Origin: Salinarchaeum sp. Harcht-Bsk1
GTDB lineage: Archaea; Halobacteriota; Halobacteria; Halobacteriales; Salinarchaeaceae
Assembly (NCBI RefSeq): GCF_000403645.1
Contig: NC_021313.1
Span: forward strand, 2,065,014 to 2,129,013
Reading direction: 5' to 3'
Length of the DNA: 64,000 bases
This document shows positions 1 to 64,000 of this stretch, piece after piece. The notes below the pieces were generated by a model. It saw nothing but the letters and a program-made list of their open reading frames with translations, was not told where the DNA came from and did not search any database. Within the stretch, counting starts at the first letter, position 1. Each line of letters starts with the position of its first letter. The translations under genes and the position numbers were made by a program.

Positions 1-55
1 CGTACTCCGGGTGCTGGATCGAGACCATACGAGAGATCGCTCGGTCCGCGGCGGT

Positions 56-1003
56 TCAGAACCGCCGACGGCCGCCGCCCATTCCGCCGCCTCCGCCGCC
101 GAACTGGAGCTGGCGGGGCGCGGTCATTCCCTGCTCCTTGAGGTACTGCCCGTAGGCGAGGCCGATCAGGAGCCCGGAAAGGTGGGCGATGTGGCCGATC
201 CCGCCCGCGCCGACGCCGCCGGCGGCGAGCGCGAAGACTGAGAACAGTCCGTAGCCGATGGTGAGGATCCACAGCGGCATCGGGATTGCGAAGAAGAGCA
301 GGACCCGGAGATCCGGGTTCAGTACCGTCAGCACGCCGAGGACGGCGAGGATCGCCCCGCTGGCGCCGAGGCCGGCGCTCGTCTCGCCGATAGCGAGCGG
401 GACGCCGACGGAGAGCACGCTGGCGAGCAGCCCGCTGCCGAGGAAGAGCAGGGTGAAGCGCTTGCTCCCGAGCTTCTTCTCGACGATGGGACCGAAGAAG
501 TACAGCGCGATCGAGTTGAACGCGATGTGGGCGATCCCGCCGTGGGCGAAGATCGAGGTGAAATAGGTCCAGACGGCCTCGGGTGCCCAGGTTTTGGCGA
601 TGAATATGTCGCCCTCGAGTCCGAAGACGCCGCCGTTCCCCGAGAGCCGGAGGAACAGCTGGGCGGCGTAGGTCAGCCACATTCCCAGCAGGAAGACGAA
701 CGTCATGTTGTTCCGGAAGTAGCCCCGCCAGCCCCCGGTCCCAGTCGGCATATCGAAGAGGCCGTCGTCGCTCGTGCCGATCGAACCGATTCCGCCGCTC
801 GCGGAGGGACCCTGACCGGCGTTGGGGCCGCCGGCGCTCGGTCCGCCACCGAGCGCGCCACCGCCCTCGCTCCCGTTCCAGGCGTTCAGCCCCGGACAGT
901 CGTGGGCCTCGGGAAGGCGGTGCTCCGTACAGAAGGTGCCCCCGCACCGCTTGCACTCGTATGGCATGTTCTCGGACTTGCCACACGCGTCGCACTCGGC
1001 CAT
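56..1003 (-). CDS. Rhomboid-family intramembrane serine protease with N-terminal AN1-type zinc finger
   Basis: The 315-residue protein begins with a Cys/His-rich AN1-type zinc finger (about residues 4-36: CDAC, CKRC, C25, H28, H34, C36). A Gly/Ser-rich linker (about 44-80) follows, then six or seven membrane helices. The rhomboid signature is present: a GASG box with the likely catalytic Ser215, and a late helix with H271 and H274, one of which would complete the Ser-His dyad. Rhomboids cut substrate proteins within the membrane; the zinc finger probably acts in substrate or partner recognition (inference). The last codons and the stop form a perfect 8-bp inverted repeat (about 50-66). The stop lies 55 bases from the window edge, and I see nothing in that edge. 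Confidence 0.93.
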   Translation of the reverse strand: MAECDACGKSENMPYECKRCGGTFCTEHRLPEAHDCPGLNAWNGSEGGGALGGGPSAGGPNAGQGPSASGGIGSIGTSDDGLFDMPTGTGGWRGYFRNNMTFVFLLGMWLTYAAQLFLRLSGNGGVFGLEGDIFIAKTWAPEAVWTYFTSIFAHGGIAHIAFNSIALYFFGPIVEKKLGSKRFTLLFLGSGLLASVLSVGVPLAIGETSAGLGASGAILAVLGVLTVLNPDLRVLLFFAIPMPLWILTIGYGLFSVFALAAGGVGAGGIGHIAHLSGLLIGLAYGQYLKEQGMTAPRQLQFGGGGGGMGGGRRRF

Positions 1004-1090
1004 TGGGCGGGATTGGCCCCCACTCGCAATGTGGTTTGTGGTCTAGGGAATGGTGGTGGAATATGAGCAGGTGCCGATACGGAGACCGCC

Positions 1091-1517
1091 GAAAGCCCCC
1101 GATCGCTCGAGGGCTGCGGCTCGCTGTGCTCCTCGCCCCAGTCGCTGCCACTCCTTTGGCTGTGGTGCTTACTTCGCCTCGCTCCGTCGAGCGATCGGCC
1201 CCTTTCGGAGACCACCCAGACACCCTCACTCCTCCCCAGCCTTCTGCGCTACTCGGGTTCGCTTCGCTCACCACTGCGTTGCTCGGCCCTCGCACGGTGT
1301 CGCGCAGATGGCTGCTCGCCCGCTTCGGGGCTCGCAGCCACACGCAGCGCGCGCCGACGTGGTCCACCGGGTCTCTGCGATCGGTGGATACTCTCACCGG
1401 GTGGGACTGGAAGGGGCCGACCGCTCGACGAAGGCCGGCGAAGCAAGGACCGCAGGCGAACGTAGTGAGCCGAGGACCGCAGCGAGCCGCCCGAGTCGAG
1501 CGGGAGGGGGCTTCCAA
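1091..1517. repeat. Composite interspersed repeat, copy A (two facing hairpins)
   Basis: This fills most of the 595-bp gap between the rhomboid gene and nth. The left arm (1091-1217) runs from GAAAGCCC to CCCTTTC, and the 12-bp arms CCGATCGCTCGA and TCGAGCGATCGG are perfectly complementary. The right arm (about 1396-1517) has the opposite orientation, starting GGGTGGGACTGGAAGGGGCC and ending GGGGCTTCCAA, with inner arms CCGCTCGAC and GTCGAGCGG. A conserved spacer (1218-1390) separates them and contains TGGCTGC...GCAGCCA. The whole unit recurs at 6680-7155. I find no credible gene in it; the open frames crossing it lack haloarchaeal protein character. Confidence 0.85.
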
Positions 1518-1598
1518 GGCCGTTGCGGCTTCGAAGGCAGCGCTCCCGATACGATTCTCCGACAGACCTTCGTAGGATCCAGCCCGAACCACACGCCA

Positions 1599-2492
1599 AT
1601 GCCCGAGGAGCCGGACGTGAACATCAGCGGTGGCGCGTCGGGCGGCGGCCGGGAGACCCGGTTCGAGGCCGACGACCCGAGCACGCGCGCCGAAGCCGTC
1701 GTCGACCGCCTCGGCGACCTGTTCTGGCAGAAAACATACGGCGACCGCGATCCCTTCGACTGCCTCGTCCGGACGATCCTCTCCCAGAACACCTCCGACG
1801 TCGCGAGCCAGCCGGCCTACGACGCGCTGGTCGAGCGGTTCGATCCGGCGCGGGGCGACGGGATCGACCCTGATCTGGCGTTCGCGGCCGGCGACGACGG
1901 CCCAGCAGACCTCGCCGAGGCACTCGCCACCGCCGACCGCGTCGCGATCGCCGAGACGATTGCACCGGCCGGCCTCCACAACCAGAAATCGAAGGTCCTC
2001 CAGACCGTAGCGGAGCGGATCCTCGCCGAGTACGGCTCCACCGCGGCCTTCGACGACTTCGTCGCGACGGCTGACTACGCCGACGTCCGCGACGCCCTGC
2101 TGGACTTCGGCGGCGTCGGGCCAAAGACGGCCGACTGCGTCCTCCTCTTCGCCGCCGGACGCCAGGGCGTCTTTCCCGTCGACACCCACGTCCACCGGAT
2201 CTACCGCCGACTCGGGATCGCGCCGCCGGACGCCGACCACGAGGGCGTCCGTGCGGTGCTCGAACGGGAGGTCCCCGGCGAGAAGTGCGGCTTCGGCCAC
2301 ACCGCCTCGATCCAGTTCGGGCGCGAGTACTGCTCGGCCCGGAAGCCGGCGTGTCTCGACGGGCCGGAGGCCTGTCCGCTGTACGATCGCTGCGATCGGG
2401 TGGGCGTGGATCCGGAGTCTAGGGCGGTCGTGGATCCGGAGTCTAGGGTGGTCGTGGATCCGGCGGACGCGGCGGCTGCTACCGAGGACTGA
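1599..2492 (+). CDS. nth: Endonuclease III (base-excision-repair DNA glycosylase/AP lyase)
   Basis: The 297-residue protein removes oxidised pyrimidines from DNA and nicks the abasic site. It has the helix-hairpin-helix/GPD fold with the motif LLDFGGVGPKTADC, which carries the catalytic lysine (K176) and is followed by the catalytic aspartate in VDTHV (D195). Four cysteines near the C-terminus (EYC-x6-C-x6-C-x5-C) form the 4Fe-4S site. The open frame extends far upstream through a repeat, so ATG 1599 (MPEEPDVN) is chosen as the first start giving a normal family length. The C-terminal tail is odd: a 24-nt unit is repeated in frame, giving tandem VDPESR-type peptides not needed for the fold. 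Confidence 0.95.
   Translation: MPEEPDVNISGGASGGGRETRFEADDPSTRAEAVVDRLGDLFWQKTYGDRDPFDCLVRTILSQNTSDVASQPAYDALVERFDPARGDGIDPDLAFAAGDDGPADLAEALATADRVAIAETIAPAGLHNQKSKVLQTVAERILAEYGSTAAFDDFVATADYADVRDALLDFGGVGPKTADCVLLFAAGRQGVFPVDTHVHRIYRRLGIAPPDADHEGVRAVLEREVPGEKCGFGHTASIQFGREYCSARKPACLDGPEACPLYDRCDRVGVDPESRAVVDPESRVVVDPADAAAATED
2404..2470 (+). repeat. In-frame 24-nt tandem repeat in the nth C-terminus
   Basis: Units beginning GTGGATCCGG occur about 24 nt apart (two nearly identical full units plus a partial third). They encode repeated VDPESR(A/V)V peptides beyond the last iron-sulphur cysteine. Confidence 0.8.
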
Positions 2493-2514
2493 ACGGCGAT
2501 TCCCAGCCGAGCAA

Positions 2515-3120
2515 TTAGCCCTTCGTCCTCAGCATCTCTGGATCGACTGGGCATCCCCTGATCTCTCCGCCGCGCATCCCGTCTGCCAGCCAGTACATCG
2601 AGAGCACGAGCACGACCACCGCCAGCATCGAGAACTCGAGGCCCTCGTAGGGCAGGTTCGCGAGCAGCCCCGCGCCGCCGACGATGCCGACGATCCCCGC
2701 GAGGATGCCGGGGCCGCAGGCGGCACACCCTGCGCCGAGCGTGCCGAGCACGACGCCCGCCGCGCTCCCGCCACCGCCCTCCACGGAGAGATCGTGCTCG
2801 AGCAGGTGGTAGGCCAGCAACGCGACGTTCGCACCGGTGAGCCCCGCGACCGCGTATATTAGGACGCCGTGCGTCGCGTCGTACTGCGGACCGAGGAACG
2901 GCAACATCGCCGTGAGGAACTCGACCTTGAAGCCGAGTCCGAGGCTATCGGAGAGCAACACCTCGACGACGAACCGGAGGTTCTGCGTGACGGAGATGAG
3001 GATGGCGACGGCGGTCGTCACGACGATCGCGAACACCAGATAGCTCGGATGGCCGAGCACGAGTCTGATCGTCCGGCCGAGCAGTCGCCAGTCCGAGCGG
3101 CTGGTGGGAAGGGAGATCAC
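2515..3120 (-). CDS. Membrane protein with intramembrane CxxC, translationally coupled to a DsbA-like lipoprotein
   Basis: The 201-residue protein has about four or five predicted membrane helices. One helix contains GCAACGPG, placing a CxxC pair (C132, C135) at a helix edge; a third cysteine (C190) is near the C-terminus. The GTG start at 3120 overlaps the TGA of the upstream thioredoxin-fold gene as GTGA, so the two are almost certainly co-translated. I do not recognise the family; it is not VKOR-, DsbB- or CcdA-like in motif order. From the coupling and the CxxC I infer that it passes electrons to or from the lipoprotein partner, as DsbB or DsbD do elsewhere. Function is unproven. Confidence 0.8.
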   Translation of the reverse strand: MISLPTSRSDWRLLGRTIRLVLGHPSYLVFAIVVTTAVAILISVTQNLRFVVEVLLSDSLGLGFKVEFLTAMLPFLGPQYDATHGVLIYAVAGLTGANVALLAYHLLEHDLSVEGGGGSAAGVVLGTLGAGCAACGPGILAGIVGIVGGAGLLANLPYEGLEFSMLAVVVLVLSMYWLADGMRGGEIRGCPVDPEMLRTKG

Positions 3121-3794
3121 ACTTCGAAGCCGGCCTGGAAGGCGGTCACGTCTTGCACGCCGACGAGCTTGTTCTTGAAACGCTCGTTCTTGTAGAGGAA
3201 GAACGTCGGCGTGCTGTTCACGCCGGCCTCGTCGCCGTCGGCTTCGGCCGTCTCGAGGACCGACTGGTGAGCCCGGTTCTCCGCAGCGGCGAGGATCGTG
3301 TCGGCGTCGAGGTCGGTGTTCTCGCTGAGAAATGAGCGCGTCTCGTCGGCGAAGGTGCCACCCGAGATGGAGTAGGTGTTCTCGTAGTAGAAATCCAGCA
3401 GGTCCCAGGCGACGGGTGGCTCCCGGGCCGTCACTTCCAGCGTCGCGTGGATCGCGGGCGTCGCCCACCCGCGGCCGGTGTAGCGGTAGGGTCGGTACAC
3501 GTAGGCCGCCGACTCCGGTTCGAGAATCTCGCGTTTGACCGCCTGGAAGCTGCCGGTGTGAAACCGTTCGCAGTTCGAGCAGGTCGGGTCCTCGAAGGCG
3601 ACGATCACCTTCTCTGCCGCCGTCGGCACGTCGCCAAGCGACGGCTGCCCGTCCAGGTTCCGCGACGCGGGGTGCTCGGAGAGGGGTTGGCCGCCGGAGC
3701 CACCGCTCCCAGTGTCCAGACAGCCTGCCAGACTCGTCGCGGTCCCGAGACTCGCCGCGCCGGCGATGCCAGCGAGGACCGACCGTCGTCGCAT
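3117..3794 (-). CDS. DsbA-like thioredoxin-fold lipoprotein (thiol-disulfide oxidoreductase)
   Basis: The 225-residue protein starts with a Tat-type signal (MRRRSVLAG) and a lipobox ending at C25, so it should be a lipid-anchored protein on the outer face of the membrane. The mature part has a thioredoxin/DsbA fold: the active site is CSNC (C72, C75) in the context FEDPTCSNC, and a cis-proline loop is visible as VNSTPTF near residue 192. The likely role is forming or isomerising disulfides in exported proteins, or a dedicated thiol relay. Its stop codon overlaps the GTG start of the next gene, an intramembrane-CxxC protein that is the obvious candidate redox partner. Confidence 0.88.
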   Translation of the reverse strand: MRRRSVLAGIAGAASLGTATSLAGCLDTGSGGSGGQPLSEHPASRNLDGQPSLGDVPTAAEKVIVAFEDPTCSNCERFHTGSFQAVKREILEPESAAYVYRPYRYTGRGWATPAIHATLEVTAREPPVAWDLLDFYYENTYSISGGTFADETRSFLSENTDLDADTILAAAENRAHQSVLETAEADGDEAGVNSTPTFFLYKNERFKNKLVGVQDVTAFQAGFEV

Positions 3795-3914
3795 ACTGCG
3801 TGTGTGTTGAGCCGCGACAAGGTAGCTTCCCCGGTCGTGTGCGGCGGTCGCACGAACGGCGGAAACGGCGACGCGGCAAGTGGGTCGTCGCTTAGGGGAA
3901 TCGGCAGTCTCGAG

Positions 3915-5843
3915 CTACAGGAACCGGAACGTCTCGAGGTTCTTCGGCGCGAACGTCCGCATGTCGAACTTGTGGTAGAGCGCCGAGGAGAGGTCCTGGA
4001 CGGAACTCTCGTCGCCGTGGACGCAGAGCACCTTCTCCGGCCGGGGGTTCATCGTCTTCACGAAGTTGACGAGCCCCTGGCGGTCGGCGTGGCCGGAGAA
4101 CCCGTCGACGGTCTCGACCTCGAGCTCGAGCTGGAGCGTGTTCGAGCGCCCGCCGTCGTGGCCGCGGTCGTCCATCGGAATCTCGTCCCAGCCGTTCTGG
4201 ATCCGGCGGCCGAGGGTCCCCTGGGCCTGGTAGCCGACGAAGGCGAGGGTGGAGTCCGGATCGGGGCCGATGTGGCGCAGCCAGGACATGATCGGTCCGC
4301 CCTCGACCATCCCGGAGGTCGAGAGGACGATGCAGGGGCCGCCGTCGGCGACTTCCTGGCGCTCCTCCTCGCCGCCGTCGATGTGGTTGAACTGGTCGGC
4401 GAGGAAGGGGTTCTCGTCCTCGTGGAAGATGCGGTCGCGGAGGTCGTCCCGGAGGTACTCCGGGTACGTCGAGTGGATCGCGGTCGCCTCCCAGATCATC
4501 CCGTCGAGGTGGACGGGCATCTCCGGAATGTCGCCCTCGCGCATCGCCTCCTCGAGGACGAGCATGAGTTCCTGGGAGCGACCGACCGCGAACGCCGGAA
4601 TCAGGACCTTGCCGTCGCGTTCGTAGGTCTCGTTGATGATCCGCTTGAGCTTGCGTTCGGAGTCGGCCTGGTCGGTCTGGTAGTCGTTCCGGCCGCCGTA
4701 GGTCGACTCGAGGACGAGCGTCTCGACGCGCGGGAAGTCGTTGTGCGCGCCGTTGAACAGGCGGGTGTCCTCGTAGTGGATGTCGCCGGAGAAGCAGACG
4801 TTGTAGAGGCCGTCGCCGATGTGGAAGTGCGAGACCGCCGAGCCGAGGATGTGGCCGGCGTTGTGCATCGTGAGCTTGACGTCCGGCGCGATGTCGGTGA
4901 CGTCGCCGTACTCCAGCGGGATGGTGTGCTTGATCGTCTCCCGGACCATCTCCGATTCGTACGGTGGCGCGCGGCCTTCCTTCGCCGCGACGTCGAGGTA
5001 GTCCAGCTGGAGGAGGCCCATCAGGTCCCGCGTGGGTTCGGTCGTGTAGATCGGGCCGTCGTAGCCGTACTTGAAGATGAGCGGCAGGAGCGCGGAGTGG
5101 TCGAGGTGGGCGTGCGTGAGCACGACGGCGTCGAGGTTCTGGGCGCCCGCGCCGAGGGCCTCGGGCACCTGAAGGTACGGCACCTCGCCCTCCGCACCGG
5201 GCTTGTCGCCGCAGTCGATGAGGATTCGGGTCTCCGGCGTCGAGAGGACGAACGCCGCGCGACCGACCTCGCGGCAGCACCCGAGCGTGGTGATCCGCAC
5301 GTACTCGTCGTCGGAGAGCTCCTCGCGGTGGATCTGCCGGCCGACCCGTTCGAGGATGTCGCGTCGGTCGTCGCGTTCCTGCTTGAGGAAGTTCCGGACG
5401 TTCGAGACCGTCGAGGACTCGATCGGCGGCGTGCGCACGACCTCGGGCGTCCAGCCGACCTCCTTCGTGATCTCCCGGAGCGTCGAGCCGTGGCGGCCGA
5501 TGACCATCCCCGGCTTCTCGGCCTCGATGACGACCTCGCCGGTGTCGGCGTGGAAGTCCAGATCAGTGACGCCGGCGTCGTCGGGGATGACGTCCATGAC
5601 CTTCTCGCGGGCCTCCTCCGGCCGCAGGAGCACGTCGGGGTCGGGGCGCACCGTGATGCGCTTGCGGAGCTTCGAGGCGAGCTGGCGGACGAGGTCGCCC
5701 TGCTGGGCGAACTCCTTGGGATCCCGGGTGTAGACGACCAGCTCGGGTCCTTCGTAGGTGACTTCCGAAACCGAAACGTGACTTGGAAGTTCGCTGACGA
5801 TCTCTGCTTTCAGTTCGTCGAGTTGTTGCTCAACAGCACTCAT
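3915..5843 (-). CDS. fttA: Archaeal CPSF1/FttA: KH-domain beta-CASP ribonuclease for 3'-end formation and termination
   Basis: The 642-residue protein has the full aCPSF1 layout. Two N-terminal KH domains come first (the second with the VIGRHG loop near 114-119), followed by a metallo-beta-lactamase core (HAHLDH at 244-249, later GHILGSA and FSGD) and an inserted beta-CASP domain. The C-terminal part carries DGFSGHAD and the final metal-ligand region CVHGDES. The family cleaves nascent RNA downstream of U-runs and drives transcription termination in archaea. Length and motifs are canonical. There is no TATA just before the ATG; the nearest good box on this strand is at about 6031-6038, implying a leader of about 160 nt (inference). 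Confidence 0.97.
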   Translation of the reverse strand: MSAVEQQLDELKAEIVSELPSHVSVSEVTYEGPELVVYTRDPKEFAQQGDLVRQLASKLRKRITVRPDPDVLLRPEEAREKVMDVIPDDAGVTDLDFHADTGEVVIEAEKPGMVIGRHGSTLREITKEVGWTPEVVRTPPIESSTVSNVRNFLKQERDDRRDILERVGRQIHREELSDDEYVRITTLGCCREVGRAAFVLSTPETRILIDCGDKPGAEGEVPYLQVPEALGAGAQNLDAVVLTHAHLDHSALLPLIFKYGYDGPIYTTEPTRDLMGLLQLDYLDVAAKEGRAPPYESEMVRETIKHTIPLEYGDVTDIAPDVKLTMHNAGHILGSAVSHFHIGDGLYNVCFSGDIHYEDTRLFNGAHNDFPRVETLVLESTYGGRNDYQTDQADSERKLKRIINETYERDGKVLIPAFAVGRSQELMLVLEEAMREGDIPEMPVHLDGMIWEATAIHSTYPEYLRDDLRDRIFHEDENPFLADQFNHIDGGEEERQEVADGGPCIVLSTSGMVEGGPIMSWLRHIGPDPDSTLAFVGYQAQGTLGRRIQNGWDEIPMDDRGHDGGRSNTLQLELEVETVDGFSGHADRQGLVNFVKTMNPRPEKVLCVHGDESSVQDLSSALYHKFDMRTFAPKNLETFRFL

Positions 5844-6030
5844 ATGTAGCTGCGGGGTACCGATTGGTCTCCGATCCGCGCGAAAGCGCTGGCCTGGTGC
5901 CGACCCGCGTGCGGGACGCGTCGTCCGTGGCAGTGCCGGCGGTGATACCGTTACAGGACATCGTACTCGCCGAGTTGAATCGGTGACCGCTGCGGTAGAA
6001 ACCGCTTGCTTGGTTCTATCCCCTCACCAT

Positions 6031-6038
6031 TATAAAAG
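6031..6038. promoter_or_regulatory. TATA-like box between aCPSF1 and a divergent hypothetical gene
   Basis: TATAAAAG on the plus strand reads CTTTTATAAT on the minus strand. It is the only AT-rich element in the 276-bp divergent gap. The minus reading fits the archaeal consensus better. It lies too far from either start codon (about 82 and 188 nt) for a leaderless transcript, so one or both genes would carry an untranslated leader. Confidence 0.45.
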
Positions 6039-6119
6039 CCTTGGCAATACCGGAAAAGTCCCGTCAGACGCCCTGCCGCCGCCGGAAACGCCATTGCGAT
6101 CGCCCGCGCAGATCGCCAC

Positions 6120-6626
6120 ATGACCGCCCCGCCAGCGCCCGACCTCGAGTTGACGCCCGAGCGCGTCGCCGCCGAGTGCGAGTGGCTCCTCGATCGCGGC
6201 GACGTGATCGTCCCGCTCGCAAACGAGGTCCGCGCAGACCTCGCCGCGGCGTTCGATACAACCGTCGATCCGATCGATCGCTCCGACTACGAGCGCGTCG
6301 TCGTCGAGACCGCCGCCGACGGCGACCGGGCCGTGAACGTCGCCGCGCTCGTCGCCTTCCTCCGCGGGATGGACGTCGAGGACGACTACCCAGGCTTCGT
6401 CGTCGACGAACTGCTCGGGCGGGAACTCGCGGCGACGATCGCCGGCGAGCAGCCGCTGCGGTTGTTGGCCGAAGCGACGTTTCACTACGCTGACATCGTC
6501 CATCACGCCGGGGATTCGGCTGGGATGGACGACCTCGACGCCGGACTGGCCGCCGGCGTGCAGACTCGCTTGCCTGGATGGGACTGGACGGAGGGGGAGA
6601 GCCCCTTCAGCGTGGATCTGGGGTGA
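6120..6626 (+). CDS. Conserved acidic hypothetical protein
   Basis: The 168-residue soluble, acidic protein has no signal peptide and no membrane segment. I do not recognise a catalytic motif. It is predicted mostly alpha-helical, and codon use and acidity match its neighbours, which supports a real gene. It is transcribed away from aCPSF1 and is followed by a large interspersed repeat, so it looks monocistronic. The start is the first ATG after the TATA-like box at 6031, with about 60 nt of possible leader. Function unknown. Confidence 0.7.
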   Translation: MTAPPAPDLELTPERVAAECEWLLDRGDVIVPLANEVRADLAAAFDTTVDPIDRSDYERVVVETAADGDRAVNVAALVAFLRGMDVEDDYPGFVVDELLGRELAATIAGEQPLRLLAEATFHYADIVHHAGDSAGMDDLDAGLAAGVQTRLPGWDWTEGESPFSVDLG

Positions 6627-6679
6627 ATTGCGTTGGCTGGATAGTCGGTCGGATGGATCCTTGAGGTTTCGTGACCTCC

Positions 6680-7155
6680 GAAAGCCCCCGATCGCTCGAG
6701 GGCTGCGGCTCGCTGCGCGCTTCACTCACTTCGTTCGCTGCAGTGCTTGTTCCGATAGACTCGCTACGCTCGTCTATCGACGTTCGCCTCACTGCGTTCG
6801 GCTCACCGTCGCCTCGCACCGTCGAGCGATCGGCCCCTTTCGTAGTCCACCCAGACGCCTCATTCCTCCCCAGCCTTCTGCGCTGCTCGCGTCGCTCCGC
6901 TCGCTTCGCTGCTCGGCCCTCGCACGGTGTCTGCGAGTGGCTGCTCGCCCGCTTCGGGGCTCGCAGCCATCGCGTAGCGCGCGCCGACGTGGTCCACCGG
7001 AGTTCAGCTATCGGTGGAACTCCACACCGGGTGGGACTGGAAGGGGCCGACCGGTCGTGCTCGCTCACGACGAAAGCACAGCAGGCGAACGAGCGAAGCG
7101 AAGTGAGCCGATGCGCGCAGCGAGTGAGCGGGCACGAGCGGGAGGGGGCTTCCAA
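6680..7155. repeat. Composite interspersed repeat, copy B
   Basis: Same layout as copy A at 1091-1517. The left hairpin (6680-6852) has the identical 12-bp stem CCGATCGCTCGA/TCGAGCGATCGG. A conserved spacer contains the TGGCTGC...GCAGCCA stem. The right hairpin (about 7026-7155) is in opposite orientation. Its inner stem, GTGCTCGCTCAC with GTGAGCGGGCAC, differs in sequence from copy A but is still paired. It fills most of the 668-bp gap before proS and ends 110 bp before its TATA box. No gene is seen in it. Confidence 0.85.
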
Positions 7156-7264
7156 GCGGACGCCAGCGGTCTGCCCGTCTCCTATCAATCGTGTCCAACC
7201 GGCCCAGCACGCCACACCTCGACTCACGGACCCCACTGTCAGTCGCCGTCGTACCTTCGGGACG

Positions 7265-7270
7265 TTTATG
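7265..7270 (+). promoter_or_regulatory. proS TATA box
   Basis: TTTATG lies 25-30 nt before ATG 7295, the spacing of a leaderless haloarchaeal promoter. This decides the start against the in-frame ATG at 7268, which lies inside the box. Confidence 0.7.
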
Positions 7271-7294
7271 CCCGCAACCCCACCACATCAGGCC

Positions 7295-8755
7295 ATGAGC
7301 GACGACGACGCCCAGGAACTGGGCATCACCGAATCGAAAGAGCACGCCACCGGCGAGTGGTACGCGGAGGTCGTCCAGAAGGCGAAGGTCGCGGACTACG
7401 CGCCCATGGGCGGCTTCATCGTGACCAGGCCCCGTGGGTGGGCGCTCTGGGAGGCGGTTCAGGACTTCCTCGACGCGAAGTTCAAGGACACCGGCGTCGA
7501 CAACGCCTACTTCCCGCTGTTCATCCCCGAGTCCTACCTCGAGCGGGAGAAGGACATAGTGGAGGGGTTCGACCCCGAGGTCGCGTGGGTGACCCACGGC
7601 GGCCACGACGAACTGGAGGAGCGACTCGCCGTCCGCCCGACCAGCGAGTCGATCATCGCCCCGTTCATGGCGCAGTGGACGCGCAGCCACCGCGACCTGC
7701 CGATGCGCCTCAACCAGTGGTGCTCGGTCGTGCGCTGGGAGGCGACGGAGACGAAGCCGTTCTTCCGCACGAAGGAGTTCTGCTGGCAGGAGGGCCACAC
7801 CGCCCACGCGACCGCCGACGAAGCGTGGGAGGAGACGATGCTCCGCCTCGACCAGTACGAGGCGGTATACGAAGACCTCCTCGCGATCCCCGTCCTCCGC
7901 GGGCGCAAGCCGGAGCACGACAAGTTCCCCGGCGCGGAAACCACGACGACGGTCGAGGCCCTCATGCCCGACGGCAAGTCCGTGCAGGCCGGGACGAGCC
8001 ACGACCTCGGCACCTCCTTCGCGGACGCCTTCGAGATCACCTACACCGACGAGGACGAGGAAGAGGCCACCGCGCACACCACCTCCTGGGGTCTGTCCTG
8101 GCGCGCGCTCGGTGCGCTGATCATGACCCACGGCGACGACCAGGGCCTCGTCCTGCCCCCCACGATCGCACCGACCCAGGTCGTCATCGTCCCGATCTGG
8201 CAGGAAGACACCCGCGAGGACGTCCTCGACTACTCCGAGGAACTGGCCGAGGACCTCGAGGAGGCCGGCCTGCGCGTCGACCTCGACGACCGCGACACCC
8301 GGAATCCCGGCTTCAAGTTCAACGAGCACGAACTCAACGGCGTCCCCCTCCGCATCGAGATCGGACCCAACGAAGTCGAGGACGAGGAAGCGACCCTCGT
8401 CCACCGCCCCGACGGCGAGTCCGTCGTCGCCGACCGCGACTCCGCCGTCGACGACGTCGAGGACGCCCTCGACGAGGTCTACGACAAACTCTACGCCGCG
8501 GCGGAGGAGAACCTCGAGGAGAACGTCCGCGAGGCCGACGAGCCCAGTCAGATCCTCGGCACGATCGGCCAGCACGGCGGCTACGTCAAGTGCGGCTGGT
8601 GTGGCGACGAGGCCTGCGAGACGGTGATCAAGGACGAGATCGCGGCCGAGATCGTGATGGTGCCCCTCGATCGCGACGAGGAGCCGATCCAGGACGACTG
8701 CGCGATCTGTGGCGAGGAATCGACCGAGACCGCGTACTTCGCGCGGACGTACTGA
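7295..8755 (+). CDS. proS: Prolyl-tRNA synthetase, archaeal/eukaryote type
   Basis: The 486-residue class II synthetase attaches proline to its tRNA. Motif 2 is clear (RPTSE at 114-118, RWE near 147-149, then FFRTKEF and the WQEGHTAH proline-site segment). Motif 3 follows in GALIMTHGDDQGLVLPP. The C-terminal extension has two Cys pairs (CGWCGDEAC and CAIC) and ends in an aromatic TY. These are features of the archaeal/eukaryotic form; the bacterial editing insertion is absent. ATG 7295 is chosen because a TATA box sits 25-30 nt upstream. Confidence 0.97.
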   Translation: MSDDDAQELGITESKEHATGEWYAEVVQKAKVADYAPMGGFIVTRPRGWALWEAVQDFLDAKFKDTGVDNAYFPLFIPESYLEREKDIVEGFDPEVAWVTHGGHDELEERLAVRPTSESIIAPFMAQWTRSHRDLPMRLNQWCSVVRWEATETKPFFRTKEFCWQEGHTAHATADEAWEETMLRLDQYEAVYEDLLAIPVLRGRKPEHDKFPGAETTTTVEALMPDGKSVQAGTSHDLGTSFADAFEITYTDEDEEEATAHTTSWGLSWRALGALIMTHGDDQGLVLPPTIAPTQVVIVPIWQEDTREDVLDYSEELAEDLEEAGLRVDLDDRDTRNPGFKFNEHELNGVPLRIEIGPNEVEDEEATLVHRPDGESVVADRDSAVDDVEDALDEVYDKLYAAAEENLEENVREADEPSQILGTIGQHGGYVKCGWCGDEACETVIKDEIAAEIVMVPLDRDEEPIQDDCAICGEESTETAYFARTY

Positions 8756-8919
8756 TCCGTCGCGCAGTTGTACTCGGGTGGCATTTCTCTCCGCTACCGG
8801 CCGCCTTTCACTACGCTCCGAGGACCTATCGATAGTCCCCGACGACCCCTGCCGCTCCTCGACGATCATCCGCTCCTTCCCGACGACCCTTCGCAACTCC
8901 TCGGCGGCGGGTCCCGACG

Positions 8920-10350
8920 TCAGTCCGAGGACACCGTCGCCTCTCGCTGGGCGCTACACGCCGCGAGCATGGACTCGTCCTCGACCGGAATCCTCGTCGT
9001 CCCACCCTCGGCGTCGTCGACGCGTCGCGCCGGCACGCCGGCGAGGATCCGCCGGTAGATCTGCAGGTGTTCGGCGGCGACGGTCTCGAAGCTGTTCGCC
9101 TCCTTGTAGGTCCGGATGCCCGAGGCGAGCGCGTCCCGCTGCTCGTCGTCTTCGAGGAGCGTCGCGACGCGATCGGCGATCGCAGCCGTGTCGTCGAGGC
9201 CGATCGTCTCGAGGGCGTCCCACTCTGCCTCGATCTGTCTGAAGTAGGATCGGTCGCTCGCGAGCACCGGTAGCTCCTCGGCCGCACACCAGTTGAACGT
9301 GCCACTCTGCGTGACGACCCGGTAGGGGAGGAGGGCGAGGTCCGCCGTCGCGAGCGCCATGGGAAACTCCTCGTCGTCGAGCACGCCGGTGATCGTCACG
9401 TTCGACGGAGCGTCGGCCTCGACCTCGTCGACGAACTCCTGGTCGAACCCCTTCGGCCGTGCGCCGCCGGCGATCAAGAACTCGACGTCGGGCAGTTGCT
9501 TCGCGACGTCGACGAAGATGTCGTGGCCCTTCGGCGGGCGAACGAACCCCGGGATCACCACGATCTCGTCGTCGGGATCGAACCCGAAGCGCTCGCGGGC
9601 GGTCGACCGATCGGCCGGGCTCGAGTCCCGGACGTTCACGCCGTGGGGCAGGACGGAGTACTCGGTGGGGTCCTGCGCGACGTCCTCGTGGAACTGCTCC
9701 TCACAGTCCGACGAGAGGAAGATCACGTGATCGGTGACTCTCGCGATCAGTTCGTGCATGACGAGCAGGTAGCACCGCTTCGCGAACCTCGCCTCCTCCG
9801 GGGCCGGCGAGAGGACCGAGTGAAGCGTCACCACGAGGGCCTTCCGCCGGATTCTGGTCGCGAGCCAGAGCACGGGGAAGAACAGCAGCCCGTACAGCCC
9901 CGGATAGGAGCTTCCCGGGCGCCGGAAGAGTCCGTACTCGTGCTGGACGTGGACGACGTCCGAGTCGCGGGCGGCGGCGCGGAGTGCGATCGAGATGAAG
10001 TGCCCCGCCGTGGGGTAGTCCTGTTCGAGATCGATCGCGTCCGTGGTAGTGAGCCCGTCCGTTCGTCCTGGCTCGTCCGTGACCGCTGGTCCGTCCGCCG
10101 TCCCTGACGCGCCCGAGGCTCCGGGAGTCTCGCTGGTCGTGGGGCCGTCGCTCCCGCTGACCGTCGCCCCCGACTCCCGTTCTCGCCGTCGGTCGGGCTC
10201 GAGGTCTTCCAGGGCGGCCCGCAGGTCGCGGGCGTAGGTACCGATCCCACAGGACGCATCACCCGGTGTGGCGATCGTCGTCACCGACGTGCTGGTAGTT
10301 TCGACTCCGTCTCGCGCTCGTCCGTCACTAATGGGTGTCGTGGTTGTCAT
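8920..10350 (-). CDS. GT4-like (group 1) glycosyltransferase with a Ser/Thr/Gly-rich insertion
   Basis: The 476-residue enzyme has a GT-B fold. The N-terminal domain starts with the donor-loop-like CGIGTYARDL. The C-terminal domain carries a nucleotide-sugar site (PGFVRPPKGHD...AGGARPKG) and the usual acidic region near GTFNWCAAEELPVLAS. Between about residues 55 and 100 is a low-complexity Ser/Thr/Gly/Asp-rich insertion unlike the rest, probably a surface loop. The sugar and acceptor are unknown; such enzymes build surface glycans in haloarchaea. ATG 10350 (MTTTTP) is preferred; an in-frame ATG at 10434 is possible. The gene stands alone, with a long non-coding stretch upstream. Confidence 0.88.
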   Translation of the reverse strand: MTTTTPISDGRARDGVETTSTSVTTIATPGDASCGIGTYARDLRAALEDLEPDRRRERESGATVSGSDGPTTSETPGASGASGTADGPAVTDEPGRTDGLTTTDAIDLEQDYPTAGHFISIALRAAARDSDVVHVQHEYGLFRRPGSSYPGLYGLLFFPVLWLATRIRRKALVVTLHSVLSPAPEEARFAKRCYLLVMHELIARVTDHVIFLSSDCEEQFHEDVAQDPTEYSVLPHGVNVRDSSPADRSTARERFGFDPDDEIVVIPGFVRPPKGHDIFVDVAKQLPDVEFLIAGGARPKGFDQEFVDEVEADAPSNVTITGVLDDEEFPMALATADLALLPYRVVTQSGTFNWCAAEELPVLASDRSYFRQIEAEWDALETIGLDDTAAIADRVATLLEDDEQRDALASGIRTYKEANSFETVAAEHLQIYRRILAGVPARRVDDAEGGTTRIPVEDESMLAACSAQREATVSSD

Positions 10351-11045
10351 TCGTCGATGTCCCGGCGCCGGCTCACGACCGGCTACTCGGGAGGGCGTGA
10401 AAGTCGCCTCACTGGAAGATGCGGGAGTCGCCATACTGTAATGCGCCACCTTGTTCGCGGTAAGATCGCCGAACCACACCGTCGTCTCCCGATTTGGACG
10501 GCTGCCTGCGACGTTCCATCCTCGAGTACCGGACGCTCCCCGACTCCTCGTGATTGCCTGCCGAGCGGCTTCGCACCGTTCACGGCGGTCGGGCCGCGTC
10601 ACTGGCTGTCCCACGGCTCGCCCCGGTCGGCGTCGGTTCGACGCGGCAGAGGCAAGGCGACGACCGGCCGGAAAGCCGGCCTTACCGCGTCTCAGACGCG
10701 AATGCGGCCGAAATATCCCGGGTGGACGGCCTTCTCGTCGCCGGTGGATCTGCAGTCGCATTCGCCGCGGGCGGGTCCACTCGGCCGCCCGCCCCGGTGC
10801 AGGATACAGCAACTGGGTGACGCCAGCCACGCACCCACGGTAACCTGGTTCGCAAGCAGTTGCGTTCGGTAGCAAAGACGATAGCTACCCGAACTAACCG
10901 CTGGTTACTCCGTAAAAAGGGGAATGACCCCCTGCACCCCTACGCCGGGTACAGCGATGGATCATCGACCCCAGGCAGCGTGTAAGCACCGCTTTCGAAC
11001 CGATCCTCCCACACGATCCAACGGCGTCACAGCGGGTGAGGGCGC
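10351..11045. other. 695-bp non-coding stretch
   Basis: I see no credible gene here. It separates two divergently transcribed genes. It holds two small perfect hairpins: GGCCGG-loop-CCGGCC at about 10666-10681, followed by TT, and GGGG-AATGA-CCCC near 10920-10932, preceded by an A-run. A GGTGAGGG stretch just before ATG 11046 could serve as a ribosome-binding site. No clear TATA box was found at the usual distance from either gene. Confidence 0.5.
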
Positions 11046-12122
11046 ATGACGACCCACAGGGTCGCGTTCGTCGGCACCGGTGCCGATCCAGAGAACCCCT
11101 CGAGCGAGGGGTTCGCGATGGCCTATCAGCACGCGAGCGCCTACGAACGACTCGGCAACTGTGAACTCGTGGGCTGTGCGGACATCGTCCGCGAGAACGC
11201 GGAGGCCTTCGCCGATCGCCACGACATCGACGAGGACGGGGTCTTCGAGGACTACGAGGAGATGGTCGAGGCCGTCGACCCCGACGTCGTGAGCGTCTGC
11301 ACGCCGCCGGCGACCCACGCCGACATCGTCGTCGGCCTGGCGGAGAGCGGCGTCCCCGACGCCATCCACTGTGAGAAACCGATGGCGATGACCTGGGGCG
11401 GTGCGAAGCGGATGGCCGCGGCCGCCGAACGCGCCGACGTCGCGCTGACGTTCAACCACATGCGCCGGTTCGGCGACCCCTTCCGCGACGCGAAGGCGCT
11501 GCTCGACGACGGCGCCATCGGCGACCTCCGGCGGATCGAGTACAGTTGGGGCAACTTCTACGACAACGGCACCCACGCCATCGACATGTGCAACTACTTC
11601 AACGACGAGTACGCGCCGTCGTGGGTCATCGGCCAACTGGACTACCGCGAGGAGGAGGTCTACTTCGGCACGCACAACGAGAACCAGATGCTCGCCTCCT
11701 GGGAGTACGAGAACGGCGTCTACGGCATGGCGACGACCGGTCCCGCCTCCGAGATCGCCGACGGCGACTGGCGTCTCGTCGGCACCGAGGGCGTGATGGA
11801 CGTCCACCTCACCGACGAGGTCGCCGTCCGCGTTCGCTCGCTGGCCGACGACGAGACGGAGTCCTTCGAGTACGACGGCCTCGCTGGTGAGGGCGAGTCC
11901 TGTATCGACCGGGCGATCGCCGACGTCGTGCAGTCGGTGGAGACGGGCGAGGAATCGGAACTCTCCGCCCGGAACGCGCTCAACGCGACGGAGATCATCT
12001 TCGCGGGCTACGAGTCGGTCCGCCGCAGGGGCCGCGTCGACCTCCCGCTCGACATCGAGGACAACCCGCTGGAGGAGATGGTGGCCTCCGGCGAACTCTC
12101 GCCTCGCTCCAGCGCCGACTGA
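11046..12122 (+). CDS. Gfo/Idh/MocA-family NAD(P)-dependent oxidoreductase
   Basis: The 358-residue protein has the two-domain Gfo/Idh/MocA fold. The Rossmann start is VAFVGTGADP, the cofactor loop is CTPPATHADIV, and the family EKP motif appears as CEKPMAM (near 115). The catalytic His region is GTHAIDM (near 178). Members oxidise or reduce sugars, inositols or related polyols with NAD(P); the substrate cannot be read from sequence. Neighbours (a glycosyltransferase and a beta-helix protein) suggest carbohydrate metabolism, weakly. ATG 11046 follows a purine-rich GGTGAGGG. Confidence 0.9.
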   Translation: MTTHRVAFVGTGADPENPSSEGFAMAYQHASAYERLGNCELVGCADIVRENAEAFADRHDIDEDGVFEDYEEMVEAVDPDVVSVCTPPATHADIVVGLAESGVPDAIHCEKPMAMTWGGAKRMAAAAERADVALTFNHMRRFGDPFRDAKALLDDGAIGDLRRIEYSWGNFYDNGTHAIDMCNYFNDEYAPSWVIGQLDYREEEVYFGTHNENQMLASWEYENGVYGMATTGPASEIADGDWRLVGTEGVMDVHLTDEVAVRVRSLADDETESFEYDGLAGEGESCIDRAIADVVQSVETGEESELSARNALNATEIIFAGYESVRRRGRVDLPLDIEDNPLEEMVASGELSPRSSAD

Positions 12123-12387
12123 GCGACGGCCGTCCCGCGGATCGTCGTCGATCGTTGGCTCGTGGGCAGTTTCCTGTCTTCGGATCGATGAAAGTCTCCT
12201 GCCGTTTGATTGCCGGGAGTTGGTTGCCGCTGGATCACCGCGAGTCACGTCTTCGAATCGCTGGGGTCCGGCCCCCGAATCGCCGAGGCTCGACTGTCTC
12301 CGAATCGCCGAACGTCGGTGCCGCTGGACCGCTGCCCGCCGACTAATCGGCGGCTACTAACGCGGCGTCGGGACCGACCCCCAGTCG

Positions 12388-12654
12388 ATGGCACCGCCCA
12401 CGATCCAGTCGATCGACGAATCCGACGAGTACCTCCACGTCCGGTACCGCGATCCAGACGAGTTCGAGGAGATTCGGACCCCTGACTGGGCCGCAGAGGT
12501 CGCGGAATCGGTCGTCGAGGGCGGGGAGGTCCGGATGGGTCGAGACGAGAGCCAGGACGAGTGGCGCGTCCAGAGCGTGCTCGTGCCCACGCCGTCCGAT
12601 ACCCAGGAGGCGGAGTCCGCGGCGAGCGAGATCGTCGAGAAGATCCAGTCCTGA
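12388..12654 (+). CDS. Small acidic conserved hypothetical protein
   Basis: An 88-residue, strongly acidic, soluble protein without cysteine. The predicted pattern of beta strands and a C-terminal helix suggests a compact alpha/beta domain. Composition fits a haloarchaeal cytoplasmic protein. It converges on the beta-helix gene with only 32 bp between stops. I do not recognise the family. Confidence 0.65.
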   Translation: MAPPTIQSIDESDEYLHVRYRDPDEFEEIRTPDWAAEVAESVVEGGEVRMGRDESQDEWRVQSVLVPTPSDTQEAESAASEIVEKIQS

Positions 12655-12686
12655 CGCGGCGGTTCCCCGCGATCCGACCGACTCGA

Positions 12687-13538
12687 TCACCAGTCGATAG
12701 CAGTCGCGAACGGCTCGTTCGAGAGCCCCACTGAGTAGCTACCCTCCGTGCATCGATCGATCGTCTCGACGGCACCGGCGACGTACGCGGCGTCGATCCG
12801 CGTCTCGACGGGCGCCTCGTGGCGCCAGAGCGTGCCGTCGACGTTGGCCCCGTAGAGCATGCCGAAGCGATTGATGTTCGCCTCGTCGCCGTCGATCAGG
12901 ACGCCGTCCTCGCAGGCCTCGACGTTGAGCCACTCGATCACGTTCGCGAAGGAGCCTCCCCCGAGGCGGAGCGAGACGCCCTGCTTGCTGCTCACCGCCC
13001 CGTTCAGGCCGCCGAACTGGACCTGTCGCTGGTCGAGCGCGACGCCGCCAGTCGTATTGTGGACCCCGAAGTGCCGACTGTTGAGCACGAAGTTCAACCG
13101 ACAGGCGGCCGTCGCGTCGGGCGAGCCGTTGTTCGTCGCGAGGTGGAGGTCGCAACTGTTCCAGGCGTCGGCGAAGTCGTCGCTGCCGAGCCGAAACAGG
13201 ACGCCGTCACGAGCGCCCTGGAACCCGACGCCGGTGATCTCGGTGTAGAAGACGTGCGTTCGGTCGTCGCCGTCGTCCACGTCGCTGTCCGTCGCCACGA
13301 GCGACAGACCGTCGCCGGGGCCCTCGCCGAAGTCCACGACGCTTGCGGCGAGGCCGCTGCCCCTGATCGAGACGTTGTTCTGGAGGTTCGGATAGTCCGC
13401 GAGGTCGATCCGCGCTGGCTCGCTGGCGGTGACCCCTGTCGGGACGCGGATGACGCCACCACCCTGCTCGTCGAGTCGCTCGAACGCTCGCTCCCAGTCG
13501 CCGTCGTCGAGGCGGACGCCGTCGGATGGAGCTACCAT
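12687..13538 (-). CDS. Probable right-handed beta-helix protein (pectate-lyase-like fold)
   Basis: The 283-residue protein opens with a pattern typical of beta-helix carbohydrate enzymes (WERAFERLDEQGGGVIRVPTG). Short repeated strand turns rich in N, G, D and V follow, for example NNVSIRGSG, ITGVGFQGARDG and FGVHNTTGG. No signal peptide is seen at ATG 13538, and no catalytic set could be assigned. It could be a glycan-binding or -cleaving protein. Phage tail-spike-like proteins share the fold, but no phage genes are nearby. An AT-rich box (about 13570-13580) lies 32-42 nt upstream, and a five-unit tandem repeat lies just beyond it. Confidence 0.65.
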   Translation of the reverse strand: MVAPSDGVRLDDGDWERAFERLDEQGGGVIRVPTGVTASEPARIDLADYPNLQNNVSIRGSGLAASVVDFGEGPGDGLSLVATDSDVDDGDDRTHVFYTEITGVGFQGARDGVLFRLGSDDFADAWNSCDLHLATNNGSPDATAACRLNFVLNSRHFGVHNTTGGVALDQRQVQFGGLNGAVSSKQGVSLRLGGGSFANVIEWLNVEACEDGVLIDGDEANINRFGMLYGANVDGTLWRHEAPVETRIDAAYVAGAVETIDRCTEGSYSVGLSNEPFATAIDW

Positions 13539-13583
13539 GTCGGTGTCCGCTACCCCGCCGTCGACGGGGATTAGTATAGTCAG

Positions 13584-13700
13584 CTTTCGCGGTCCCAGGT
13601 CGTCCGCTATCGCGGTCCCCAGGTCCCCGCTATCGCGGTCTCGAGGCCGCCCGCTTTTGCGGTCCTCCGGTCGTCCGCTATCGTGGTCCTGCGGTCCTCG
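13584..13700 (+). repeat. Degenerate 23-24 nt tandem repeat, five units
   Basis: Units start at 13584, 13607, 13630, 13654 and 13678 and share CT(A/T)TCGCGGTCC and GGTCGTCCG. The array lies immediately upstream of the beta-helix gene promoter region and about 80 bp before lipA. It carries no credible gene. Confidence 0.8.
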
Positions 13701-13777
13701 CCGTCGAAACTGCACGATCGACGGGAAGCAGGCCGCCAACCACATCGGTTTTCACGGTGGCACCCGGAGACGGCGAT

Positions 13778-14764
13778 ATGTCCCGCTCGCGGAAGCCGGA
13801 GTGGCTCCGGTCGCGAATCCCGACCGGTGAGGAGTTCACCCGGGTGAAGGCGACGCTTCGCGAGCACGACCTCACGACCGTCTGCGAGGAGGCCAACTGC
13901 CCGAACCTCGGCGAGTGCTGGTCAGGCGCGGAGGGTGGCGGGCCCGCTGCCGCCAGCGGCAACGCCGCAGCCCCTGGTGTCGAGGGGAACCGCGGCGGCA
14001 CGGCGACGTTCATGCTGCTGGGCGACCAGTGTACGCGCAACTGCGGCTTCTGCGACGTCGACACCGGCGGCGGCCAGCCGCTCGATCCGGACGAGCCGGA
14101 GAACGTCGCGAGCGCCGTTGCCGAGATCGGCCTCGAGTACGTCGTACTCACCTCCGTCGATCGCGACGATCTGGAGGGACAGGGCGCCGCCCACTTCGCC
14201 GAGACGATCCGGGAACTGAAGCGTCGGGATCCGGGCGTCCTCGTCGAGGTCCTGATTCCCGACTTCCAGGGCGACCCCGACCTCGTCGGCGAGATCGTCG
14301 ACGCCGGTCCCGACGTGATCGCGCACAACGTCGAGACGGTCGAGCGCCTTCAGGAGCGGGTTCGCGATCCCCGCGCCGGCTACGAGCAGTCCTTGTCCGT
14401 CCTCGAGCAGGTCGCGAGCGAGTCGGGCGCGCACGCGAAGACCTCGATCATGCTCGGCCACGGCGAGCACGATCACGAGGTGTACCAGGCGCTGTCGGAC
14501 TGCCGCGAGGCCGGCGTCGACGTGATCACGCTCGGCCAGTATCTCCGCCCCTCCCGCGACCACCTCCCAGTCCGCGAGTACGTCCACCCGCACGTGTTCG
14601 ATACCTGGCGGGACGTGGCGGAGCAGGAACTGGGCTTCCTCTACTGTGCCTCCGGGCCGATGGTTCGCTCGTCGTATCGCGCCGGGGAGCTGTTCGTCGA
14701 GGCGCTCCAGCGGGAGGATGCGACGCTGGCTGAGGCGCGACGTGCTGCGAGAAACCGGTCGTAG
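13778..14764 (+). CDS. lipA: Lipoyl synthase (radical SAM)
   Basis: The 328-residue radical-SAM enzyme inserts two sulphurs into protein-bound octanoyl groups to make lipoyl cofactor. Both clusters are visible: the auxiliary-cluster motif C36-x4-C41-x5-C47 and the radical-SAM motif C85-x3-C89-x2-C92. A Gly/Ala-rich insertion (about 50-74) separates them; it is not needed for catalysis. ATG 13778 has GGAG eight bases upstream and beats GTG 13757. Its likely clients are the E2 lipoyl domain encoded 4.5 kb downstream and other lipoylated proteins. The C-terminus has the conserved GPMVRSSY segment. Confidence 0.96.
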   Translation: MSRSRKPEWLRSRIPTGEEFTRVKATLREHDLTTVCEEANCPNLGECWSGAEGGGPAAASGNAAAPGVEGNRGGTATFMLLGDQCTRNCGFCDVDTGGGQPLDPDEPENVASAVAEIGLEYVVLTSVDRDDLEGQGAAHFAETIRELKRRDPGVLVEVLIPDFQGDPDLVGEIVDAGPDVIAHNVETVERLQERVRDPRAGYEQSLSVLEQVASESGAHAKTSIMLGHGEHDHEVYQALSDCREAGVDVITLGQYLRPSRDHLPVREYVHPHVFDTWRDVAEQELGFLYCASGPMVRSSYRAGELFVEALQREDATLAEARRAARNRS

Positions 14765-14803
14765 GAGGGCCTGCGCCGGCAGGCCCCGTCGCTCACGATT
14801 CGC

Positions 14804-15472
14804 TCACCCCTTCTGCCCGATCGCTTCGAGGATGTCGTCGCCGAACTCATGGTTGACGACGCCGCCGAGCGCACCCAGTACCAGCGGCGCGGCGAGGCCG
14901 GTGAACAGCAGCGCACTGACGAGCGCGGGTTCGACGGTGACGCTCGCCGAGATGCCGCTCGAGGAACTGCTCTGTGACCAGGACAGCAGGAACGTCGATA
15001 GCACCGCGAGCGGTGCGTACCCTGCGACGACGTGGGCGCCGTTGATCGCGGCGTCCTTCGGGTCGTCGGCGTCCCAGCGCTCTGCGAGGACGAACCCGGC
15101 GGCGCCGAGCAGGACGATCGGCAGGAGCTGGACCAGGAGCGGCACGTCCATGACGAACGAGCCGTTGACGCTGACGTTGCTCCCTATCGAGGAGAACCCG
15201 CTGAAGTTCACGTCGATCGAGGCGAAGTGGGCCTTGTGATAGACCCAGCCAGCCACCTTCCAGGTCTCCGGTTTCGAGGTGCCCGAACCACCGAGGCTAC
15301 CCCAGGTCATCGTTTGACTCTGGGTCTGTCCCATCGCGCTCGCAGTGATCTTGAAGACGTCGTCCCCGCTGGATGGGGTCACGAACAGGACCGATCCGAT
15401 CAGTCCGACGACGAAAGCGATTGCCCCCACGATCGCTCCGTCCTTCGCCTGCGCTTCGTCGATGTCTACCAT
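14804..15472 (-). CDS. Haloarchaeal membrane protein of unknown function
   Basis: The 222-residue protein has about four membrane helices: one near the N-terminus (about 14-35), one near 116-132, and two near 150-165 and 185-205. Between the first two is a Ser/Gly/Thr-rich outer loop of about 70 residues. There are no cysteines or catalytic motifs. ATG 15472 (MVDIDEAQ) is chosen over an upstream ATG because it directly precedes the acidic start typical of such proteins. It converges with lipA. Function unknown. Confidence 0.7.
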   Translation of the reverse strand: MVDIDEAQAKDGAIVGAIAFVVGLIGSVLFVTPSSGDDVFKITASAMGQTQSQTMTWGSLGGSGTSKPETWKVAGWVYHKAHFASIDVNFSGFSSIGSNVSVNGSFVMDVPLLVQLLPIVLLGAAGFVLAERWDADDPKDAAINGAHVVAGYAPLAVLSTFLLSWSQSSSSSGISASVTVEPALVSALLFTGLAAPLVLGALGGVVNHEFGDDILEAIGQKG

Positions 15473-15950
15473 GTACGTGTCGAGTAGTATCGATGTCCGG
15501 AACAAGTGATTTGGCTACGCGTACGGGGATTGCCGCGTTTCGACGCCCTGGCAGGGTTTCGCCGCAGCGGGCGCGGCCGCTGATGCGGCGTGCCACCGCC
15601 GCGAGGTCGGCGTCGAAACGGCGTATCGCGCTCCATGATCGCTATCGAAACAGTCTGGGCGCAGGTGTGGCCCTCGAAGCGGACTGTCGCCCCGTCTGGT
15701 CGCTGTCCAAGCAGCGTCGCCGCAGGGCGGCCGTTGAACCAGTCCGTCGGCGCCGCGGGAGCGGCCGCCGGAGCGACGAGGTGGGTCGATTCGACGATTG
15801 GATATCGGACCGCCGATCTGCGTCCCATAACCGACTGTTCGTTCACTCCTTTCTGCGTTTTCTTCCCGTCGTCCACATTGATCGGGGCTGTGGGCCGCTC
15901 TCGTCCACGAATTTCGCCGTCTGTGTGTATCGTAAACAATGATGACGAAA
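15473..15950. other. Non-coding stretch upstream of the 2-oxoacid dehydrogenase operon
   Basis: About 480 bp separate two divergent genes. Open frames here lack haloarchaeal composition. The last 150 bp are richer in T than the surroundings. I see no repeat-family member and no RNA gene. The operon promoter begins at 15954. Confidence 0.5.
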
Positions 15951-15953
15951 GCA

Positions 15954-15960
15954 CTATTAG
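15954..15960 (+). promoter_or_regulatory. TATA box of the E1-alpha operon
   Basis: CTATTAG lies 23-29 nt before an ATG at 15983 that opens a 7-codon reading frame, and 43-49 nt before the TTG start of E1-alpha. The transcript probably starts at or next to ATG 15983. Confidence 0.6.
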
Positions 15961-15982
15961 CCGAGCGGCCGAGGATTCGCGT

Positions 15983-16006
15983 ATGCTTCGGAGGGATTCG
16001 TTTTGA
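15983..16006 (+). CDS. Candidate 7-codon leader ORF overlapping the E1-alpha start
   Basis: The frame ATG CTT CGG AGG GAT TCG TTT TGA ends in a TGA that shares two bases with the TTG start at 16003. The Shine-Dalgarno-like GGAGGG (15990-15995) lies inside it, seven bases before the TTG. It could be a coupling leader or a coincidence. Confidence 0.35.
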
Positions 16007-17145
16007 GCATTTTACAGCCGACGCCGGAGGACCGGAGACGCGTAATCGACGAGTCCGGGGAGGTGGTCGAGGGCGCGGAGCTTCCCGACCTCACCGACGA
16101 CGAACTCGTCGAGATGTACGAACACCTGCGCCTCGCCAGACACTTCGACGAGCGATCGGTGAGCCTGCAGCGACAGGGGCGGATGGGGACGTATCCGCCG
16201 CTGTCGGGCCAGGAGGGTGCCCAGGTCGGCAGCGCGTTCGCCCTCGACGACGAGGACTGGATCTTCCCGAGCTATCGGGAGCACGGGACCCTCGAGATCA
16301 GGGACGTTCCACTCGAGCGCATCCTGCTGTACTGGATGGGCAGCGAGCGCGGGTCGAAGATGCCCGAGGGCTCGAACGTGTTCACCCCGGCCGTCCCGAT
16401 CGCGACGCAGATTCCACACGCGACGGGCGCCGCCTGGGCGTCGAAGCTGCAGGACGAGGAGGATCGGGCGTTCCTCTGTTACTTCGGCGACGGCGCGACG
16501 AGCGAGGGCGACTTCCACGAGGGGCTGAACTTCGCTGGCGTGTTCGACACCCCGAACGTGTTCTTCTGTAACAACAACCAGTGGGCGATCTCCGTCCCGC
16601 GGGAGCGCCAGACCGCGAGCGCGACGCTCGCCCAGAAGGCCACTGCCTACGGCTTCGAGGGCGTCCAGGTCGACGGCATGGACCCGCTCGCGGTCTACCA
16701 GGAGACTCGCCGCGCGGTGAAGAAGGCGAAGGACCCCGACTCCGTCGAGCCACGTGGCGACGCCGAATCGATCGGCGACGCTCGCCGCCCGACCTTGATC
16801 GAGGCGGTGCAGTACCGGTACGGCGCCCACACCACCGCGGACGACCCCTCGGTGTACCGCGACGAGGAGGAGGTCGAGAAGTGGCGCGAACTGGACCCGA
16901 TTCCGCGGATGGAGTCGTTCCTCAGAGAGCACGGGCTGCTCGACGACGAGCGCGACGACGCGATCCAGTCCCGGATCGAGGAGCGCGTCGCGGACGCCAT
17001 CGAGACCGCCGAGTCCGTCGAGCGACCCGATCCCGAGGAGATGTTCGCCGACGTGTACGCCGACATGCCGAAGCGACTCCAGGAACAGCTCGATTACCTC
17101 GAACGACTGCGCGCAGAGCACGGCGACGAGACGCTGCTCGAGTGA
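16003..17145 (+). CDS. pdhA: 2-oxoacid (pyruvate-type) dehydrogenase E1 component, alpha subunit
   Basis: The 380-residue subunit binds thiamine diphosphate and decarboxylates a 2-oxoacid. The ThDP motif is intact: [18 protein letters not shown] followed by NNNQWAIS. The start is an unusual TTG at 16003 with a strong GGAGGG seven bases upstream; no in-frame ATG exists nearby. It is followed at 2 bp by E1-beta and then E2, an operon. In haloarchaea the physiological substrate of such complexes is uncertain, since pyruvate is mainly oxidised by a ferredoxin oxidoreductase, so pyruvate specificity is an inference from family naming. Confidence 0.93.
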
Positions 17146-17147
17146 CC

Positions 17148-18230
17148 ATGGCAACTGATCAATCACCCATCGAGACCGAAGCGACCGGCACGGCGGCAAC
17201 CGACGGCGTCGACCGATCCGACTGGACGGTATCCCCCGACCCCGAGTCCGTCGAGACCGAGGACCTGACCCTGGTCCAGGGCGTACAGGCCGGACTCGCG
17301 ACCGAGATGCAGCGCGACGACAGCGTCCTCGTCATGGGCGAGGACGTCGGCGAGAACGGCGGCGTCTTCCGCGCCACGCAGGGCCTCTACGACGAGTTCG
17401 GCGAGGATCGCGTGATCGACACGCCGCTCGCGGAGTCCGGCATCGTCGGCACCGCGGTCGGCATGGCCGCCTACGGCCTGCGGCCCGTCGCGGAGATGCA
17501 GTTCATGGGGTTCATCTACCCCGCCTACGACCAGATCGTCTCCCACGCTGCCCGCCTCCGGACGCGCTCCCGCGGCCGGTTCACCGCGCCGCTCGTGATC
17601 CGGGCGCCGTACGGCGGCGGCATCCGTGCGCCGGAGCACCACTCCGAGTCGACGGAGGCGATGTTCGCCCACCAGCCCGGGCTGAAGGTCGTGATGCCCT
17701 CGACGCCCTACGACACGAAGGGACTCCTCGCGAGCGCGATCCGCGACCCTGATCCAGTGCTCTTCCTGGAGCCGAAGTTGATCTACCGGGCATTCCGCGA
17801 ACCCGTCCCGACCCAGGAGTACACCGTTCCGATCGGCGAGGCGGCGGTCCGCCGGGAGGGGTCGGACGTCTCGGTGTTCACCTGGGGCGCGATGGCCCGG
17901 CGCACGCTGGAGGCGGCGGCGGACCTCGAAGGCGAGATCGACGTCGAGGTCGTCGACCTGCGGACCATCTCGCCGCTCGACGAGGAGACGATCGTCGAGT
18001 CCTTCAAGAAGACCGGCCGCGCCGCGGTCGTCCACGAGGCGCCGAAGACCGGCGGCATGGCCGGCGAGATCGCCGCGACGATCCAGGAGGAGGCCCTGCT
18101 GTACCAGGAGGCGCCGATCGAGCGCATCACCGGGTTCGACACGCCGTTCCCGCTGTACGCGCTCGAGGACTACTACCTGCCCGAGGCCGCGCGGATCGCC
18201 GACGGTATCCGGGAGGCCTTCGAGTTCTAA
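17148..18230 (+). CDS. pdhB: 2-oxoacid dehydrogenase E1 component, beta subunit
   Basis: The 360-residue transketolase-like subunit completes the E1 heterotetramer. Family landmarks are VMGEDVGENGGVFRAT near the start of the domain, DTPLAESGIVG, and the C-terminal transketolase domain with VVDLRTISPLDEETI. About 35 acidic, Thr-rich residues precede the domain, a typical haloarchaeal extension. ATG 17148 is 2 bp after the E1-alpha stop; E2 follows 3 bp after this stop, so all three are probably co-translated. Confidence 0.95.
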   Translation: MATDQSPIETEATGTAATDGVDRSDWTVSPDPESVETEDLTLVQGVQAGLATEMQRDDSVLVMGEDVGENGGVFRATQGLYDEFGEDRVIDTPLAESGIVGTAVGMAAYGLRPVAEMQFMGFIYPAYDQIVSHAARLRTRSRGRFTAPLVIRAPYGGGIRAPEHHSESTEAMFAHQPGLKVVMPSTPYDTKGLLASAIRDPDPVLFLEPKLIYRAFREPVPTQEYTVPIGEAAVRREGSDVSVFTWGAMARRTLEAAADLEGEIDVEVVDLRTISPLDEETIVESFKKTGRAAVVHEAPKTGGMAGEIAATIQEEALLYQEAPIERITGFDTPFPLYALEDYYLPEAARIADGIREAFEF

Positions 18231-18233
18231 CCC

Positions 18234-19961
18234 ATGCCGCGCGAGTTCAAACTCCCCGACGTCGGCGAGGGCGTCCACGAGGGCGAGCTGGTCGAGTGGC
18301 TCGTCGAGCCCGGCGACACCGTCGCCGAGGACCAGCCCGTCGCGAAGGTCGAGACCGACAAGGCGCTCGTCGACGTGCCGTCCTCCGTCAACGGCACGGT
18401 CCGCGAGCTACGCTGGGAAGAGGGCGACGTCGTCCCCGTCGGCGACGTGCTCCTCGTGTTCAACGTCGAGGGCGAGGACGACGAGGCGATCGCCGCGGGT
18501 GAGACCGAAGGCGGCGAGACGGAAGGCGGCGAGGCGTCCGGGTCCGCCGCCGAGTCGGCAGGGGGCGGAGCTGCCGCTGACGCCGGCGAATCCGGTGGCG
18601 AACCGGCCCAGCCCGAGGCGGAGAGCCCGCCACCCGCTGGCTCGCCCGAAGCTGCCGAAGCAGCGAGCGCTAGCGACAGCGGCCGCGTCTTCGCCGCGCC
18701 GAGTGCCCGCCGCATCGCTCGCGAACTCGGCGTGAACATCCACGCCGTCGAGGGCTCCGGACCCGGCGGCCGCGTTACCGAGCAGGACGTTCGTGCCGCT
18801 GCCGAGGCGGCCGAGGAGCCGGCCGCCGCCGAGGGCGACGCCGGCACCGCCGAGACGCCCGAGGTCTCCCTGGAGTCCGAGGAGGGAGCGGCGGGCGGCA
18901 TCGAGGCAGCCGTCGATGCCGGAATGGAAGGCGACGCTGGCACGACCGGTCAGACCGGTCCTGCAGCGACCCAGCAGACGGCGGAGCCGGAAGCCGCGGC
19001 CGACCGCGACCGCACGCTCGCAGCACCCGCCACCCGCAGGCTCGCCGAGGAGCAGGGCGTCGACCTCGACGCCGTGCCCGCGACCGAGGAGCGCGACGGC
19101 GAGCCGTTCGTCACGCCGGAGGCGGTCGTCGAGTACGCCGAGGCCCAGCAACAGGCCCAGGCCGCCGACGCGGAGGCGGTGGAAGCCGGCGGCCCCTCCG
19201 GTGCGACGGAGGCGGCTGGTACCGCCCAGCCCCCGGCCAGCCAGGAACGATCCGAGCGCCGCGAGCCCTACCGCGGCGTCCGGCGCACCATCGGCGAGGC
19301 GATGGCGGAGTCGAAGTACACGGCCCCGCACGTCACCCACCACGACGAGGTGGACGTCACCGAACTGGTCGACGTCAAGCAGCGCCTCGCCGAGCGCGCC
19401 GAGGAGCGCGGCATCAAGCTGACCTACATGCCGTTCGTGCTGAAGGCGGTCACCGCGGCGCTCAAGGAGTACCCGGTGATGAACGCCGCCCTCGACGAGG
19501 ACGCCGGCGAAATCGTCTACAAGGAGTACTACGACCTCGGCATCGCGACCGCGACGGACGTCGGGCTGATGGTCCCGGTGCTCCAGGGGGTCGACCGCAA
19601 GGGCCTCCTCCAGCTCGCCTCCGAGATGGACGAACTCGTCGAGAAGGCCCGCGAGCGGACGATCGCGCCGGAGGAGCTCCGGGGCTCGACGTTCTCGGTC
19701 ACGAACGTCGGCGCCATCGGCGGCGAGTACGCCACCCCGATCCTCAACTACCCCGAGGTCGGGATTCTCGCACTCGGGCAGATCCGGCGGAAGCCCCGGG
19801 TCGTCGAGGACGAGGACGGGAACGAGTCGATCGAGCCCCGGTCGATCCTCCCGCTCTCGCTGTCGATCGACCACCGCATCGTCGACGGCGCGATCGCGGC
19901 GCAGTTCACGAACGAGGTCATGCAGTACCTCGAGAACCCCGAGTTGCTCCTGCTGGAGTGA
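18234..19961 (+). CDS. pdhC: 2-oxoacid dehydrogenase E2 (dihydrolipoyl acyltransferase) with two peripheral-subunit-binding domains
   Basis: The 575-residue core protein has a lipoyl domain (about 1-80, lipoyl lysine K43 in ETDKALVDV) and a long Gly/Ala/Glu-rich hinge. Next comes a first E3/E1-binding domain (FAAPSARRIARELGV, ending GPGGRVTEQDV, about 151-186). A second hinge leads to a second, degenerate binding-domain-like segment (LAAPATRRLAEEQGV, about 260-305). The catalytic acyltransferase domain follows (from about 345) with DHRIVDGA. Two binding-type segments are more than the single one usual in E2; the second lacks GPGGR. It transfers acyl groups to CoA using lipoate supplied by LipA. 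Confidence 0.95.
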   Translation: MPREFKLPDVGEGVHEGELVEWLVEPGDTVAEDQPVAKVETDKALVDVPSSVNGTVRELRWEEGDVVPVGDVLLVFNVEGEDDEAIAAGETEGGETEGGEASGSAAESAGGGAAADAGESGGEPAQPEAESPPPAGSPEAAEAASASDSGRVFAAPSARRIARELGVNIHAVEGSGPGGRVTEQDVRAAAEAAEEPAAAEGDAGTAETPEVSLESEEGAAGGIEAAVDAGMEGDAGTTGQTGPAATQQTAEPEAAADRDRTLAAPATRRLAEEQGVDLDAVPATEERDGEPFVTPEAVVEYAEAQQQAQAADAEAVEAGGPSGATEAAGTAQPPASQERSERREPYRGVRRTIGEAMAESKYTAPHVTHHDEVDVTELVDVKQRLAERAEERGIKLTYMPFVLKAVTAALKEYPVMNAALDEDAGEIVYKEYYDLGIATATDVGLMVPVLQGVDRKGLLQLASEMDELVEKARERTIAPEELRGSTFSVTNVGAIGGEYATPILNYPEVGILALGQIRRKPRVVEDEDGNESIEPRSILPLSLSIDHRIVDGAIAAQFTNEVMQYLENPELLLLE

Positions 19962-20040
19962 GTTCGGGTTCGTCGCGGCAGGCGCAGATCCGGCTGGCGA
20001 ACGTGTCGATTTCTTTCCAAAAATCCGTTTCAGCGAGCCG

Positions 20041-20046
20041 TTATGG
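20041..20046 (+). promoter_or_regulatory. Superoxide dismutase TATA box
   Basis: TTATGG lies 27-32 nt before ATG 20073. It favours that start over GTG 20058. Confidence 0.6.
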
Positions 20047-20072
20047 GGTAGCCGCGCGTGCAATCCGATGCA

Positions 20073-20684
20073 ATGTCCGAACGCTCGAACCCCGAGTTGC
20101 CACCGCTTCCCTACGACTACGACGCACTGGAACCGTCGATCAGCGAGCAGGTCCTGCACTGGCACCACGACACCCACCACCAGGGCTACGTGAACGGCCT
20201 CGACGCCGCCGAGGAGACGCTCGCCGACGCCCGCGAGTCCGGCGACTACTCGGCGACGGCCGGCGCGCTCGGCGACGTCACGCACAACGGCTCCGGGCAC
20301 TACCTCCACACGCTGTTCTGGGAGAACATGGACCCCAACGGCGGCGGCGAACCCGACGGCGACCTCCGCGAGCGAATCGAGGCGGACTTCGGCTCCTACG
20401 AGGGCTGGAAGGGCGAGTTCGAGGCCGCAGCCTCCGCCGCCGGCGGCTGGGCGCTGCTGGTCTACGACCCGGTTGCCAAGCAACTGCGCACCGTCGCGGT
20501 CGACAAGCACGACCAGGGCGCGCTCTGGGGCGCCCACCCGATTCTCGCGCTCGACGTCTGGGAGCACTCCTACTACTACGATTACGGCCCCGACCGCGGG
20601 AGCTTCGTCGACGCCTTCTTCGAGGTCGTCGACTGGAACGCGGTCGCCGACGAGTACGCGACCGTCGTCGAGCACTTCGAGTAA
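20073..20684 (+). CDS. sod: Superoxide dismutase, Fe/Mn family
   Basis: The 203-residue cytoplasmic enzyme converts superoxide to oxygen and peroxide. Metal-site residues are visible in LHWHHDTHHQGYV near the N-terminus, GSGHYLHTLFWENM in the middle and DVWEHSYYYDYG near the C-terminus. Length is normal. It sits alone directly after E2, with its own TATA box, so it is not part of the dehydrogenase operon. Fe versus Mn cannot be decided here; haloarchaeal enzymes are usually Mn. Confidence 0.96.
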   Translation: MSERSNPELPPLPYDYDALEPSISEQVLHWHHDTHHQGYVNGLDAAEETLADARESGDYSATAGALGDVTHNGSGHYLHTLFWENMDPNGGGEPDGDLRERIEADFGSYEGWKGEFEAAASAAGGWALLVYDPVAKQLRTVAVDKHDQGALWGAHPILALDVWEHSYYYDYGPDRGSFVDAFFEVVDWNAVADEYATVVEHFE

Positions 20685-21049
20685 GGCCACAGTCGACGCG
20701 GGCGCTCCCCTGCAGGTGCGGCCGGGAGTTCCGCGCCGATCCCACGCGCTGCCGGGGCGCGCCCGAGCGAACGACCGGTGCAAATCGGCGATTTCTCGGC
20801 ATCGATCTACGGGATCGGCCCTTTCGCGCTGACGCGACGCCCGCTATCCGCCGCCATCGGGGGAAACGTTTTTGTCCCCGGCGAACGAATTTGTAAGTGT
20901 AGCGTAAATTCTCGATTCTCCACAAGTCTTTTCCGTAGCGACTCGCTCGCTTCGAATGCCGCAGTAGCACAGTCAGCACCCCGTTCGCCGGCGTTCGCAG
21001 GCGGAGTACCGACGAGCGGCTGCGCCGATCGACCGATGACATACGATAC
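20685..21049. other. 365-bp non-coding stretch before the Nudix gene
   Basis: No credible gene. Near 20868-20888 is a small inverted repeat, GGGGA...TCCCC, around a T-run, about 185 nt after the sod stop; it could be a distal terminator or a promoter-like element. Just before it (about 20815-20828) is GATCGGCCCTTTCG, which resembles one end of the interspersed hairpin repeats and may be a remnant. A 5-codon frame (ATG 21036 to TGA 21053) overlaps the GTG start of the next gene by two bases. Confidence 0.45.
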
Positions 21050-21613
21050 GTGACACGAGCTACAGACCGGGACGCTTCGTCCCACGACGGCCTCCAGATC
21101 GACTCGCTCACCGACCCCGCGACGCTCACCGAGCGCGACGACGTGCCCGTCTCGCAGGACGAGATGGAGCACGAGAGCGCGGACCACTGCTCGACCGACA
21201 TCGCCGGCCGGGTCGCGGTCGGCGTGACGAACGACGACGGTCAGACCCTCTTGCTCTGCAACGAGGAGCACGGCGTCGCGCTCCTGCCCCACGGTAGCGT
21301 CCAGCCGGGCGAGGACTGGCTGGTCGCCGCTCGCCGCGAAATCGAGGCCCAGACCGGCGTCGAAATCGCGCTCGACGGGATCGAACTGCTTCGCGACATC
21401 GACCACGTGATCGCGGGCGAGGACGGGGTCCACACCAGCACGTATGGGCTGATCTTCACCGCCACACCGGCCGGCGGGGACATTCAGGACTGCAAGCAGT
21501 CGGCCGACGCCGGCAGCGATCGGTGGTACGCTGGCTGGTTCGACGGCGTTCCCGAGCATCTCGACGTACCGCCGGGCGGTCCCGGCGACGACCTCGAACT
21601 GATCCTCGGCTAG
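21050..21613 (+). CDS. Nudix-fold protein with a degenerate catalytic box
   Basis: The 187-residue protein has a Nudix fold from about residue 50. The Nudix box is recognisable as G-SVQPG-E-x7-REI followed by EAQTG. In an active Nudix hydrolase the sequence after REx is xEExG, but here the second glutamate pair is replaced (A-Q), so the main metal-binding residues are missing. Either it is catalytically dead (for example a nucleotide sensor) or it uses other ligands. The GTG start 21050 follows the family layout; a shorter start at ATG 21164 is possible. A methyltransferase follows 68 bp downstream in the same direction. Confidence 0.8.
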   Translation: MTRATDRDASSHDGLQIDSLTDPATLTERDDVPVSQDEMEHESADHCSTDIAGRVAVGVTNDDGQTLLLCNEEHGVALLPHGSVQPGEDWLVAARREIEAQTGVEIALDGIELLRDIDHVIAGEDGVHTSTYGLIFTATPAGGDIQDCKQSADAGSDRWYAGWFDGVPEHLDVPPGGPGDDLELILG

Positions 21614-21681
21614 CGGCGGCCGGGCCGCTGACGATCCCCGACGGCATCGCCACCGACCGAACTGCGGTTCACCCAACGCTC

Positions 21682-22380
21682 ATGCCATTCGACCAGACCA
21701 TCGACTGGAACGATTACTGGACCGACGCGGACGACGCCGACCGCCAGGACGCGAGTCCCAGCGCGCAGTACGTCCTCGACCCGCTCCGCGAACTGCTCGC
21801 CGACCGCGGCGGCGTCGACTCCCTCGCCGACGTCGGCTGTGGAACCGGCACCGTCGCCTTCGCCGTCGCCGAGGCGTACCCCGACGCGACCGTCACCGGC
21901 TACGACGCCGCGGACCCGGTCGTCGAAGAGAACCGGCGGCGCGCGGACGAGCGTGACGGTCCGACGCCCGACTTCGAGCAGGCGACGCTCCCCTCCTTCG
22001 ACCCGGATCGACGCTTCGACGTCGTCTGTTCGTTCTACACGCTCTGTTACGTTCCGCGGATCGAGCAGGCACTCGAAGCGCTCTACGACGCCGTCGCGCC
22101 CGGCGGCACGCTCGTCCTGACCTACCACAACTCGCTCGCGCAGTCGCACTTCCAGGGGATCGCCGAGGACCCCCACGCGCACCTCGACGAGTCCGCGCCC
22201 TGGGATCCCGAGCGCTTCGAGGATCGCTTCGCCGCGGTGCTCGAGGACGAGGCCATCCTCTCCCACGAGCGGATCCACGACGTGCTCGGGACGTGGCCAC
22301 AGAGCGTCTGGTCGGTCACGGAGACGGCCGAGCGCTATCCCGCCTGGCGGCACAATCCGCTGGTGTACGTCCCGAAGTGA
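21682..22380 (+). CDS. SAM-dependent class I methyltransferase
   Basis: The 232-residue protein has the Rossmann-type SAM fold. Motif I is LADVGCGTGTVAFAVAEAYP (near 50-69) and the post-I acidic residue is in VTGYDAADP. Motif IV is FDVVCSFYTLCYV, followed by APGGTLVLTYHN. The N-terminus (DWNDYWTDADDADRQDASP) resembles small-molecule methyltransferases. Substrate unknown. It lies close behind the Nudix-fold gene on the same strand and may be co-transcribed. Confidence 0.88.
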   Translation: MPFDQTIDWNDYWTDADDADRQDASPSAQYVLDPLRELLADRGGVDSLADVGCGTGTVAFAVAEAYPDATVTGYDAADPVVEENRRRADERDGPTPDFEQATLPSFDPDRRFDVVCSFYTLCYVPRIEQALEALYDAVAPGGTLVLTYHNSLAQSHFQGIAEDPHAHLDESAPWDPERFEDRFAAVLEDEAILSHERIHDVLGTWPQSVWSVTETAERYPAWRHNPLVYVPK

Positions 22381-22393
22381 GCGATCTGCTACT

Positions 22394-22557
22394 ATGACCG
22401 GCCTGCCGAGGTCACGGTGACCGGCCTGCCACCGGCCACGGTGAGCGATCTGCCGAAGCCACTGTACCCGACCCCCGAGGTCACTGTGACCGGCTTGCCA
22501 GTTGCCCGCTGAGCGATCGACCGAGGCCCACCGCGACCGACCTGCCGAAGTGACCAC
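22394..22557 (+). repeat. Degenerate 21-25 nt tandem repeat, seven units
   Basis: Units start at 22394, 22417, 22441, 22465, 22486, 22510 and 22533 around the theme GTGACCGGCCTGCCGAGGTC. The array fills most of the gap between the methyltransferase gene and the promoter of lpdA (TATA at 22611). No coding potential. Confidence 0.8.
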
Positions 22558-22610
22558 TCCGCGGGCGTACTGCGGCACACCCTCACAACTATCACGGAAA
22601 TTCCTGCGAC

Positions 22611-22617
22611 TTTATAC
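22611..22617 (+). promoter_or_regulatory. lpdA TATA box
   Basis: TTTATAC lies 27-33 nt before ATG 22644, a leaderless arrangement. Confidence 0.75.
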
Positions 22618-22643
22618 GGCCGGCGGCCCTCGCTCCGGGTAAC

Positions 22644-24134
22644 ATGGTGGTCGGCGACGTCTCGACTGGCACCGAGGTACTGGTCATCGGCGGCGGGCCC
22701 GCCGGGTACACCGCTGCGATCCGCGCCGGACAGCTCGACCTCGACGTGACGCTCGTCGAGCAGAGCGACTACGGCGGCACCTGCCTGAACGACGGCTGCA
22801 TCCCATCGAAGGCGCTCATCACGGCGACGGACCTCGCGGATCGCGCCGGCGACGCCGAGCACATGGGGATCCACGCCGACCCCGCGGTCGACCTCGGCGC
22901 GATGATGGAGTGGAAAGACGGCGTCGTCGACCAGCTTACCGGTGGCGTCGAGAAGCTCTGCAAGGCCAACGGCGTGAACCTGATCGAGGGCACCGCGAAA
23001 TTCGCCGGCGAGGGCCGCGCTCGCGTCGCTCACGGCGGCGAGGGCCAGGGTTCCGAGACCATCGAGTTCGAGCACGCCATCGTCGCGACGGGCTCCCGCC
23101 CGATGAGCCTCCCCGGCTTCGACTTCGACGACGACCCGATTCTCGACGCTAGCCAGGCGCTCGCGCTGGAGTCGGTGCCCGAATCGATGCTCGTCGTCGG
23201 CGCGGGCTACATCGGCATGGAACTCGCGGGCGTCTACGCCAAACTCGGGACGGACGTGACGATCATCGAACTCCTCGACTCGGCACTCCCCGCCTACGAG
23301 GACGACCTCGCCCGCCCCGTAAAGCGACGCCTCGAGTCCCACGGCGTCGACTTCCACTTCGGGCTCGGTGCGGAGGACTGGACCGAGAACGGCGACGGCA
23401 CAGTGACCGTCACCGCCGCGGCGATGGACGGCGGCGGTGCGGAGGTGGCTGCCGACGGTGGCGAAGCGGCCGAGGCGACCGAAGCGGACGCTGCCACCTC
23501 CGAGCAGTTCGTCGCGGAGAACGTCCTCGTCGCCGTCGGCCGCGAACCCGTCACCGACACGCTCGACCTCGAATCGGTCGGTCTCGAACCCAACGAGCAG
23601 GGCGTCCTCGAGACCGACCACCGGGCACAGACCGACGTCGAGGGCATCTACGCCGTCGGCGACGTCGCCGGCGAACCGATGCTGGCGCACAAGGGGTCCG
23701 CCGAAGGCAAGGTCGCCGCGGAAGTCATCGCCGGCGAGCCGGCGGCCCTGGACCACCAGGCGATCCCTGCGGCCGTCTTCACCGAGCCCGAAATCGCGAC
23801 CGTCGGGCTCACCGAGGACGAGGCGTTCGAGGAGGGCTTCGACCCCGTCGTCGGGGAGTTCCCGTTCCGCGCGTCGGGCCGGTCGCTGACCGCCGACGAG
23901 TCCGACGGGTTCGTTCGCGTCGTCGCGGACGCCGAGACGGAGTTCCTGCTCGGCGCCCAGATCGTCGGTCCCGACGCCTCCGAACTGATCGCCGAGGTCG
24001 CGCTCGGCATCGAACTCGGCGCACGCCTCGAAGACGTCGCCTCGACGATCCACACGCACCCGACGCTGGCCGAGGCCGTGATGGAGGCCTGTGAGAACGC
24101 TCGCGGGGAAGCGATCCACACGCTGAACCGCTAG
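22644..24134 (+). CDS. lpdA: Dihydrolipoamide dehydrogenase (E3)
   Basis: The 496-residue flavoprotein reoxidises the dihydrolipoyl group of E2 with NAD+. It has an N-terminal FAD site (VLVIGGGPAGYTAAI), the redox disulfide in GGTCLNDGCIPSK, an NAD site (VVGAGYIGMELAGVY) and a C-terminal dimer domain with the active-site HTHPTL. A haloarchaeal Gly/Ala/Glu-rich insertion lies at about 255-285. It has its own promoter and sits 2.7 kb from the E1/E2 genes, so it may also serve other lipoyl systems such as glycine cleavage. Confidence 0.97.
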   Translation: MVVGDVSTGTEVLVIGGGPAGYTAAIRAGQLDLDVTLVEQSDYGGTCLNDGCIPSKALITATDLADRAGDAEHMGIHADPAVDLGAMMEWKDGVVDQLTGGVEKLCKANGVNLIEGTAKFAGEGRARVAHGGEGQGSETIEFEHAIVATGSRPMSLPGFDFDDDPILDASQALALESVPESMLVVGAGYIGMELAGVYAKLGTDVTIIELLDSALPAYEDDLARPVKRRLESHGVDFHFGLGAEDWTENGDGTVTVTAAAMDGGGAEVAADGGEAAEATEADAATSEQFVAENVLVAVGREPVTDTLDLESVGLEPNEQGVLETDHRAQTDVEGIYAVGDVAGEPMLAHKGSAEGKVAAEVIAGEPAALDHQAIPAAVFTEPEIATVGLTEDEAFEEGFDPVVGEFPFRASGRSLTADESDGFVRVVADAETEFLLGAQIVGPDASELIAEVALGIELGARLEDVASTIHTHPTLAEAVMEACENARGEAIHTLNR

Positions 24135-24326
24135 ATGAATTCGGTTCGGCGGGTCCTTTGCGCCGGTTACCGCATGGAAAACGGGTAGGAAGCTCTCCCG
24201 CTCGGACGACAGCGTGTGAGGTGCGTCGAGCGATCGGGGCTGTCGGACGACGCCCCACTCGACGACCATCCACTTCCCCGTTCCATGGCGGTGGAGCTAA
24301 ACGCCCGACGCCACTACGCCGCTCCA

Positions 24327-25535
24327 ATGCATCCCCCGGGCGCGTCGACGGTCCTCCTCCGCTACGGCGACTTGACGACGAAGAGCCACGCGGTCGGGGG
24401 TCGGATGCGCGACCGACTGGGCGGGCACCTCGAGGCGCTGCTCGACGCTCGCGACCTCGACGCGACGATCGACGTCGGGCACGCCCGGACGATCCTCGAT
24501 ACCGAGCCAGCGGAGGTCGAGGCGGTCGCCCGAACGGCCGCGGACGTCTTCGGCGCGGTCTCCGCGAGCCCCGCGCTCGCGGTCGAACCGACGAAACTGG
24601 CCATCGAATCGGCGCTCCGCGAGGCCGCCGCGGCCCACTACGACGGCGGCACCTTCGCGGTCGAGGCCCGGCGGGCGCACGACGGTCATCCCTTCACGAG
24701 CGAGGACGTCGGGCGCTTCGGCGGCGACGCGGTCGGCGAGGGCGCACCAGAGGGCGTCGAGCCCCGGGTGGACCTCGACGACCCCGACCTGACCTTCGAG
24801 GTCGAGGTCCGGGAGTCCGTCGCCTACGTCTCCCTCGACCGGATCGAGGGGCCGGGCGGCCTTCCGTACGGCACGCAGGCGCCGCTCGTCGCGCTGATCA
24901 GCGGCGGGATCGATTCACCGGTCGCCGCCTACGAGGTCATGCGCCGGGGCAGTCCGATCGTCCCGGTGTACCTCGACCTCGGTGACTACGGTGGCGCGGA
25001 TCACGAGGCGCGGGCGGTCGAGACGGTCCGAAAGCTCGCATGGCACGCGCCGCAGGACGACTGGGAACTCTACCGTGTGCCCGCGGGGGAGTCCGTCGCC
25101 GCGATCGCCGACGCGCTGGATCGCGGCCGGATGCTCGCGTTCCGGCGCTACACGGTCGCCGTCGCCGAAGCCATCGCCCGCGAGCACGACGCCGCCGGGA
25201 TCGTCACCGGCGAGGCGATCGGGCAGAAGTCCTCCCAGACCGTCCGCAACCTCGCGATCACCGACGCCGCGACCGAGCTACCGGTCCACCGACCGCTGTT
25301 GTCCTGGGACAAGGATCGGATTTCGAACCAGGCCCGCGCCCTCGACACGTTCGCCGAGTCGACGATCCCCGCCGGGTGCAACCGCTTCGCGCCCGACAAC
25401 GCCGAGACCGGTGGCTCGCTGGGGCGCATCCGCGAAACGGAGCCGACCGACCTGTTCGAGCGGGCGAAGACCGACGCCGCGGACGCCGATGCGATCAGAA
25501 TCGATCCCGCGGCGCCGGCGGACTGGGATCGATAG
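24327..25535 (+). CDS. thiI: tRNA 4-thiouridine sulfurtransferase ThiI
   Basis: The 402-residue protein has an N-terminal ferredoxin-like/THUMP region for tRNA binding (about 1-165) and a PP-loop ATPase domain with LISGGIDSPVAAYEVMRRG near 192-210. It activates uridine-8 of tRNA for thiolation. The C-terminal rhodanese domain of the bacterial enzyme is absent, as usual in archaea, so sulphur must come from another donor. ATG 24327 (MHPPGASTVLLRYGDL) is chosen over upstream starts; a weak TATA-like GCTAAAC lies about 26-32 nt before it. Confidence 0.93.
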   Translation: MHPPGASTVLLRYGDLTTKSHAVGGRMRDRLGGHLEALLDARDLDATIDVGHARTILDTEPAEVEAVARTAADVFGAVSASPALAVEPTKLAIESALREAAAAHYDGGTFAVEARRAHDGHPFTSEDVGRFGGDAVGEGAPEGVEPRVDLDDPDLTFEVEVRESVAYVSLDRIEGPGGLPYGTQAPLVALISGGIDSPVAAYEVMRRGSPIVPVYLDLGDYGGADHEARAVETVRKLAWHAPQDDWELYRVPAGESVAAIADALDRGRMLAFRRYTVAVAEAIAREHDAAGIVTGEAIGQKSSQTVRNLAITDAATELPVHRPLLSWDKDRISNQARALDTFAESTIPAGCNRFAPDNAETGGSLGRIRETEPTDLFERAKTDAADADAIRIDPAAPADWDR

Positions 25536-25538
25536 CGA

Positions 25539-25910
25539 TCACTCGTCGTCGGTTACGGCGCCGTCGCCTGTCCCGCCGCCGGAGTCCACTGGCCCACCGT
25601 CGCCGTGCAGCGTCTCGTGGACGCCGATCACGAGCGCCGGCACGACGAGCATGAAGATGTGCTCCTCGATCGGGATCCACAGGAACTCGATCCCGGTGCG
25701 GGCCTCGATGGAGAAGACGCCGACGTGGAGCGTGTACCAGTCCCACAGATAGGCGATCGGGTAGAGCGCGAGCACTGTCAGGCCGGCCCGCCGGAACGCG
25801 TCGGCGCGATAGAGCAGGGCGATCGCGGCGGCCCCGAAGACGACCTCCGTGGCGAGGTAGGTGTAGTCGCCGAGGACGGTGATGTCGGGGAGCGGGCCGG
25901 CGTGGGGCAC
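25539..25910 (-). CDS. Single lycopene-cyclase-type membrane domain protein
   Basis: The 123-residue protein has three membrane helices. It matches the lycopene-cyclase (CrtYc/CrtYd-like) domain, with RADAFRR, YPIAYLWDWYTL and the conserved PIEEH box. Haloarchaeal lycopene cyclases normally carry two such domains in one chain; this is one half and has no carotenoid gene beside it. It may be a half-size cyclase subunit or a paralogue with another role. No ATG exists near the domain start. GTG 25910 is chosen because GCTTTTGC lies 25-32 nt upstream on this strand. Its stop is 3 bp from that of thiI, convergent. Confidence 0.75.
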   Translation of the reverse strand: MPHAGPLPDITVLGDYTYLATEVVFGAAAIALLYRADAFRRAGLTVLALYPIAYLWDWYTLHVGVFSIEARTGIEFLWIPIEEHIFMLVVPALVIGVHETLHGDGGPVDSGGGTGDGAVTDDE

Positions 25911-25956
25911 GGTGGAGTGGTTCGGCTGGGAGCGGCAAAAGCACTCGTTCGCCGAT

Positions 25957-26685
25957 CTACTTGATCGTATCCGCGAACTTGTCCCGACGGTAGAGGTCGA
26001 TCTCCGAGACGCCGGAGCGCTCCCGCGTCGCCGCGAACCGGATGGCCTCCGCAATCTCGATCGGCTCGGTCACCTCGCCGGGTTCGAAGGTCTCCGCGAA
26101 GGAGTCGCCGTCGTCGCCGCCGAACTCCGTGCGGACCTCCGAGGGGTTGACCACCGACACGGCCACGCCCTCGTCGCCGACCTGCGCGCCGACGCTGTGG
26201 GCGAACCCGCGGACCCACCACTTCGTGGCGGCGTAGACCGGGTTGAACGGCCGCGGGTACTGGCCGGCGAAGCTCCCGACGAAGACGAGGTGCCCCTCGC
26301 TCTCGGTCAAGTGGGGCAGCGCGGCCCGCGTCGCAAAGAAGACGCCGTCCTCGTTCGTCTCGGTCATCGTCCGGTAGTCGTCCGTGTCGAGTTCCGTGAC
26401 GAGGTGGCCGCGCGCGAGGCCGGCGTTGTTGACCAGGACGTCCAGGCCGCCGAAGCGTTCGACGGTGGCCTCGACGAGCGCCTCCACGGCCGTCTCCTCG
26501 CGGACGTCGGTCGGAACGGCGACGGCGTCGACGCCGTACTCCGATTCGAGGTCGGCGGCGATGGATTCGAGGCGGTCCGCCCGCCGTGCGGCTAGCGCGA
26601 TGTCGATCCCTTCGTCGGCCAGTTCGTGCGCAGTGGCTTCGCCGATGCCCGACGACGCGCCGGTGACGATCGCTGTGCGTGGCAT
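25957..26685 (-). CDS. Short-chain dehydrogenase/reductase
   Basis: The 242-residue classical SDR has the NAD(P) motif TGASSGIGEA, NNAG near residue 88, a catalytic serine in GSFAG and the YxxxK pair in YAATK. The RR after the early strand (ALAARRADR) suggests NADP preference. Substrate unknown; similar proteins are annotated as general alcohol/ketone reductases. It is divergent from a lipoprotein gene, with 96 bp between starts. Confidence 0.93.
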   Translation of the reverse strand: MPRTAIVTGASSGIGEATAHELADEGIDIALAARRADRLESIAADLESEYGVDAVAVPTDVREETAVEALVEATVERFGGLDVLVNNAGLARGHLVTELDTDDYRTMTETNEDGVFFATRAALPHLTESEGHLVFVGSFAGQYPRPFNPVYAATKWWVRGFAHSVGAQVGDEGVAVSVVNPSEVRTEFGGDDGDSFAETFEPGEVTEPIEIAEAIRFAATRERSGVSEIDLYRRDKFADTIK

Positions 26686-26781
26686 GGCTGGACGGTCGTT
26701 CGGCAGTTGCTTTGTCGTTTGGGTGGTTGCGACCGGGACGAGCCCCCAAACGCAAAGTGCGTCGGATTGGTCTGACCGGTC

Positions 26782-27711
26782 ATGCAGCGACGGCGGTTCC
26801 TGGCGGGAACGGGGGCGACGGGCCTGGCCGCTCTCGTGGGCTGTAGCGGCATCTTGGGTGACGGTAGCGCGGCCGGCTCCGATGCCGAACCGTTCGCAAG
26901 GTGGGCACCGGCCCGTGACCCGAACCCCGATCGCACGTACAACTACGAGATCGGTGCGCTGCAACCCAGCGCGGTGCTCGCCGCAAGCGACGAGATCACG
27001 CCAGCCGACCTCTCGCCGGGCGTCCCCCACGAGTCCGTCGCCTGGGACGCCCTCGCGGCGAGCGACGTCGAGCGCGTGATCGACCTCTCGGCCGGCGGCG
27101 CCGCCTCGCCACGCACGGTCGCGATCTTCGATGGCGACGTCGATCCCGCGACGATCGTCTCGGCGCTCGACGAGCGGCCGAACTACGATCGTGAGCACCT
27201 GGGCGACTACCGAGGCTACGAGATCCACGGCACGGGCGCCGGGTTCTTCTTCCACGCCGTGCGCGACGGCCGGGTACTCGAGGTCGACCGGTACGCCTAC
27301 TCCGAGGCCGATCGGGAACTGGTCGAATCGGTGATCGACCTCGGCGAGGGCGACGGCGATCGGCTCCTCGACAGCCACGACGGGTTCGCCACCGCAGCTA
27401 CCCGTCTCGACGCGACGCACTGGACATCGGTGCGACTCGAGGATCCCGATCGGGAGACGGACGTCGAGCAGGGACGCTTCCGCGGCGTCGTCGCCACTGG
27501 CGCGTCTGCGACCGTCGCCGATGGGGGCTCGACCGTGAGGGCGTTGCTGGCGTTTCGGGACGTGGATGCCCGTCGATCGGCACCGATCGAGCCGTACGTC
27601 GATCAGATTCGTGCCGAGGACACCGTCGAATCCGTGGACTTCGCGAGCGAGGGCCGGATCCTCGACGTAACGTTGCGCCTCGACTACCCCGCGCCGTTCG
27701 TCTCGGGGTGA
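26782..27711 (+). CDS. Tat-type lipoprotein of unknown function
   Basis: The 309-residue protein has a Tat-like twin-arginine start (MQRRRFLAGTGATGLAAL) and a lipobox ending in C21, so it should be exported folded and lipid-anchored. The mature domain is acidic, lacks further cysteines and has no motif I recognise. Repeated short alpha/beta segments suggest a two-domain globular protein. Possible roles include solute binding or envelope maintenance, but nothing in the neighbourhood supports one. Confidence 0.75.
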   Translation: MQRRRFLAGTGATGLAALVGCSGILGDGSAAGSDAEPFARWAPARDPNPDRTYNYEIGALQPSAVLAASDEITPADLSPGVPHESVAWDALAASDVERVIDLSAGGAASPRTVAIFDGDVDPATIVSALDERPNYDREHLGDYRGYEIHGTGAGFFFHAVRDGRVLEVDRYAYSEADRELVESVIDLGEGDGDRLLDSHDGFATAATRLDATHWTSVRLEDPDRETDVEQGRFRGVVATGASATVADGGSTVRALLAFRDVDARRSAPIEPYVDQIRAEDTVESVDFASEGRILDVTLRLDYPAPFVSG

Positions 27712-27789
27712 TCGATCGGCCGCACGGGCGGCCAACGGTGGCGAGTGCGCTTCGAAACATCCTACCACCCTCCCCTCGTCGCTCCGGGC

Positions 27790-28398
27790 ATGCACGGCGA
27801 GCCCGAGGTCACCATCCTTCGACTCGGTCACCGCCCCGGTCGCGACGACCGGATGACGACTCACGTTGCGCTGACGGCACGCGCCCTCGGCGCAGATCGC
27901 GTCCTGCTCCCCGCGAACGCGACGGACGCCTACGACACCGCCACGGACGTCACCGGTCGGTTCGGCGGCCCGTTTGCCGTCGAGTCCACGGAGCGCACCA
28001 TCTCGATCCTCGAGGAGTGGGAGGGCTCGATCGCCCATCTGACGATGTACGGCGAGCCGGTCCAGACCGTCGAGGAGGAAGTGCGGACGGCCCATCGCGA
28101 GGAGCCGCTACTCGTCGTCGTGGGCGCGGAGAAGGTTCCATGGGACGTCTACGAGCACGCCGACTGGAACCTCGGCGTGACGAACCAGCCCCACTCCGAG
28201 GTCGCGGCGCTGGCTGTCTTTCTCGACCGTCTGTTCGAGGGGCAGGAACTCGACCGAGAGTGGGACGACGCCGAGCGAGCGGTCGTACCGAAAGCGGAAG
28301 GGAAGCTCGTCGAGGAGCTGCATGCCGAGGACGCGTCGACCGGGAGCGACGGTGCCGATAGCGATGGCTGCGATGGGGCCAGTGGCGACGAGGGCTGA
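27790..28398 (+). CDS. trm56: tRNA (cytidine-56-2'-O)-methyltransferase Trm56
   Basis: The 202-residue SPOUT-class enzyme is found only in archaea and methylates C56 in the tRNA T-loop. Diagnostic segments are LRLGHRPGRDDRMTTHVALT at the N-terminus, VVGAEKVPWDVYEHADWN and NQPHSEVAALAVFLDR, which build the trefoil-knot SAM site. The C-terminal 30 residues are an acidic tail. ATG 27790 (MHGEPEV) is preferred over one 45 nt upstream because the conserved domain begins there. Confidence 0.95.
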   Translation: MHGEPEVTILRLGHRPGRDDRMTTHVALTARALGADRVLLPANATDAYDTATDVTGRFGGPFAVESTERTISILEEWEGSIAHLTMYGEPVQTVEEEVRTAHREEPLLVVVGAEKVPWDVYEHADWNLGVTNQPHSEVAALAVFLDRLFEGQELDREWDDAERAVVPKAEGKLVEELHAEDASTGSDGADSDGCDGASGDEG

Positions 28399-28464
28399 TC
28401 GGAGTCTACTCGCCGCCAGGCCGACGACCCGTCGGGCCGGGTAGCGATTGAACGGTCGTACCGA

Positions 28465-28470
28465 TTTATT
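28465..28470 (+). promoter_or_regulatory. TATA box of VOC gene
   Basis: TTTATT lies 25-30 nt before ATG 28495. Confidence 0.6.
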
Positions 28471-28494
28471 TCAGCGGCGAGCGCCTGCGGAGCC

Positions 28495-28839
28495 ATGCAG
28501 CTCAACGAACTCACGCGGTTCACAGACGACGTGGAGGCAGTGTCGGCGTTCTACGAGTCGCTGCCCGGCGCGACGGAGGTCGCGGCCGGCGAGGGGATCT
28601 CGATCGTGTCCGTCGGCGACCTGACTGTGCTCGTCCACGAGGAGTACGAGGCGGAGGGCGACGACCTCCCGCCGGACGATCACGTCTCCTTCGAGGTCGA
28701 GAATCTCGACGCCACCGTCGCCGACCTCCGGAACGCCGGCCTCGAGATCGCCCGCGGCCCCGAAACGTACGACTGGGGACGGTCGGCGTACCTCCGCGAT
28801 CCCGACGGGCGCCAGATCGAGATCGCCGAGGCGGAGTGA
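28495..28839 (+). CDS. VOC (glyoxalase/bleomycin-resistance) family protein
   Basis: The 114-residue protein is a single vicinal-oxygen-chelate unit built from two beta-alpha-beta-beta-beta modules. It has FTDDVEAVSAFYESL at the start, HVSFEVENLD in the middle and YLRDPDGRQIEI at the end. Members bind metal and act as dioxygenases, glyoxalases or antibiotic-binding proteins; the substrate cannot be told. It has its own leaderless-type promoter. Confidence 0.88.
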   Translation: MQLNELTRFTDDVEAVSAFYESLPGATEVAAGEGISIVSVGDLTVLVHEEYEAEGDDLPPDDHVSFEVENLDATVADLRNAGLEIARGPETYDWGRSAYLRDPDGRQIEIAEAE

Positions 28840-28928
28840 GTCCGGTGGCCGCGATGCACCCTTGGCGATCGTCGAGGGCCGGCCACAGCGACGGCCGCCG
28901 GGTTCGCCACCGCGCCCGCTCCGGTGGG

Positions 28929-28935
28929 TTTAAAC
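28929..28935 (+). promoter_or_regulatory. tfe TATA box
   Basis: TTTAAAC lies 25-31 nt before ATG 28960. Confidence 0.75.
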
Positions 28936-28959
28936 GACTCACGCCCCCAGAATCGGGCA

Positions 28960-29487
28960 ATGGCTTTTGAGGATCTCCTCGAGGACCCGGTGATCCAGAA
29001 GTACCTCCACGAGCTGGTCGGTCCGAAGGGCATGCCCGTCGCCGCGGCACCGCCCGACGGCGAGGTGACCGACGAGGAACTCGCCGAGGAGCTGGACATG
29101 GAGCTCAACGACGTCCGGCGGGCGCTGTTCATTCTCTACGAGAACGACCTCGCGACGTATCGACGGCTCCGCGACGAGGACTCTGGGTGGCTGACCTACC
29201 TCTGGACGTTCCAGTACGACAACATCCCGGAGAACCTCGAAGAGGAGCTCTACCGACTCCACGACGCGCTCGAGGAGCGGGAGGAGTACGAGCGCAACCA
29301 CGAGTTCTACCTCTGTGAGGTCTGCTCGATCCGCTTCGAGTTCGGCGAGGCGATGGAGTTCGGCTTCGAGTGCCCCGAGTGTGGCTCGCCCCTGGAGACG
29401 ATGGACAACGACCTGCTGATCCAGGCGATGTACGAGCGGATCGGCTCGCTGCGCGAGGAGCTTCACATCGAGGGCTCCGACGCATAA
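28960..29487 (+). CDS. tfe: Transcription initiation factor TFE, alpha subunit
   Basis: The 175-residue protein helps TBP/TFB-bound RNA polymerase open the promoter. It has an N-terminal winged-helix domain (about 1-85, DEELAEELDMELNDVRRALF), a linker helix and a C-terminal zinc ribbon with CEVC and CPEC (about 129-150). Length is typical for archaeal TFE. It starts an operon: its TAA overlaps the ATG of the next gene by one base, and a third gene follows at 2 bp. Confidence 0.97.
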   Translation: MAFEDLLEDPVIQKYLHELVGPKGMPVAAAPPDGEVTDEELAEELDMELNDVRRALFILYENDLATYRRLRDEDSGWLTYLWTFQYDNIPENLEEELYRLHDALEEREEYERNHEFYLCEVCSIRFEFGEAMEFGFECPECGSPLETMDNDLLIQAMYERIGSLREELHIEGSDA

Positions 29488-30236
29488 TGGCGGAAGCGGT
29501 GGTCCTCGCCCGGAAGATCTACGTCGCGGGTGACGCCCGGGAGCGCACGCTCCGGAGTCTGCGCGGACAGATCGGCAACCACCTCTCGGACCTCGACGCG
29601 AGTTTCGAGATCGAACTGCGCGAGGACGGCTTTCCGATCGTCACACTCGAGGGCGAGGACGCGGTCGTCGCGCGGAACCTCCTCGCCGAGACGTTCGACG
29701 AGATTCCCACGTCTGCGGATGGAGCCAGCGGCGACGGGGAGCAGGAAGCGACGGGGCCGTTCGACCCCGAGGAGACCTACACCGGGACACTCGAGTCGTG
29801 GGACGAGAACGGGTTCGTCCTCGACGCCGGCGTTCCGGTCCGCGTTCCGCCCTCGGAGATCGAGCTCGGTCCGGGGAACCCCGAACAGATCGTCGAGCGC
29901 TTCGGCCTCGTCCAGCACCTGCCGATGCAGTTCCAGGTCACGGGCGAGCGCTGGGAGGGCGACGCGGACGGACCGTTCGTCGCGGCACTCGCCGACGCCG
30001 AGCGAGACCGCCTCTACGAGTGGCAGCGCGGCCCCGGCCGGGTCACCGTCAACTCCGCGACGCGCTCGGAAGTCCGCGCGACGGTGAATCGAGCTGGCCA
30101 CGCCCAGGACATCGTCACCGTCGAGCGGCTCGGGCTGCTCGAGCAATCGATCGTCTGCACCGAGGACACCGACCCGCCGGGGCTGATCGCGTCGATCGGC
30201 GAGTACCTGCCCGCGGAGCTTCGCGCCGTCGTCTAA
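29487..30236 (+). CDS. DUF2110-type conserved archaeal protein in the tfe operon
   Basis: The 249-residue soluble, acidic protein is usually found next to tfe in haloarchaea, which matches the DUF2110 family as I know it. It has a ferredoxin-like N-terminal half (VVLARKIYVAGDARER), an OB/S1-like middle (YTGTLESWDENGFVLDAG) and an alpha/beta C-terminus. The S1-like pattern suggests RNA binding (inference). The start overlaps the tfe stop (TAATG), so expression is coupled to tfe. Confidence 0.8.
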   Translation: MAEAVVLARKIYVAGDARERTLRSLRGQIGNHLSDLDASFEIELREDGFPIVTLEGEDAVVARNLLAETFDEIPTSADGASGDGEQEATGPFDPEETYTGTLESWDENGFVLDAGVPVRVPPSEIELGPGNPEQIVERFGLVQHLPMQFQVTGERWEGDADGPFVAALADAERDRLYEWQRGPGRVTVNSATRSEVRATVNRAGHAQDIVTVERLGLLEQSIVCTEDTDPPGLIASIGEYLPAELRAVV

Positions 30237-30238
30237 GG

Positions 30239-31054
30239 ATGTCACCGAGTACCTCGACCCGTCGCCGACTGCTGCTCCTTTTCGGCCTCGTCGGGTTGCT
30301 CGCGCTCTCGGGCTGCATCGGCCAGTTCGGTACCGGTCTCTCGGAGGGCGAACTCTCCCGGAACGCAACCTACGAGTGGGACACGTCGGCGACGGCCGAC
30401 GAGTGGCCCGACGACGTCACCGTCCAGATCGAGATCAACCAGGCCGGCTTCCTCGGCGACGACACGTATCACGGGATCTACACCGGCAACCGGACGCAGG
30501 TCACGTTCTCCGAACGGGGATTCACGCGCCCGCACTCCCTGGACATCCGGGCGGTCAAGTACCAGTACCCCAACGGAACCGTCGTCGGCCACGAGGCGAT
30601 CGACGTCGACCAGAATGCCCGCCGGACCCGCGTCCGGCTCCCGGAGGGCCCGGGCCGTTTCGCGTGGATCGGCGACCGCCGCAACAAGGAACTGCGCCTC
30701 CCCGCGATCGCAGACGGCAACTACACGGTCACGCTGCCCAGGCATCACAGCGTCGGCGATTTCCTCCTCTCGGACGTCTCCCCCCGGAGCTACAACACAC
30801 GCACGGTCGACGGGCACACCCAGATCGTCTGGACCGGCGTGGACAACAGCCAGACGCTGCTCGTGCGTTTCTACCGCGATCGGGACTTCTACCTCTTCTA
30901 CGGCCTGATCGGTCTGCTCACCGTCGTCGGCGCAGGGATCTTCCTCCACTACCGGCGGGAGATCCAGGAGATCCAGGAGTGGCGAGCCGCCCAGGGGCTC
31001 GACCTCGATCGGGACGATGACGACGGCGAGCGGCCGCCGCCCGGGATGGGCTGA
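30239..31054 (+). CDS. Membrane-anchored lipoprotein, third gene of the tfe operon
   Basis: The 271-residue protein has a signal sequence with a lipobox (LLALSGCIG, C25), an outer beta-rich domain with several Asn-x-Ser/Thr sites (NAT, NRT, NGT, NYT), and one C-terminal membrane helix (about 222-240) with a short acidic cytoplasmic tail. It resembles the haloarchaeal DUF5803 family (from memory). It is 2 bp after the DUF2110 gene. Its role is unknown; pairing with basal transcription genes may only reflect conserved order. Confidence 0.75.
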   Translation: MSPSTSTRRRLLLLFGLVGLLALSGCIGQFGTGLSEGELSRNATYEWDTSATADEWPDDVTVQIEINQAGFLGDDTYHGIYTGNRTQVTFSERGFTRPHSLDIRAVKYQYPNGTVVGHEAIDVDQNARRTRVRLPEGPGRFAWIGDRRNKELRLPAIADGNYTVTLPRHHSVGDFLLSDVSPRSYNTRTVDGHTQIVWTGVDNSQTLLVRFYRDRDFYLFYGLIGLLTVVGAGIFLHYRREIQEIQEWRAAQGLDLDRDDDDGERPPPGMG

Positions 31055-31095
31055 CCGGCCCCGTCACAGGCTGTCGGCGGGTCGGTTCCGGGGCG

Positions 31096-31785
31096 TCACG
31101 CCGGCGCGTCCTCCGGCCCGCCGAGCGAGCGATAGAGGTAGTAGGAGTAGCCGACGGGAACGAACGAGGCGACGAGGACGATCCCGAGCACCGCAGTCGT
31201 CATCGCGCCTTCGGCGTCGAGCAGCCAGCCCAGAACTCCAGCCACGGCCAGCGCGACGCCGGCGAGCGCGAACAGCCAACCCGCGAGAGCGTGCGTTCGC
31301 CGCCAGACCTCCTCGCTGGAGAGCGTCCAGGGCGTCCGTACGCCGACGAACCAGTTGGGTTCGGCGTGGCGCATGAGCAGGCCGACGTAGGCGAGAAAGC
31401 CGCCGGTCGCGACGAGTACGACCGGCGAGAGCGGCACGTCGAAGCCGAGGTTGGCAGCCAGCACGACGCCGTGGACGCCGATCAGGAACGCCACGAGCAG
31501 GAGGACGAAGCCGTCGTAGTAGCCCCGGAAGTCGGCGACGTTCTCGCCGAGCGGGTCGATCCGCGGAAGCTGGTCGAAGACGCCCAGCAGGATCGCCGCC
31601 ACCGCGGGGAGCAGGAGGGCGCCGACGGCGCGGGGCGCGGTCCCGTCGGCCTCGCCGCTCGCGTTCCAGTGGACGTCCATCGTCGCGGGCAGCTCCGGCC
31701 AGGCCAGCACGCCGGCGAGGACGCCGAGGAGGACCAGCCCGCCGCCGACGTAGCGGGTCGTCCGGGTCGAGACTGTCGCTCGCAT
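31096..31785 (-). CDS. SdpI/DUF1648-like membrane protein
   Basis: The 229-residue protein has about six membrane helices. The N-terminal part shows the DUF1648 pattern (LPATMDVHWNASGEADG), and the C-terminal part the SdpI-like segment ending in NWFVGVRTPWTLSSEEVWRRTHALAG. In Bacillus, SdpI gives immunity to a peptide toxin; in archaea the role is unknown. ATG 31785 (MRATVSTR) is preferred to one 27 nt upstream. Confidence 0.85.
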   Translation of the reverse strand: MRATVSTRTTRYVGGGLVLLGVLAGVLAWPELPATMDVHWNASGEADGTAPRAVGALLLPAVAAILLGVFDQLPRIDPLGENVADFRGYYDGFVLLLVAFLIGVHGVVLAANLGFDVPLSPVVLVATGGFLAYVGLLMRHAEPNWFVGVRTPWTLSSEEVWRRTHALAGWLFALAGVALAVAGVLGWLLDAEGAMTTAVLGIVLVASFVPVGYSYYLYRSLGGPEDAPA

Positions 31786-31944
31786 AGACGAGCCATGGTG
31801 GCCGGCGCCCAAAAATGTCCCAGCGCAGTCTCACGCTCTGCAACGAGCGTCCCAGGCGTCGAGACCGCCGGTCGATCCGCTCGGTTCGTCGGGGTACCGA
31901 TGGCGTCCCGCGAGCCTTTTGCCCCCGCCAGCGCAAGAGGGGCC

Positions 31945-32637
31945 ATGGACGTAGCCGTGGTCACCGTCGGCGACGAACTGCTCGCCGGCGACACCGCGAA
32001 CACGAACGCTACCTGGCTCTGCACGGAGCTGACCGACCGCGGCGTCTCCGTCCGGCGCGTGATCACGCTCCCCGATGTCGTCGGCGAGATCGCCCGGGTC
32101 GTCAACGAGTATCGCGCCGAGTACGACGCCGTCGTCATCACGGGCGGGCTCGGCCCGACCCACGACGACCTGACGATGGAGGCGGTCGCCGCCGCGTTTG
32201 GACAGGAGGTCGAGCACAGCCAGGCCGCCGAGGACTGGCTCGTGGAACACGGCGGCTACTCCGCGGACGATCTCGACCCCGGCACGACCGGGATCCCGGC
32301 CGGCGCCGAACCGCTGCACAACGAGGTCGGCGTCGCTCCCGGCTGCGTCATCGGCGACGTGTACGTGCTCCCCGGCGTGCCCGCTGAGATGAAAGCGATG
32401 TTCGCCGACGTTGCGGACAACTTCTCGGGCCCGGAGCGCTTCGTCGTGCAGGTCCCCGTCGACGAGCCCGAATCGCATCTGGTCGAACGCTTCGCAGAGC
32501 TCCGAGAGACCTTCGACGTCGACGTCGGGAGCTACCCCGGCGAGCACGTCCGGGTGAAGCTCTCCGGGACGGATCGCGAGCAGGTCGCGGCTGCGGAGGC
32601 CTGGCTCCGCGAGCGGGTCGACCTTCTCGAGGAGTGA
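31945..32637 (+). CDS. CinA-like molybdopterin-binding domain protein
   Basis: The 230-residue protein corresponds to the N-terminal (COG1058) domain of CinA. It starts VAVVTVGDELLAGDTANTN and has the MoCF-fold signature VITGGLGPTHDDLT near residue 68, then PGVPAEM. In bacteria this domain is a nucleotide pyrophosphatase for damaged NAD; the C-terminal deamidase domain is not attached here. The archaeal substrate is not established. Confidence 0.9.
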   Translation: MDVAVVTVGDELLAGDTANTNATWLCTELTDRGVSVRRVITLPDVVGEIARVVNEYRAEYDAVVITGGLGPTHDDLTMEAVAAAFGQEVEHSQAAEDWLVEHGGYSADDLDPGTTGIPAGAEPLHNEVGVAPGCVIGDVYVLPGVPAEMKAMFADVADNFSGPERFVVQVPVDEPESHLVERFAELRETFDVDVGSYPGEHVRVKLSGTDREQVAAAEAWLRERVDLLEE

Positions 32638-32742
32638 GTTCGCCGTGGTGCGGCGTGGTCGATTTCTAGGTCGATTGCTCGGCCGCTTTCATGCGGACTG
32701 CGATTTCGATTGTCGTTTCACCCGCAGACCGACGATAGCCAG

Positions 32743-33513
32743 TTATCGAAGCCGCTCCTGGACGCAGACCTTCAGAATCGACTTCAGAATGGCGGCACCG
32801 CCCTGGATCGGATCGAGCTTGGTCTCGCCGGCGCGCTCTCGATACGGGATCGGTCGCTCGCGAACGTCGTAGCCGCGCATCAGCGGTCGAATCAGGAGCT
32901 CTGCGGAGAGCCCGGTGTTCTCGGTCCACTCGATCGCGTCGATGACCTCCTTTCGGTAGGCCCGCATGCCGGTCGTGGTGTCGTGGACGCGGCGGAGCAT
33001 GAGCACGCTCGCGACGGCCGCAAACACCTGATTGCCGAAACGATTGAACCCGGGCATCGCGTCGGCACCCGGGGAGATGCGATCCCCGCTCACGACGTCG
33101 GCGCCGTCGTTGATCTCCTCGAGGAAGACGGGGAGTTCCTCCATCGGGTAGGTGTCGTCGCAGTCGGTCGTGACGACGATCGGCCGATCGGGCGCCTGAA
33201 TCGCAGCCGACACGGCAACGCCGTAGCCCTGGGGCTCCTGCCCGATGACGGTCGCGCCGTGCTCCCGGGCGATCTCGGGCGTGCGATCCGAGGAGCCGTC
33301 GACGCAGACGACTTCGGCCTTGCCGTCGGTCACTTCCTCGACGTCCTGGAGCACCGTCGCGATGGCCTCTTCCTCGTTGTAGGTGCCCATCACGACCGCG
33401 AGGTCGTCGAAGGTGTACTCGCCGTCGGTCGCGGCGTCAGTCGCGTCGTTTGCGGCCTCGGCGCTCTCTCCATCGCGGGCGCCGTTTCCGTCCGGTTGCG
33501 CTACCTCGCTCAT
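32743..33513 (-). CDS. GT2 (dolichyl-phosphate-mannose-synthase-like) glycosyltransferase with an iron-type operator
   Basis: The 256-residue GT-A enzyme has about 40 acidic residues before the domain. Sugar-nucleotide motifs are VVMGTYNEEEAI, VVCVDGSSDRTPEI and the metal-binding TTDCDDTYPMEE. The RR and C-terminal segments (ERPIPYRERAGETKL) are typical of DPM1-like enzymes that charge polyprenyl phosphates with sugar. It has no C-terminal membrane domain. A TATA box (33538-33544) lies 25-31 nt before ATG 33513, and an 18-bp DtxR-like palindrome (33546-33563) directly abuts it, suggesting metal-dependent control of a glycan enzyme. Confidence 0.9.
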   Translation of the reverse strand: MSEVAQPDGNGARDGESAEAANDATDAATDGEYTFDDLAVVMGTYNEEEAIATVLQDVEEVTDGKAEVVCVDGSSDRTPEIAREHGATVIGQEPQGYGVAVSAAIQAPDRPIVVTTDCDDTYPMEELPVFLEEINDGADVVSGDRISPGADAMPGFNRFGNQVFAAVASVLMLRRVHDTTTGMRAYRKEVIDAIEWTENTGLSAELLIRPLMRGYDVRERPIPYRERAGETKLDPIQGGAAILKSILKVCVQERLR

Positions 33514-33537
33514 CACCGTCCCCTCGCGACCGCCCAC

Positions 33538-33544
33538 GGTTAAG
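33538..33544 (-). promoter_or_regulatory. TATA box of the GT2 gene
   Basis: CTTAACC on the minus strand lies 25-31 nt before ATG 33513. Confidence 0.6.
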
Positions 33545-33545
33545 T

Positions 33546-33563
33546 TTTTAGGTTTACCTAAAA
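33546..33563. promoter_or_regulatory. DtxR-family-type iron operator (palindrome 1)
   Basis: TTTTAGGTTTACCTAAAA is a perfect palindrome with 8-bp arms and a 2-bp centre. TTAGG/CCTAA half sites are those bound by DtxR/IdeR/SirR-type metal regulators. It touches the upstream side of the GT2 TATA box. A second site of the same consensus lies at 35838-35853. Confidence 0.7.
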
Positions 33564-33615
33564 CAGTGGGGAGCGATCCCACTGCAGCGGCTGCACCCCG
33601 TTGCAGCGCCCAGAT

Positions 33616-35265
33616 TCACAGCGCCGCGTCGACGTGGTCGGCGGCTTTCAACGCGAGCGCGCCGATCGTCAGGGTCGGGTTCATCGCACCGGCGGTGGGG
33701 AACACCGAACTCGACGCGATCCAGCAGTTCTCGAGGTCGTGGGTCCTGAGCGAGGAATTCACCACGCTCGCCGACGGGTCCGACCCCATCCGGGTCGTCC
33801 CCATGTGGTGGTTCGTCGGCACCGTGCCCTCGACGCCCTGGGTCCAGCGCTCCGAAGCGCCGAGTTCGTCGAGAATCTCGTGCTGGACCTCGTTGGCTCG
33901 CTCGATCGTCCGCTTCGCCCGGTCGTCGATCGACCAGTGGATCTCCGGGACCGGGTTACCGTGGTCGTCGGTCCGATCCGGATGCAACGCGACGCGGTTC
34001 TCCGCCTGCGGCAGCGTCTCGACCAGCGCGCCGACGGTGACGTGGTTGCCGTACTCGGCGCGGATCCGCTCGAGGAGGTCGTCGCCCCAGTCCTCCCCGG
34101 TCAGCGCGATGCCGACCGGCGACGGCCCCGCGAAGTTGAAGAACTCGAGTTTGAACGGCGCGATCCGCTCGTCGGCCTCGTCGTAGAACTGGTGGGACTC
34201 GCTCGTGAGGAAGCCGACGTGGTTCTGGCGGGTCGGCTCCTCGAGCACGCCGCCGGCGCCCGCGAACACGTGATCCATGAAGTAGCGTCCCACCGCACCG
34301 CTGGAGTTCGCGAGACCGTCGGGGTAGTGCTCCGAGTCCGAGAGCAAGAGCAATCGCGGCGTCTCGACGCCGCCGGCAGCCACGACGAAGGTTTCGGCCT
34401 CCTGGCGGTGTTCGGTTCCGTCCGGCGTCGCGAACACCGCCGCCTCGATCCGATCCGTCGTGTGCTCCAGGCGCTGGACCGGCGCGCGATCGATCACGGT
34501 CGCGCCCTTCGCGGCTGCCGTTTCGGCGTGGACGCTCCCGTCGTACTTCGCGCCAGAGGGACAGACCGGTCGGCAGGAGCCGTAGCCCTGACACGCGCTC
34601 CGGCCGTCGTAGCCCTCGGAGTTCCGGGCGTTCGGCACCGAGTGCATCGAAATCTCCAGCGCCTCACAGGCCTCCGCGAACAGCGAGTCGCTGTAGCTCG
34701 GTGGAAACGCCGGCATCGGGAACGGCTCCTCCCGAGGCGGCGCGAAGGGGTTGTCGTCCGCCCCCGCGACGCCAATCCCGGTCTCTGCCTCCGCGTAGTA
34801 CGGTCGTAAATCGCTGTACTCGATTGGCCAGTTCGCGCCGACGCCGCGCTCGCTCGCAGAGGCGAAATCCGCCTCGTGCAGGCGCATCACCATCCCCTGC
34901 CAGTGGAGCGTCGACCCGCCGATCCCCTTGACTCGCGTTCGATTCAGCGGGTAGTGACGATCGCCTACCGATTCGTAGGCGTCGCGGTCGCCGCCGACGT
35001 CCCAGACGTCCGGTCGCGAGAACGCGGGGCGAATCGCTTTCTCCATCCGCTCGACGCGTTCCGTCTCGTCGAAGCGGGGACCGGCGTCGAGGACGACGAC
35101 CTCGTGGTCCCGTCCCGCGAGTCGATCCGCTACCAGCGTTCCCGCGGGCCCCGCGCCGACGACGCAGACGTCCGCATTCGCGACGGGCGAGCGATCGGGG
35201 TCGGCGCTCCGGCCGGCCGTTCGGTCGCTGGCGTCGCGTCCGTCGGCCTGAGCGCTCCCGGTCAT
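33616..35265 (-). CDS. GMC-type FAD dehydrogenase large subunit with 3Fe-4S motif
   Basis: The 549-residue protein starts with an FAD site (VCVVGAGPAGTLVADRL, about 33-49) and has GMC landmarks (GIGGSTLHWQGMVMRL; C-terminal NHHMGTTRMG and GAMNPTLTIGALALKAAD). C225, C231 and C235, in CQGYGSCRPVCPSGAKY, match the C-x5-C-x3-C set that holds a 3Fe-4S cluster in FAD-dependent glucose dehydrogenases. The substrate is probably a sugar or sugar acid. It has no signal peptide; the preceding gene, which overlaps it as ATGA, supplies a Tat signal, so the pair is likely exported together. Confidence 0.9.
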   Translation of the reverse strand: MTGSAQADGRDASDRTAGRSADPDRSPVANADVCVVGAGPAGTLVADRLAGRDHEVVVLDAGPRFDETERVERMEKAIRPAFSRPDVWDVGGDRDAYESVGDRHYPLNRTRVKGIGGSTLHWQGMVMRLHEADFASASERGVGANWPIEYSDLRPYYAEAETGIGVAGADDNPFAPPREEPFPMPAFPPSYSDSLFAEACEALEISMHSVPNARNSEGYDGRSACQGYGSCRPVCPSGAKYDGSVHAETAAAKGATVIDRAPVQRLEHTTDRIEAAVFATPDGTEHRQEAETFVVAAGGVETPRLLLLSDSEHYPDGLANSSGAVGRYFMDHVFAGAGGVLEEPTRQNHVGFLTSESHQFYDEADERIAPFKLEFFNFAGPSPVGIALTGEDWGDDLLERIRAEYGNHVTVGALVETLPQAENRVALHPDRTDDHGNPVPEIHWSIDDRAKRTIERANEVQHEILDELGASERWTQGVEGTVPTNHHMGTTRMGSDPSASVVNSSLRTHDLENCWIASSSVFPTAGAMNPTLTIGALALKAADHVDAAL

Positions 35266-35831
35266 TCGTTCGGCCCCCGCTGGTAGCTCGCGATTCCTCC
35301 GGGGTGCCCGATCGGATTCTCGATCCCTGCGAGTTCGCCGCCCGTCGGCGACGTGTAGAGTCCGAGCAGGAGGTCGTTCACGACGTAGTAGCGGATCCGC
35401 TCGGCCGTCGTGCCGTCGGGGACCTCGTCGGCCACGTCGGCACCGACCTCGCGGAGCAACGCGTCGCGGTCTGCGGGGTCGAGGTCCGCGACCGGCGCGT
35501 CGTACCACGATCGAGCCAGGTCGTCGAGGTCGGCGACGGCGCGGCGGATGCCCTCGCCGTGGCCCTCGCGCTCCAGTCGCCCCGCGAGGAATCGCTCGAC
35601 GAAGGTCTGGATTCCCGTGACGTCGCTGGGATAGACGACCTCCGCGACGGCGACCATCGCGTCCCGAACCTGGTCGTCTGTGGCGAGGCCGTCGCCCACG
35701 GTATCGCCACTGCTCGCGTCGTCCGCGGCATCGCCCCCGGAGCGCTGCCACTCCCGCGCGCCCAGTGCGACCGCCCCGCCCGAGCCGAGCGCCGCCAGCG
35801 CCGCGACGGCGTCCCGTCTGGTCAGCTGCAC
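35262..35831 (-). CDS. Gluconate 2-dehydrogenase subunit 3-like small subunit with Tat signal
   Basis: The protein is 189 residues from GTG 35831 (194 from an alternative TTG at 35846, which lies inside the operator). It begins LTRRDAVAALAALGSGG, a twin-arginine signal, then a helical domain of the gluconate 2-dehydrogenase subunit 3 family. In known sugar dehydrogenases this subunit escorts the FAD subunit through the Tat pathway. Its stop overlaps the start of the FAD subunit. GTG 35831 fits a leaderless promoter, since the shared TATA at 35855-35861 lies 24-30 nt upstream. No cytochrome subunit is nearby, so the electron acceptor is unknown. Confidence 0.85.
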   Translation of the reverse strand: MQLTRRDAVAALAALGSGGAVALGAREWQRSGGDAADDASSGDTVGDGLATDDQVRDAMVAVAEVVYPSDVTGIQTFVERFLAGRLEREGHGEGIRRAVADLDDLARSWYDAPVADLDPADRDALLREVGADVADEVPDGTTAERIRYYVVNDLLLGLYTSPTGGELAGIENPIGHPGGIASYQRGPNE

Positions 35832-35837
35832 GGGCGG

Positions 35838-35853
35838 ATTAGGCAAACCTAAT
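35838..35853. promoter_or_regulatory. DtxR-family-type iron operator (palindrome 2)
   Basis: ATTAGGCAAACCTAAT has 6-bp perfect arms and, with palindrome 1, gives the consensus TTAGGYWWACCTAA. It sits between the TATA box and the start codon of the dehydrogenase operon, and directly upstream of the TATA box of the divergent iron permease, so one bound regulator could control both. Confidence 0.75.
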
Positions 35854-35854
35854 T

Positions 35855-35861
35855 CTTATAC
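35855..35861. promoter_or_regulatory. TATA box apparently shared by two divergent genes
   Basis: CTTATAC lies 25-31 nt before ATG 35886 on the plus strand. Read as GTATAAG on the minus strand, it lies 24-30 nt before GTG 35831. Both distances are right for leaderless transcription, and no other AT-rich box is present in the 54-bp gap. Confidence 0.7.
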
Positions 35862-35885
35862 TCGTTGGAACGCCGATATCGGGGT

Positions 35886-37511
35886 ATGTCGGTGCGGGAG
35901 CGGCTGCAGGTGGTTCGCCAGCGGATCGGCGGCAGTGGCGACGCCGGAGAGCGCCCTCCCCGGAGCCTGCTCGCGATCAGCGGCGCGATCGCGCTGGTCG
36001 TCGTGTTCCCACTCGTGTGGCTGCTCGTGACGGCTGCAGAGATCGATCCCGGCGAGGCCTGGGACCTCGCCACGAGCGAGGAGACGCTGACGGTCCTGAA
36101 GAACAGCCTCCTGCTGATGGGCGGCGTGACGGCCGGCTCCGTGCTGCTCGGCGTGCCGCTCGCCTACCTCACCGTCCGGACGGACCTGCCGTTCCGCCGC
36201 TTCTGGACGATCGTCTCGGCGCTCCCGCTCGTGATCCCCAGCTACGTCGGCGCGTTCACGGTCGTCTCGGCGTTCGGGCCCAGGGGCCGCTTCCAGGACA
36301 TGCTCGAACCGCTCGGCGTCGAACAGATCCCTGAGATCTACGGGCTGCCCGGTGCGATCGTCGTGATCACGCTCTACACCTACCCCTACGTCTACCTCAC
36401 GACGCGTGCCGCACTCTTGAGCTTCGACGCCCGGCTCGTCGAGGCGGCGCGGACGCTCAACCACGGCAAACTCGCCGCGTTCTGGCGGGTGACGCTCCCA
36501 CAGATTCGTCCGGCGATCGCCGCCGGCGCGTTGCTCGCCGCACTCTACGCGATTTCGGACTTCGGGACGCCGGCGATCATGCGCCTCCCCGTCTTCACGC
36601 GGGAGATCTACGTCGAGTTCGGACAGCTCGGACAGGCGCCGGAGGCCGTGCTCTCCCTCCAGTTGCTCGCGATCGTCGCGCTCGTCCTCGTGATCGAGCG
36701 GTGGATCGTCCCGGACGCCTCGGCGAGCGAATCGGAGGCGACGCGCGACCGCCCCGTCAGCCTCGGACGCTGGCGGTGGGTCGCGATGGGATTCCCGGCG
36801 TTGGTGGCGGGGCTCGCGTTGCTCGTCCCGCTGTGGATCCTCTACCTCTGGCTGTCGAGTTCCGCGACGGCCCGCAGGCCGTCGCTGGCGTTCGAGTGGA
36901 GCATGGCGACGAACTCCGTGAAGGTGGCTGCCGCCGCGGCACTGATCGCCGCCATCGCGGCGCTCCCGATCGGCTACCTCTCCGCTCACCACGACTCCCG
37001 GCTCGCGGCGGTCTTCGAGCGTGGCACCTACCTCGGCTTCGCCGTTCCGGGCGTCGTCCTCGGGCTCTCGCTGGTGTACCTCGGCACCCGGCTCGTCCCC
37101 GCGCTGTACTTCACGCTCCCGCTGCTCATCTTCGGTTACGTCGTCCGCTTCCTGCCACAGGCCGTCGGCTCGATCCGCTCGACGACGCTGCAGGTCGATC
37201 CGCGGCTCGTCGAGGCCGCTCGCACGCTCGGCGACTCGCCGTTCCGGGCGTTCCGCCGGGTGACTCTGCCACAGATCGTCCCCGGGATCGTCGCCGGCGC
37301 CGCACTCGTCTTTCTCACGACGATGAAGGAGCTCCCGGTGACGCTCATGCTCAAACCCAACGAGTTCGAGACGATCGCGACGCAGATCTGGCGCGCCCAG
37401 GACTCCCACTTCTACCAGTACGCCGTGGTACCGGCGCTCCTGTTGATGGTGATCTCCGGGTTCTCGATGATCGTGTTGCTGGCGAGCGAAGGCGGTCGGG
37501 AAGGGCTCTGA
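35886..37511 (+). CDS. Fe(III) ABC transporter permease (two fused permease domains)
   Basis: The 541-residue protein has about 12 membrane helices in two homologous halves. Each half has an EAA loop for ATPase contact (EAARTLNHGKLAAFWRVTLPQI and EAARTLGDSPFRAFRRVTLPQI). This fused FbpB-like arrangement is typical of ferric iron importers; thiamine and sulphate permeases are alternatives. The DtxR-type operator at its promoter supports iron. No binding protein or ATPase gene is adjacent in the window, which is unusual. ATG 35886 is set by the TATA box 25-31 nt upstream. Confidence 0.9.
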   Translation: MSVRERLQVVRQRIGGSGDAGERPPRSLLAISGAIALVVVFPLVWLLVTAAEIDPGEAWDLATSEETLTVLKNSLLLMGGVTAGSVLLGVPLAYLTVRTDLPFRRFWTIVSALPLVIPSYVGAFTVVSAFGPRGRFQDMLEPLGVEQIPEIYGLPGAIVVITLYTYPYVYLTTRAALLSFDARLVEAARTLNHGKLAAFWRVTLPQIRPAIAAGALLAALYAISDFGTPAIMRLPVFTREIYVEFGQLGQAPEAVLSLQLLAIVALVLVIERWIVPDASASESEATRDRPVSLGRWRWVAMGFPALVAGLALLVPLWILYLWLSSSATARRPSLAFEWSMATNSVKVAAAAALIAAIAALPIGYLSAHHDSRLAAVFERGTYLGFAVPGVVLGLSLVYLGTRLVPALYFTLPLLIFGYVVRFLPQAVGSIRSTTLQVDPRLVEAARTLGDSPFRAFRRVTLPQIVPGIVAGAALVFLTTMKELPVTLMLKPNEFETIATQIWRAQDSHFYQYAVVPALLLMVISGFSMIVLLASEGGREGL

Positions 37512-37610
37512 TCGACGAGTTCGATTCCGCTACCGCCCCGACCGGCTGGCATTCCCCAGCGTCGCTTCGCCGAATGCTGACCGTTCACCGAACCAGTTCG
37601 ACGACTCATC

Positions 37611-37733
37611 GGGCGGGACTGGAAGGGGCCGACCGGTCGCGTTCGGTGACGAAGCAAGCACCGGAAGGAGCGAACGGAGTGAGCGACTGAGGAGCGCAGC
37701 GAGTCAGCGGGCGCGAGCGGGAGGGGCTTCCAA
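37611..37733 (+). repeat. Interspersed hairpin repeat, solo copy C
   Basis: A single element in the 293-bp gap after the iron permease gene. It starts GGGCGGGACTGGAAGGGGCC and ends GCGGGAGGGGCTTCCAA. The closing stem is GGAAG with CTTCC. The inner arms CCGGTCGCGTTCGGTGAC and GTCAGCGGGCGCGAGCGG pair over most of their length. The loop holds short direct repeats such as GGAGCGAACGGAG. No gene is seen. Confidence 0.85.
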
Positions 37734-37804
37734 ATGTGTCCGCGGAGCTGTATTCCGTATCGTATCGGCACCGATCGATCACACCCCGAAAGAGCCAATC
37801 CCGT

Positions 37805-38620
37805 TCAGTGCGTCCGCGAGAAGTCGACGTTCCGGAAGGCTTCGGGCTGTTCGTTCTCCGTGGCGTAGACGTACAGCGCGGTGCGGGCGATGTAGCCCAG
37901 CGCGCTCCCGAAGAGGTACGCCGCGAGCAGGACGACCGCGCCGACGGCGACGCCGCCGACGACGCCGAAGGTGCCGGCGCCGAAGAGGAAGAAGACGCCC
38001 ACGGCGAGTGCGAGGCCGACGATCGCGAAGATCGCGGTCACCAGCCCGACCCCGAAGCCGGCGCCGGCGGTCTCGCCCCAGGTCGACTTGAACGTCTCGC
38101 CGCTCCGCTTGAACATCTCCGTCGGAGTGACGTCCTCGAAGACGATCACGGGGACGATGAAGTAGGTCAGGATACCCCAGGCGACGCTGAAGAGCATGGC
38201 GGCGATCTCCGCGAGCGGGTTGTCGCTGCCCTCGATCGCGCGGAGGATCATCCCGACGGTGGCGGCGACCAGCGCCCAGATCGCGAGCGTCCGCTTGTGG
38301 CTCCACGCCGCGCGCATCCCCTCGCCGAGGGTCGGATCGCGGCCGTGGAACACTTCGCGAGCGTTGTGGACCAGTGCGGCGTTGAAGAACGCGGCGATGA
38401 ACGTGGAGCCGAAGTAGAGGACGAAGAGGACGGCGTAGGTGACCGGTCCCTCTTCGAGACCCGCCGTCACGTACGTGCCACCGAACAACGCGGCCATGAA
38501 GAGGAGGCCGAAGATCCCGCTGAGTAGCGGAAAGACGGCGAGGGAGGGCTCTTCCCGGAGCACGTGCGTGCTGTCTTTCGCGAGGTTCCATCCAGTTTTG
38601 AGGCGGCCGAAGAATCCCAT
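37805..38620 (-). CDS. DUF6159-type multi-pass membrane protein
   Basis: The 271-residue protein starts MGFFGRLKTGWNLAKDS, an amphipathic helix, and has about six membrane helices with many Gly and Ala. This start and layout match the haloarchaeal/bacterial DUF6159 family (from memory). Short charged loops such as EDVTPTEMFKRSGETFKSTWG look like cytoplasmic amphipathic segments. No enzyme motif; function unknown. Confidence 0.8.
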   Translation of the reverse strand: MGFFGRLKTGWNLAKDSTHVLREEPSLAVFPLLSGIFGLLFMAALFGGTYVTAGLEEGPVTYAVLFVLYFGSTFIAAFFNAALVHNAREVFHGRDPTLGEGMRAAWSHKRTLAIWALVAATVGMILRAIEGSDNPLAEIAAMLFSVAWGILTYFIVPVIVFEDVTPTEMFKRSGETFKSTWGETAGAGFGVGLVTAIFAIVGLALAVGVFFLFGAGTFGVVGGVAVGAVVLLAAYLFGSALGYIARTALYVYATENEQPEAFRNVDFSRTH

Positions 38621-38754
38621 AGTCGGAGTCTGGAGCGAGGGTCAGTTAGCTGTTGTCGTCTGGGTTCGAGTCCGGAGTTCGGGTCGTTCCAGGGCACCTG
38701 GGGGGTTCACCGGCGCAGCCGGACTCTCTTCGGCTTACCCGGGCGGTTCCCGGC

Positions 38755-39684
38755 TCATCGGGCGAACGCGTCGAACGGATTGTCCTCGGTCAACTGTCGG
38801 ATCGTCGCCTCGTCGATCCCCGCCTCCCGCAGCGCCGGCAGGAACTCGTCGGTCAGGTAGGTGTAGGGCTTCACCTCGCCGCCGCGGGGCTCGCTCGGGT
38901 CGTACCAGCCCCGATCCTGGCTCAGGAGGAGCTGGTCGCCCAGATCCGCCGCGAGCAGCCGCTCGATGCGCTCGACGTACGCCGCGTCGGGCTGGTCGTC
39001 GCCGCCGATCCAGTCGTACTCGATCCAGGCGCCGCGCTCGGCGATCTCGACGTGCCGATCGAGGTCGTCCTCGGCCTGGGCGTGGATCCAGACGAACCGA
39101 TCGGCGGTGTAGCCCGCGTCTTCGATCACGTCGAGCTGGGTCTCGACCATGTCGGCGTAGAGCGTGTGGCTCCCGATCGCCGCGCCGGTCTCGGCGCCCG
39201 CCCTGGCTGCTGCGCGAAGGATCGTCTCCTCGTCGTCGCTGAGGGCCTCGGGATCGTCGTCGTCCGTGGAGACCTTGATAAAGGCCGCTTGCGTCTCCGC
39301 CTCCTCGACGCCCTCGGTGAGTTCCTCGATCATCCACTCTGTGAGTTCGTCCTCGCCGGCCTCTCTGGCCCACTCCGGAATGCGAGGCTCCTGGTAGATC
39401 CCCGTCGCGACGGCGATCGGGAAGTCGGTCGCTTCGGAGACCGCCTCCACGGCGTCGACGCGCCGGCCGACGCCGCGGGGCGTCGGTTCGACAATCCCCG
39501 TGACGCCAGCCTCCTTCGCGCGCTCGATCTCGGGGCCGACGACCTCGACGACTTCCTCGAGGTCGGCGGTCTCGTGGGCCCGTTCCTCCATCGGGCCGAG
39601 GTCCGTGAAGACGTGCTCGTGCGGGAGGATCAGATCGATGGCCTCGCGATCGAGGGCGCCCAGCGTGGTGTGGAGTTCGGGCAT
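38755..39684 (-). CDS. Phosphotriesterase-related metal-dependent hydrolase
   Basis: The 309-residue TIM-barrel protein belongs to the amidohydrolase superfamily. The first metal ligands are in LPHEHVFTDLG (His22, His24). The bridging lysine, usually carbamylated, is in AAFIKVSTD. Further ligands are in GSHTLYA, HAQAE and LLSQDRGW (Asp). Homologues act on lactones or phosphoesters; the natural substrate is unknown. CCTTTTG lies 27-33 nt before ATG 39684 on this strand, a leaderless promoter. Confidence 0.9.
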   Translation of the reverse strand: MPELHTTLGALDREAIDLILPHEHVFTDLGPMEERAHETADLEEVVEVVGPEIERAKEAGVTGIVEPTPRGVGRRVDAVEAVSEATDFPIAVATGIYQEPRIPEWAREAGEDELTEWMIEELTEGVEEAETQAAFIKVSTDDDDPEALSDDEETILRAAARAGAETGAAIGSHTLYADMVETQLDVIEDAGYTADRFVWIHAQAEDDLDRHVEIAERGAWIEYDWIGGDDQPDAAYVERIERLLAADLGDQLLLSQDRGWYDPSEPRGGEVKPYTYLTDEFLPALREAGIDEATIRQLTEDNPFDAFAR

Positions 39685-39777
39685 GTGTGGGACCTCTGCG
39701 GCCAGGCAGTCAAAAGGAGGCGTCTCGGCAAAGAACGGGTTCGATCGAGCGATCGCGGCCGGCGAACGACGCCCTCC

Positions 39778-40872
<1,095 letters not shown>

Positions 40873-41796
40873 CTACTCCCAGGCTGCCGTCCGGATCTGC
40901 TCCTCCGCCTGCCGGAGGTGCTCCTGGGCGTCGAAGCGCTCGACGATCGCTTCCAGTTCCTCGCGCGTCGCGCCGTCGGCGCGTAGCGTCCGGGCGTGCT
41001 CGGTGATGGTCGGCACCGCCCGGACGACGTTGTCCACGATCGGGATCGTGGCGGTCTGGGGCGAGCGCGACAGCGGGTTGAGATCGATCACGATCTCGGT
41101 CTTGCCCATCTTCCCCAGCGCTTCTGCACGGTCGCCGTCCTCCAGCGGCACGAGCACGACGTCTGCGTCCTCGATGCCGTCGGCGTCGACGATCCCGCGG
41201 TAGTGCCCGACCTCGGGGACCTCGCCGTCCCCGGTCAGGCCCTTGACCTCCTCCGCGCCGTGCTCGCGGAGGTGTTCGGCGATGGCCGCCATCCGCTCCT
41301 CGGTGCGGTTGAAGAGGTTGACCTCGAGGTCGGCACCGACGACATCGGCGAGTTCGACGTACTCCTCGGGCACCAGCGCGGCGACGTTTCCGTTCACGGA
41401 GAGCACGGGGTGTTCCGCAAGGAGGAGCTGAGCGGCCGCCGCGCGGGCGGCGTCGTCGGCGCTCGGGATCGTCTCTTCGCCGAGCAGGTAGTCGAAGGCC
41501 GTGCCGCGGCCCTCCGCGTGCATCCCCTGGATGTGGGTGATCCCCTTCTCCACGCCGGCCTCGATCCGATGGCGCGTCTCGAGGTCCTCGGATCGCGGGT
41601 GGTCGTCGGGCGTGTGGTCGGGTTCGTCGCTGCCGTCGCCGCCGTCAGCGCCGTCGTCGGCGCTCGAAACGTCCGGAATCGCGTTCTCGACGGCGGATTG
41701 ACTCGCCGCCTCGGTCGCTGCGTCGCCGGCTCCGTCGGTGGCGGGGCCGTCCCCGTCGCCGCCGGGCTGTGCGGATCCGTGGTCCTCGTCGCTCAC
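40873..41796 (-). CDS. 4-phosphopantoate--beta-alanine ligase (archaeal CoA pathway)
   Basis: The 307-residue enzyme joins phosphopantoate and beta-alanine to give phosphopantothenate, the step after pantoate kinase. Highly conserved segments are RHRIEAGVEKGITHIQGMHA, LLLAEHPVLSVNGNVAAL, EVNLFNRTEERM and LVPLEDGDRAEALGKMGKTEI. An acidic, low-complexity N-terminal extension of about 70 residues is added. GTG 41796 is chosen because CCTTTTGC lies 24-31 nt upstream on this strand; an ATG at 41823 would sit within that box. Pantoate kinase lies 3.4 kb upstream on the same strand. Confidence 0.94.
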   Translation of the reverse strand: MSDEDHGSAQPGGDGDGPATDGAGDAATEAASQSAVENAIPDVSSADDGADGGDGSDEPDHTPDDHPRSEDLETRHRIEAGVEKGITHIQGMHAEGRGTAFDYLLGEETIPSADDAARAAAAQLLLAEHPVLSVNGNVAALVPEEYVELADVVGADLEVNLFNRTEERMAAIAEHLREHGAEEVKGLTGDGEVPEVGHYRGIVDADGIEDADVVLVPLEDGDRAEALGKMGKTEIVIDLNPLSRSPQTATIPIVDNVVRAVPTITEHARTLRADGATREELEAIVERFDAQEHLRQAEEQIRTAAWE

Positions 41797-41819
41797 GCTT
41801 GGTGGTGGGGAACCGATCT

Positions 41820-41827
41820 GCAAAAGG
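41820..41827 (-). promoter_or_regulatory. TATA-like box of the phosphopantoate ligase gene
   Basis: CCTTTTGC (minus strand) lies 24-31 nt before GTG 41796 and decides that start. Confidence 0.55.
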
Positions 41828-41891
41828 AATCCGGTCTCTCGGCTCGGTGGGGTTCAGTATTTGCCGTGAATCCCGCCAGCGTAACCGCTTC

Positions 41892-41987
41892 GAAAGCCCT
41901 CGGCCCGCTGGCGTGCGCTCAGCCGGATATCCTCGCGTCGCTCGGATAGGGCCGGCTGAGCGCACGCCAGACGGGCCTCGCCCTTTC
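41892..41987. repeat. Long perfect-stem hairpin, interspersed-repeat copy E
   Basis: A nested stem: GAAAG (41892) with CTTTC (41983), GGCCCG (41902) with CGGGCC (41972), a perfect 19-bp arm pair (41908-41926 with 41952-41970, CTGGCGTGCGCTCAGCCGG), then TATCC with GGATA around an 11-nt loop. It is followed by AGTCCACC. On the minus strand it has the family 5' flank GGTGGACTGAAAGGG. It lies between the YegP-repeat gene and the phosphopantoate ligase gene, both on the minus strand. Confidence 0.9.
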
Positions 41988-42092
41988 AGTCCACCAGGTG
42001 GAGCGGGGTATCGGCCAAGTTACGGACTCTGGGCCTCGGTAGCCGAAACGAGCGGTCGAAAATCGCTAGGCGCGCAGTAACGGCGGACGGCC

Positions 42093-44954
42093 CTACCAGG
42101 TCACGACGGTTTCGCCCTCGGGGCCGTGCTCCTTGACGGAGAGCATCTCCTCGCGGGCCGCCTGCCTCGACGGGTGCGGCTCGACCGATTCCGCGAGCGA
42201 GCGGCCGTTCTCGTCGACGAGGCGCCAGATCCAGCCGCCGCCGCGCTCGTGGAACTCGAAGGCCGCTTCGTCGATCTCGAGGATGCTCGCCTGCCCGACG
42301 ACGTCCTTGGATTCGTCGATCGCCGTGGTCACGTCGTCCCGAACCTCGTAGTTCGCGGCGCTGACGGCGCGGACCCGCTCGCGCTCGTCGAGGAGGCGCC
42401 AGGCCCAGCCGTCGGTCTCGTCACGGTGGAGTTCGAAGGCGAGCGTATCGAACTCGAGCGTCCCGGCGTCGGGCGCGCGGGACTGGACGTCTTCGACCGC
42501 CTCGACGGCGGCGTGCTGGCTCTCGTAGCGCTCCGCGGAGACCGCCACTGGTTCGCGGTTCGCGTCGAGGAGCCGCCAACCCCACCCGTCGTCGGTCTCG
42601 TCGACCCAGATCACGCCGTCGCCGAGTTCGAACACCGGCGCGTCGGCGGCGCCGTCGATGACGGCGTGGGCGTCCGTGAGCGCCGAGCCGCGGTCCTCGT
42701 AGGTCCGGTCGCCCGTCGCGACGGCCTCGCGGTCGCGGTCGATGAGTCGCCAGTGCCAGCCGCCGCCGTTGCGGAGCTGGAGCGTGAGCGCGCCGATCTG
42801 GTCGACCTCCGCGCCGTCGCCGGCCTCCCTGACGTCAGCGATCGCCGCGACGGCGTCGTCGCGGGTCGGGTAGCGCTCGGTGCCCTCCGCGAGGATCGTG
42901 CCGTCGGTGTCGACGAGCCACCAGTCCCAGACGTCGGCCTCGACGTCGGTCGAGAGCTGGAAGATCGCGGTCTCCATCCCGCGGACCCTGGCGTCCTCGA
43001 GGTTCTCGGTGAGGAAGTCGACGGCGTCACGTGCGGATGCTCGCGAGGGATGGGTCTCCGCGCCCTCCGCGATCAGCTTCCCCGCCTCGTCGATGAGCCG
43101 CCAGGCGTACTCACCGGCGTCGGTCTTGTAGATCTCGAAGGCGGCGGTGTCGATCTCCAGCACCTCGGCGTCGGGTGCGTTCTCCTTCAGCGTCGTCATG
43201 CCGTCCATGACCTCCTCGCGGGAGCCGTACTCCTCGCCGGAGTCGGCCATCACCTGGCCGTCCTCGTCGATGAGCCGCCAGCGCCACTCGCCGCCGGACT
43301 CGTACTGCTGGAAGGCGGCCTGCTCGAACTCGATGAGGTCCGCCGCGAGGGCCTGCTCGCGAACGCGGCTCGCGGCCGACTCGGCGGCCTCGCTGTCCGC
43401 GAACGACTCCGTGCTGTCTGCGAGGAGCCGGCGATCCGCGGAGACGAGGCGCCAGTTCCAGGTTCGACCGCCGTCCCCGGCCGCTTCCGCGGCGTCGTCA
43501 CCGCCCGCCGCCACGCCGGGATTGGACTCGGGATAGACCTCGTAGTCCGCTCCCTCGACCTCGACGGTCTCGGCGTCGCCGACGACGGAGCGGGTTCGCT
43601 CGGCCCGCTGCTGGATGGTTCCGGCAGCGTCGACCGTCTCGTGACTCGTCGCGATCAGGTCGTCGGCGTCGTCGCGGAGCCGCCAGCGGTGGCCGTCGCC
43701 GACGGCGTACAGTTCGTACCCCGGCTGGCCACGCTGGATGATCGTCGCGTCGCCGACGCGCTCCGCGGCGTCGCTCGCGGCCTGTTCCGCGCTCCGGCGG
43801 GTCTCGTAGGCGGCCTCGCTGGTGACGAGCGCCCGGTCGTCGCGATCGACGATGCGCCAGTGCCAGCCGCCGTCGCCCGGCACCAGTTCGACGCCGACCT
43901 CGAACGCGAGGATGCGGCTGCCGTCGATGCCCTCGACGAACTGGTCGGTCGCGACCTCGGCGGCCGCCTCGTCGTCGTAGCCGCCCGGATCGGTCGCGAG
44001 GGGCTGCCGGCGGTCGTCGAGCAGCCGCCAGTGCCAGTCGCCGCGCTCGTCCTCGGAGACGTCGAACGCGGCCGAGCGAATCTCGATGACGTTCGCTCCC
44101 GGGATGGCCTCCTTGAGGAAGGTAACTGTGGATTCTGCCTCGTCCCGCGTCGCGGCGGGTTCGTCGCTGCGAGCGAGGACGCTGCCGTCGTCGCGCACGA
44201 GCGACCACCGCCAGCCACCCTCGTCGGTCTTGTAGAGCCGGAAGGCGGCGGTCGTGATCTCGAGCATCCCCGCGTCGCCGATCGTCTCCCGAACGTCGTC
44301 GATCGCCAGCCGTGCGTCGGTGTCCGACGGCGCGAGTTCCGCTGATTCACCGAGGGCGTCGCGTTGGATGATCCGCCAGGCCCAGTCGTTGCTGGGGTGT
44401 TCGAACACGGCGAAGAAGGCGTCCTCTTTCTCCTCGCCCAGCAGGACCGGCGAGGCGTCGGAGTCGATCCCGAGTTCGGGTTCGACGAGCAGTCCTTTCT
44501 CCCCGGTGATGACGGGGACGAGCACTGCGACGCCCGCGACGACGCCGACGCCGAGGCTGTAGACCGCGATGATGATCGGCGCGTAGTCCGTTCCCTGGTT
44601 GACGTTCCAGCTCCCGGGGTAGACGGTCCAGAACACCGGCATCGAGAGCAGCGCGACCGCCGCGCCGACCAGACTCGCCTGCATCGCGCGTCGCCTGACC
44701 GGGAGGAGTGTGACGATCCCGAGCAAGCCGAACACGCCGCCGGAGGCGGCGAGTACGATCGCGATTCGCCGGAGCGCCCAGTTCTGTCCCGACATGACGA
44801 CGCCGACCTCGTAGATGAGAAAGCCGAGGATCCCCGCGAGCGTGCCCATGAGGAACAGCCAGTAGCCGTACACGTCGCGTTTGGAGTCCGGTTCGCCGAC
44901 GTAGCGGTGATAGAGTTCGACGAGTTTCCCGTCCTGAATGTCAGATGCTGCCAT
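42093..44954 (-). CDS. Membrane protein with 13 tandem YegP/DUF1508-like repeats
   Basis: The 953-residue protein has four membrane helices in its first 150 residues (about 30-50, 62-82, 90-110, 125-150). The rest (about 175-953) is a run of about 13 units of 55-60 residues. Each has the YegP/DUF1508-like signature: a short strand ending A-F-x-hydrophobic, a W-x-W-R-L core (WRWSLV, WHWRLL, WNWRLV and so on), a D-x-G turn, S/T-x-E-x-Y and a helix. Single or double YegP domains are common small proteins; 13 in a row on a membrane anchor is striking. The array should be cytoplasmic if the N-terminus is inside. Function unknown. Confidence 0.88.
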   Translation of the reverse strand: MAASDIQDGKLVELYHRYVGEPDSKRDVYGYWLFLMGTLAGILGFLIYEVGVVMSGQNWALRRIAIVLAASGGVFGLLGIVTLLPVRRRAMQASLVGAAVALLSMPVFWTVYPGSWNVNQGTDYAPIIIAVYSLGVGVVAGVAVLVPVITGEKGLLVEPELGIDSDASPVLLGEEKEDAFFAVFEHPSNDWAWRIIQRDALGESAELAPSDTDARLAIDDVRETIGDAGMLEITTAAFRLYKTDEGGWRWSLVRDDGSVLARSDEPAATRDEAESTVTFLKEAIPGANVIEIRSAAFDVSEDERGDWHWRLLDDRRQPLATDPGGYDDEAAAEVATDQFVEGIDGSRILAFEVGVELVPGDGGWHWRIVDRDDRALVTSEAAYETRRSAEQAASDAAERVGDATIIQRGQPGYELYAVGDGHRWRLRDDADDLIATSHETVDAAGTIQQRAERTRSVVGDAETVEVEGADYEVYPESNPGVAAGGDDAAEAAGDGGRTWNWRLVSADRRLLADSTESFADSEAAESAASRVREQALAADLIEFEQAAFQQYESGGEWRWRLIDEDGQVMADSGEEYGSREEVMDGMTTLKENAPDAEVLEIDTAAFEIYKTDAGEYAWRLIDEAGKLIAEGAETHPSRASARDAVDFLTENLEDARVRGMETAIFQLSTDVEADVWDWWLVDTDGTILAEGTERYPTRDDAVAAIADVREAGDGAEVDQIGALTLQLRNGGGWHWRLIDRDREAVATGDRTYEDRGSALTDAHAVIDGAADAPVFELGDGVIWVDETDDGWGWRLLDANREPVAVSAERYESQHAAVEAVEDVQSRAPDAGTLEFDTLAFELHRDETDGWAWRLLDERERVRAVSAANYEVRDDVTTAIDESKDVVGQASILEIDEAAFEFHERGGGWIWRLVDENGRSLAESVEPHPSRQAAREEMLSVKEHGPEGETVVTW

Positions 44955-45174
44955 GGTGGGATGAAACGTGCTCCCACCGGGAGCATAAACCCCAGCACCT
45001 GTTTTCGTCCCGGCAATTCCACGAATACAACGCAGAAAACTACCCGAATGCTGTTGGAAGGAGTGGTCGTCGATATGGTGAACTGTTCGGGCAGCTTACG
45101 GAAAAACGGCCAGAAGCGTTATGAGATTCCGATCGATTTCGACCCGCGCTGACCCGTCGATTCAGCGAGTCGCG

Positions 45175-46005
45175 CTACCGTAACAGGCTCGCGCCAGCGG
45201 GATCGATCTCCGTCCGTTCCGCGTCGTAGCCCGCATCCGTGAGACCAGTTCCGAAGCAAAACACCGTCTCCCCCAGCATCGCCATCGACGCGTCCCCGCC
45301 GGCCTCGTTCGCGCCCTGGATCGCCTCCCCGACGTCGGGCGTCAGCAGCTCCGCCTCGCGGGCGAACCGGCGCGAAGCGAGCGCGAACGTCTCGACGGTC
45401 GGCTCGGAGCGCACGAGCTGGAGGCACTGTTCGCCGATTTCGCTGAGTTCCTCGGTGTCGCCATCGAGTACGTCAGCCGTCGAGAGTTCGTCCATTGCGA
45501 GGTACTCGACGGTCTCGCGGGCCGGAATGCGATCGAGGGATCCTTCGCCTGGTGCACCAGGCTCCGTTCGCAGGACGATGCCGCCCTTTGCCTGCGCGAC
45601 GACGTCGCCCAGCCCGGTGCCGGCCTTTACCTCCGCGCCGTGGGCCAGGGAGATCAGTTCGTTCTCCGAGTACTCGAGTTCGAAGGACTTCGCGGCGGCG
45701 AGCGCCGTCCCGAGCGCGGCCGCGCCCGAGACGCCGAAGCCACACCCCGGCGGGAGCGCGCTCTCGACGAGGACGGTCGCGTCGACGTCGAGGGCCTCCC
45801 GCACCCGCTCGACCGGCGCGATCGGTGCGCTCGTGTCGTCGAGGTAGGTCTCGCGGTCGCCGTACCGGACCGTCACCGTCACGCCGTCGGCGAGCGCGAT
45901 TCCGCCGCCCGTGGAGCCAGCCGCCATCGGGTCGTCGGCCTCGTGGACCGCGAAGAACCCGGTGACGTGGCCGGGGACGAACGCCGAGACCGCCTCGCCT
46001 GCCAT
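45175..46005 (-). CDS. Pantoate kinase (GHMP family, archaeal CoA pathway)
   Basis: The 276-residue GHMP kinase phosphorylates pantoate, the archaeal replacement for pantothenate kinase. It starts SAFVPGHVTGFFAVHEADDP, has a GSTGGGIAL turn, and the ATP-loop LPPGCGFGVSGAAALGTALA. The later GTGLGDVVAQAKGGIVLRT segment is also conserved. Its partner enzyme, 4-phosphopantoate--beta-alanine ligase, lies downstream beyond the YegP-repeat gene. ATG 46005 (MAGEAVSA) is the start that fits the family. The 220-bp gap downstream holds nothing recognisable. Confidence 0.94.
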   Translation of the reverse strand: MAGEAVSAFVPGHVTGFFAVHEADDPMAAGSTGGGIALADGVTVTVRYGDRETYLDDTSAPIAPVERVREALDVDATVLVESALPPGCGFGVSGAAALGTALAAAKSFELEYSENELISLAHGAEVKAGTGLGDVVAQAKGGIVLRTEPGAPGEGSLDRIPARETVEYLAMDELSTADVLDGDTEELSEIGEQCLQLVRSEPTVETFALASRRFAREAELLTPDVGEAIQGANEAGGDASMAMLGETVFCFGTGLTDAGYDAERTEIDPAGASLLR

Positions 46006-46095
46006 GCGGGTGCCTTGGAGTCCTCCCAAAAACCGGTTTCGGCCTATCATCGGGTGCTGTGACAACTGATGAACCAATTGAAACCGCGACCGCCT

Positions 46096-46378
46096 TCGGA
46101 AGCCCTCTCCCGCTCGCCGCACCTAACTCGCTGCGCGCTTCGCTCGGCCTTCGGCCTCGCTTCAGTGCTTACTTCGTTACGTGCGGCGAGCGGTCGGCCC
46201 CTTCCGGAGCCCCACCCGGAGACTTTGTTCAGTTGAGCGACGACGTGGGGATTCCGGCTGCGTTCCGCGTCGGGAATCCGGCCTGCTACAGCCCGTTCGA
46301 CGATCCACAGCACGTTGCGACCGATCCATACGCACCGGGTGGGACTGGAAAGGGCCGACGAGCGGGAGGGGCTTCCGA
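46096..46378. repeat. Interspersed hairpin repeat pair, copy D
   Basis: The left hairpin (46096-46217) has GGAAGCCC...CCCTTCC ends and a perfect 13-bp inner stem, CCGCTCGCCGCAC with GTGCGGCGAGCGG, unlike copies A-C in sequence. The right element (46334-46378) is a minimal 45-bp version: CGGGTGGGACTGGAAAGGGCC joined almost directly to GCGGGAGGGGCTTCC. The spacer between them (46218-46333) is not like that in copies A and B. This occupies most of the 420-bp gap between pantoate kinase and dUTPase; no gene is seen in it. Confidence 0.85.
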
Positions 46379-46425
46379 GCGGTTTGCTGCGGTCAAGTCG
46401 TCAAAATCGGCAACGACGTTCGAAT

Positions 46426-46896
46426 TCAGTCCAGACGCTCGCCCTGGTAGGACCCGTCGTAGAGGCCCTCGTGATCGGCAGCAGCGAGGACGATCTGGCC
46501 GAAGCGAGCGCCCTGCTCGATCTCGATGGGATGGGTGACCTGCAGCAGGCCCTCCCCTTTGCCCTCGTAGCCGGCGTCCCAGACGGCGGTCTCGAGGGTG
46601 GTGCCGTTGCGCATCAGCGACGACCGCGGGAGGATGAAGCCGACGTGCTCCTCGGGAATCCCGACGGTCTCGGTGTAGCGGACGACGTAGCCGCCGGGGT
46701 CGAGGTGGAAGACGCGATCCTCGCCCTCGGGTTCGATCTCGGTCCGCTCGGCCACCGTCTTGCCGTCGCGGCCGATCCGTCCGACTTCGTTCGGTTCGAG
46801 CACGGCATCCAGGGTGAGATCGACCCCGTTGGGCTGGACCTGCTCCTCGTCGATCGGGCGGATGTGGTCGGCGACGAACGCGCCGGAGCGGAACAT
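46426..46896 (-). CDS. dut: dUTPase of the dCTP-deaminase fold (archaeal Dut)
   Basis: The 156-residue protein belongs to the trimeric dUTPase/dCTP-deaminase fold. Landmarks are QPNGVDLTLD (about 20-29), the substrate-binding PRSSLMRNGTTL and the later VWDAGYEGKGEGLLQV. Length and the lack of the deaminase-specific segment favour dUTP hydrolysis, which keeps uracil out of DNA and supplies dUMP. A bifunctional deaminase/dUTPase cannot be excluded. ATG 46896 (MFRSGAF) is the family start. Confidence 0.9.
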   Translation of the reverse strand: MFRSGAFVADHIRPIDEEQVQPNGVDLTLDAVLEPNEVGRIGRDGKTVAERTEIEPEGEDRVFHLDPGGYVVRYTETVGIPEEHVGFILPRSSLMRNGTTLETAVWDAGYEGKGEGLLQVTHPIEIEQGARFGQIVLAAADHEGLYDGSYQGERLD

Positions 46897-47045
46897 GGGT
46901 GGTCGTGGTTCGGGGCCGGGCAAGTGCGTTTCGGGCTGGCCGGGCCGCACGGGCCCGATCGCCAGCGGACGCCCGAACTGGGCGCTGGCAATACTGGCCT
47001 CAACAAACGGGGTTCCGAACGGATGTACACGGCTATCTCGCGGGA

Positions 47046-47052
47046 TTTATAC
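47046..47052 (+). promoter_or_regulatory. Aconitase TATA box
   Basis: TTTATAC lies 27-33 nt before ATG 47079. Confidence 0.75.
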
Positions 47053-47078
47053 CCGCGGGGAGACGAGATCCGTCCGCT

Positions 47079-49052
47079 ATGGGACAAACTCTCACCGAGA
47101 AAATTCTCGATGACCACCTCGTCGAGGGCGAGCTGACGCCCGGCGAGGAGATCGGTATCGAGATCGACCAGGTCCTGACCCAGGACACGACGGGGACGAT
47201 GGTGTGGCTGCAGTTCGAGGCGATGGGCCTTGACGAGGTCCAGACCGAGATCGCTGCCCAGTACTGCGACCACCAGACATACCAGTTCGACTTCAAGAAC
47301 ACCGACGACCACCGCTTCCTGCGCTCTGCGGCCGGTACCTACGGCGCGTACTTCTCTCGCCCCGGCAACGGCATCTGTCACAACGTCCACCGCGAGAACT
47401 TCGCGGCGCCCGGCAAGACGATGCTCGGATCGGACTCCCACACGCCGACGCCCGGCGGGCTCGGCGAGCTCGCCATCGGCGCCGGCGGTATCGACGTCAC
47501 CGTCGCGATGGGCGGCGCGCCCTACTACATCGAGATGCCCGAGGTCCACAGCGTTCGCCTCGAGGGCGAGCTGCCCGAGTGGGCGACCGCGAAGGACGTC
47601 ATTCTCGAGCTCCTCCGACGGCTGTCCGTAAAGGGCGGCGTCGGCAAGGTGCTCGAGTACACCGGTCCCGGCGTCGAGACCCTGTCCGCGCCCGAGCGGA
47701 TGACGATCACCAACATGGGCACGGAGCTGGGTGCTACGTCGTCGATCTTCCCGACGGACGAGCGCACCCGCGAGTACCTCGAGAAGGTCGACCGCGAGGA
47801 GGAGTTCGTGGAGCTCCAGCCCGACGACGACGCGGAGTACGCCGACGAGATCGTCGTCGACCTGTCGGATCTCGAGCCGCTCATCGCCGAGCCCTCGATG
47901 CCCGACAACGTCGTCCCCGTTCGCGAGGTTGCGGGCCAGGACGTCGACCAGGTCATGGTCGGCTCCTGTACGAACGGCGCCTTCGCCGACATCCTGCCCG
48001 CCGCGAAGATGCTCGAGGGCCGCGAGGTCAACATGACGACCGAGATGATCGTCGCACCCGGCTCCAAGCAGGCCTCGGAGATGCTGGCCCGGCAGGGCTG
48101 GGTCGCCGAGATGATGGCCGCCGGCGTGAACTTCTCGGAAGCCACCTGCGGTGCGTGTATCGGCATCGGTCACGTGCCCGCCTCCGACTCCGTCTCGCTG
48201 CGGACCTTCAACCGCAACTTCGAGGGTCGCTCCGGCATCGAGGACGACAACGTCTACCTCTGTAGCCCCGAGGTCGCGACCGCAGCGGCGATCAAGGGCG
48301 AAATCGTCGATCCCCGGGACCTCGCCGACGAACTCGGCGACCTCGAGGACCCCGGCTTCGAGCTCCCCGAGGAGTACACCGGCTCCAAGACCGACCTCAT
48401 CACGCCGGACGAGGCCCCCGACGACGAACTGGTCAAGGGTCCCAACATCGGCGACGTGCCGATCAAGGACGCGCTCGAGGCCGACATCGACGGTCCGGCC
48501 ATCCTGAAGATGGGCGACAACATCACGACCGACCACATCATCCCTGCGACCCAGGACATCCTGATGTACCGGTCGAACATCGACAAGCTCTCGGAGTTCA
48601 CCCTCTCCCGCGTCGACGACACCTTCGCCGACCGCGCGGCCGCCGCCGACGGCGGCTGGCTCGTCGCCGGCGAGAACTACGGGCAGGGCTCCTCCCGCGA
48701 GCACGCCGCGATGTGCCCGATGTACCTCGGGATCGAGGGCGTCCTCGCACAGAGCTTCGCCCGGATCCACCGCGCGAACCTCTTCAACTTCGGCCTCGTC
48801 CCGCTGCTGATCGACGAGGACACCTACGAGCAGATCGAGCAGGGCGACGACATCGCAGTCGTCGACGACGTCCACGAGGGCGTCGCCTCCGGCAAGGAGG
48901 AGTTCACCATCCGCGTGAACGACGACTGGGAGGCCACCGCGACCCTCGACGCCTCCGAACGCGAGCGCGCCATGCTCGCCGCCGGCGGCAAACTCGCCTG
49001 GACGAAGCAGCAGGCCGAGGGCGGCTCCGGTGCGGCGCCTGCTGACGACTAG
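47079..49052 (+). CDS. acn: Aconitate hydratase
   Basis: The 657-residue TCA-cycle enzyme interconverts citrate and isocitrate. The 4Fe-4S cysteines are in VGSCTNGAF and EATCGACIGIG. Substrate-site segments include GSDSHTPTPGGLG near the N-terminus and GENYGQGSSREHAA in the swivel domain. It is shorter than AcnA/IRP and resembles mitochondrial-type aconitase, as usual in haloarchaea. It has a leaderless promoter. Right after the TAG begins a T-run plus hairpin element shared with EF-2. Confidence 0.97.
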   Translation: MGQTLTEKILDDHLVEGELTPGEEIGIEIDQVLTQDTTGTMVWLQFEAMGLDEVQTEIAAQYCDHQTYQFDFKNTDDHRFLRSAAGTYGAYFSRPGNGICHNVHRENFAAPGKTMLGSDSHTPTPGGLGELAIGAGGIDVTVAMGGAPYYIEMPEVHSVRLEGELPEWATAKDVILELLRRLSVKGGVGKVLEYTGPGVETLSAPERMTITNMGTELGATSSIFPTDERTREYLEKVDREEEFVELQPDDDAEYADEIVVDLSDLEPLIAEPSMPDNVVPVREVAGQDVDQVMVGSCTNGAFADILPAAKMLEGREVNMTTEMIVAPGSKQASEMLARQGWVAEMMAAGVNFSEATCGACIGIGHVPASDSVSLRTFNRNFEGRSGIEDDNVYLCSPEVATAAAIKGEIVDPRDLADELGDLEDPGFELPEEYTGSKTDLITPDEAPDDELVKGPNIGDVPIKDALEADIDGPAILKMGDNITTDHIIPATQDILMYRSNIDKLSEFTLSRVDDTFADRAAAADGGWLVAGENYGQGSSREHAAMCPMYLGIEGVLAQSFARIHRANLFNFGLVPLLIDEDTYEQIEQGDDIAVVDDVHEGVASGKEEFTIRVNDDWEATATLDASERERAMLAAGGKLAWTKQQAEGGSGAAPADD

Positions 49053-49135
49053 CCACCTTTTTTCTCGTCGGGTGTCCTCGGCCGCTCTCCGAGCGGCCTG
49101 CGGGCACCGCTCCTCGAAAAATCTGGACCAAAAAC
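49053..49135 (+). terminator. Post-stop T-run/hairpin element, copy T1
   Basis: Five bases after the aconitase stop come TTTTTT (49058-49063), then CTCGTCGGGTGTCCTC, a GC stem-loop GGCCGCTC-TCC-GAGCGGCC, then CGGGCACCGCTCCTCGAAAAA. The arms (TTTTTTC/GAAAAA; GGTGTCC/GGGCACC) form one long imperfect hairpin. The convergent gene ends at 49230, so the element could stop transcription from both sides. More GC hairpins follow to about 49225. Confidence 0.8.
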
Positions 49136-49229
49136 GGCCGCGACTCAGTCGCTGCGCTCCCTCGTCGCGGTGAACCGCTCGCTCCGCTCGCGCACGATTT
49201 GCTGCTGCTCGGGCAGCGACCGCAACTAT

Positions 49230-49619
49230 CTAGCTCTCCTCCAGCGCCTCCTCGTACTTCGGCCGTCGGTAGAGGAAGACGAGGTTCGCGAGCAGGACCG
49301 ACCCCACCACGACGAGGATGCCGGCGCCAATCCGGCCGAGTTCCACGACGACGGTTACCCAGGCGAGCGTCAGTCCGAGCGCCGTCCCGAGGCCGGCCGC
49401 CCACAGGAAGTCCCGGATCCGGGCCTCGACGGGCCGAACCTGGTGGTAGACCCAGCCCTCGCCCGCACCAGCGGAGCCGTCGACGACGAGGAAGACGCCG
49501 GCACCGAGGCCGGCGCCGACCGCGAGCGCGTACCGGAGCGGGACGACCTGGAACAGTCCGAACGAAACACCAGCCGCGAGCCCGATGCCGGCAACCGCAG
49601 CGAGAAGTCGACGGAGCAC
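49230..49619 (-). CDS. Small haloarchaeal membrane protein
   Basis: The 129-residue protein has four membrane helices, with a short charged loop (EGWVYHQVRPVEARIRDF) and a Glu-rich C-terminus (YEEALEES). GTG 49619 (VLRRLLAAV) is preferred because an AT-rich AAAGATTACC lies about 30 nt upstream; the longer frame has only a TTG start at 49682. Function unknown. It converges with aconitase across the T1 hairpin region. Confidence 0.65.
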   Translation of the reverse strand: MLRRLLAAVAGIGLAAGVSFGLFQVVPLRYALAVGAGLGAGVFLVVDGSAGAGEGWVYHQVRPVEARIRDFLWAAGLGTALGLTLAWVTVVVELGRIGAGILVVVGSVLLANLVFLYRRPKYEEALEES

Positions 49620-49730
49620 AGTCGTCGGATCGGAGTGGTCTGCAGGTAATCTTTCTGGTCGTGGCGTGCAATCGATTACCAATCGAGAGCTTCGCGGGCT
49701 GACGCCCGGCTCCGCGGCGTATCACTACCC

Positions 49731-49736
49731 TTTTGA
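49731..49736 (+). promoter_or_regulatory. EF-2 TATA-like box
   Basis: TTTTGA lies 25-30 nt before ATG 49761. Confidence 0.6.
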
Positions 49737-49760
49737 CCCCGCTACCGATAGCAGTCTGCA

Positions 49761-51953
49761 ATGGGACGCCGCAAGAAGATCGTCCAACAGTGCGAGCGGC
49801 TGATGGACAATCCGGAGCAGATCCGGAACATCGCCATCGCCGCCCACGTGGACCACGGCAAGACGACACTCACTGACAATCTCCTCGCTGGCGCGGGCAT
49901 GATCTCCGACGAGACCGCCGGCGAGCAGCTCGCGATGGACACCGAGGAGGACGAGCAAGAGCGTGGGATCACCATCGACGCGGCGAACGTCTCGATGACC
50001 CACGAGTACGAGGACGAGGATTACCTCATCAACCTCATCGACACCCCCGGCCACGTCGACTTCGGTGGCGACGTCACCCGCGCGATGCGCGCGGTCGACG
50101 GTGCGCTGGTGGTCGTCGACGCCGTCGAGGGCGCGATGCCCCAGACGGAGACGGTGCTCCGGCAGGCACTCCGCGAGGGCGTCAAGCCCACGCTGTTCAT
50201 CAACAAGGTCGACCGCCTCATCTCCGAGCTCCAGGAGGGGCCCGAGGAGATGCAGGAGCGCCTGCTCGCGGTCATCCGCGACGTCAACGAGCTCATCCGC
50301 GGGATGACCGAGGAGATGGACGACATCGACGAGGACTGGACCGTCGGCGTCGAGGACGGCACCGTCGGCTTCGGCTCCGCCCTCTACAAGTGGGGCGTCT
50401 CGATGCCCTCGATGCAGCGCACTGGGATGGACTTCGGCGACATCATCGACCTCGAGCGCGCCGACAAGCGCCAGGAGCTCCACGAGAAGACGCCCCTGGC
50501 GGACGTCGTGCTCGACATGGTCTGTGAGCACTTCCCGAACCCGATCGACGCCCAGCCCCACCGCATTCCCCGGGTCTGGCGCGGCGATCCCGAATCCGAG
50601 CTCGCGGGCACGATGCGCGACGTCGACCCCGAGGGCGAAGTGGTCTTCATGGTCACTGACATCGGCGTCGACCCCCACGCCGGCGAGATCGCGACCGGTC
50701 GCGTCTTCTCCGGGACCCTCGAGGAGGGCCAGGAGCTGTACGTCTCCGGAACCGCGGGCAAGAACCGCGTCCAGAGCGTCGGCCTCTTCATGGGTGACGA
50801 GCGCGAGGAAGTGGATCGCGTCCCCGCGGGGAACATCGCCTCCGTCACGGGCCTGCCCGACGCGATCGCCGGCTCGACGGTCTCCTCCGTCGAGATGACG
50901 CCGTTCGAGAGCGTCGACCACATCTCCGAGCCGGTCATCACGAAGGCGGTCGAGGCCAAGAGCATGGACGACCTGCCGAAGCTCATCGAGACGCTGCGTC
51001 AGGTCTCCAAGGAGGACCCGACGATCCAGATCGAGATCAACGAGGACACCGGCGAGCACCTCATCTCCGGGCAGGGCGAACTCCACCTCGAGGTCCAGAC
51101 CCAGCGCATCGAGCGCAACCAGGGGATTCCGGTCAAGACCGGCGAGCCGATCGTCGTCTTCCGCGAGGCGCCCCAGCAGCCCACCGACGGCGAGGTCGAG
51201 GGGATCTCCCCGAACCGCCACAACCGCTTCTACATCTCCGTCGAACCCCTCGACCAGGAACTCATCGACGCGCTGAAGAAGGGCGAAGTGTCGATGGACA
51301 TGCCCGAGCAGGAGCGCCGTGAAGCCCTGCAGGACGCCGGCATGGACAAGGACACCTCCCAGAACGTCGAGGAGATCCACGGCGCCAACATCTTCGTCGA
51401 CGACACGAAGGGGATCCAGCACCTCAACGAGACGATGGAACTCGTCATCGAGGGCCTCGAAGAGGCGCTCGACGAGGGGCCACTCGCGGGCGAGCCCGTC
51501 GAGGGCGCGCTCCTGCGCCTCCACGACGCCCGCCTCCACGAGGACACCATCCACCGCGGTCCCGCGCAGGTCATCCCCGCGGTCCGGAACGCAGTCCACC
51601 GCGCCCTGATCCACACCGAGATCCGCCTCCTCGAGCCGATCCAGGAGGTCCGCATCGACGTGCCCAACGACCACATGGGCGCCGCCTCCGGCGAGATCCA
51701 GGGCCGTCGCGGCCGCGTCGACGACATGTACCAGGAGGGTGACCTCATGGTCGTCGAGGGCGTCGCGCCCGTCGACGAGATGATCGGCTTCTCCAGCGAC
51801 ATCCGCTCCGCGACCGAGGGCCGAGCGTCCTGGAACACCGAGAACGCCGGCTTCCGCGTGCTGGCCGACAACCTCCAGCGCGACATCATCGGTGAGATTC
51901 GCGAGCGCAAGGGCATGAAGGAGGAGCTACCCGAGGGCGTCGACTACATCTAA
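49761..51953 (+). CDS. fusA: Translation elongation factor 2 (aEF-2)
   Basis: The 730-residue GTPase moves tRNA and mRNA through the ribosome. The G1 motif is AHVDHGKT (28-35), the G3 motif DTPGHVDF and the G4 motif NKVD. H598, in [15 protein letters not shown], is the histidine modified to diphthamide in archaea and eukaryotes. Length and all domains are normal. It has a leaderless promoter, and its stop is followed at 5 bp by the T2 T-run/hairpin element. Confidence 0.98.
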
Positions 51954-51956
51954 GGA

Positions 51957-52035
51957 CCTTTTTTCTCGTCGGGTGTCCTCGCGCGCCGAAGGCGCGCTGC
52001 GGGCACCACTCCTCGAAAAAATCTCCGCCAAAAAA
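51957..52035 (+). terminator. Post-stop T-run/hairpin element, copy T2
   Basis: TAA-GGACC-TTTTTT, then CTCGTCGGGTGTCCTC, a GC stem GCGCGCC-GAA-GGCGCGC, and CGGGCACCACTCCTCGAAAAAA. The frame matches T1 base for base outside the variable GC stem. Three more GC hairpins follow to about 52130 (for example GCGGGAG/CTCCCGC and CCGCCAGC/GCTGGCGG). The VOC gene converges from 52159. Confidence 0.8.
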
Positions 52036-52158
52036 CACCGCGGGAGCACAGCTCCCGCGAGTCCTCGCTCACGTTGCTCGCGAGGAGGCCGCCAGCGAGG
52101 AGCTCCGCTCCGAGCTGGCGGTGGATTGCGTTGTGCAAACCGCAACTGCTCCGCGCCG

Positions 52159-52512
52159 CTACGCACCCTCGCTAACGCAGAAGCCGTTCCCAGCTGGATC
52201 CTCCAGCACCGTCCAGACGGTGCCGTGCTCCTCGTCGGTCTTCGTCTCTCGGACGGCAGCGCCCAGTTGCTCCAGACGATCGACCTCGGCTTTGCGATCC
52301 TCTGCGTGGAGGTCGAGGTGGATCGGCAGGTCGCGGTCGGTGCCGCGTGGCGCCTCCCGGAACATCAGCTCGGGGCCATAGGGTACTTCGACGATCTCTA
52401 GGCCGAGGTCGTCGAGCAGGTCCAGCCGCTCGGCGTCGAGCGCGGCGGCCCAGAAGTCGGCGAGGTCGGCGGGATCGGCACAGGCGAAGTTGACGTGAGC
52501 GAGGTCGGCCAT
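52159..52512 (-). CDS. VOC/glyoxalase-like domain protein
   Basis: The 117-residue vicinal-oxygen-chelate protein has LAHVNFACADPADLADFWAA at the start, PIHLDLHAEDRKAEVDRLEQLG in the second module and VLEDPAGNGFCV at the end. This is the glyoxalase-like subfamily often seen as small stand-alone proteins; substrate unknown. It differs clearly from the VOC protein at 28495. It converges with EF-2. Confidence 0.88.
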   Translation of the reverse strand: MADLAHVNFACADPADLADFWAAALDAERLDLLDDLGLEIVEVPYGPELMFREAPRGTDRDLPIHLDLHAEDRKAEVDRLEQLGAAVRETKTDEEHGTVWTVLEDPAGNGFCVSEGA

Positions 52513-52596
52513 ACCGACCGAGGCCAATGGACGTTCGGAGGATAAAGCGGGCGGGCGGCGGTGAAGGTTGCCGCTCCGGGGGAGAACCGGACGGAC

Positions 52597-54171
52597 TTAC
52601 TCGTCCTCACCCAGCCGCGCGTCCTGTTCGATGACTTCCCGCGTGCGATCGGTCGGCACCGACACGCTGATCTCCTTCGTTCGGCCGTAGCGGCCCTTCG
52701 AGACGACGACGGCGTTGACGATGCCGAGCATGTCGAGTTCGGAGATCAGGTCGGTCGCGCGGCGCTGAGTGAGGGGATCGAGCCCCGCCTCCTCGGCGAG
52801 CGTGCGATAGACGTTGTAGACCTCGCCCGTGGTCACGCGTGACTCGCCGTCCTCGTCGAGTTCGATGATCGAGAGGAGCACGAGTTTCGACTGGGTCGGG
52901 AGCGTGCGGACGGCCTCGACGATGCGGTCGAGTTCGATCTTGTCCTGGGCGCGCCGGACGTGCTCGGCCCCGACGCAGTCCTCGCCGTCGCGTTCTGCGA
53001 ACTCCCCGGCACAGCGCAGCAGGTCGAGTGCGCGGCGGGCGTCGCCGTGCTCCTGGGCGGCAAAGGCAGAGCACAGCGGGATGACGTCCTGTTCGAGGGC
53101 GTCCTGGCGGTAAGCGATCTCCGCGCGCTGGTCGAGGATGTCCGAGATCTGCTCGGCGTCGTACGGCGGGAAGACGATCTCCTCCTCGCCCAGCGAGGAC
53201 TTGACGCGCGGGTCGAGGAAGTCGGTGAACTTGAGGTCGTTCGAGATGCCGATGATCGAGACCTTCGAGCGGTCGAGGCCGGAGTTGATTCGTGAGAGGT
53301 TGTAGAGCGTGTCGTCGCCGGACTTCTCGACGAGTTTGTCGATCTCGTCGAACATGAACACGAGAACGCGCTCGTAGAGGTCGATCGCCTCGAAGAAGGC
53401 CTGGTAGACCCGGTCGGTCGGCCAGCCCGTCATCGGAATCTCCTCGGCGGTCTCGGTGTAGGCTCGGAGCTCCTCGATGCGGTCGCGGACCGCGGCGAGG
53501 TCTTCGAAGCCGAGTTCGTTGGCGCGTTCGACGTTGACGGCGTCGACGATCGCGGTCAGTTCCGAGATGTCGTCCTCCGCGCGCTCGAGGTTGTCCTCGA
53601 TGAACTCGTTGCCGAGCTGGGCGAGCACGCGATACTGCGTGTCGGTGACCTCGCAGTTGATGTACTCCACCTCGCAGTCGACGTCGTACTCCGACGCCGA
53701 GCGCTCGAGTTCCTGGGAGACGTACTTCGCGCTCGCGGTCTTGCCGGTCCCGGTCTTGCCGTAGACGAGGATGTTCGAGGGCGTGTCGCCCCGGAGCGCG
53801 GAGACGAGGACGGTCGCGATCTCGTTGATCTGGCTCCCGCGGTGCGGGAGGCGGTTGGGCGTGTAGGAGGGGCGGAGCACCTCCTTGTCCTCGAAGATGC
53901 GCTCGCCTGCGAGCAGTTCGTCGAAGAGGCCACCGCCCTCGTCGTCCAGGCCGGGCGCGGCGCCGTCGGCCGGCAGGTCCGCCGTGGCCGCGGCGAGGCC
54001 CGACTCCTCGCGGTCGGCGTCGGATCCGTCGCCGACCGCGTCGCTGCCAGCGCGGCCATCGCCGTCGCCCGCGCCGCCGAGCGGGTCGTCTGCTTCGCCC
54101 TCGGAACCCGATCCGTCGGCGTGTTCGGCGTCCTCCGACTCGTCCATCGCGGAAGCGTCGTTCTCGTTCAT
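52597..54171 (-). CDS. orc1: Orc1/Cdc6 replication initiator with acidic N-terminal extension
   Basis: The 524-residue protein has about 85 acidic, disordered residues, then an AAA+ ATPase: Walker A GKTGTGKT (138-145), Walker B in VFMFDEIDKL, and sensor 1 in SIIGISNDL. The C-terminal winged helix (about 440-515) binds origin DNA in relatives. Haloarchaea often have several Orc1 genes, some at origins. ATG 54171 has a purine-rich GAGGGG upstream; GTG 54195 with a box near 54223-54230 is an alternative. The gene is divergent from a HerA-like ATPase gene. Confidence 0.95.
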   Translation of the reverse strand: MNENDASAMDESEDAEHADGSGSEGEADDPLGGAGDGDGRAGSDAVGDGSDADREESGLAAATADLPADGAAPGLDDEGGGLFDELLAGERIFEDKEVLRPSYTPNRLPHRGSQINEIATVLVSALRGDTPSNILVYGKTGTGKTASAKYVSQELERSASEYDVDCEVEYINCEVTDTQYRVLAQLGNEFIEDNLERAEDDISELTAIVDAVNVERANELGFEDLAAVRDRIEELRAYTETAEEIPMTGWPTDRVYQAFFEAIDLYERVLVFMFDEIDKLVEKSGDDTLYNLSRINSGLDRSKVSIIGISNDLKFTDFLDPRVKSSLGEEEIVFPPYDAEQISDILDQRAEIAYRQDALEQDVIPLCSAFAAQEHGDARRALDLLRCAGEFAERDGEDCVGAEHVRRAQDKIELDRIVEAVRTLPTQSKLVLLSIIELDEDGESRVTTGEVYNVYRTLAEEAGLDPLTQRRATDLISELDMLGIVNAVVVSKGRYGRTKEISVSVPTDRTREVIEQDARLGEDE

Positions 54172-54498
54172 TCGTAGGTCCCCTCTCTCGCCCACCCCGG
54201 GGCGAACGGTCCGCCGTCCGGCGAATTATCGGCTCTCAACGTATCCGGACGTCCCGCAAAGTGCACATCGATCAGCCATGCACACCAGGGGTATAAGCGT
54301 GTCCGTCCGTGGTCGAACAGGTCCGATCGCCGAGATGGTTTGGCGCTCGCTACCCGCGTAGACGCAGGCAGCCGTTTCGGGGGTGTAGGCCGATCCTTCT
54401 CCACGCCGTTGTGCGTTCCTGGCACGGCCGGTCGTCTGCCGGAAGGCGTGGTGACACAAGGGATTTAACGATGCCGCAGGTAGGCTACTGAACGACGC
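54172..54498. other. Divergent intergenic region between orc1 and the HerA-like gene
   Basis: 327 bp. Promoter-like boxes: GATAATTC (minus, about 54223-54230) for orc1, GTATAAG/CTTATAC (54291-54297, readable both ways) and TTTAAC (54464-54469) for the plus-strand gene. I see one G-string with a GTTTC next to it (about 54382-54392) but no repeated origin-recognition boxes and no AT-rich unwinding stretch, so an origin is not supported here. Confidence 0.5.
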
Positions 54499-56022
54499 AT
54501 GGCCCAGGGCAGCAACGCCGAGTGGATCGTGCCCACCACGGACGCACGGTCGCTCCCGGTCGTCGAACTCCTCACGGGCAGGGGGTTCGTTTCCGGGAAG
54601 TCCGGGAGTGGCAAGTCCAACACCGTCGGCGTCATCGCCGAGGAGCTGCTCGAGAACGGTTACAACTTCCTCATCGTCGACACAGAGGGCGAGTACTACG
54701 GGCTCCAGGAGCAGTACCAGCTGCTCCACGTCGGCGGCGACGAGTTCGCCGACGTCCAGGTGGGTCCCAACCACGCCGAGAAGCTCGCGGAGATCGGGCT
54801 CGAGCGCAACGTGCCGATCATCCTCGACGTCTCCGGCTTCGACGACGTCGACGAGTCCCGCGAGCTGATTACTCGGACGATCGAGGAGCTGTTCCGCCGC
54901 GAGAAGAAGATCCGGAAACCGTTCCTGCTGGTCGTCGAGGAGATGCAGGAGTACCTGCCACAGCAGGGCAGCGCCGGCGAACTCGGCGAGATCCTCGAAC
55001 GGGTCGCGAAACGTGGCCGCAAGCGCGGTCTCGGGATGTGTGGCGTCTCCCAGCGCCCCTCCTCGGTGGACAAGGACTTCATCACGCAGTGTGACTGGAT
55101 GGCCTGGCACCGACTCACCTGGGAGGCCGACGTGAAGGTCGTCTCGAAGATCATCGGCTCCGACCGGAAGCAGGCGCTCACGGACCTCGACCCCGGCGAG
55201 GCGTTCTTGCTCACCGACTGGGACGACACGATCGAGCGCGTTCAGTTCCGCCGCAAACATACCCACGACGCGGGGGCGACGCCCGGCCTCGAATCCTACG
55301 ATCGACCCGACCTGAAGACCGTCGGCACCGAACTCATCAACGAGATCGAGTCCTCGGAGCAGACGAAGGCGGAGGCCGAGGCCAACGCCAGGCAGGACGA
55401 CCTCCAGCCCGAGACCGGCAGCCTCGAGGATCTCACGATTCCCGAGGACACGTCGGATCCGGCACCGGCCGACGCCGCAGAAGACGGGTCCGCGAGCGCG
55501 TCCGACTCCGCAGAGCCGCCGGGCCCTCCGATGGAGACCCAGCCGATCGAGGTCGACGAGGACGATCCCGACGAGGCCGTCCAGCGCCTCCAGCAGCGCA
55601 ACCGGATCCTCGAGCGCGAGGTCGAAGAGCTCCGGACGCTGCTCCAGTCCATCGAGCCCGACCACGAGCGCGCGGCCGACCACGCCGACCAGCCCGAGTT
55701 CGCGACGGCTGCCGACGGCGACGGGGGCCTCGACGCCGACTCCTCGCCTGGCGGCACCGACACGAAGCGGGCACCGCCAGCACCCGCCCCTGCGGGCGGC
55801 TCGCCGTCGCCGTCCGGGTCGGCGAGCGCGTCGCCGTCGTCGAAAGCCTCGTCCCCGACGCCGACGGCACCCAGCCGGCCGATGCCGCCCGAACGCCCGA
55901 GCAACCGGAGTGGGCTCGCCGGCGTCATCCTCGAGTTCGGCGAGATGATCATCTACCTCCTCAAGTCGACGAGCTACCGCTTCCGGCTGGCGTGGTTCAA
56001 ACTCCGGCAGAAGCTCGCCTGA
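54499..56022 (+). CDS. HerA-type (DUF87) ATPase with coiled-coil and C-terminal amphipathic segment
   Basis: The 507-residue protein has a HerA/FtsK-like ATPase domain. Walker A is GKSGSGKS (33-40) and Walker B is LLVVEEMQEYLP, followed by KRGRKRGLGMCGVSQRPSSV. After about residue 270 come a low-complexity acidic linker, a predicted coiled coil (about 356-395, RLQQRNRILEREVEELR), a Pro/Ser-rich stretch and a basic amphipathic C-terminus. HerA with NurA resects DNA ends in archaea; this subfamily lacks nurA nearby, so its DNA role is an inference. Confidence 0.88.
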   Translation: MAQGSNAEWIVPTTDARSLPVVELLTGRGFVSGKSGSGKSNTVGVIAEELLENGYNFLIVDTEGEYYGLQEQYQLLHVGGDEFADVQVGPNHAEKLAEIGLERNVPIILDVSGFDDVDESRELITRTIEELFRREKKIRKPFLLVVEEMQEYLPQQGSAGELGEILERVAKRGRKRGLGMCGVSQRPSSVDKDFITQCDWMAWHRLTWEADVKVVSKIIGSDRKQALTDLDPGEAFLLTDWDDTIERVQFRRKHTHDAGATPGLESYDRPDLKTVGTELINEIESSEQTKAEAEANARQDDLQPETGSLEDLTIPEDTSDPAPADAAEDGSASASDSAEPPGPPMETQPIEVDEDDPDEAVQRLQQRNRILEREVEELRTLLQSIEPDHERAADHADQPEFATAADGDGGLDADSSPGGTDTKRAPPAPAPAGGSPSPSGSASASPSSKASSPTPTAPSRPMPPERPSNRSGLAGVILEFGEMIIYLLKSTSYRFRLAWFKLRQKLA

Positions 56023-56079
56023 GCTGCTGCCCCCGTCCCAGCCTCGTTCACACCGACGACGCAGCCGTTCTCGCGGTGT

Positions 56080-57561
56080 TTAGATCGCACCCGGTGCCGA
56101 GCGGTAGTGCTCGCGCCAGGGGCGGACCCGCTCGATCGCACCTGCGGCGGCGAAGACGTCCTCGTCGGCGAACCGGCGGCCAATCACCTGCATCCCGACG
56201 GGCAGGCCGTCGTCGGTGAGCCCGGCGGGAACGGATGCGGCGGGGTGCCCCGTCATGTTGATCGGGTGCGTGAGACACCAGCCGATGAGCGGATCGACCG
56301 GCTCCCCGTCCACCTCCGTCGGACCGACGGTCTCGCCCTCGTCCTCGCCGGCGTTCTCGACGGGTGGGACGGCGAGCGTCGGCGTGACGAGCAGGTCGTA
56401 GCGCTCGAAGGCATTCTGGAGGGCGTCGAAGACGTCGCTCCGGACGTGGTCGTCCCGCTTGGCTTCGATCAGGGTCTGGTCGCGGGTCTGCTCGAGCATC
56501 GCAGCGAACTCGGGGCTCAACTCCTCGCGGTGGTCGGCGAGCAGGTCCAGGCCGTCGTCCTTGAACCCCTCGACGGCGGAGTGATAGAGGCCGCCGATCT
56601 CCCGGATCCACAGGTCCGTCAACTCGGTGTGGGAGTGGCCGAGGTCGAGGCCGGCACGCTCGACGGTCGCCCCAGCGGTCTCGAACGCGTCGACGGCCTC
56701 GTCGACGACGCTCCGGACGCGGGGATCGACCGGGAAGTCGTCGAAGTGTGGGCTGTAGCCGATCGTCAGTCCCTCGACGCCGCGGCGGACGGCCGACTGG
56801 AAGTCGGGCTCCTCGTCGGGGACGCTGAACGGATCTCGTGGGTGCGGCCCGCACATGACGTCGGCGACGATGGCGGCGTCCTCGACCGTCCGCGCGAGCG
56901 GGCCGGCGTGGATGAACGGCGTGTGGCTCATGAACGCGTCCGGGCGGCTGACCTGCGGCACGCGTCCGTAGGACGGCTTGAATCCGAGGACGCCACACCA
57001 CGCTGCGGGGATCCGCACCGAGCCGCCGCCGTCGGTGCCCTGGGCGACCGGGACGAGGCCCGCCGCGACCGCTGCGGCGGGGCCGCCGGAGGAGCCCCCG
57101 GCGTTGCGATCGAGGTCGAACGGCGTGCTCGTGGGGCCGAATAGCTGGTTGTCCGTCGTGCCCTTGTGCCCGAACTCCGGCGTGTTCCCCTTGCCGACGA
57201 CGATCGCACCAGCGTCCTCGAGGCGCTGGACGTAGGGAACGGTCTCCTCGGGAACGAAATCGGCGAAGACGGCGGAGCCGATGGTGTTGCGCACGCCCGC
57301 CTTGAAGTCGAAGAGGTCCTTGATCACGATCGGAACGCCGTGGAGCGGCCCGAGCGAGTCGCCGCTCTCGACCGCGTGCTGGGCGGCTTCGGCCCGTTCG
57401 ACGGCCTCGTCGTCGAGCAGCGTGACGATCGCGTTGAGAGCGTCGTTGCCCTCGTCGATCTGGGTGAGCGAGTGTTCGACGGCCGCGATCGGCGACACCT
57501 CGCCACGACGGATCGCGCTCGCCAGTTCGGCGGTCGAGTAGGCACCGATATCGGGTGTCAT
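56080..57561 (-). CDS. Amidase-signature hydrolase
   Basis: The 493-residue protein has the Ser-cisSer-Lys triad: K81 in VIKDLF, the cis-serine in [11 protein letters not shown] (157-158) and the nucleophile S181 in [12 protein letters not shown]. The domain order is that of acylamidases. It is not GatA: the tRNA-amidotransferase companions are absent and the specific GatA segments are not seen. Substrate unknown. GTTTATACT lies 25-33 nt before ATG 57561 on this strand, a leaderless promoter. Confidence 0.92.
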
Positions 57562-57585
57562 TGACTCACACTCTCCGTCGCGGCC

Positions 57586-57594
57586 AGTATAAAC
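57586..57594 (-). promoter_or_regulatory. Amidase TATA box
   Basis: GTTTATACT on the minus strand, 25-33 nt before ATG 57561. Confidence 0.75.
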
Positions 57595-57835
57595 CTGGGT
57601 CAGCCGGCAGTCGAGACCGGGCAATTTGGCTGGACCTTCGCCAAGCAGACCGGGTGTGCGTCGCGCGCGACCGTCGGTGGCGGTCGATGACCGTCGCCGT
57701 CGCGCCAGACCGCCGCTGTTCGACCGTTTCATCCGCTTAATTCGGCTTAATTGGGATTGAGACGCGCCGAGACGCAAGAATTCACTGCCAGCGCCTGGCC
57801 CCCTCTTTATCCCCTGGCCACAGGGATCGAATGCG

Positions 57836-58441
57836 ATGATCGGACGAAAACTGCTCGCGGTCGCCCTGGCCGCCACCCTGCTCGTGGGTGGCGTCGCTGC
57901 CTCGGGCGCCGCCATGCCCCAGGACGTATCACCCGCGAACGACCACGCACAGAACGACTCGTCGGCCGACGCCGACGTGCCGGACAACAGCACCGAGTAC
58001 GACGGCAACGACAGCGCAGCCGAGCACGGTAACGACAGCGCGGCCGAGCACCGCAACGGCAGCGCGCCCGCCGACGCCGGCCCCGACGGCGAGCAGGGCC
58101 CGCCCACGGACATGCCCGAGCAGGTGCCCGATCACGTCGTCCAGATCCACCAGACGATCAACGACTTCCTGACCGGTGAGGTCGACGACCTCGGCGCCGC
58201 GATCTCCGACATCGTCGGCGATGACGCCGGCGACGCCGACGAGGACGCCGAGTCCGACGACGGCGATTCGGACGACGCCCAGGAAACCGAGGACGCTGAG
58301 AACGCAGAGTCCGAGGACGGCGAAACCGACGACGCCGACGAAACCGAAGACGCCGACGACACGGAGTCCGAGGACACTGACGCCGAGGACGCAGACGCCG
58401 ACGACGGTTCGGACGACAGCGACGACGACTCCGACGCGTAA
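57836..58441 (+). CDS. Secreted, very acidic, sequon-rich protein
   Basis: The 201-residue protein has a Sec signal peptide (MIGRKLLAVALAATLLVGGVAASGA, cleavage near 25). Residues 40-85 carry five Asn-x-Ser/Thr sequons within repeats (NDS, NST, GNDSAAEH twice, NGS). A short helical patch follows (VVQIHQTINDFLTGEVDDLGAAISDIVG, in parts), and the last 70 residues are almost only D, E, S, T and A. It has no anchor, so it is probably released or glycan-bound. I know no function. A TTTAT box (57806-57810) lies 26-30 nt before the ATG. Confidence 0.75.
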   Translation: MIGRKLLAVALAATLLVGGVAASGAAMPQDVSPANDHAQNDSSADADVPDNSTEYDGNDSAAEHGNDSAAEHRNGSAPADAGPDGEQGPPTDMPEQVPDHVVQIHQTINDFLTGEVDDLGAAISDIVGDDAGDADEDAESDDGDSDDAQETEDAENAESEDGETDDADETEDADDTESEDTDAEDADADDGSDDSDDDSDA

Positions 58442-58607
58442 CGCTCCCGATCCACCCGCGGCGACCCGTCACGGCGCGGCCAACGTGCCCGCCTGACGGT
58501 CGGCCCTCCTTTCACACGCTCCTTTCACAGACTGCACGGTCGCCGAGTGACGACGCCGACCTGTCTACGCGGAGAACAAGCCCGCTCCGGTACCGCATCG
58601 ATCGCTC

Positions 58608-60806
58608 CTACCGGACGCGTTCGCCCGGCACCGCGTCCTCGTAGGTCGTGAGCAGGTCGGCCTGCTCGCCGGCGGCGAGTACCATGCCGTCGGACGTCTC
58701 GCCGAACAGCTCCGCCGCCTCGAGGTTCGCCATGACGATCACCTTGGTCCCGGGCAGTTCGTCGACGTCGTGGAGCTGTTTGAGGCCGGCGACGATCTGG
58801 CGCGTCTCGACGCCGATGTCGACGGTCAGCTTCACGAGTTCGTCGGCACCCTCGATGCCCTCGGCGGTCTCGATGCGACCGACGCGGAGGTCGAGGCCCT
58901 GAAACTCCTCGAAGCTGATGCGATCCTCCAGCACCGGTTCGAGGTCGTCGGGGGCCTCCTCGTCGGTCCTGTCGGCGTCCGCTGCACCCTCACCGTCGGC
59001 GGCGGTCGCAGCGTCGGCGTCGTCGGTCTCCACTGCCGCCGCGTCCTCGGCATCCGCAGCGTCGTCCGCGGCTGCTACCCGATCGGCGAGCTTCGCGTCG
59101 AGTTCCTCGACGCGCTCGTCCTCGACGCCCTCGAACAGTTCGCTGGGCTCGTCGAACTCGGCGGACGGCGCTTCGAGCGCGGCCTCGAGCTCCACGTCGT
59201 GCACGGAATCTTTCTCGCCGAGCTGGGTCCACAGCTCCTCGGCCTTGCCGGGCATCACGGGCTCGGCGAGCACCGCGCAGGCCTTCGCCAGCTGGACGCA
59301 GTCGTAGATGACCTGGGCGGCCGCCTCGGGCTCGTCGTCGACCAGCGACCAGGGCTCGTTGCGCTGGATGTACTCGTTCCCGAAGCGTGCGAGTTCGACA
59401 GGCGCGGTGCCGATCCCGCGGACGTCGTACTCGTTGACCGCGGTCCGGAACGCCTCGATGGCGTCCTCGATCTCGGCCTCGACTTCCTCGGAGACGGTGG
59501 CGTCCGGGGTGCCGTCGTAGTTGCGGTGGGCGAACAGGGTGCCGCGGTAGCAGAAGTTCCCGAGCGTACCCACGAGTTCGCCGTTGACGCGGTCGGCGAA
59601 CTTCTCCCAGGCGAAGTCGATGTCCTGCTGGAGCCCGCCGTTGGTGGTGAGGTAGTATCGCAGGAGGTCCGGGTGGAACCCCTCGTCGAGGTACTCCTGG
59701 GCCCAGATCGCCCGGTTGCGGCTCGTCGAGAGCCCCTTCCCGTTGATCGTTATAAATCCGGTCGCACAGACCGCACGCGGCGTGTCGTAGCCGGCGACGT
59801 GGAGCATCGCGGGCCAGAAGATCGTGTGGTGCTGGATGATGTCCCGGCCGATGAAGTGGACGATTTCGCCGGCCTCGCCGTCGCCGTCCGCCCCGTCCAG
59901 CTTGCTGCCTTTCCACGCCTCCTCCCAGTCGTACTCGTCCGCGCCGACCCGTTCGGAGTACTGCTTCGTCGACGAGATGTACTCGATAGGTGCGTCGACC
60001 CACACGTAGAGGACGAGGTCGTCGGCGTCGGCGCCGTCGCCTTCGGCCTCGCTTCCCTCGGCCGCAGGGTAGTCGATCCCCCAGTCGAGGTCGCGGGTGA
60101 TACACCAGTCCTGCAGGCCCTCCTCGATCCACTGTCGGGGCTGGTTTCGGGCGTTGTCGGTGCCCTCCAGGCCGTCGAGGAACTCGGTGAGGAAGTCGGC
60201 GAGCTTCGAGACGGTGAAGAACTTGTGCTCGCGCTCGCGGTACTCGGCGGGGTTGCCGGTGATCGTCGAGACGGGATCCACGATCTCGCCAGGTTCGAGG
60301 TGGCGACCACAGCCCTCGTCACACTCGTCACCGCGAGCGTGCTCGCCGCAGTAGGGGCAGGTCCCCTCGACGTAGCGGTCGGGCAGCGCCTGGTCCTCCT
60401 CGGGGTCCCAGGCGACCTCGATGGTGCGCTCCTCGACGTACCCTTCGTCCTCGAGCGTGCGGACGATGTCGCGCGTCAGTTCGGTGTTGGTCTCGTCGTG
60501 GGTGTGGCCGTAGTTGTCGAAGTCGACGTCGAACTTCGGGAACGTCTCGGCGTACTGCTCGTGCCACTCGAGGGCGAACTCCTCGGGAGAGACGCCCTCC
60601 TTCCAGGCGTTGACCGCGACCGGCGTGCCGTGCATATCGGAGCCACAGACGTAGATCGAGTCCTGGCCGATCCGATTCAGGGCGCGGTTGAACGCGTCCG
60701 CGGCGGTGTATCCCCGGAGATGGCCGACGTGCAGGTCCCCGTTGGCGTACGGGAGCCCGCAGGTGACCACCGCTGGCTCGTCGGTCGGGAAGTCGTCGGT
60801 CGTCAT
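58608..60806 (-). CDS. metG: Methionyl-tRNA synthetase
   Basis: The 732-residue class I synthetase has the HIGH-type motif HVGH (26-29), a zinc-binding knuckle (CPYCGEHARGDECDEGC) and the KMSKS-type loop KGLSTSRN near residue 350. The anticodon-binding helical domain follows. An acidic Ala/Asp-rich linker (about 575-625) then leads to a C-terminal EMAP/Trbp111-like tRNA-binding OB domain (LDLRVGRIETAEGIEGADEL to the end). All landmarks are intact. A 20-nt tandem repeat lies just upstream of its promoter region. Confidence 0.97.
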   Translation of the reverse strand: MTTDDFPTDEPAVVTCGLPYANGDLHVGHLRGYTAADAFNRALNRIGQDSIYVCGSDMHGTPVAVNAWKEGVSPEEFALEWHEQYAETFPKFDVDFDNYGHTHDETNTELTRDIVRTLEDEGYVEERTIEVAWDPEEDQALPDRYVEGTCPYCGEHARGDECDEGCGRHLEPGEIVDPVSTITGNPAEYREREHKFFTVSKLADFLTEFLDGLEGTDNARNQPRQWIEEGLQDWCITRDLDWGIDYPAAEGSEAEGDGADADDLVLYVWVDAPIEYISSTKQYSERVGADEYDWEEAWKGSKLDGADGDGEAGEIVHFIGRDIIQHHTIFWPAMLHVAGYDTPRAVCATGFITINGKGLSTSRNRAIWAQEYLDEGFHPDLLRYYLTTNGGLQQDIDFAWEKFADRVNGELVGTLGNFCYRGTLFAHRNYDGTPDATVSEEVEAEIEDAIEAFRTAVNEYDVRGIGTAPVELARFGNEYIQRNEPWSLVDDEPEAAAQVIYDCVQLAKACAVLAEPVMPGKAEELWTQLGEKDSVHDVELEAALEAPSAEFDEPSELFEGVEDERVEELDAKLADRVAAADDAADAEDAAAVETDDADAATAADGEGAADADRTDEEAPDDLEPVLEDRISFEEFQGLDLRVGRIETAEGIEGADELVKLTVDIGVETRQIVAGLKQLHDVDELPGTKVIVMANLEAAELFGETSDGMVLAAGEQADLLTTYEDAVPGERVR

Positions 60807-60844
60807 TGTGTCGTGTATCTCCCGTGGGCGTGGTACGGGTTTCG

Positions 60845-60980
60845 GTTCGCGACGGTGGTAGTACGACTCACGACCTCGGATTCCCGACCGTGGTAGGCCG
60901 ACTCACGAGCGTGGTAGTTCGATTCGCGACGGTGGAGTTCGATTCGCGACGGTGGAGTTCGATTCGCGACGGTGGAGTTC
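60845..60980 (+). repeat. 20-21 nt tandem repeat with three exact units
   Basis: GATTCGCGACGGTGGAGTTC occurs exactly at 60921, 60941 and 60961, with degenerate units before it from 60845. The array lies between the histidine kinase gene and metG, about 40-170 bp upstream of the metG start. It has no coding potential. Confidence 0.9.
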
Positions 60981-61037
60981 GCTGCTCGATCGCGAGAGCA
61001 ACGCGGCCTATCGCGGCCCGTCACCGATCCCTGGGGA

Positions 61038-62999
61038 TCACTGCTGGGGCCCGACGCTGGATCGGGGCTGCCGTTCCCCATCCGTTACGTCACGGACGAC
61101 GAGCGAGACGGCTCTGCGCCCTTCGATCCGCTTCGAGAGCGGATACGTGCGTGCCTCGAACCGACGCTCCCCGGCAGGGACCTCGAGTTCGTACGAGAGT
61201 TCGCGGGCCGTTCCCGTCTGAAGCGTCTGGTCGACCGCTTCCATCGTCGTCTCCGCCACGTCATCGGGGAGCACTGCGTCGCAGGACTCGCCGAGGAACT
61301 CGTCCGGATCCGCGTAGAGCTGGTCCTCGCTGGCAGGGCTCGCCAGGACGTCCCGATAGACGCAGCCCTCGTCGATGATGAAACAGAGGTAGGGGAACCC
61401 CTTCGATAGCGCTTCGTATCGCCGCTCGCGCTCGATTCGCTCGGTCACGTCCCGGCCCACCAGGAGGTGCTGCCCCGGCACGACGTCCGCGGTCGCCGTG
61501 TACTCGATCGTTCTGCGGTTGCCGTCGGCGTCGACGAGGGAGAACGTGCCTTCGCCGCTCCCGCCCGCCTGGATCCGTCGCCACATCTCGTCTCTGTCGA
61601 TTTCGGCGACCGCGAACTCGCCAATGGTCCGACCGAGCAACTCCTGCTTTCGGACGCCGAGGAGTTCCGCGGCGTGTGGGTTGGCGTCGACGATTCGGCG
61701 GTCGTCGTCGACGACGACCATGGCGTCGAAGGACTTCTCGAACACCGCCTGGAATCGGTCGTACCCTCTCGTGAGCCGCCGCATCTCGCCAGTACTCGAT
61801 GGATCGCTGCGCCGCGGGAGCGTGACGGTAACGGTGGTCCCGTCCTCGACGTCGATTTCGATCGCCCCGTCGTGATTGTCCACGATCCAGTAGACCATCC
61901 AGAGGCCCAGCCCACTGCCGTGGACCAGCGGGGTCTCGCTGCCATCGGCGATCACGCGGCGCTCGCTCTCCGGGAGGCCGGGGCCATCGTCGGCAACCGC
62001 TATCGTGACCGTCCCGTTCTCTGCGCTGACCGTCACCGTAACGGTCGGCTCTGGACCCGAGTGCTTGACCGCGTTCTCGACGAGTTCGGTCAGGGCCAGT
62101 TCGAGGCTCGGCATCGCGGTGATGCTGGTCGTCACCTCGCCCGTCAGCTCGACGCTGGCAGGCCCGTCCGTCGACGTGGCGTTCGTAATCGCCCGTTCGA
62201 GCGTCGTCCCGAGCGCGACCTCTTCCTGCTCGAACTGCGTCGAGACCACCATCTCGAGCTTCCGGGCCTTGTCGCTGAGTTCGATGATTTCGTCCACTGC
62301 CTCGACCAACTGTTCGAGGTCCGACGAATCGGCGTCTATTTCGTCGATCAGCGAGGCGACGCGCCCGCGAACGAACGTCATGTCGTTGCGGAGGTTGTGT
62401 CGCAGGACGCGGCTGAGGACGGTGATCGAGTTGGCACGACGGGTGGTCTCTGCCTGCTGGTGGGCGTGCTGGAGTTCGGCTTCGACGATTCTGGAGACGA
62501 ACTCTGCGAAGAGGGTGTCGCTCTCGGAGAACGGCTCGTCGCGTGGGTCGGATCCGACGAAGCAGACGCTGCCATAGAGCGCGTCGTCGAGGTGAATCGG
62601 GGTCCCGTGGTAGCAACTGAGACCGTGGGTCTGGACGGCCGGGTCGTCTGCCATTCCCTGCTCCGTAGCGTCGTGGAGGGCGACCGAACCGTCCTTCTCT
62701 ACTACGTGCCGGCAGTACGTCGTCGAGTACGGGAGGACGAGCCCCGCCGGGAACTGGCCGTCGTCCTCGTCCGTGCTCACGACCGCCTCCCAGTAGTCGT
62801 CCGCCGGATCGATTCGCGTGAGGTGCGCCGCTTCGACGCCGAGGTACGCCGACGCCACCTCCAGTAGCTGTTCGGTCTTCGCTTCGAACCCGTCGTCGCC
62901 CCGTTTGATCTCGTAGAGCTCGACCAGGGCTCGCTCGATTGCGGACAGCTCCTCGGGATTCGGAGCCGCCCGATCGGGCGCTGGTGACTCCTCTGTCAC
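61038..62999 (-). CDS. Sensor histidine kinase with C-terminal PAS domains
   Basis: The 653-residue soluble kinase has a GAF domain (about 25-178), a dimerisation helix with the phospho-acceptor H201 in RVLRHNLRNDM, and an ATPase domain (N-box ELVENAVKHSG, G1 ADDGPGLP, G2 GSGLGLWMV, to about 375). Two PAS domains follow (about 385-510 and 520-645). Sensor domains usually come before the kinase core, so the C-terminal PAS pair is unusual. No membrane helix or receiver is present, and no response regulator is adjacent. The start is GTG 62999, touching one arm of a 9-bp inverted repeat. Confidence 0.92.
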   Translation of the reverse strand: MTEESPAPDRAAPNPEELSAIERALVELYEIKRGDDGFEAKTEQLLEVASAYLGVEAAHLTRIDPADDYWEAVVSTDEDDGQFPAGLVLPYSTTYCRHVVEKDGSVALHDATEQGMADDPAVQTHGLSCYHGTPIHLDDALYGSVCFVGSDPRDEPFSESDTLFAEFVSRIVEAELQHAHQQAETTRRANSITVLSRVLRHNLRNDMTFVRGRVASLIDEIDADSSDLEQLVEAVDEIIELSDKARKLEMVVSTQFEQEEVALGTTLERAITNATSTDGPASVELTGEVTTSITAMPSLELALTELVENAVKHSGPEPTVTVTVSAENGTVTIAVADDGPGLPESERRVIADGSETPLVHGSGLGLWMVYWIVDNHDGAIEIDVEDGTTVTVTLPRRSDPSSTGEMRRLTRGYDRFQAVFEKSFDAMVVVDDDRRIVDANPHAAELLGVRKQELLGRTIGEFAVAEIDRDEMWRRIQAGGSGEGTFSLVDADGNRRTIEYTATADVVPGQHLLVGRDVTERIERERRYEALSKGFPYLCFIIDEGCVYRDVLASPASEDQLYADPDEFLGESCDAVLPDDVAETTMEAVDQTLQTGTARELSYELEVPAGERRFEARTYPLSKRIEGRRAVSLVVRDVTDGERQPRSSVGPQQ

Positions 63000-63037
63000 G
63001 ATAAATGCGTCTAGCCCCTTCGGGATAACATTTATCG
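62999..63037. promoter_or_regulatory. Inverted repeat spanning the histidine kinase promoter
   Basis: CGATAAATG (62999-63007) and CATTTATCG (63029-63037) are perfect 9-bp inverted arms, 21 bp apart. On the minus strand the distal arm supplies the TATA-like sequence about 30-38 nt before GTG 62999, and the proximal arm abuts the start codon. It may be an operator. Confidence 0.5.
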
Positions 63038-63127
63038 CGGTTCCGTCTCAACTCAGCCGCTTCATCCTCCATACTGGGGGGTTCAGGCGCTTTCGAGACC
63101 CACCGGGACGGGTAGCCAGTGTGCCGG

Positions 63128-63505
63128 TCACTCGGTGTCGGCGGCGTAGGCTTCGATCGTGTCTCGGCACACGTGTGTCAGGACGCTCTTTGCGGTGGCC
63201 TCCGGAACGATCGGCGGCGCACAGTCGGCCTCCTCGGCCTCGAGCCACCGCGGAACGCAGACGCACCAGCGGTCGCCGGGGTCGAGGCCAGGGAAGTTCA
63301 GTTCCGGCTGGGCGGACCGCAGGTCGTTGCCCTGCGCTGCCGTGTAGGCGAGAAACTCCTCGGTCATCACGGCACAGATCTCGTGGCGACCCGCGTCCGC
63401 GAGGATATCGCGACAGTAGCCGTCGCGCTCGTAGCCGGTCTCGGGGTCGAGACTACAGGGCGTCAGCGGCTCGCCGAGCACGTTCAGGTCCTCGGAATCG
63501 CTCAT
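63128..63505 (-). CDS. DUF2237-family protein
   Basis: The 125-residue protein matches DUF2237 almost along its full length: NVLGEPLTPCSLDPETGYERDG at the start, CAVMTEEFLAYTAAQGNDL, FPGLDPGDRWCVCVPRW, then a helical end. Four or five conserved cysteines (the LTPCS, GYC, EIC and WCVC positions) suggest a metal or redox site. The biochemical role of DUF2237 is not known to me. ATG 63505 is chosen because the open frame upstream is made of repeat-rich non-coding DNA. Confidence 0.9.
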   Translation of the reverse strand: MSDSEDLNVLGEPLTPCSLDPETGYERDGYCRDILADAGRHEICAVMTEEFLAYTAAQGNDLRSAQPELNFPGLDPGDRWCVCVPRWLEAEEADCAPPIVPEATAKSVLTHVCRDTIEAYAADTE

Positions 63506-63651
63506 GGGTGGACAGTGGGGTCCGGACGGAAAGGAAGGGTGGATCGGGAACGACGTTCTCGGGAAGCAACCCTGCTGAGCGGTGCTGTAGGGTTGCTGTA
63601 GGAAGAATGCCGTGCGGATGCGGAGCGGTGCTGTGCGGCTGCAGTCAGCAT

Positions 63652-63717
63652 ACGGCGGCCGAAGGCCGCCGTTTCTCCGCCTGCGAGGGGCGAAGCCCCG
63701 AGCAGGCGGGTCTTTTT
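63652..63717. terminator. Two perfect GC hairpins followed by a T-run
   Basis: ACGGCGGCC-GAA-GGCCGCCGT (63652-63672), then CCGCCTGC...GCAGGCGG (63677-63709) with an inner GGGGC/GCCCC stem, then TTTTT (63713-63717). On the plus strand this has intrinsic-terminator form. Flanking genes are on the minus strand, so it may block antisense reading or be a repeat remnant. GAGCGGTGCTGT is directly repeated just upstream. Confidence 0.55.
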
Positions 63718-63724
63718 CATGAAC

Positions 63725-63790
63725 GTTTTTGCGAGGAGGGTTCCCGCAGCGCGCCGCCGGCGCGCGAGGAAACCCGACTCGCAAAAAGGT
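63725..63790 (-). terminator. Post-stop T-run/hairpin element, copy T3
   Basis: Read on the minus strand: TGA-ACC-TTTTTGCGAGTCGGGTTTCC, a GC stem GCGCGCC/GGCGCGC, then GGGAACCCTCCTCGCAAAAA. It matches T1 and T2 in layout, but its outer arms TTTTTGCGAG/CTCGCAAAAA pair over 10 bp with changed bases on both sides. Confidence 0.8.
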
Positions 63791-64000
63791 TCACATGTAG
63801 CCCAGGTCCCGGAGCCGCTCCATCAGGTCCTCTTTGTCCTGGGCGCGGCCGGCGCGCTCGGTAGTGTCCTCGAGGTCCTGGAGCCAGGCGGGGTCCTCGG
63901 TGGTCTTCTCCGTGGAGACCTCGCTGCCGAGGGAGCGGAAGCCCATGACGTACTTCGGCGAGATCGGAATGTCCTCCCACTCGATACCCTCGGGGAGGTC
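63791..64000 (-). CDS. C-terminal 69 residues of a gene running off the right edge
   Basis: The reading frame enters at 64000 as DLPEGIEWEDIPISPKYV and ends with an acidic helix and LMERLRDLGYM before TGA 63791. Codon use is like the neighbours. The ending resembles C-termini of sulfatase-like hydrolases (RLxxLGY), but that is weak and I do not assign a function. The T3 hairpin element starts 3 nt after the stop. Confidence 0.65.
   Translation of the reverse strand, partial: DLPEGIEWEDIPISPKYVMGFRSLGSEVSTEKTTEDPAWLQDLEDTTERAGRAQDKEDLMERLRDLGYM

Follow-up and report, generated by a model that had tools for sequence, protein, structure and literature searches.

The closest described systems are the REPINs and, in haloarchaea, the PATEs and SMRs of Haloquadratum. 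REPINs are, in the passages cited, short, intergenic hairpin units of high copy number that form inverted doublets with a spacer, and in the REP-RAYT system solo units are remnants and ordered clusters repeat the flanking sequence (PMC3116915). According to the cited passages on Haloquadratum, PATEs contain no transposase, have palindromes close to their termini, are frequently heterogeneous and in most cases are linked to a short conserved terminal oligonucleotide, and SMRs, which have terminal inverted repeats and are highly conserved within a type (commonly >95% identity), gave no transposase match there, their mobilisation being left unexplained (PMC3119063). Apart from these passages on REPINs, PATEs and SMRs, the open-licence literature, judged at the level of titles and abstracts, yielded no description of the hairpin family reported here, and among the matching papers listed for two end motifs and their complements, none was on haloarchaea by title. 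We put the probability at about 0.6 that the hairpin studied here belongs to a small mobile DNA element of haloarchaea, non-autonomous and present at this site as a solo copy. The observations behind this reading are the dispersed copies with near-fixed ends, the palindromic and variable stem, the inverted pairs, the patchy presence across the order and the absence from the locus in relatives.

The hairpin lies in the window, by which we mean the whole 64,000-nt stretch of Salinarchaeum sp. Harcht-Bsk1 DNA that was analysed, and the first-pass annotation had described it as a near-perfect hairpin of 96 nt. This extent is exact, running from the GAAAG to the CTTTC foot; the two perfect 19-bp arms are 100% complementary with 25 nt between them (Table 1), and the extensions claimed for them, GGCCCG/CGGGCC (with one unpaired A) and GAAAG/CTTTC on the outside and TATCC/GGATA on the inside, all pair in the predicted fold. 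The minimum free energy (MFE) of the 121-nt stretch 41880-42000 was -71.3, compared with -47.3 +/- 3.6 for shuffled sequences (z -6.74; none of 200 shuffles did as well). With a loop of up to 60 nt allowed, perfect inverted repeats in the window reached 19 at most, and arms of 19 bp were reached in 0 of 60 first-order Markov windows, in which the maximum was 18, seen once. By its arms, its fold energy and the simulated windows, the hairpin is real and beyond chance. It had also been called the most regular copy, and it does have the lowest energy (-68.8) among 14 copies folded from three genomes, a ranking which is limited to those 14 and leaves out copies with other loop types. Its placement between two minus-strand genes was confirmed: it lies in the gap that separates the start of a gene of the phosphopantothenate/pantothenate synthetase family (PPS_PS) from the end of a gene with seven DUF1508 stretches (PF07411).

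Table 1. Positions in the window of the hairpin, its parts and the copies of the sister subfamily.
Feature	Position	Strand	Basis
Hairpin: GAAAG foot, C-rich internal loop, variable stem, ATATCC-type apical helix, CTTTC foot	41892..41987	+	fold, inverted repeat, alignment
Near-invariant 5' end GAAAGCCCTCG (5-nt foot, then CCC and TCG)	41892..41902	+	conservation in 158 elements
Left 19-nt arm	41908..41926	+	inverted-repeat search
Right 19-nt arm	41952..41970	+	inverted-repeat search
3' motif TCGCCCTTTCAGTCCACCAGG; its final 11 nt, 41988-41998, form the tail beyond the hairpin	41978..41998	+	17 places in own genome
Sister-subfamily hairpin (GAAAGCCC ... GGCCCCTTTCGGAGACCACCC)	1091..1217	+	motif, position
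Tail-to-tail partner of the 1091..1217 copy	1395..1515	-	motif, position
Sister-subfamily hairpin	6680..6852	+	motif, position
Tail-to-tail partner of the 6680..6852 copy	7025..7153	-	motif, position
Sister-subfamily hairpin (GGAAGCCC ... GGCCCCTTCCGGAGCCCCACCC)	46098..46217	+	motif, position
Short tail-to-tail partner of the 46098..46217 copy	46333..46376	-	motif, position

The proposal that the hairpin belongs to a family with further members in the window was borne out. It is one copy of a dispersed repeat with near-fixed ends and a variable stem, the family ends being 5' GAAAGCCCTCG and 3' TCGCCCTTTCANTCCNCCAGG, and the last 11 nt of the latter lie outside the hairpin; in the window copy these are the conserved tail AGTCCACCAGG, beyond the hairpin end that had been annotated. 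Among 158 elements, themselves picked with <=1 mismatch in the first 10 nt, conservation of the 5' end is 97-100% over positions one to ten and 92% at position eleven. Because elements were selected by the end motifs (the 3' motif at <=1-3 mismatches, the 5' motif at <=1), conservation inside these motifs is partly built in. Two results are free of this bias, namely the whole-hairpin BLAST, with 18 matches in the own genome (some partial or on the opposite strand) and matches in 4 of 20 other genomes, and the own-genome scan for the 3' motif, in which 15 of the 17 places were perfect though 2 mismatches were allowed. Just outside the ends, conservation in the pooled sample is weak (positions -1, -2 and -4 are C, T and C in 46-61%, and the base that follows the 3' end is A in 47% or G in 37%), and in Halosimplex, HArc-gm2 and Haloparvum the flank similarity between copies extends past the ends as defined here. 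The 5' motif was found within 1,500 nt upstream of the 3' end in 159 of 170 collected elements, at 100-139 nt in 113 of these.

Across the order, 66 of 293 genomes, belonging to 32 of 87 genera, contain the exact 3' motif, against 0 for the reversed pattern, and the highest copy numbers, 128 and 115, are those of two genomes (G285 and G190). When genomes were drawn from the phylum and <=1 mismatch was allowed, 12 of 43 genomes of the order had the motif; of 203 genomes from other orders or groups, 1 had it, at one place and with a mismatch. The exact 20-nt pattern gave 0 matches in viral contigs, phage records gave none, and among plasmids there was a match in 1 record, from Haloarcula sinaiiensis. 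The hairpin repeat is frequent in several haloarchaeal genera.

Neighbouring copies closer than 350 nt are arranged tail to tail in 26 of 28 pairs, and for 55 of 218 elements a partner in this arrangement lies within 400 nt. The paired share differs by genome, being 17 of 21 in 200-kb stretches of G285 and G190 and 2 of 17 in the own genome, where the window copy is solo. A comparison of tail mismatches between paired and solo copies was dropped, since the copies had been sampled by their tail. We also recognised 45 upstream arrays of the GAAAGCCCTCG unit (<=2 mismatches) with spacings mostly of 51-63 nt, and the 3' motif follows within 500 nt after 37 of them. Downstream repeats are specific to lineages, with GGCAGAAAC...GGCGGTTG in some metagenome-assembled genomes (MAGs) and CACCGCA/ACAGCA followed by CACCTCCCCAGCC in Halosimplex.

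Several further repeats were seen in or near these regions. In the tandem GAAAGCCCTCG arrays (L048, L133, L054, L109 and 41 others), multiples of three (48, 51, 54, 57, 60, 63 and 75) make up 59 of the 71 spacings, the spacings within one array not being independent; a coding reading of the arrays, with K-A-L-G in one frame, was dropped because, as judged by eye, other arrays have stops in that frame. A different repeat of ~114 nt lies ~270 nt from a hairpin copy (L051:4621-4735) and recurs, mostly 88-96% identical, in dozens of places in the MAGs QS_4_66_20, SW_7_65_23 and SW_10_66_29. A high-copy repeat of 85-90 nt borders the 5' side of the hairpin at L225, ~27-115 nt upstream, and is mostly 97-100% identical in dozens of places in G293-G295, most of the listed ones in G294. 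At L217, a ~50-nt sequence (GTTGTGATTATTTTC...) is found ~64-115 nt downstream of the hairpin and recurs dozens of times in the genomes G293 and G295.

A sister subfamily (GRAAGCCC ... GGCCCCTTYCNNAGNCC...) occupies 30 places in the own genome at <=2 mismatches, counted by motif match rather than by hairpin fold, and its motif matches 7 of 117 genomes of the order at <=1 mismatch. Three sister copies lie in the window, each with an inverted partner (Table 1). The first two of these pairs, at 1091-1515 and 6680-7153, are composite inverted elements with TCCTCCCCAGCCTTCTGCGCT in their common centre; a part of this sequence, CTCCCCAGCC, is found again downstream of hairpins in Halosimplex.

Conservation of pairing had been set as a check on the hairpin, and pairing was found to be kept with compensatory changes among 14 dispersed copies from three genomes. 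These 14 are the ATATCC-loop type among 30 copies, aligned on the structure of the window copy; the second copy of L027 and copies with longer or different loops were left out. In this alignment 87% of the stem cells are paired, and two-sided changes occur in 16 of 38 pairs, a number reached in 0 of 500 shuffles and compared with 2-4 in slid versions of the structure. The GAAAG/CTTTC foot is paired in the MFE structure of 175 of 193 distinct elements, with a median z of -3.4 (20 shuffles each), after 25 of 218 elements had been dropped because they lacked the 5' motif, were shorter or longer than 45-260 nt, contained N or were duplicates, and hairpin lengths are mostly about 95-220 nt. If selection acted on an RNA, G-U would be expected to be favoured on the strand of that RNA. 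The interior of 191 elements, compared with its own complement at 8410 positions, comprised 6233 Watson-Crick pairs, 288 G-T, 208 A-C and 1681 other mismatches, and the G-T/A-C ratio of 1.38 is below the 1.57 expected from the base counts of the strand, so that there is no G-T excess and no sign of the wobble-tolerant conservation on one strand that marks a structured RNA. Because G-T is not in excess over A-C, the palindrome looks to be kept as DNA rather than as RNA, which would be compatible with its transcription.

A mobile hairpin would need an enzyme to move it. In the own genome, a single contig that is 99.21% complete, there were 0 matches for the Y1 transposase family PF01797 and 0 for TnpB (PF07282). 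PF01797 gave 0 matches in three further genomes of high copy number as well (G057, G167 and G211, with 40, 14 and 20 copies of the exact pattern), and its presence in 7 of the 11 genomes of high copy number and in 5 of 11 that have no copies shows no clear association. Clustering of the open reading frames of 120 loci of up to 8 kb disclosed no transposase or partner-gene cluster recognisable by eye, the largest clusters (at most 25 shown) being the repeat itself or readings of unrelated genes. The moving enzyme is probably not an IS200/IS605 Y1 transposase now encoded in the own genome. In G059, eight of ten PF01797 matches have internal stop codons, which suggests decay of IS200-type genes there. 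These searches bear directly on the idea that the family is a PATE-like remnant of IS605-type transposons, in which fused near-terminal palindromes were moved by TnpA. The features of the Haloquadratum PATEs given above, including the terminal oligonucleotide, and the PF01797 genes of the 7 high-copy genomes would agree with such an origin, but the own genome has neither family, the three PF01797-free genomes are rich in copies, and the pairs are inverted, whereas the two hairpins of IS605 lie on one strand. We consider this origin unlikely.

The window locus itself varies among relatives. In a genome of the same genus (G001), both flanking genes are kept and other sequence lies between them, with no hairpin, and in G008 the gap is compact and the hairpin is likewise absent. 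By eye, the gap between the PPS_PS and DUF1508 orthologs of G001 (L191) holds an apparent nucleotidyltransferase gene and a small second gene. At other loci, the middle of the stem is missing in L152 and L085 compared with their orthologs L063 and L075, both ends remaining, and ~63 nt of the partner hairpin differ between L057 and L117. When 10 joined sites were searched in three MAG genomes, 2 near-empty orthologs were found (L218 and L210), 1 site was occupied in both genomes (L201) and 7 were uninformative, including L205, which was matched elsewhere by its left flank only; a single-site search with L051 found its site occupied in the second genome too. In both near-empty pairs (L218/L251 and L210/L252), the hairpin is present in one genome, and in the other there is just a GAAAGCCC unit. 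These sites show presence-absence variation, and hairpin loss is as possible as gain because the GAAAGCCC unit remains at both. Neither a transposition event nor an excision product was observed, and no site gave a clean boundary of a target.

Another view is that a structure-prone sequence is kept by the chromosome for a DNA function, for example as a binding site of a nucleoid or repair protein, and has spread by duplication and horizontal transfer and not by a transposase. Near-invariant ends, both orientations and mostly intergenic placement would fit such a site, as would the ends present in L152 and L085 though the apical part is missing. However, 227 of the 293 genomes of the order have no exact match of the 3' pattern and two have more than 100, and the sequence is not kept at the window locus in the same-genus genome, which makes this view very improbable.

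With respect to genes, 42 copies lie between genes of their own strand, 40 in divergent, 37 in other-strand and 24 in convergent gaps (baseline gaps 129, 132, 129 and 97, taken from the same loci), and 8 of 151 classified copies are inside called genes, the genes being called by an acidity rule rather than by annotation and 27 copies at locus edges being left out. The role in ending or processing a transcript that the first-pass annotation had suggested was not supported, and a terminator or RNA-processing hairpin between the two minus-strand genes is highly unlikely: a strong predicted fold in a gap between co-directional genes would suit one, but copies show no orientation bias and occur in all gene orientations roughly in proportion to the gaps, the hairpin is absent from the orthologous gap in G001 and G008, G-T is not in excess, and Rfam 15 gave 0 matches at the gathering score in the whole window.

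Considering the above results, we propose a model for the hairpin as a mobile element. The element would fold into a hairpin when its DNA is single-stranded or extruded, and a DNA-acting enzyme supplied in trans would recognise the foot (GAAAG/CTTTC), the C-rich mismatched loop and the adjacent tail AGTCCRCCAGG, and would move or copy one hairpin or an inverted pair. As only the ends would be read in this proposal, the middle of the stem could change freely, become shorter or take up inserted hairpins, and solo copies such as that of the window may be remnants. Several observations stand against a mobile element. No transposition event was observed, no partner gene was recognised near copies, and no Y1 transposase was found in the own genome or in three others of high copy number. 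The similarity past the ends in several lineages and the lineage-specific tandem flank units are not explained by a simple element model, and pairing in the own genome is limited to 2 of 17 copies. A broader and more tentative suggestion, which we regard as doubtful, is that the family represents an order-wide class of haloarchaeal mobile DNA, marked by a hairpin whose foot and tail hardly vary while its stem evolves freely, and that a recombinase other than the Y1 (IS200/IS605) type moves it in the form of folded single strands. CTCG recurs in both arms, so that the other strand has CGAG opposite CGAG; under this broader suggestion, these could form tandem G-A pairs and give the enzyme its strand specificity. 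The repeat provides a sequence signature for seeking an unrecognised single-strand DNA recombinase in archaea, and in these genomes a strong hairpin between genes should not by default be taken for a terminator or a small RNA.

By analogy, the hairpin repeat would work most like REPINs, and it resembles the PATEs and SMRs of Haloquadratum. MITEs are characterised by terminal inverted repeats shared with a transposon and by target duplication; in the present family the inverted pairs bring inverted ends with them, a parent transposon was not identified, and neither near-empty site gave a clean target duplication. Integron attC sites have near-invariant ends around a variable, imperfect palindrome and act as folded single-stranded DNA, which a tyrosine recombinase cleaves; the hairpins may resemble them in their ends and palindrome and differ in that their copies are dispersed. 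With SMRs they share the lack of a transposase match, whereas their stem is strongly variable. Like PATEs as described in the cited passages, they are haloarchaeal, transposase-free, palindromic, often heterogeneous and present in many copies (PMC3119063). Unlike PATEs, they form inverted pairs, and gene searches gave no IS605-type TnpA/TnpB in the own genome (PF01797 and PF07282) to whose palindromes theirs might be related, nor a recognisable transposase cluster in the 120 loci. They differ from REPs in their GAAAG...CTTTC ends with an 11-nt 3' tail and in their greater length, REPs having, in the cited passages, a GTAG or CGTC tag and 20-40 bp (PMC3733652). Because the transposase test failed in the own genome, which has no RAYT-type PF01797 gene, we have filed the family under neither REPIN/RAYT nor PATE, and as far as gene searches can tell it would stand apart from both. 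Its likeness to REPINs lies in hairpin units that are intergenic, dispersed and multi-copy, in inverted doublets (nearly all close pairs, though few copies of the own genome), in solo copies such as that of the window and in clustered repeats with their flanks.

Follow-up and report, generated by a model that had tools for sequence, protein, structure and literature searches.

Domains of the DUF1508/YegP type (PF07411, also UPF0339) are widespread in bacteria and archaea, and to our knowledge no function is known for them. In the SCOP description of YegP the units are paired, with swapped C-terminal strands and one common sheet, and the solved members of the family, such as HVO_2922 (6q2z), NMB1088 (3bid) and YegP (2k8e), are soluble proteins made of single units or pairs. 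The haloarchaeal protein described here shares with these members the profile, the beta3-alpha-beta order and the fold, but it carries 13 such units in one membrane-anchored chain. Its anchor belongs to DUF7139 (PF23600), a domain that is near-universal in the class Halobacteria (379 of 394 genomes), and whose other members have the same N-terminal four-helix anchor but end in tails that are acidic, that carry a DUF7140 motif, or that consist of five DUF1508 units behind a linker. The parts, DUF7139 and DUF1508, had thus been named already and what is new is the invariance of the unit count; no publication on the 13-unit architecture was found in the open-access literature searched. A structural precedent may exist in the thylakoid-anchored contractile injection system of Anabaena, where an extension of Cis12/All3315 (aa 610-1100; 7b5h chain AD) that is absent from AFP forms the ‘wide connector’ between the baseplate and the thylakoid membrane (PMC8894136).

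Within the window, that is the whole 64,000-nucleotide stretch of Salinarchaeum sp. Harcht-Bsk1 DNA that was analysed, the array gene occupies 42093..44954 on the minus strand and encodes 953 aa from an ATG start. The DUF7139 anchor (aa 10-152; 44499..44927, minus strand; Pfam, E 7.5e-38) scores above the profile cut-off and includes four TM helices, which were located by hydropathy and are helical in the AlphaFold2 model, namely helix 1 (aa 35-53; 44796..44852), helix 2 (aa 66-84; 44703..44759), helix 3 (aa 93-111; 44622..44678) and helix 4 (aa 127-145; 44520..44576), all on the minus strand. The remainder of the protein matches DUF1508 in 10 stretches (E 1.3e-77; 255.9 bits against a Pfam cut-off of 22) and the NCBIfam HVO_2922 model in 11. 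The best single unit reaches only 58 bits against the 90-bit cut-off of this equivalog (NF041908), and the whole protein passes it only through the summing of the 11 stretches; ‘HVO_2922 family protein’, which is probably the public annotation, therefore fits the array poorly. The tail is predicted to face the cytoplasm, as suggested by the four TM helices, the lack of a visible signal peptide, and the presence of three arginines in loop 2 (TM2-TM3) and none in loop 3, which suits both termini being inside. The tail contains no cysteine, 23% D+E, and has a pI of about 4.2, a composition that would be expected of a haloarchaeal cytoplasmic domain. A 739-aa antisense ORF lies over the array (42126-44345, plus strand), but it was read as a shadow of high GC3 (here 0.91), and the mirrored frame tends to be open in the orthologs too without any other sign of coding.

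The sequence-only reading had proposed thirteen tandem YegP-like domains on a four-helix anchor, and this count is exact: an iterated unit HMM and a WxWRL-like regular expression each returned 13, a repeat far beyond chance. All units lie on the minus strand and are delimited by the unit HMM, with the AlphaFold2 model and dN/dS as further evidence. Proceeding from the membrane they are unit 1 (aa 178-232; 44259..44423), unit 2 (aa 235-291; 44082..44252), unit 3 (aa 295-349; 43908..44072), unit 4 (aa 353-406; 43737..43898), unit 5 (aa 411-465; 43560..43724), unit 6 (aa 467-542; 43329..43556), unit 7 (aa 546-600; 43155..43319), unit 8 (aa 603-657; 42984..43148), unit 9 (aa 662-717; 42804..42971), unit 10 (aa 722-776; 42627..42791), unit 11 (aa 780-834; 42453..42617), unit 12 (aa 838-893; 42276..42443) and unit 13 (aa 896-949; 42108..42269). 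Unit 6 is longer than the others due to an acidic, low-confidence insert in its first hairpin, which grows to about 50 aa in the Natrialbaceae. The central unit 7, for which Pfam, positional comparison and the ortholog profile add evidence, is the most conserved and is closest both to the DUF1508 consensus and to the free HVO_2922. The strong divergence noted earlier between the units is borne out by pairwise identities of 14-45% (mean 28%); the W-x-W-R-L core that had been ascribed to every unit is present in its strict form in most, while others deviate, with versions such as WRWSL, HRWRL and WDWWL. No odd/even two-unit periodicity was seen in the between-unit score matrix.

Structure prediction agrees with the assignment to the YegP fold. 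An AlphaFold2 model based on 71 orthologs (mean pLDDT 88.1, pTM 0.62) shows 13 repeats of the order beta-beta-beta-alpha-beta, with linkers of only 3-6 residues between neighbouring modules. A model of units 7 and 8 matched 3bid with TM 0.77-0.80 and rmsd 2.1-2.6, and 6q2z with TM 0.75, both at probability 1.00, and the predicted array units thus have the unit fold of the solved DUF1508/YegP members (3bid TM 0.80, rmsd 2.2). The arrangement of the two units relative to each other differs from that in the YegP pairs 2k49/2k8e (TM about 0.38), in a fragment model with a pLDDT of only 74. Since the same two units reach about 83-93 within the array, there is a faint hint that the units may lean on their neighbours. 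The fragment model also resembled kinases of the actin fold, type III pantothenate kinase among them, but so weakly (probability <=0.6) that these matches were discarded. A search of viral structures returned nothing past phage DUF1508 proteins, PHROGs yielded unknown families only, and no defence-system model matched the array.

A search of 394 genomes of the class Halobacteria with the N-terminal 201 residues as the query was followed by retrieval of essentially all long orthologs in its ranked result. This gave 100 intact genes when that of the window is included, and exactly 13 units were counted in all 100. These orthologs span five GTDB family codes (f1, f3, f4, f5 and f8), are 35-86% identical to the window protein, and measure 926-999 aa in the 86 cases where length was determined. 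Only a frameshifted copy and a decayed stub depart from 13, and neither of them is intact. The former, in Natrinema thermotolerans (G025, L261/L270), is interrupted inside unit 5 and could be either a pseudogene or an old assembly error; the latter (G132; L181:4420-5066, also L199), located between the gene for pantoate kinase (PoK) and that for phosphopantothenate synthetase (PPS), retains TM1-2 joined to units 12-13 and contains an in-frame stop. Among 58 named loci, a set that overlaps with the first, 53 have 13 units; the other five comprise one at the end of a contig (L214), three with broken frames (L259, L261, L264) and a distant paralog (L268) in which 12 were detected. The random variation in array length among relatives that might have spoken against a maintained array was therefore not encountered, and because no intact relative examined departs from 13, the length of the array itself seems to matter.

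The order of the units is conserved along with their number. When each unit was compared with those of other genomes, its best match was the unit at the same position in 99.9% of cases across all genomes, in 91% when only genomes below 50% identity were used, and in 85% when only those below 45% were used. The two Salinarchaeum copies differ by a dN of 0.082 and a dS of 0.506 overall (dN/dS about 0.16), with per-unit ratios of 0.03 to 0.57 and a unit 7 that is 100% identical. This same-position orthology, combined with the low dN/dS, argues that the array is old, ordered and under purifying selection, in agreement with the earlier view of an array that is maintained and has not recently expanded. 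The tree of the arrays fits the family codes with no more changes than the minimum, the exceptions (genus g30 of f3 and one Haloferax) being likely transfers or misplacements. The array thus appears to offer a natural setting in which the number and order of YegP units are under strict long-term selection.

The best match of the whole model among solved structures is 7b5h chain AD, the Cis12 protein mentioned above (Foldseek E 2.5e-7, probability 1.00, 415 columns), and this chain is also recovered at the sequence level with the ortholog profile (E 4e-5), although the match is local only, with a global TM of 0.04-0.05. It suggests that the ‘extra domain’ of Cis12 likely has the same fold as the array units; Cis12 contains tandem YegP-like repeats that are not named as such in its source paper, where neither the YegP fold nor this link is mentioned (PMC8894136). 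In both proteins a tandem YegP-like stretch is joined to a membrane, in Cis12 as a bridge to a large body, but Cis12 has a baseplate domain and no predicted TM helices, whereas the array lacks a baseplate domain and has four. No injection-system genes were present among the neighbours examined, which are CoA genes instead, and the array is accordingly not counted among the Cis12 baseplate proteins.

With these observations in mind, we give an even chance to the proposal that the array protein forms an arm that is tethered to the membrane, has a fixed length and bears binding surfaces specific to each position. The four DUF7139 helices would hold the protein in the cytoplasmic membrane, and the acidic tail of 13 modules would project into the cytoplasm as a single, structured chain, as the linkers of only 3-6 residues suggest. 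The sequence of a module is specific to its position, and the chain would therefore most likely present a series of distinct binding surfaces, each at a set place and a set distance from the membrane, where the arm might hold one or more partners; PoK and PPS are, as a guess, the first candidates. The scaffold or multivalent binder that the sequence-only reading had suggested is in this light plausible. Its cytoplasmic facing, its rigidity and its binding of partners are features that we infer, and its nearest structural precedent is the Cis12 extension. Counting against a fixed-length arm are the dispensability of the gene, which has been lost repeatedly and is decaying in one genome, the pTM of the model (0.62), and the TM scores for the unit pair (about 0.38) and for Cis12 as a whole (0.04-0.05). 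An unlikely elaboration is that of a molecular strut, in which selection would have fixed the number at 13 units so that the arm bridges a given distance from the membrane and docks a large cytosolic assembly with the YegP-like module seen in Cis12, the paralogous five-unit class being a shorter strut.

The genomic setting invites a more specific explanation. In the window the array gene is preceded by PoK (45175..46122, minus strand, its start possibly inside the ORF) and followed by PPS (40873..41823, minus strand; Pfam, NCBIfam), so that it lies between two CoA-pathway genes of one strand as the sequence-only reading had observed, and the proximity is a deep one: in the 12 kb retrieved per locus, PoK is encoded on the strand of the array in 84 of 100 loci and PPS likewise in 84, a count that omits the window, which has both, and includes the frameshifted copy L270. 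The order PoK-array-PPS spans f1, f3, f4 and f8, and judged by distance both genes directly flank the array in 39 of the 65 loci that have both. One could therefore envisage a dedicated scaffold or regulator of CoA synthesis that gathers PoK and PPS at the membrane, where it would channel 4-phosphopantoate or control flux; the correlation of array and PPS sequence distances (r 0.86) would be in line with this, although shared descent alone could yield it. Yet many genomes have PoK and PPS, mostly side by side, without an array, and gene-order inertia after a single insertion explains the synteny equally well. Ten arrays have relocated in about three events without losing any of their 13 units, and at the four of these loci that were inspected the array had no evident CoA-synthesis genes beside it and no common partner. 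A tree of PoK+PPS calls for five or more changes between having and lacking the array, at least some of which are losses, as the decayed stub between PoK and PPS demonstrates. The array also has a TATA-like box of its own (TTTATG, 44984..44989, minus strand, at -35..-30 of the ATG); in the orthologs such a box, often TTTATTAT, is located at about -40..-35, and it occurs within -40..-25 in 73 of 86 orthologs, whereas a control stretch gives 14 of 86; an independent promoter is therefore very likely. The link with the CoA genes is thus real as gene order but is not obligatory, and a scaffold dedicated to CoA synthesis, though plausible, is rather unlikely. In the window a perfect inverted repeat (GCTCCC-GGT-GGGAGC, 44970-44984), imperfect in the genus mate, directly follows the TATA-like box and is a possible operator.

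A stress-response or buffering protein, in which the many copies would do no more than increase avidity or binding capacity at the membrane, is quite unlikely, even though such a role has been proposed for YegP-type proteins: in response to perchlorate the one-unit relative HVO_2922 is induced (PMC12175516), yegP counts among the multi-stress hub genes of E. coli (PMC9501238), and yegP adjoins capK/capS in 57 cases (PMC13373217). If capacity were all that counted, copy number should be free to change and units to be exchanged, and neither is seen; it is this invariant number and non-interchangeable order that leads us to prefer a spacer or ordered scaffold. Tandem repeats are also prone to recent, unstable expansion and to assembly artefacts, but here both are refuted, to the point of a negligible probability, by units that are only 14-45% identical to one another and by the same 13 positions being kept in 100 genomes. 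Whatever its partners, the fixed-length arm that we favour links the YegP fold with a membrane and, in most loci, with two CoA-pathway genes, and so may provide a handle on the role of the fold.

The array is not the only protein in which the two domains are combined. A paralogous membrane-anchored class has five DUF1508 units in all 12 proteins examined (L163, L164, L166-L169, L175, L180, L285, L286, L288 and L289), a count that is constant across families, and in the proteins inspected a helical linker is often present. The Salinarchaeum genome itself carries one of these five-unit arrays (L163:6331-7983; G000:C1:1527.3-1529.0 kb). Another DUF7139 protein (L287) has three DUF1508 units, and free one- and two-unit DUF1508 proteins were also found. 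All anchored classes have an odd number of units (13, 5 and 3), and free HVO_2922 has one; if units pair, odd counts would always leave one for dimerisation, which is speculation. Halopiger goleimassiliensis, besides a 13-unit ortholog, has a second, distant long array (L268:7001-9742; 33% identity) in which 12 units were detected. Finally, two DUF7139 anchors (L177 and L165) end in a cysteine motif, CGNC...C...C, which in L177 is assigned to DUF7140.
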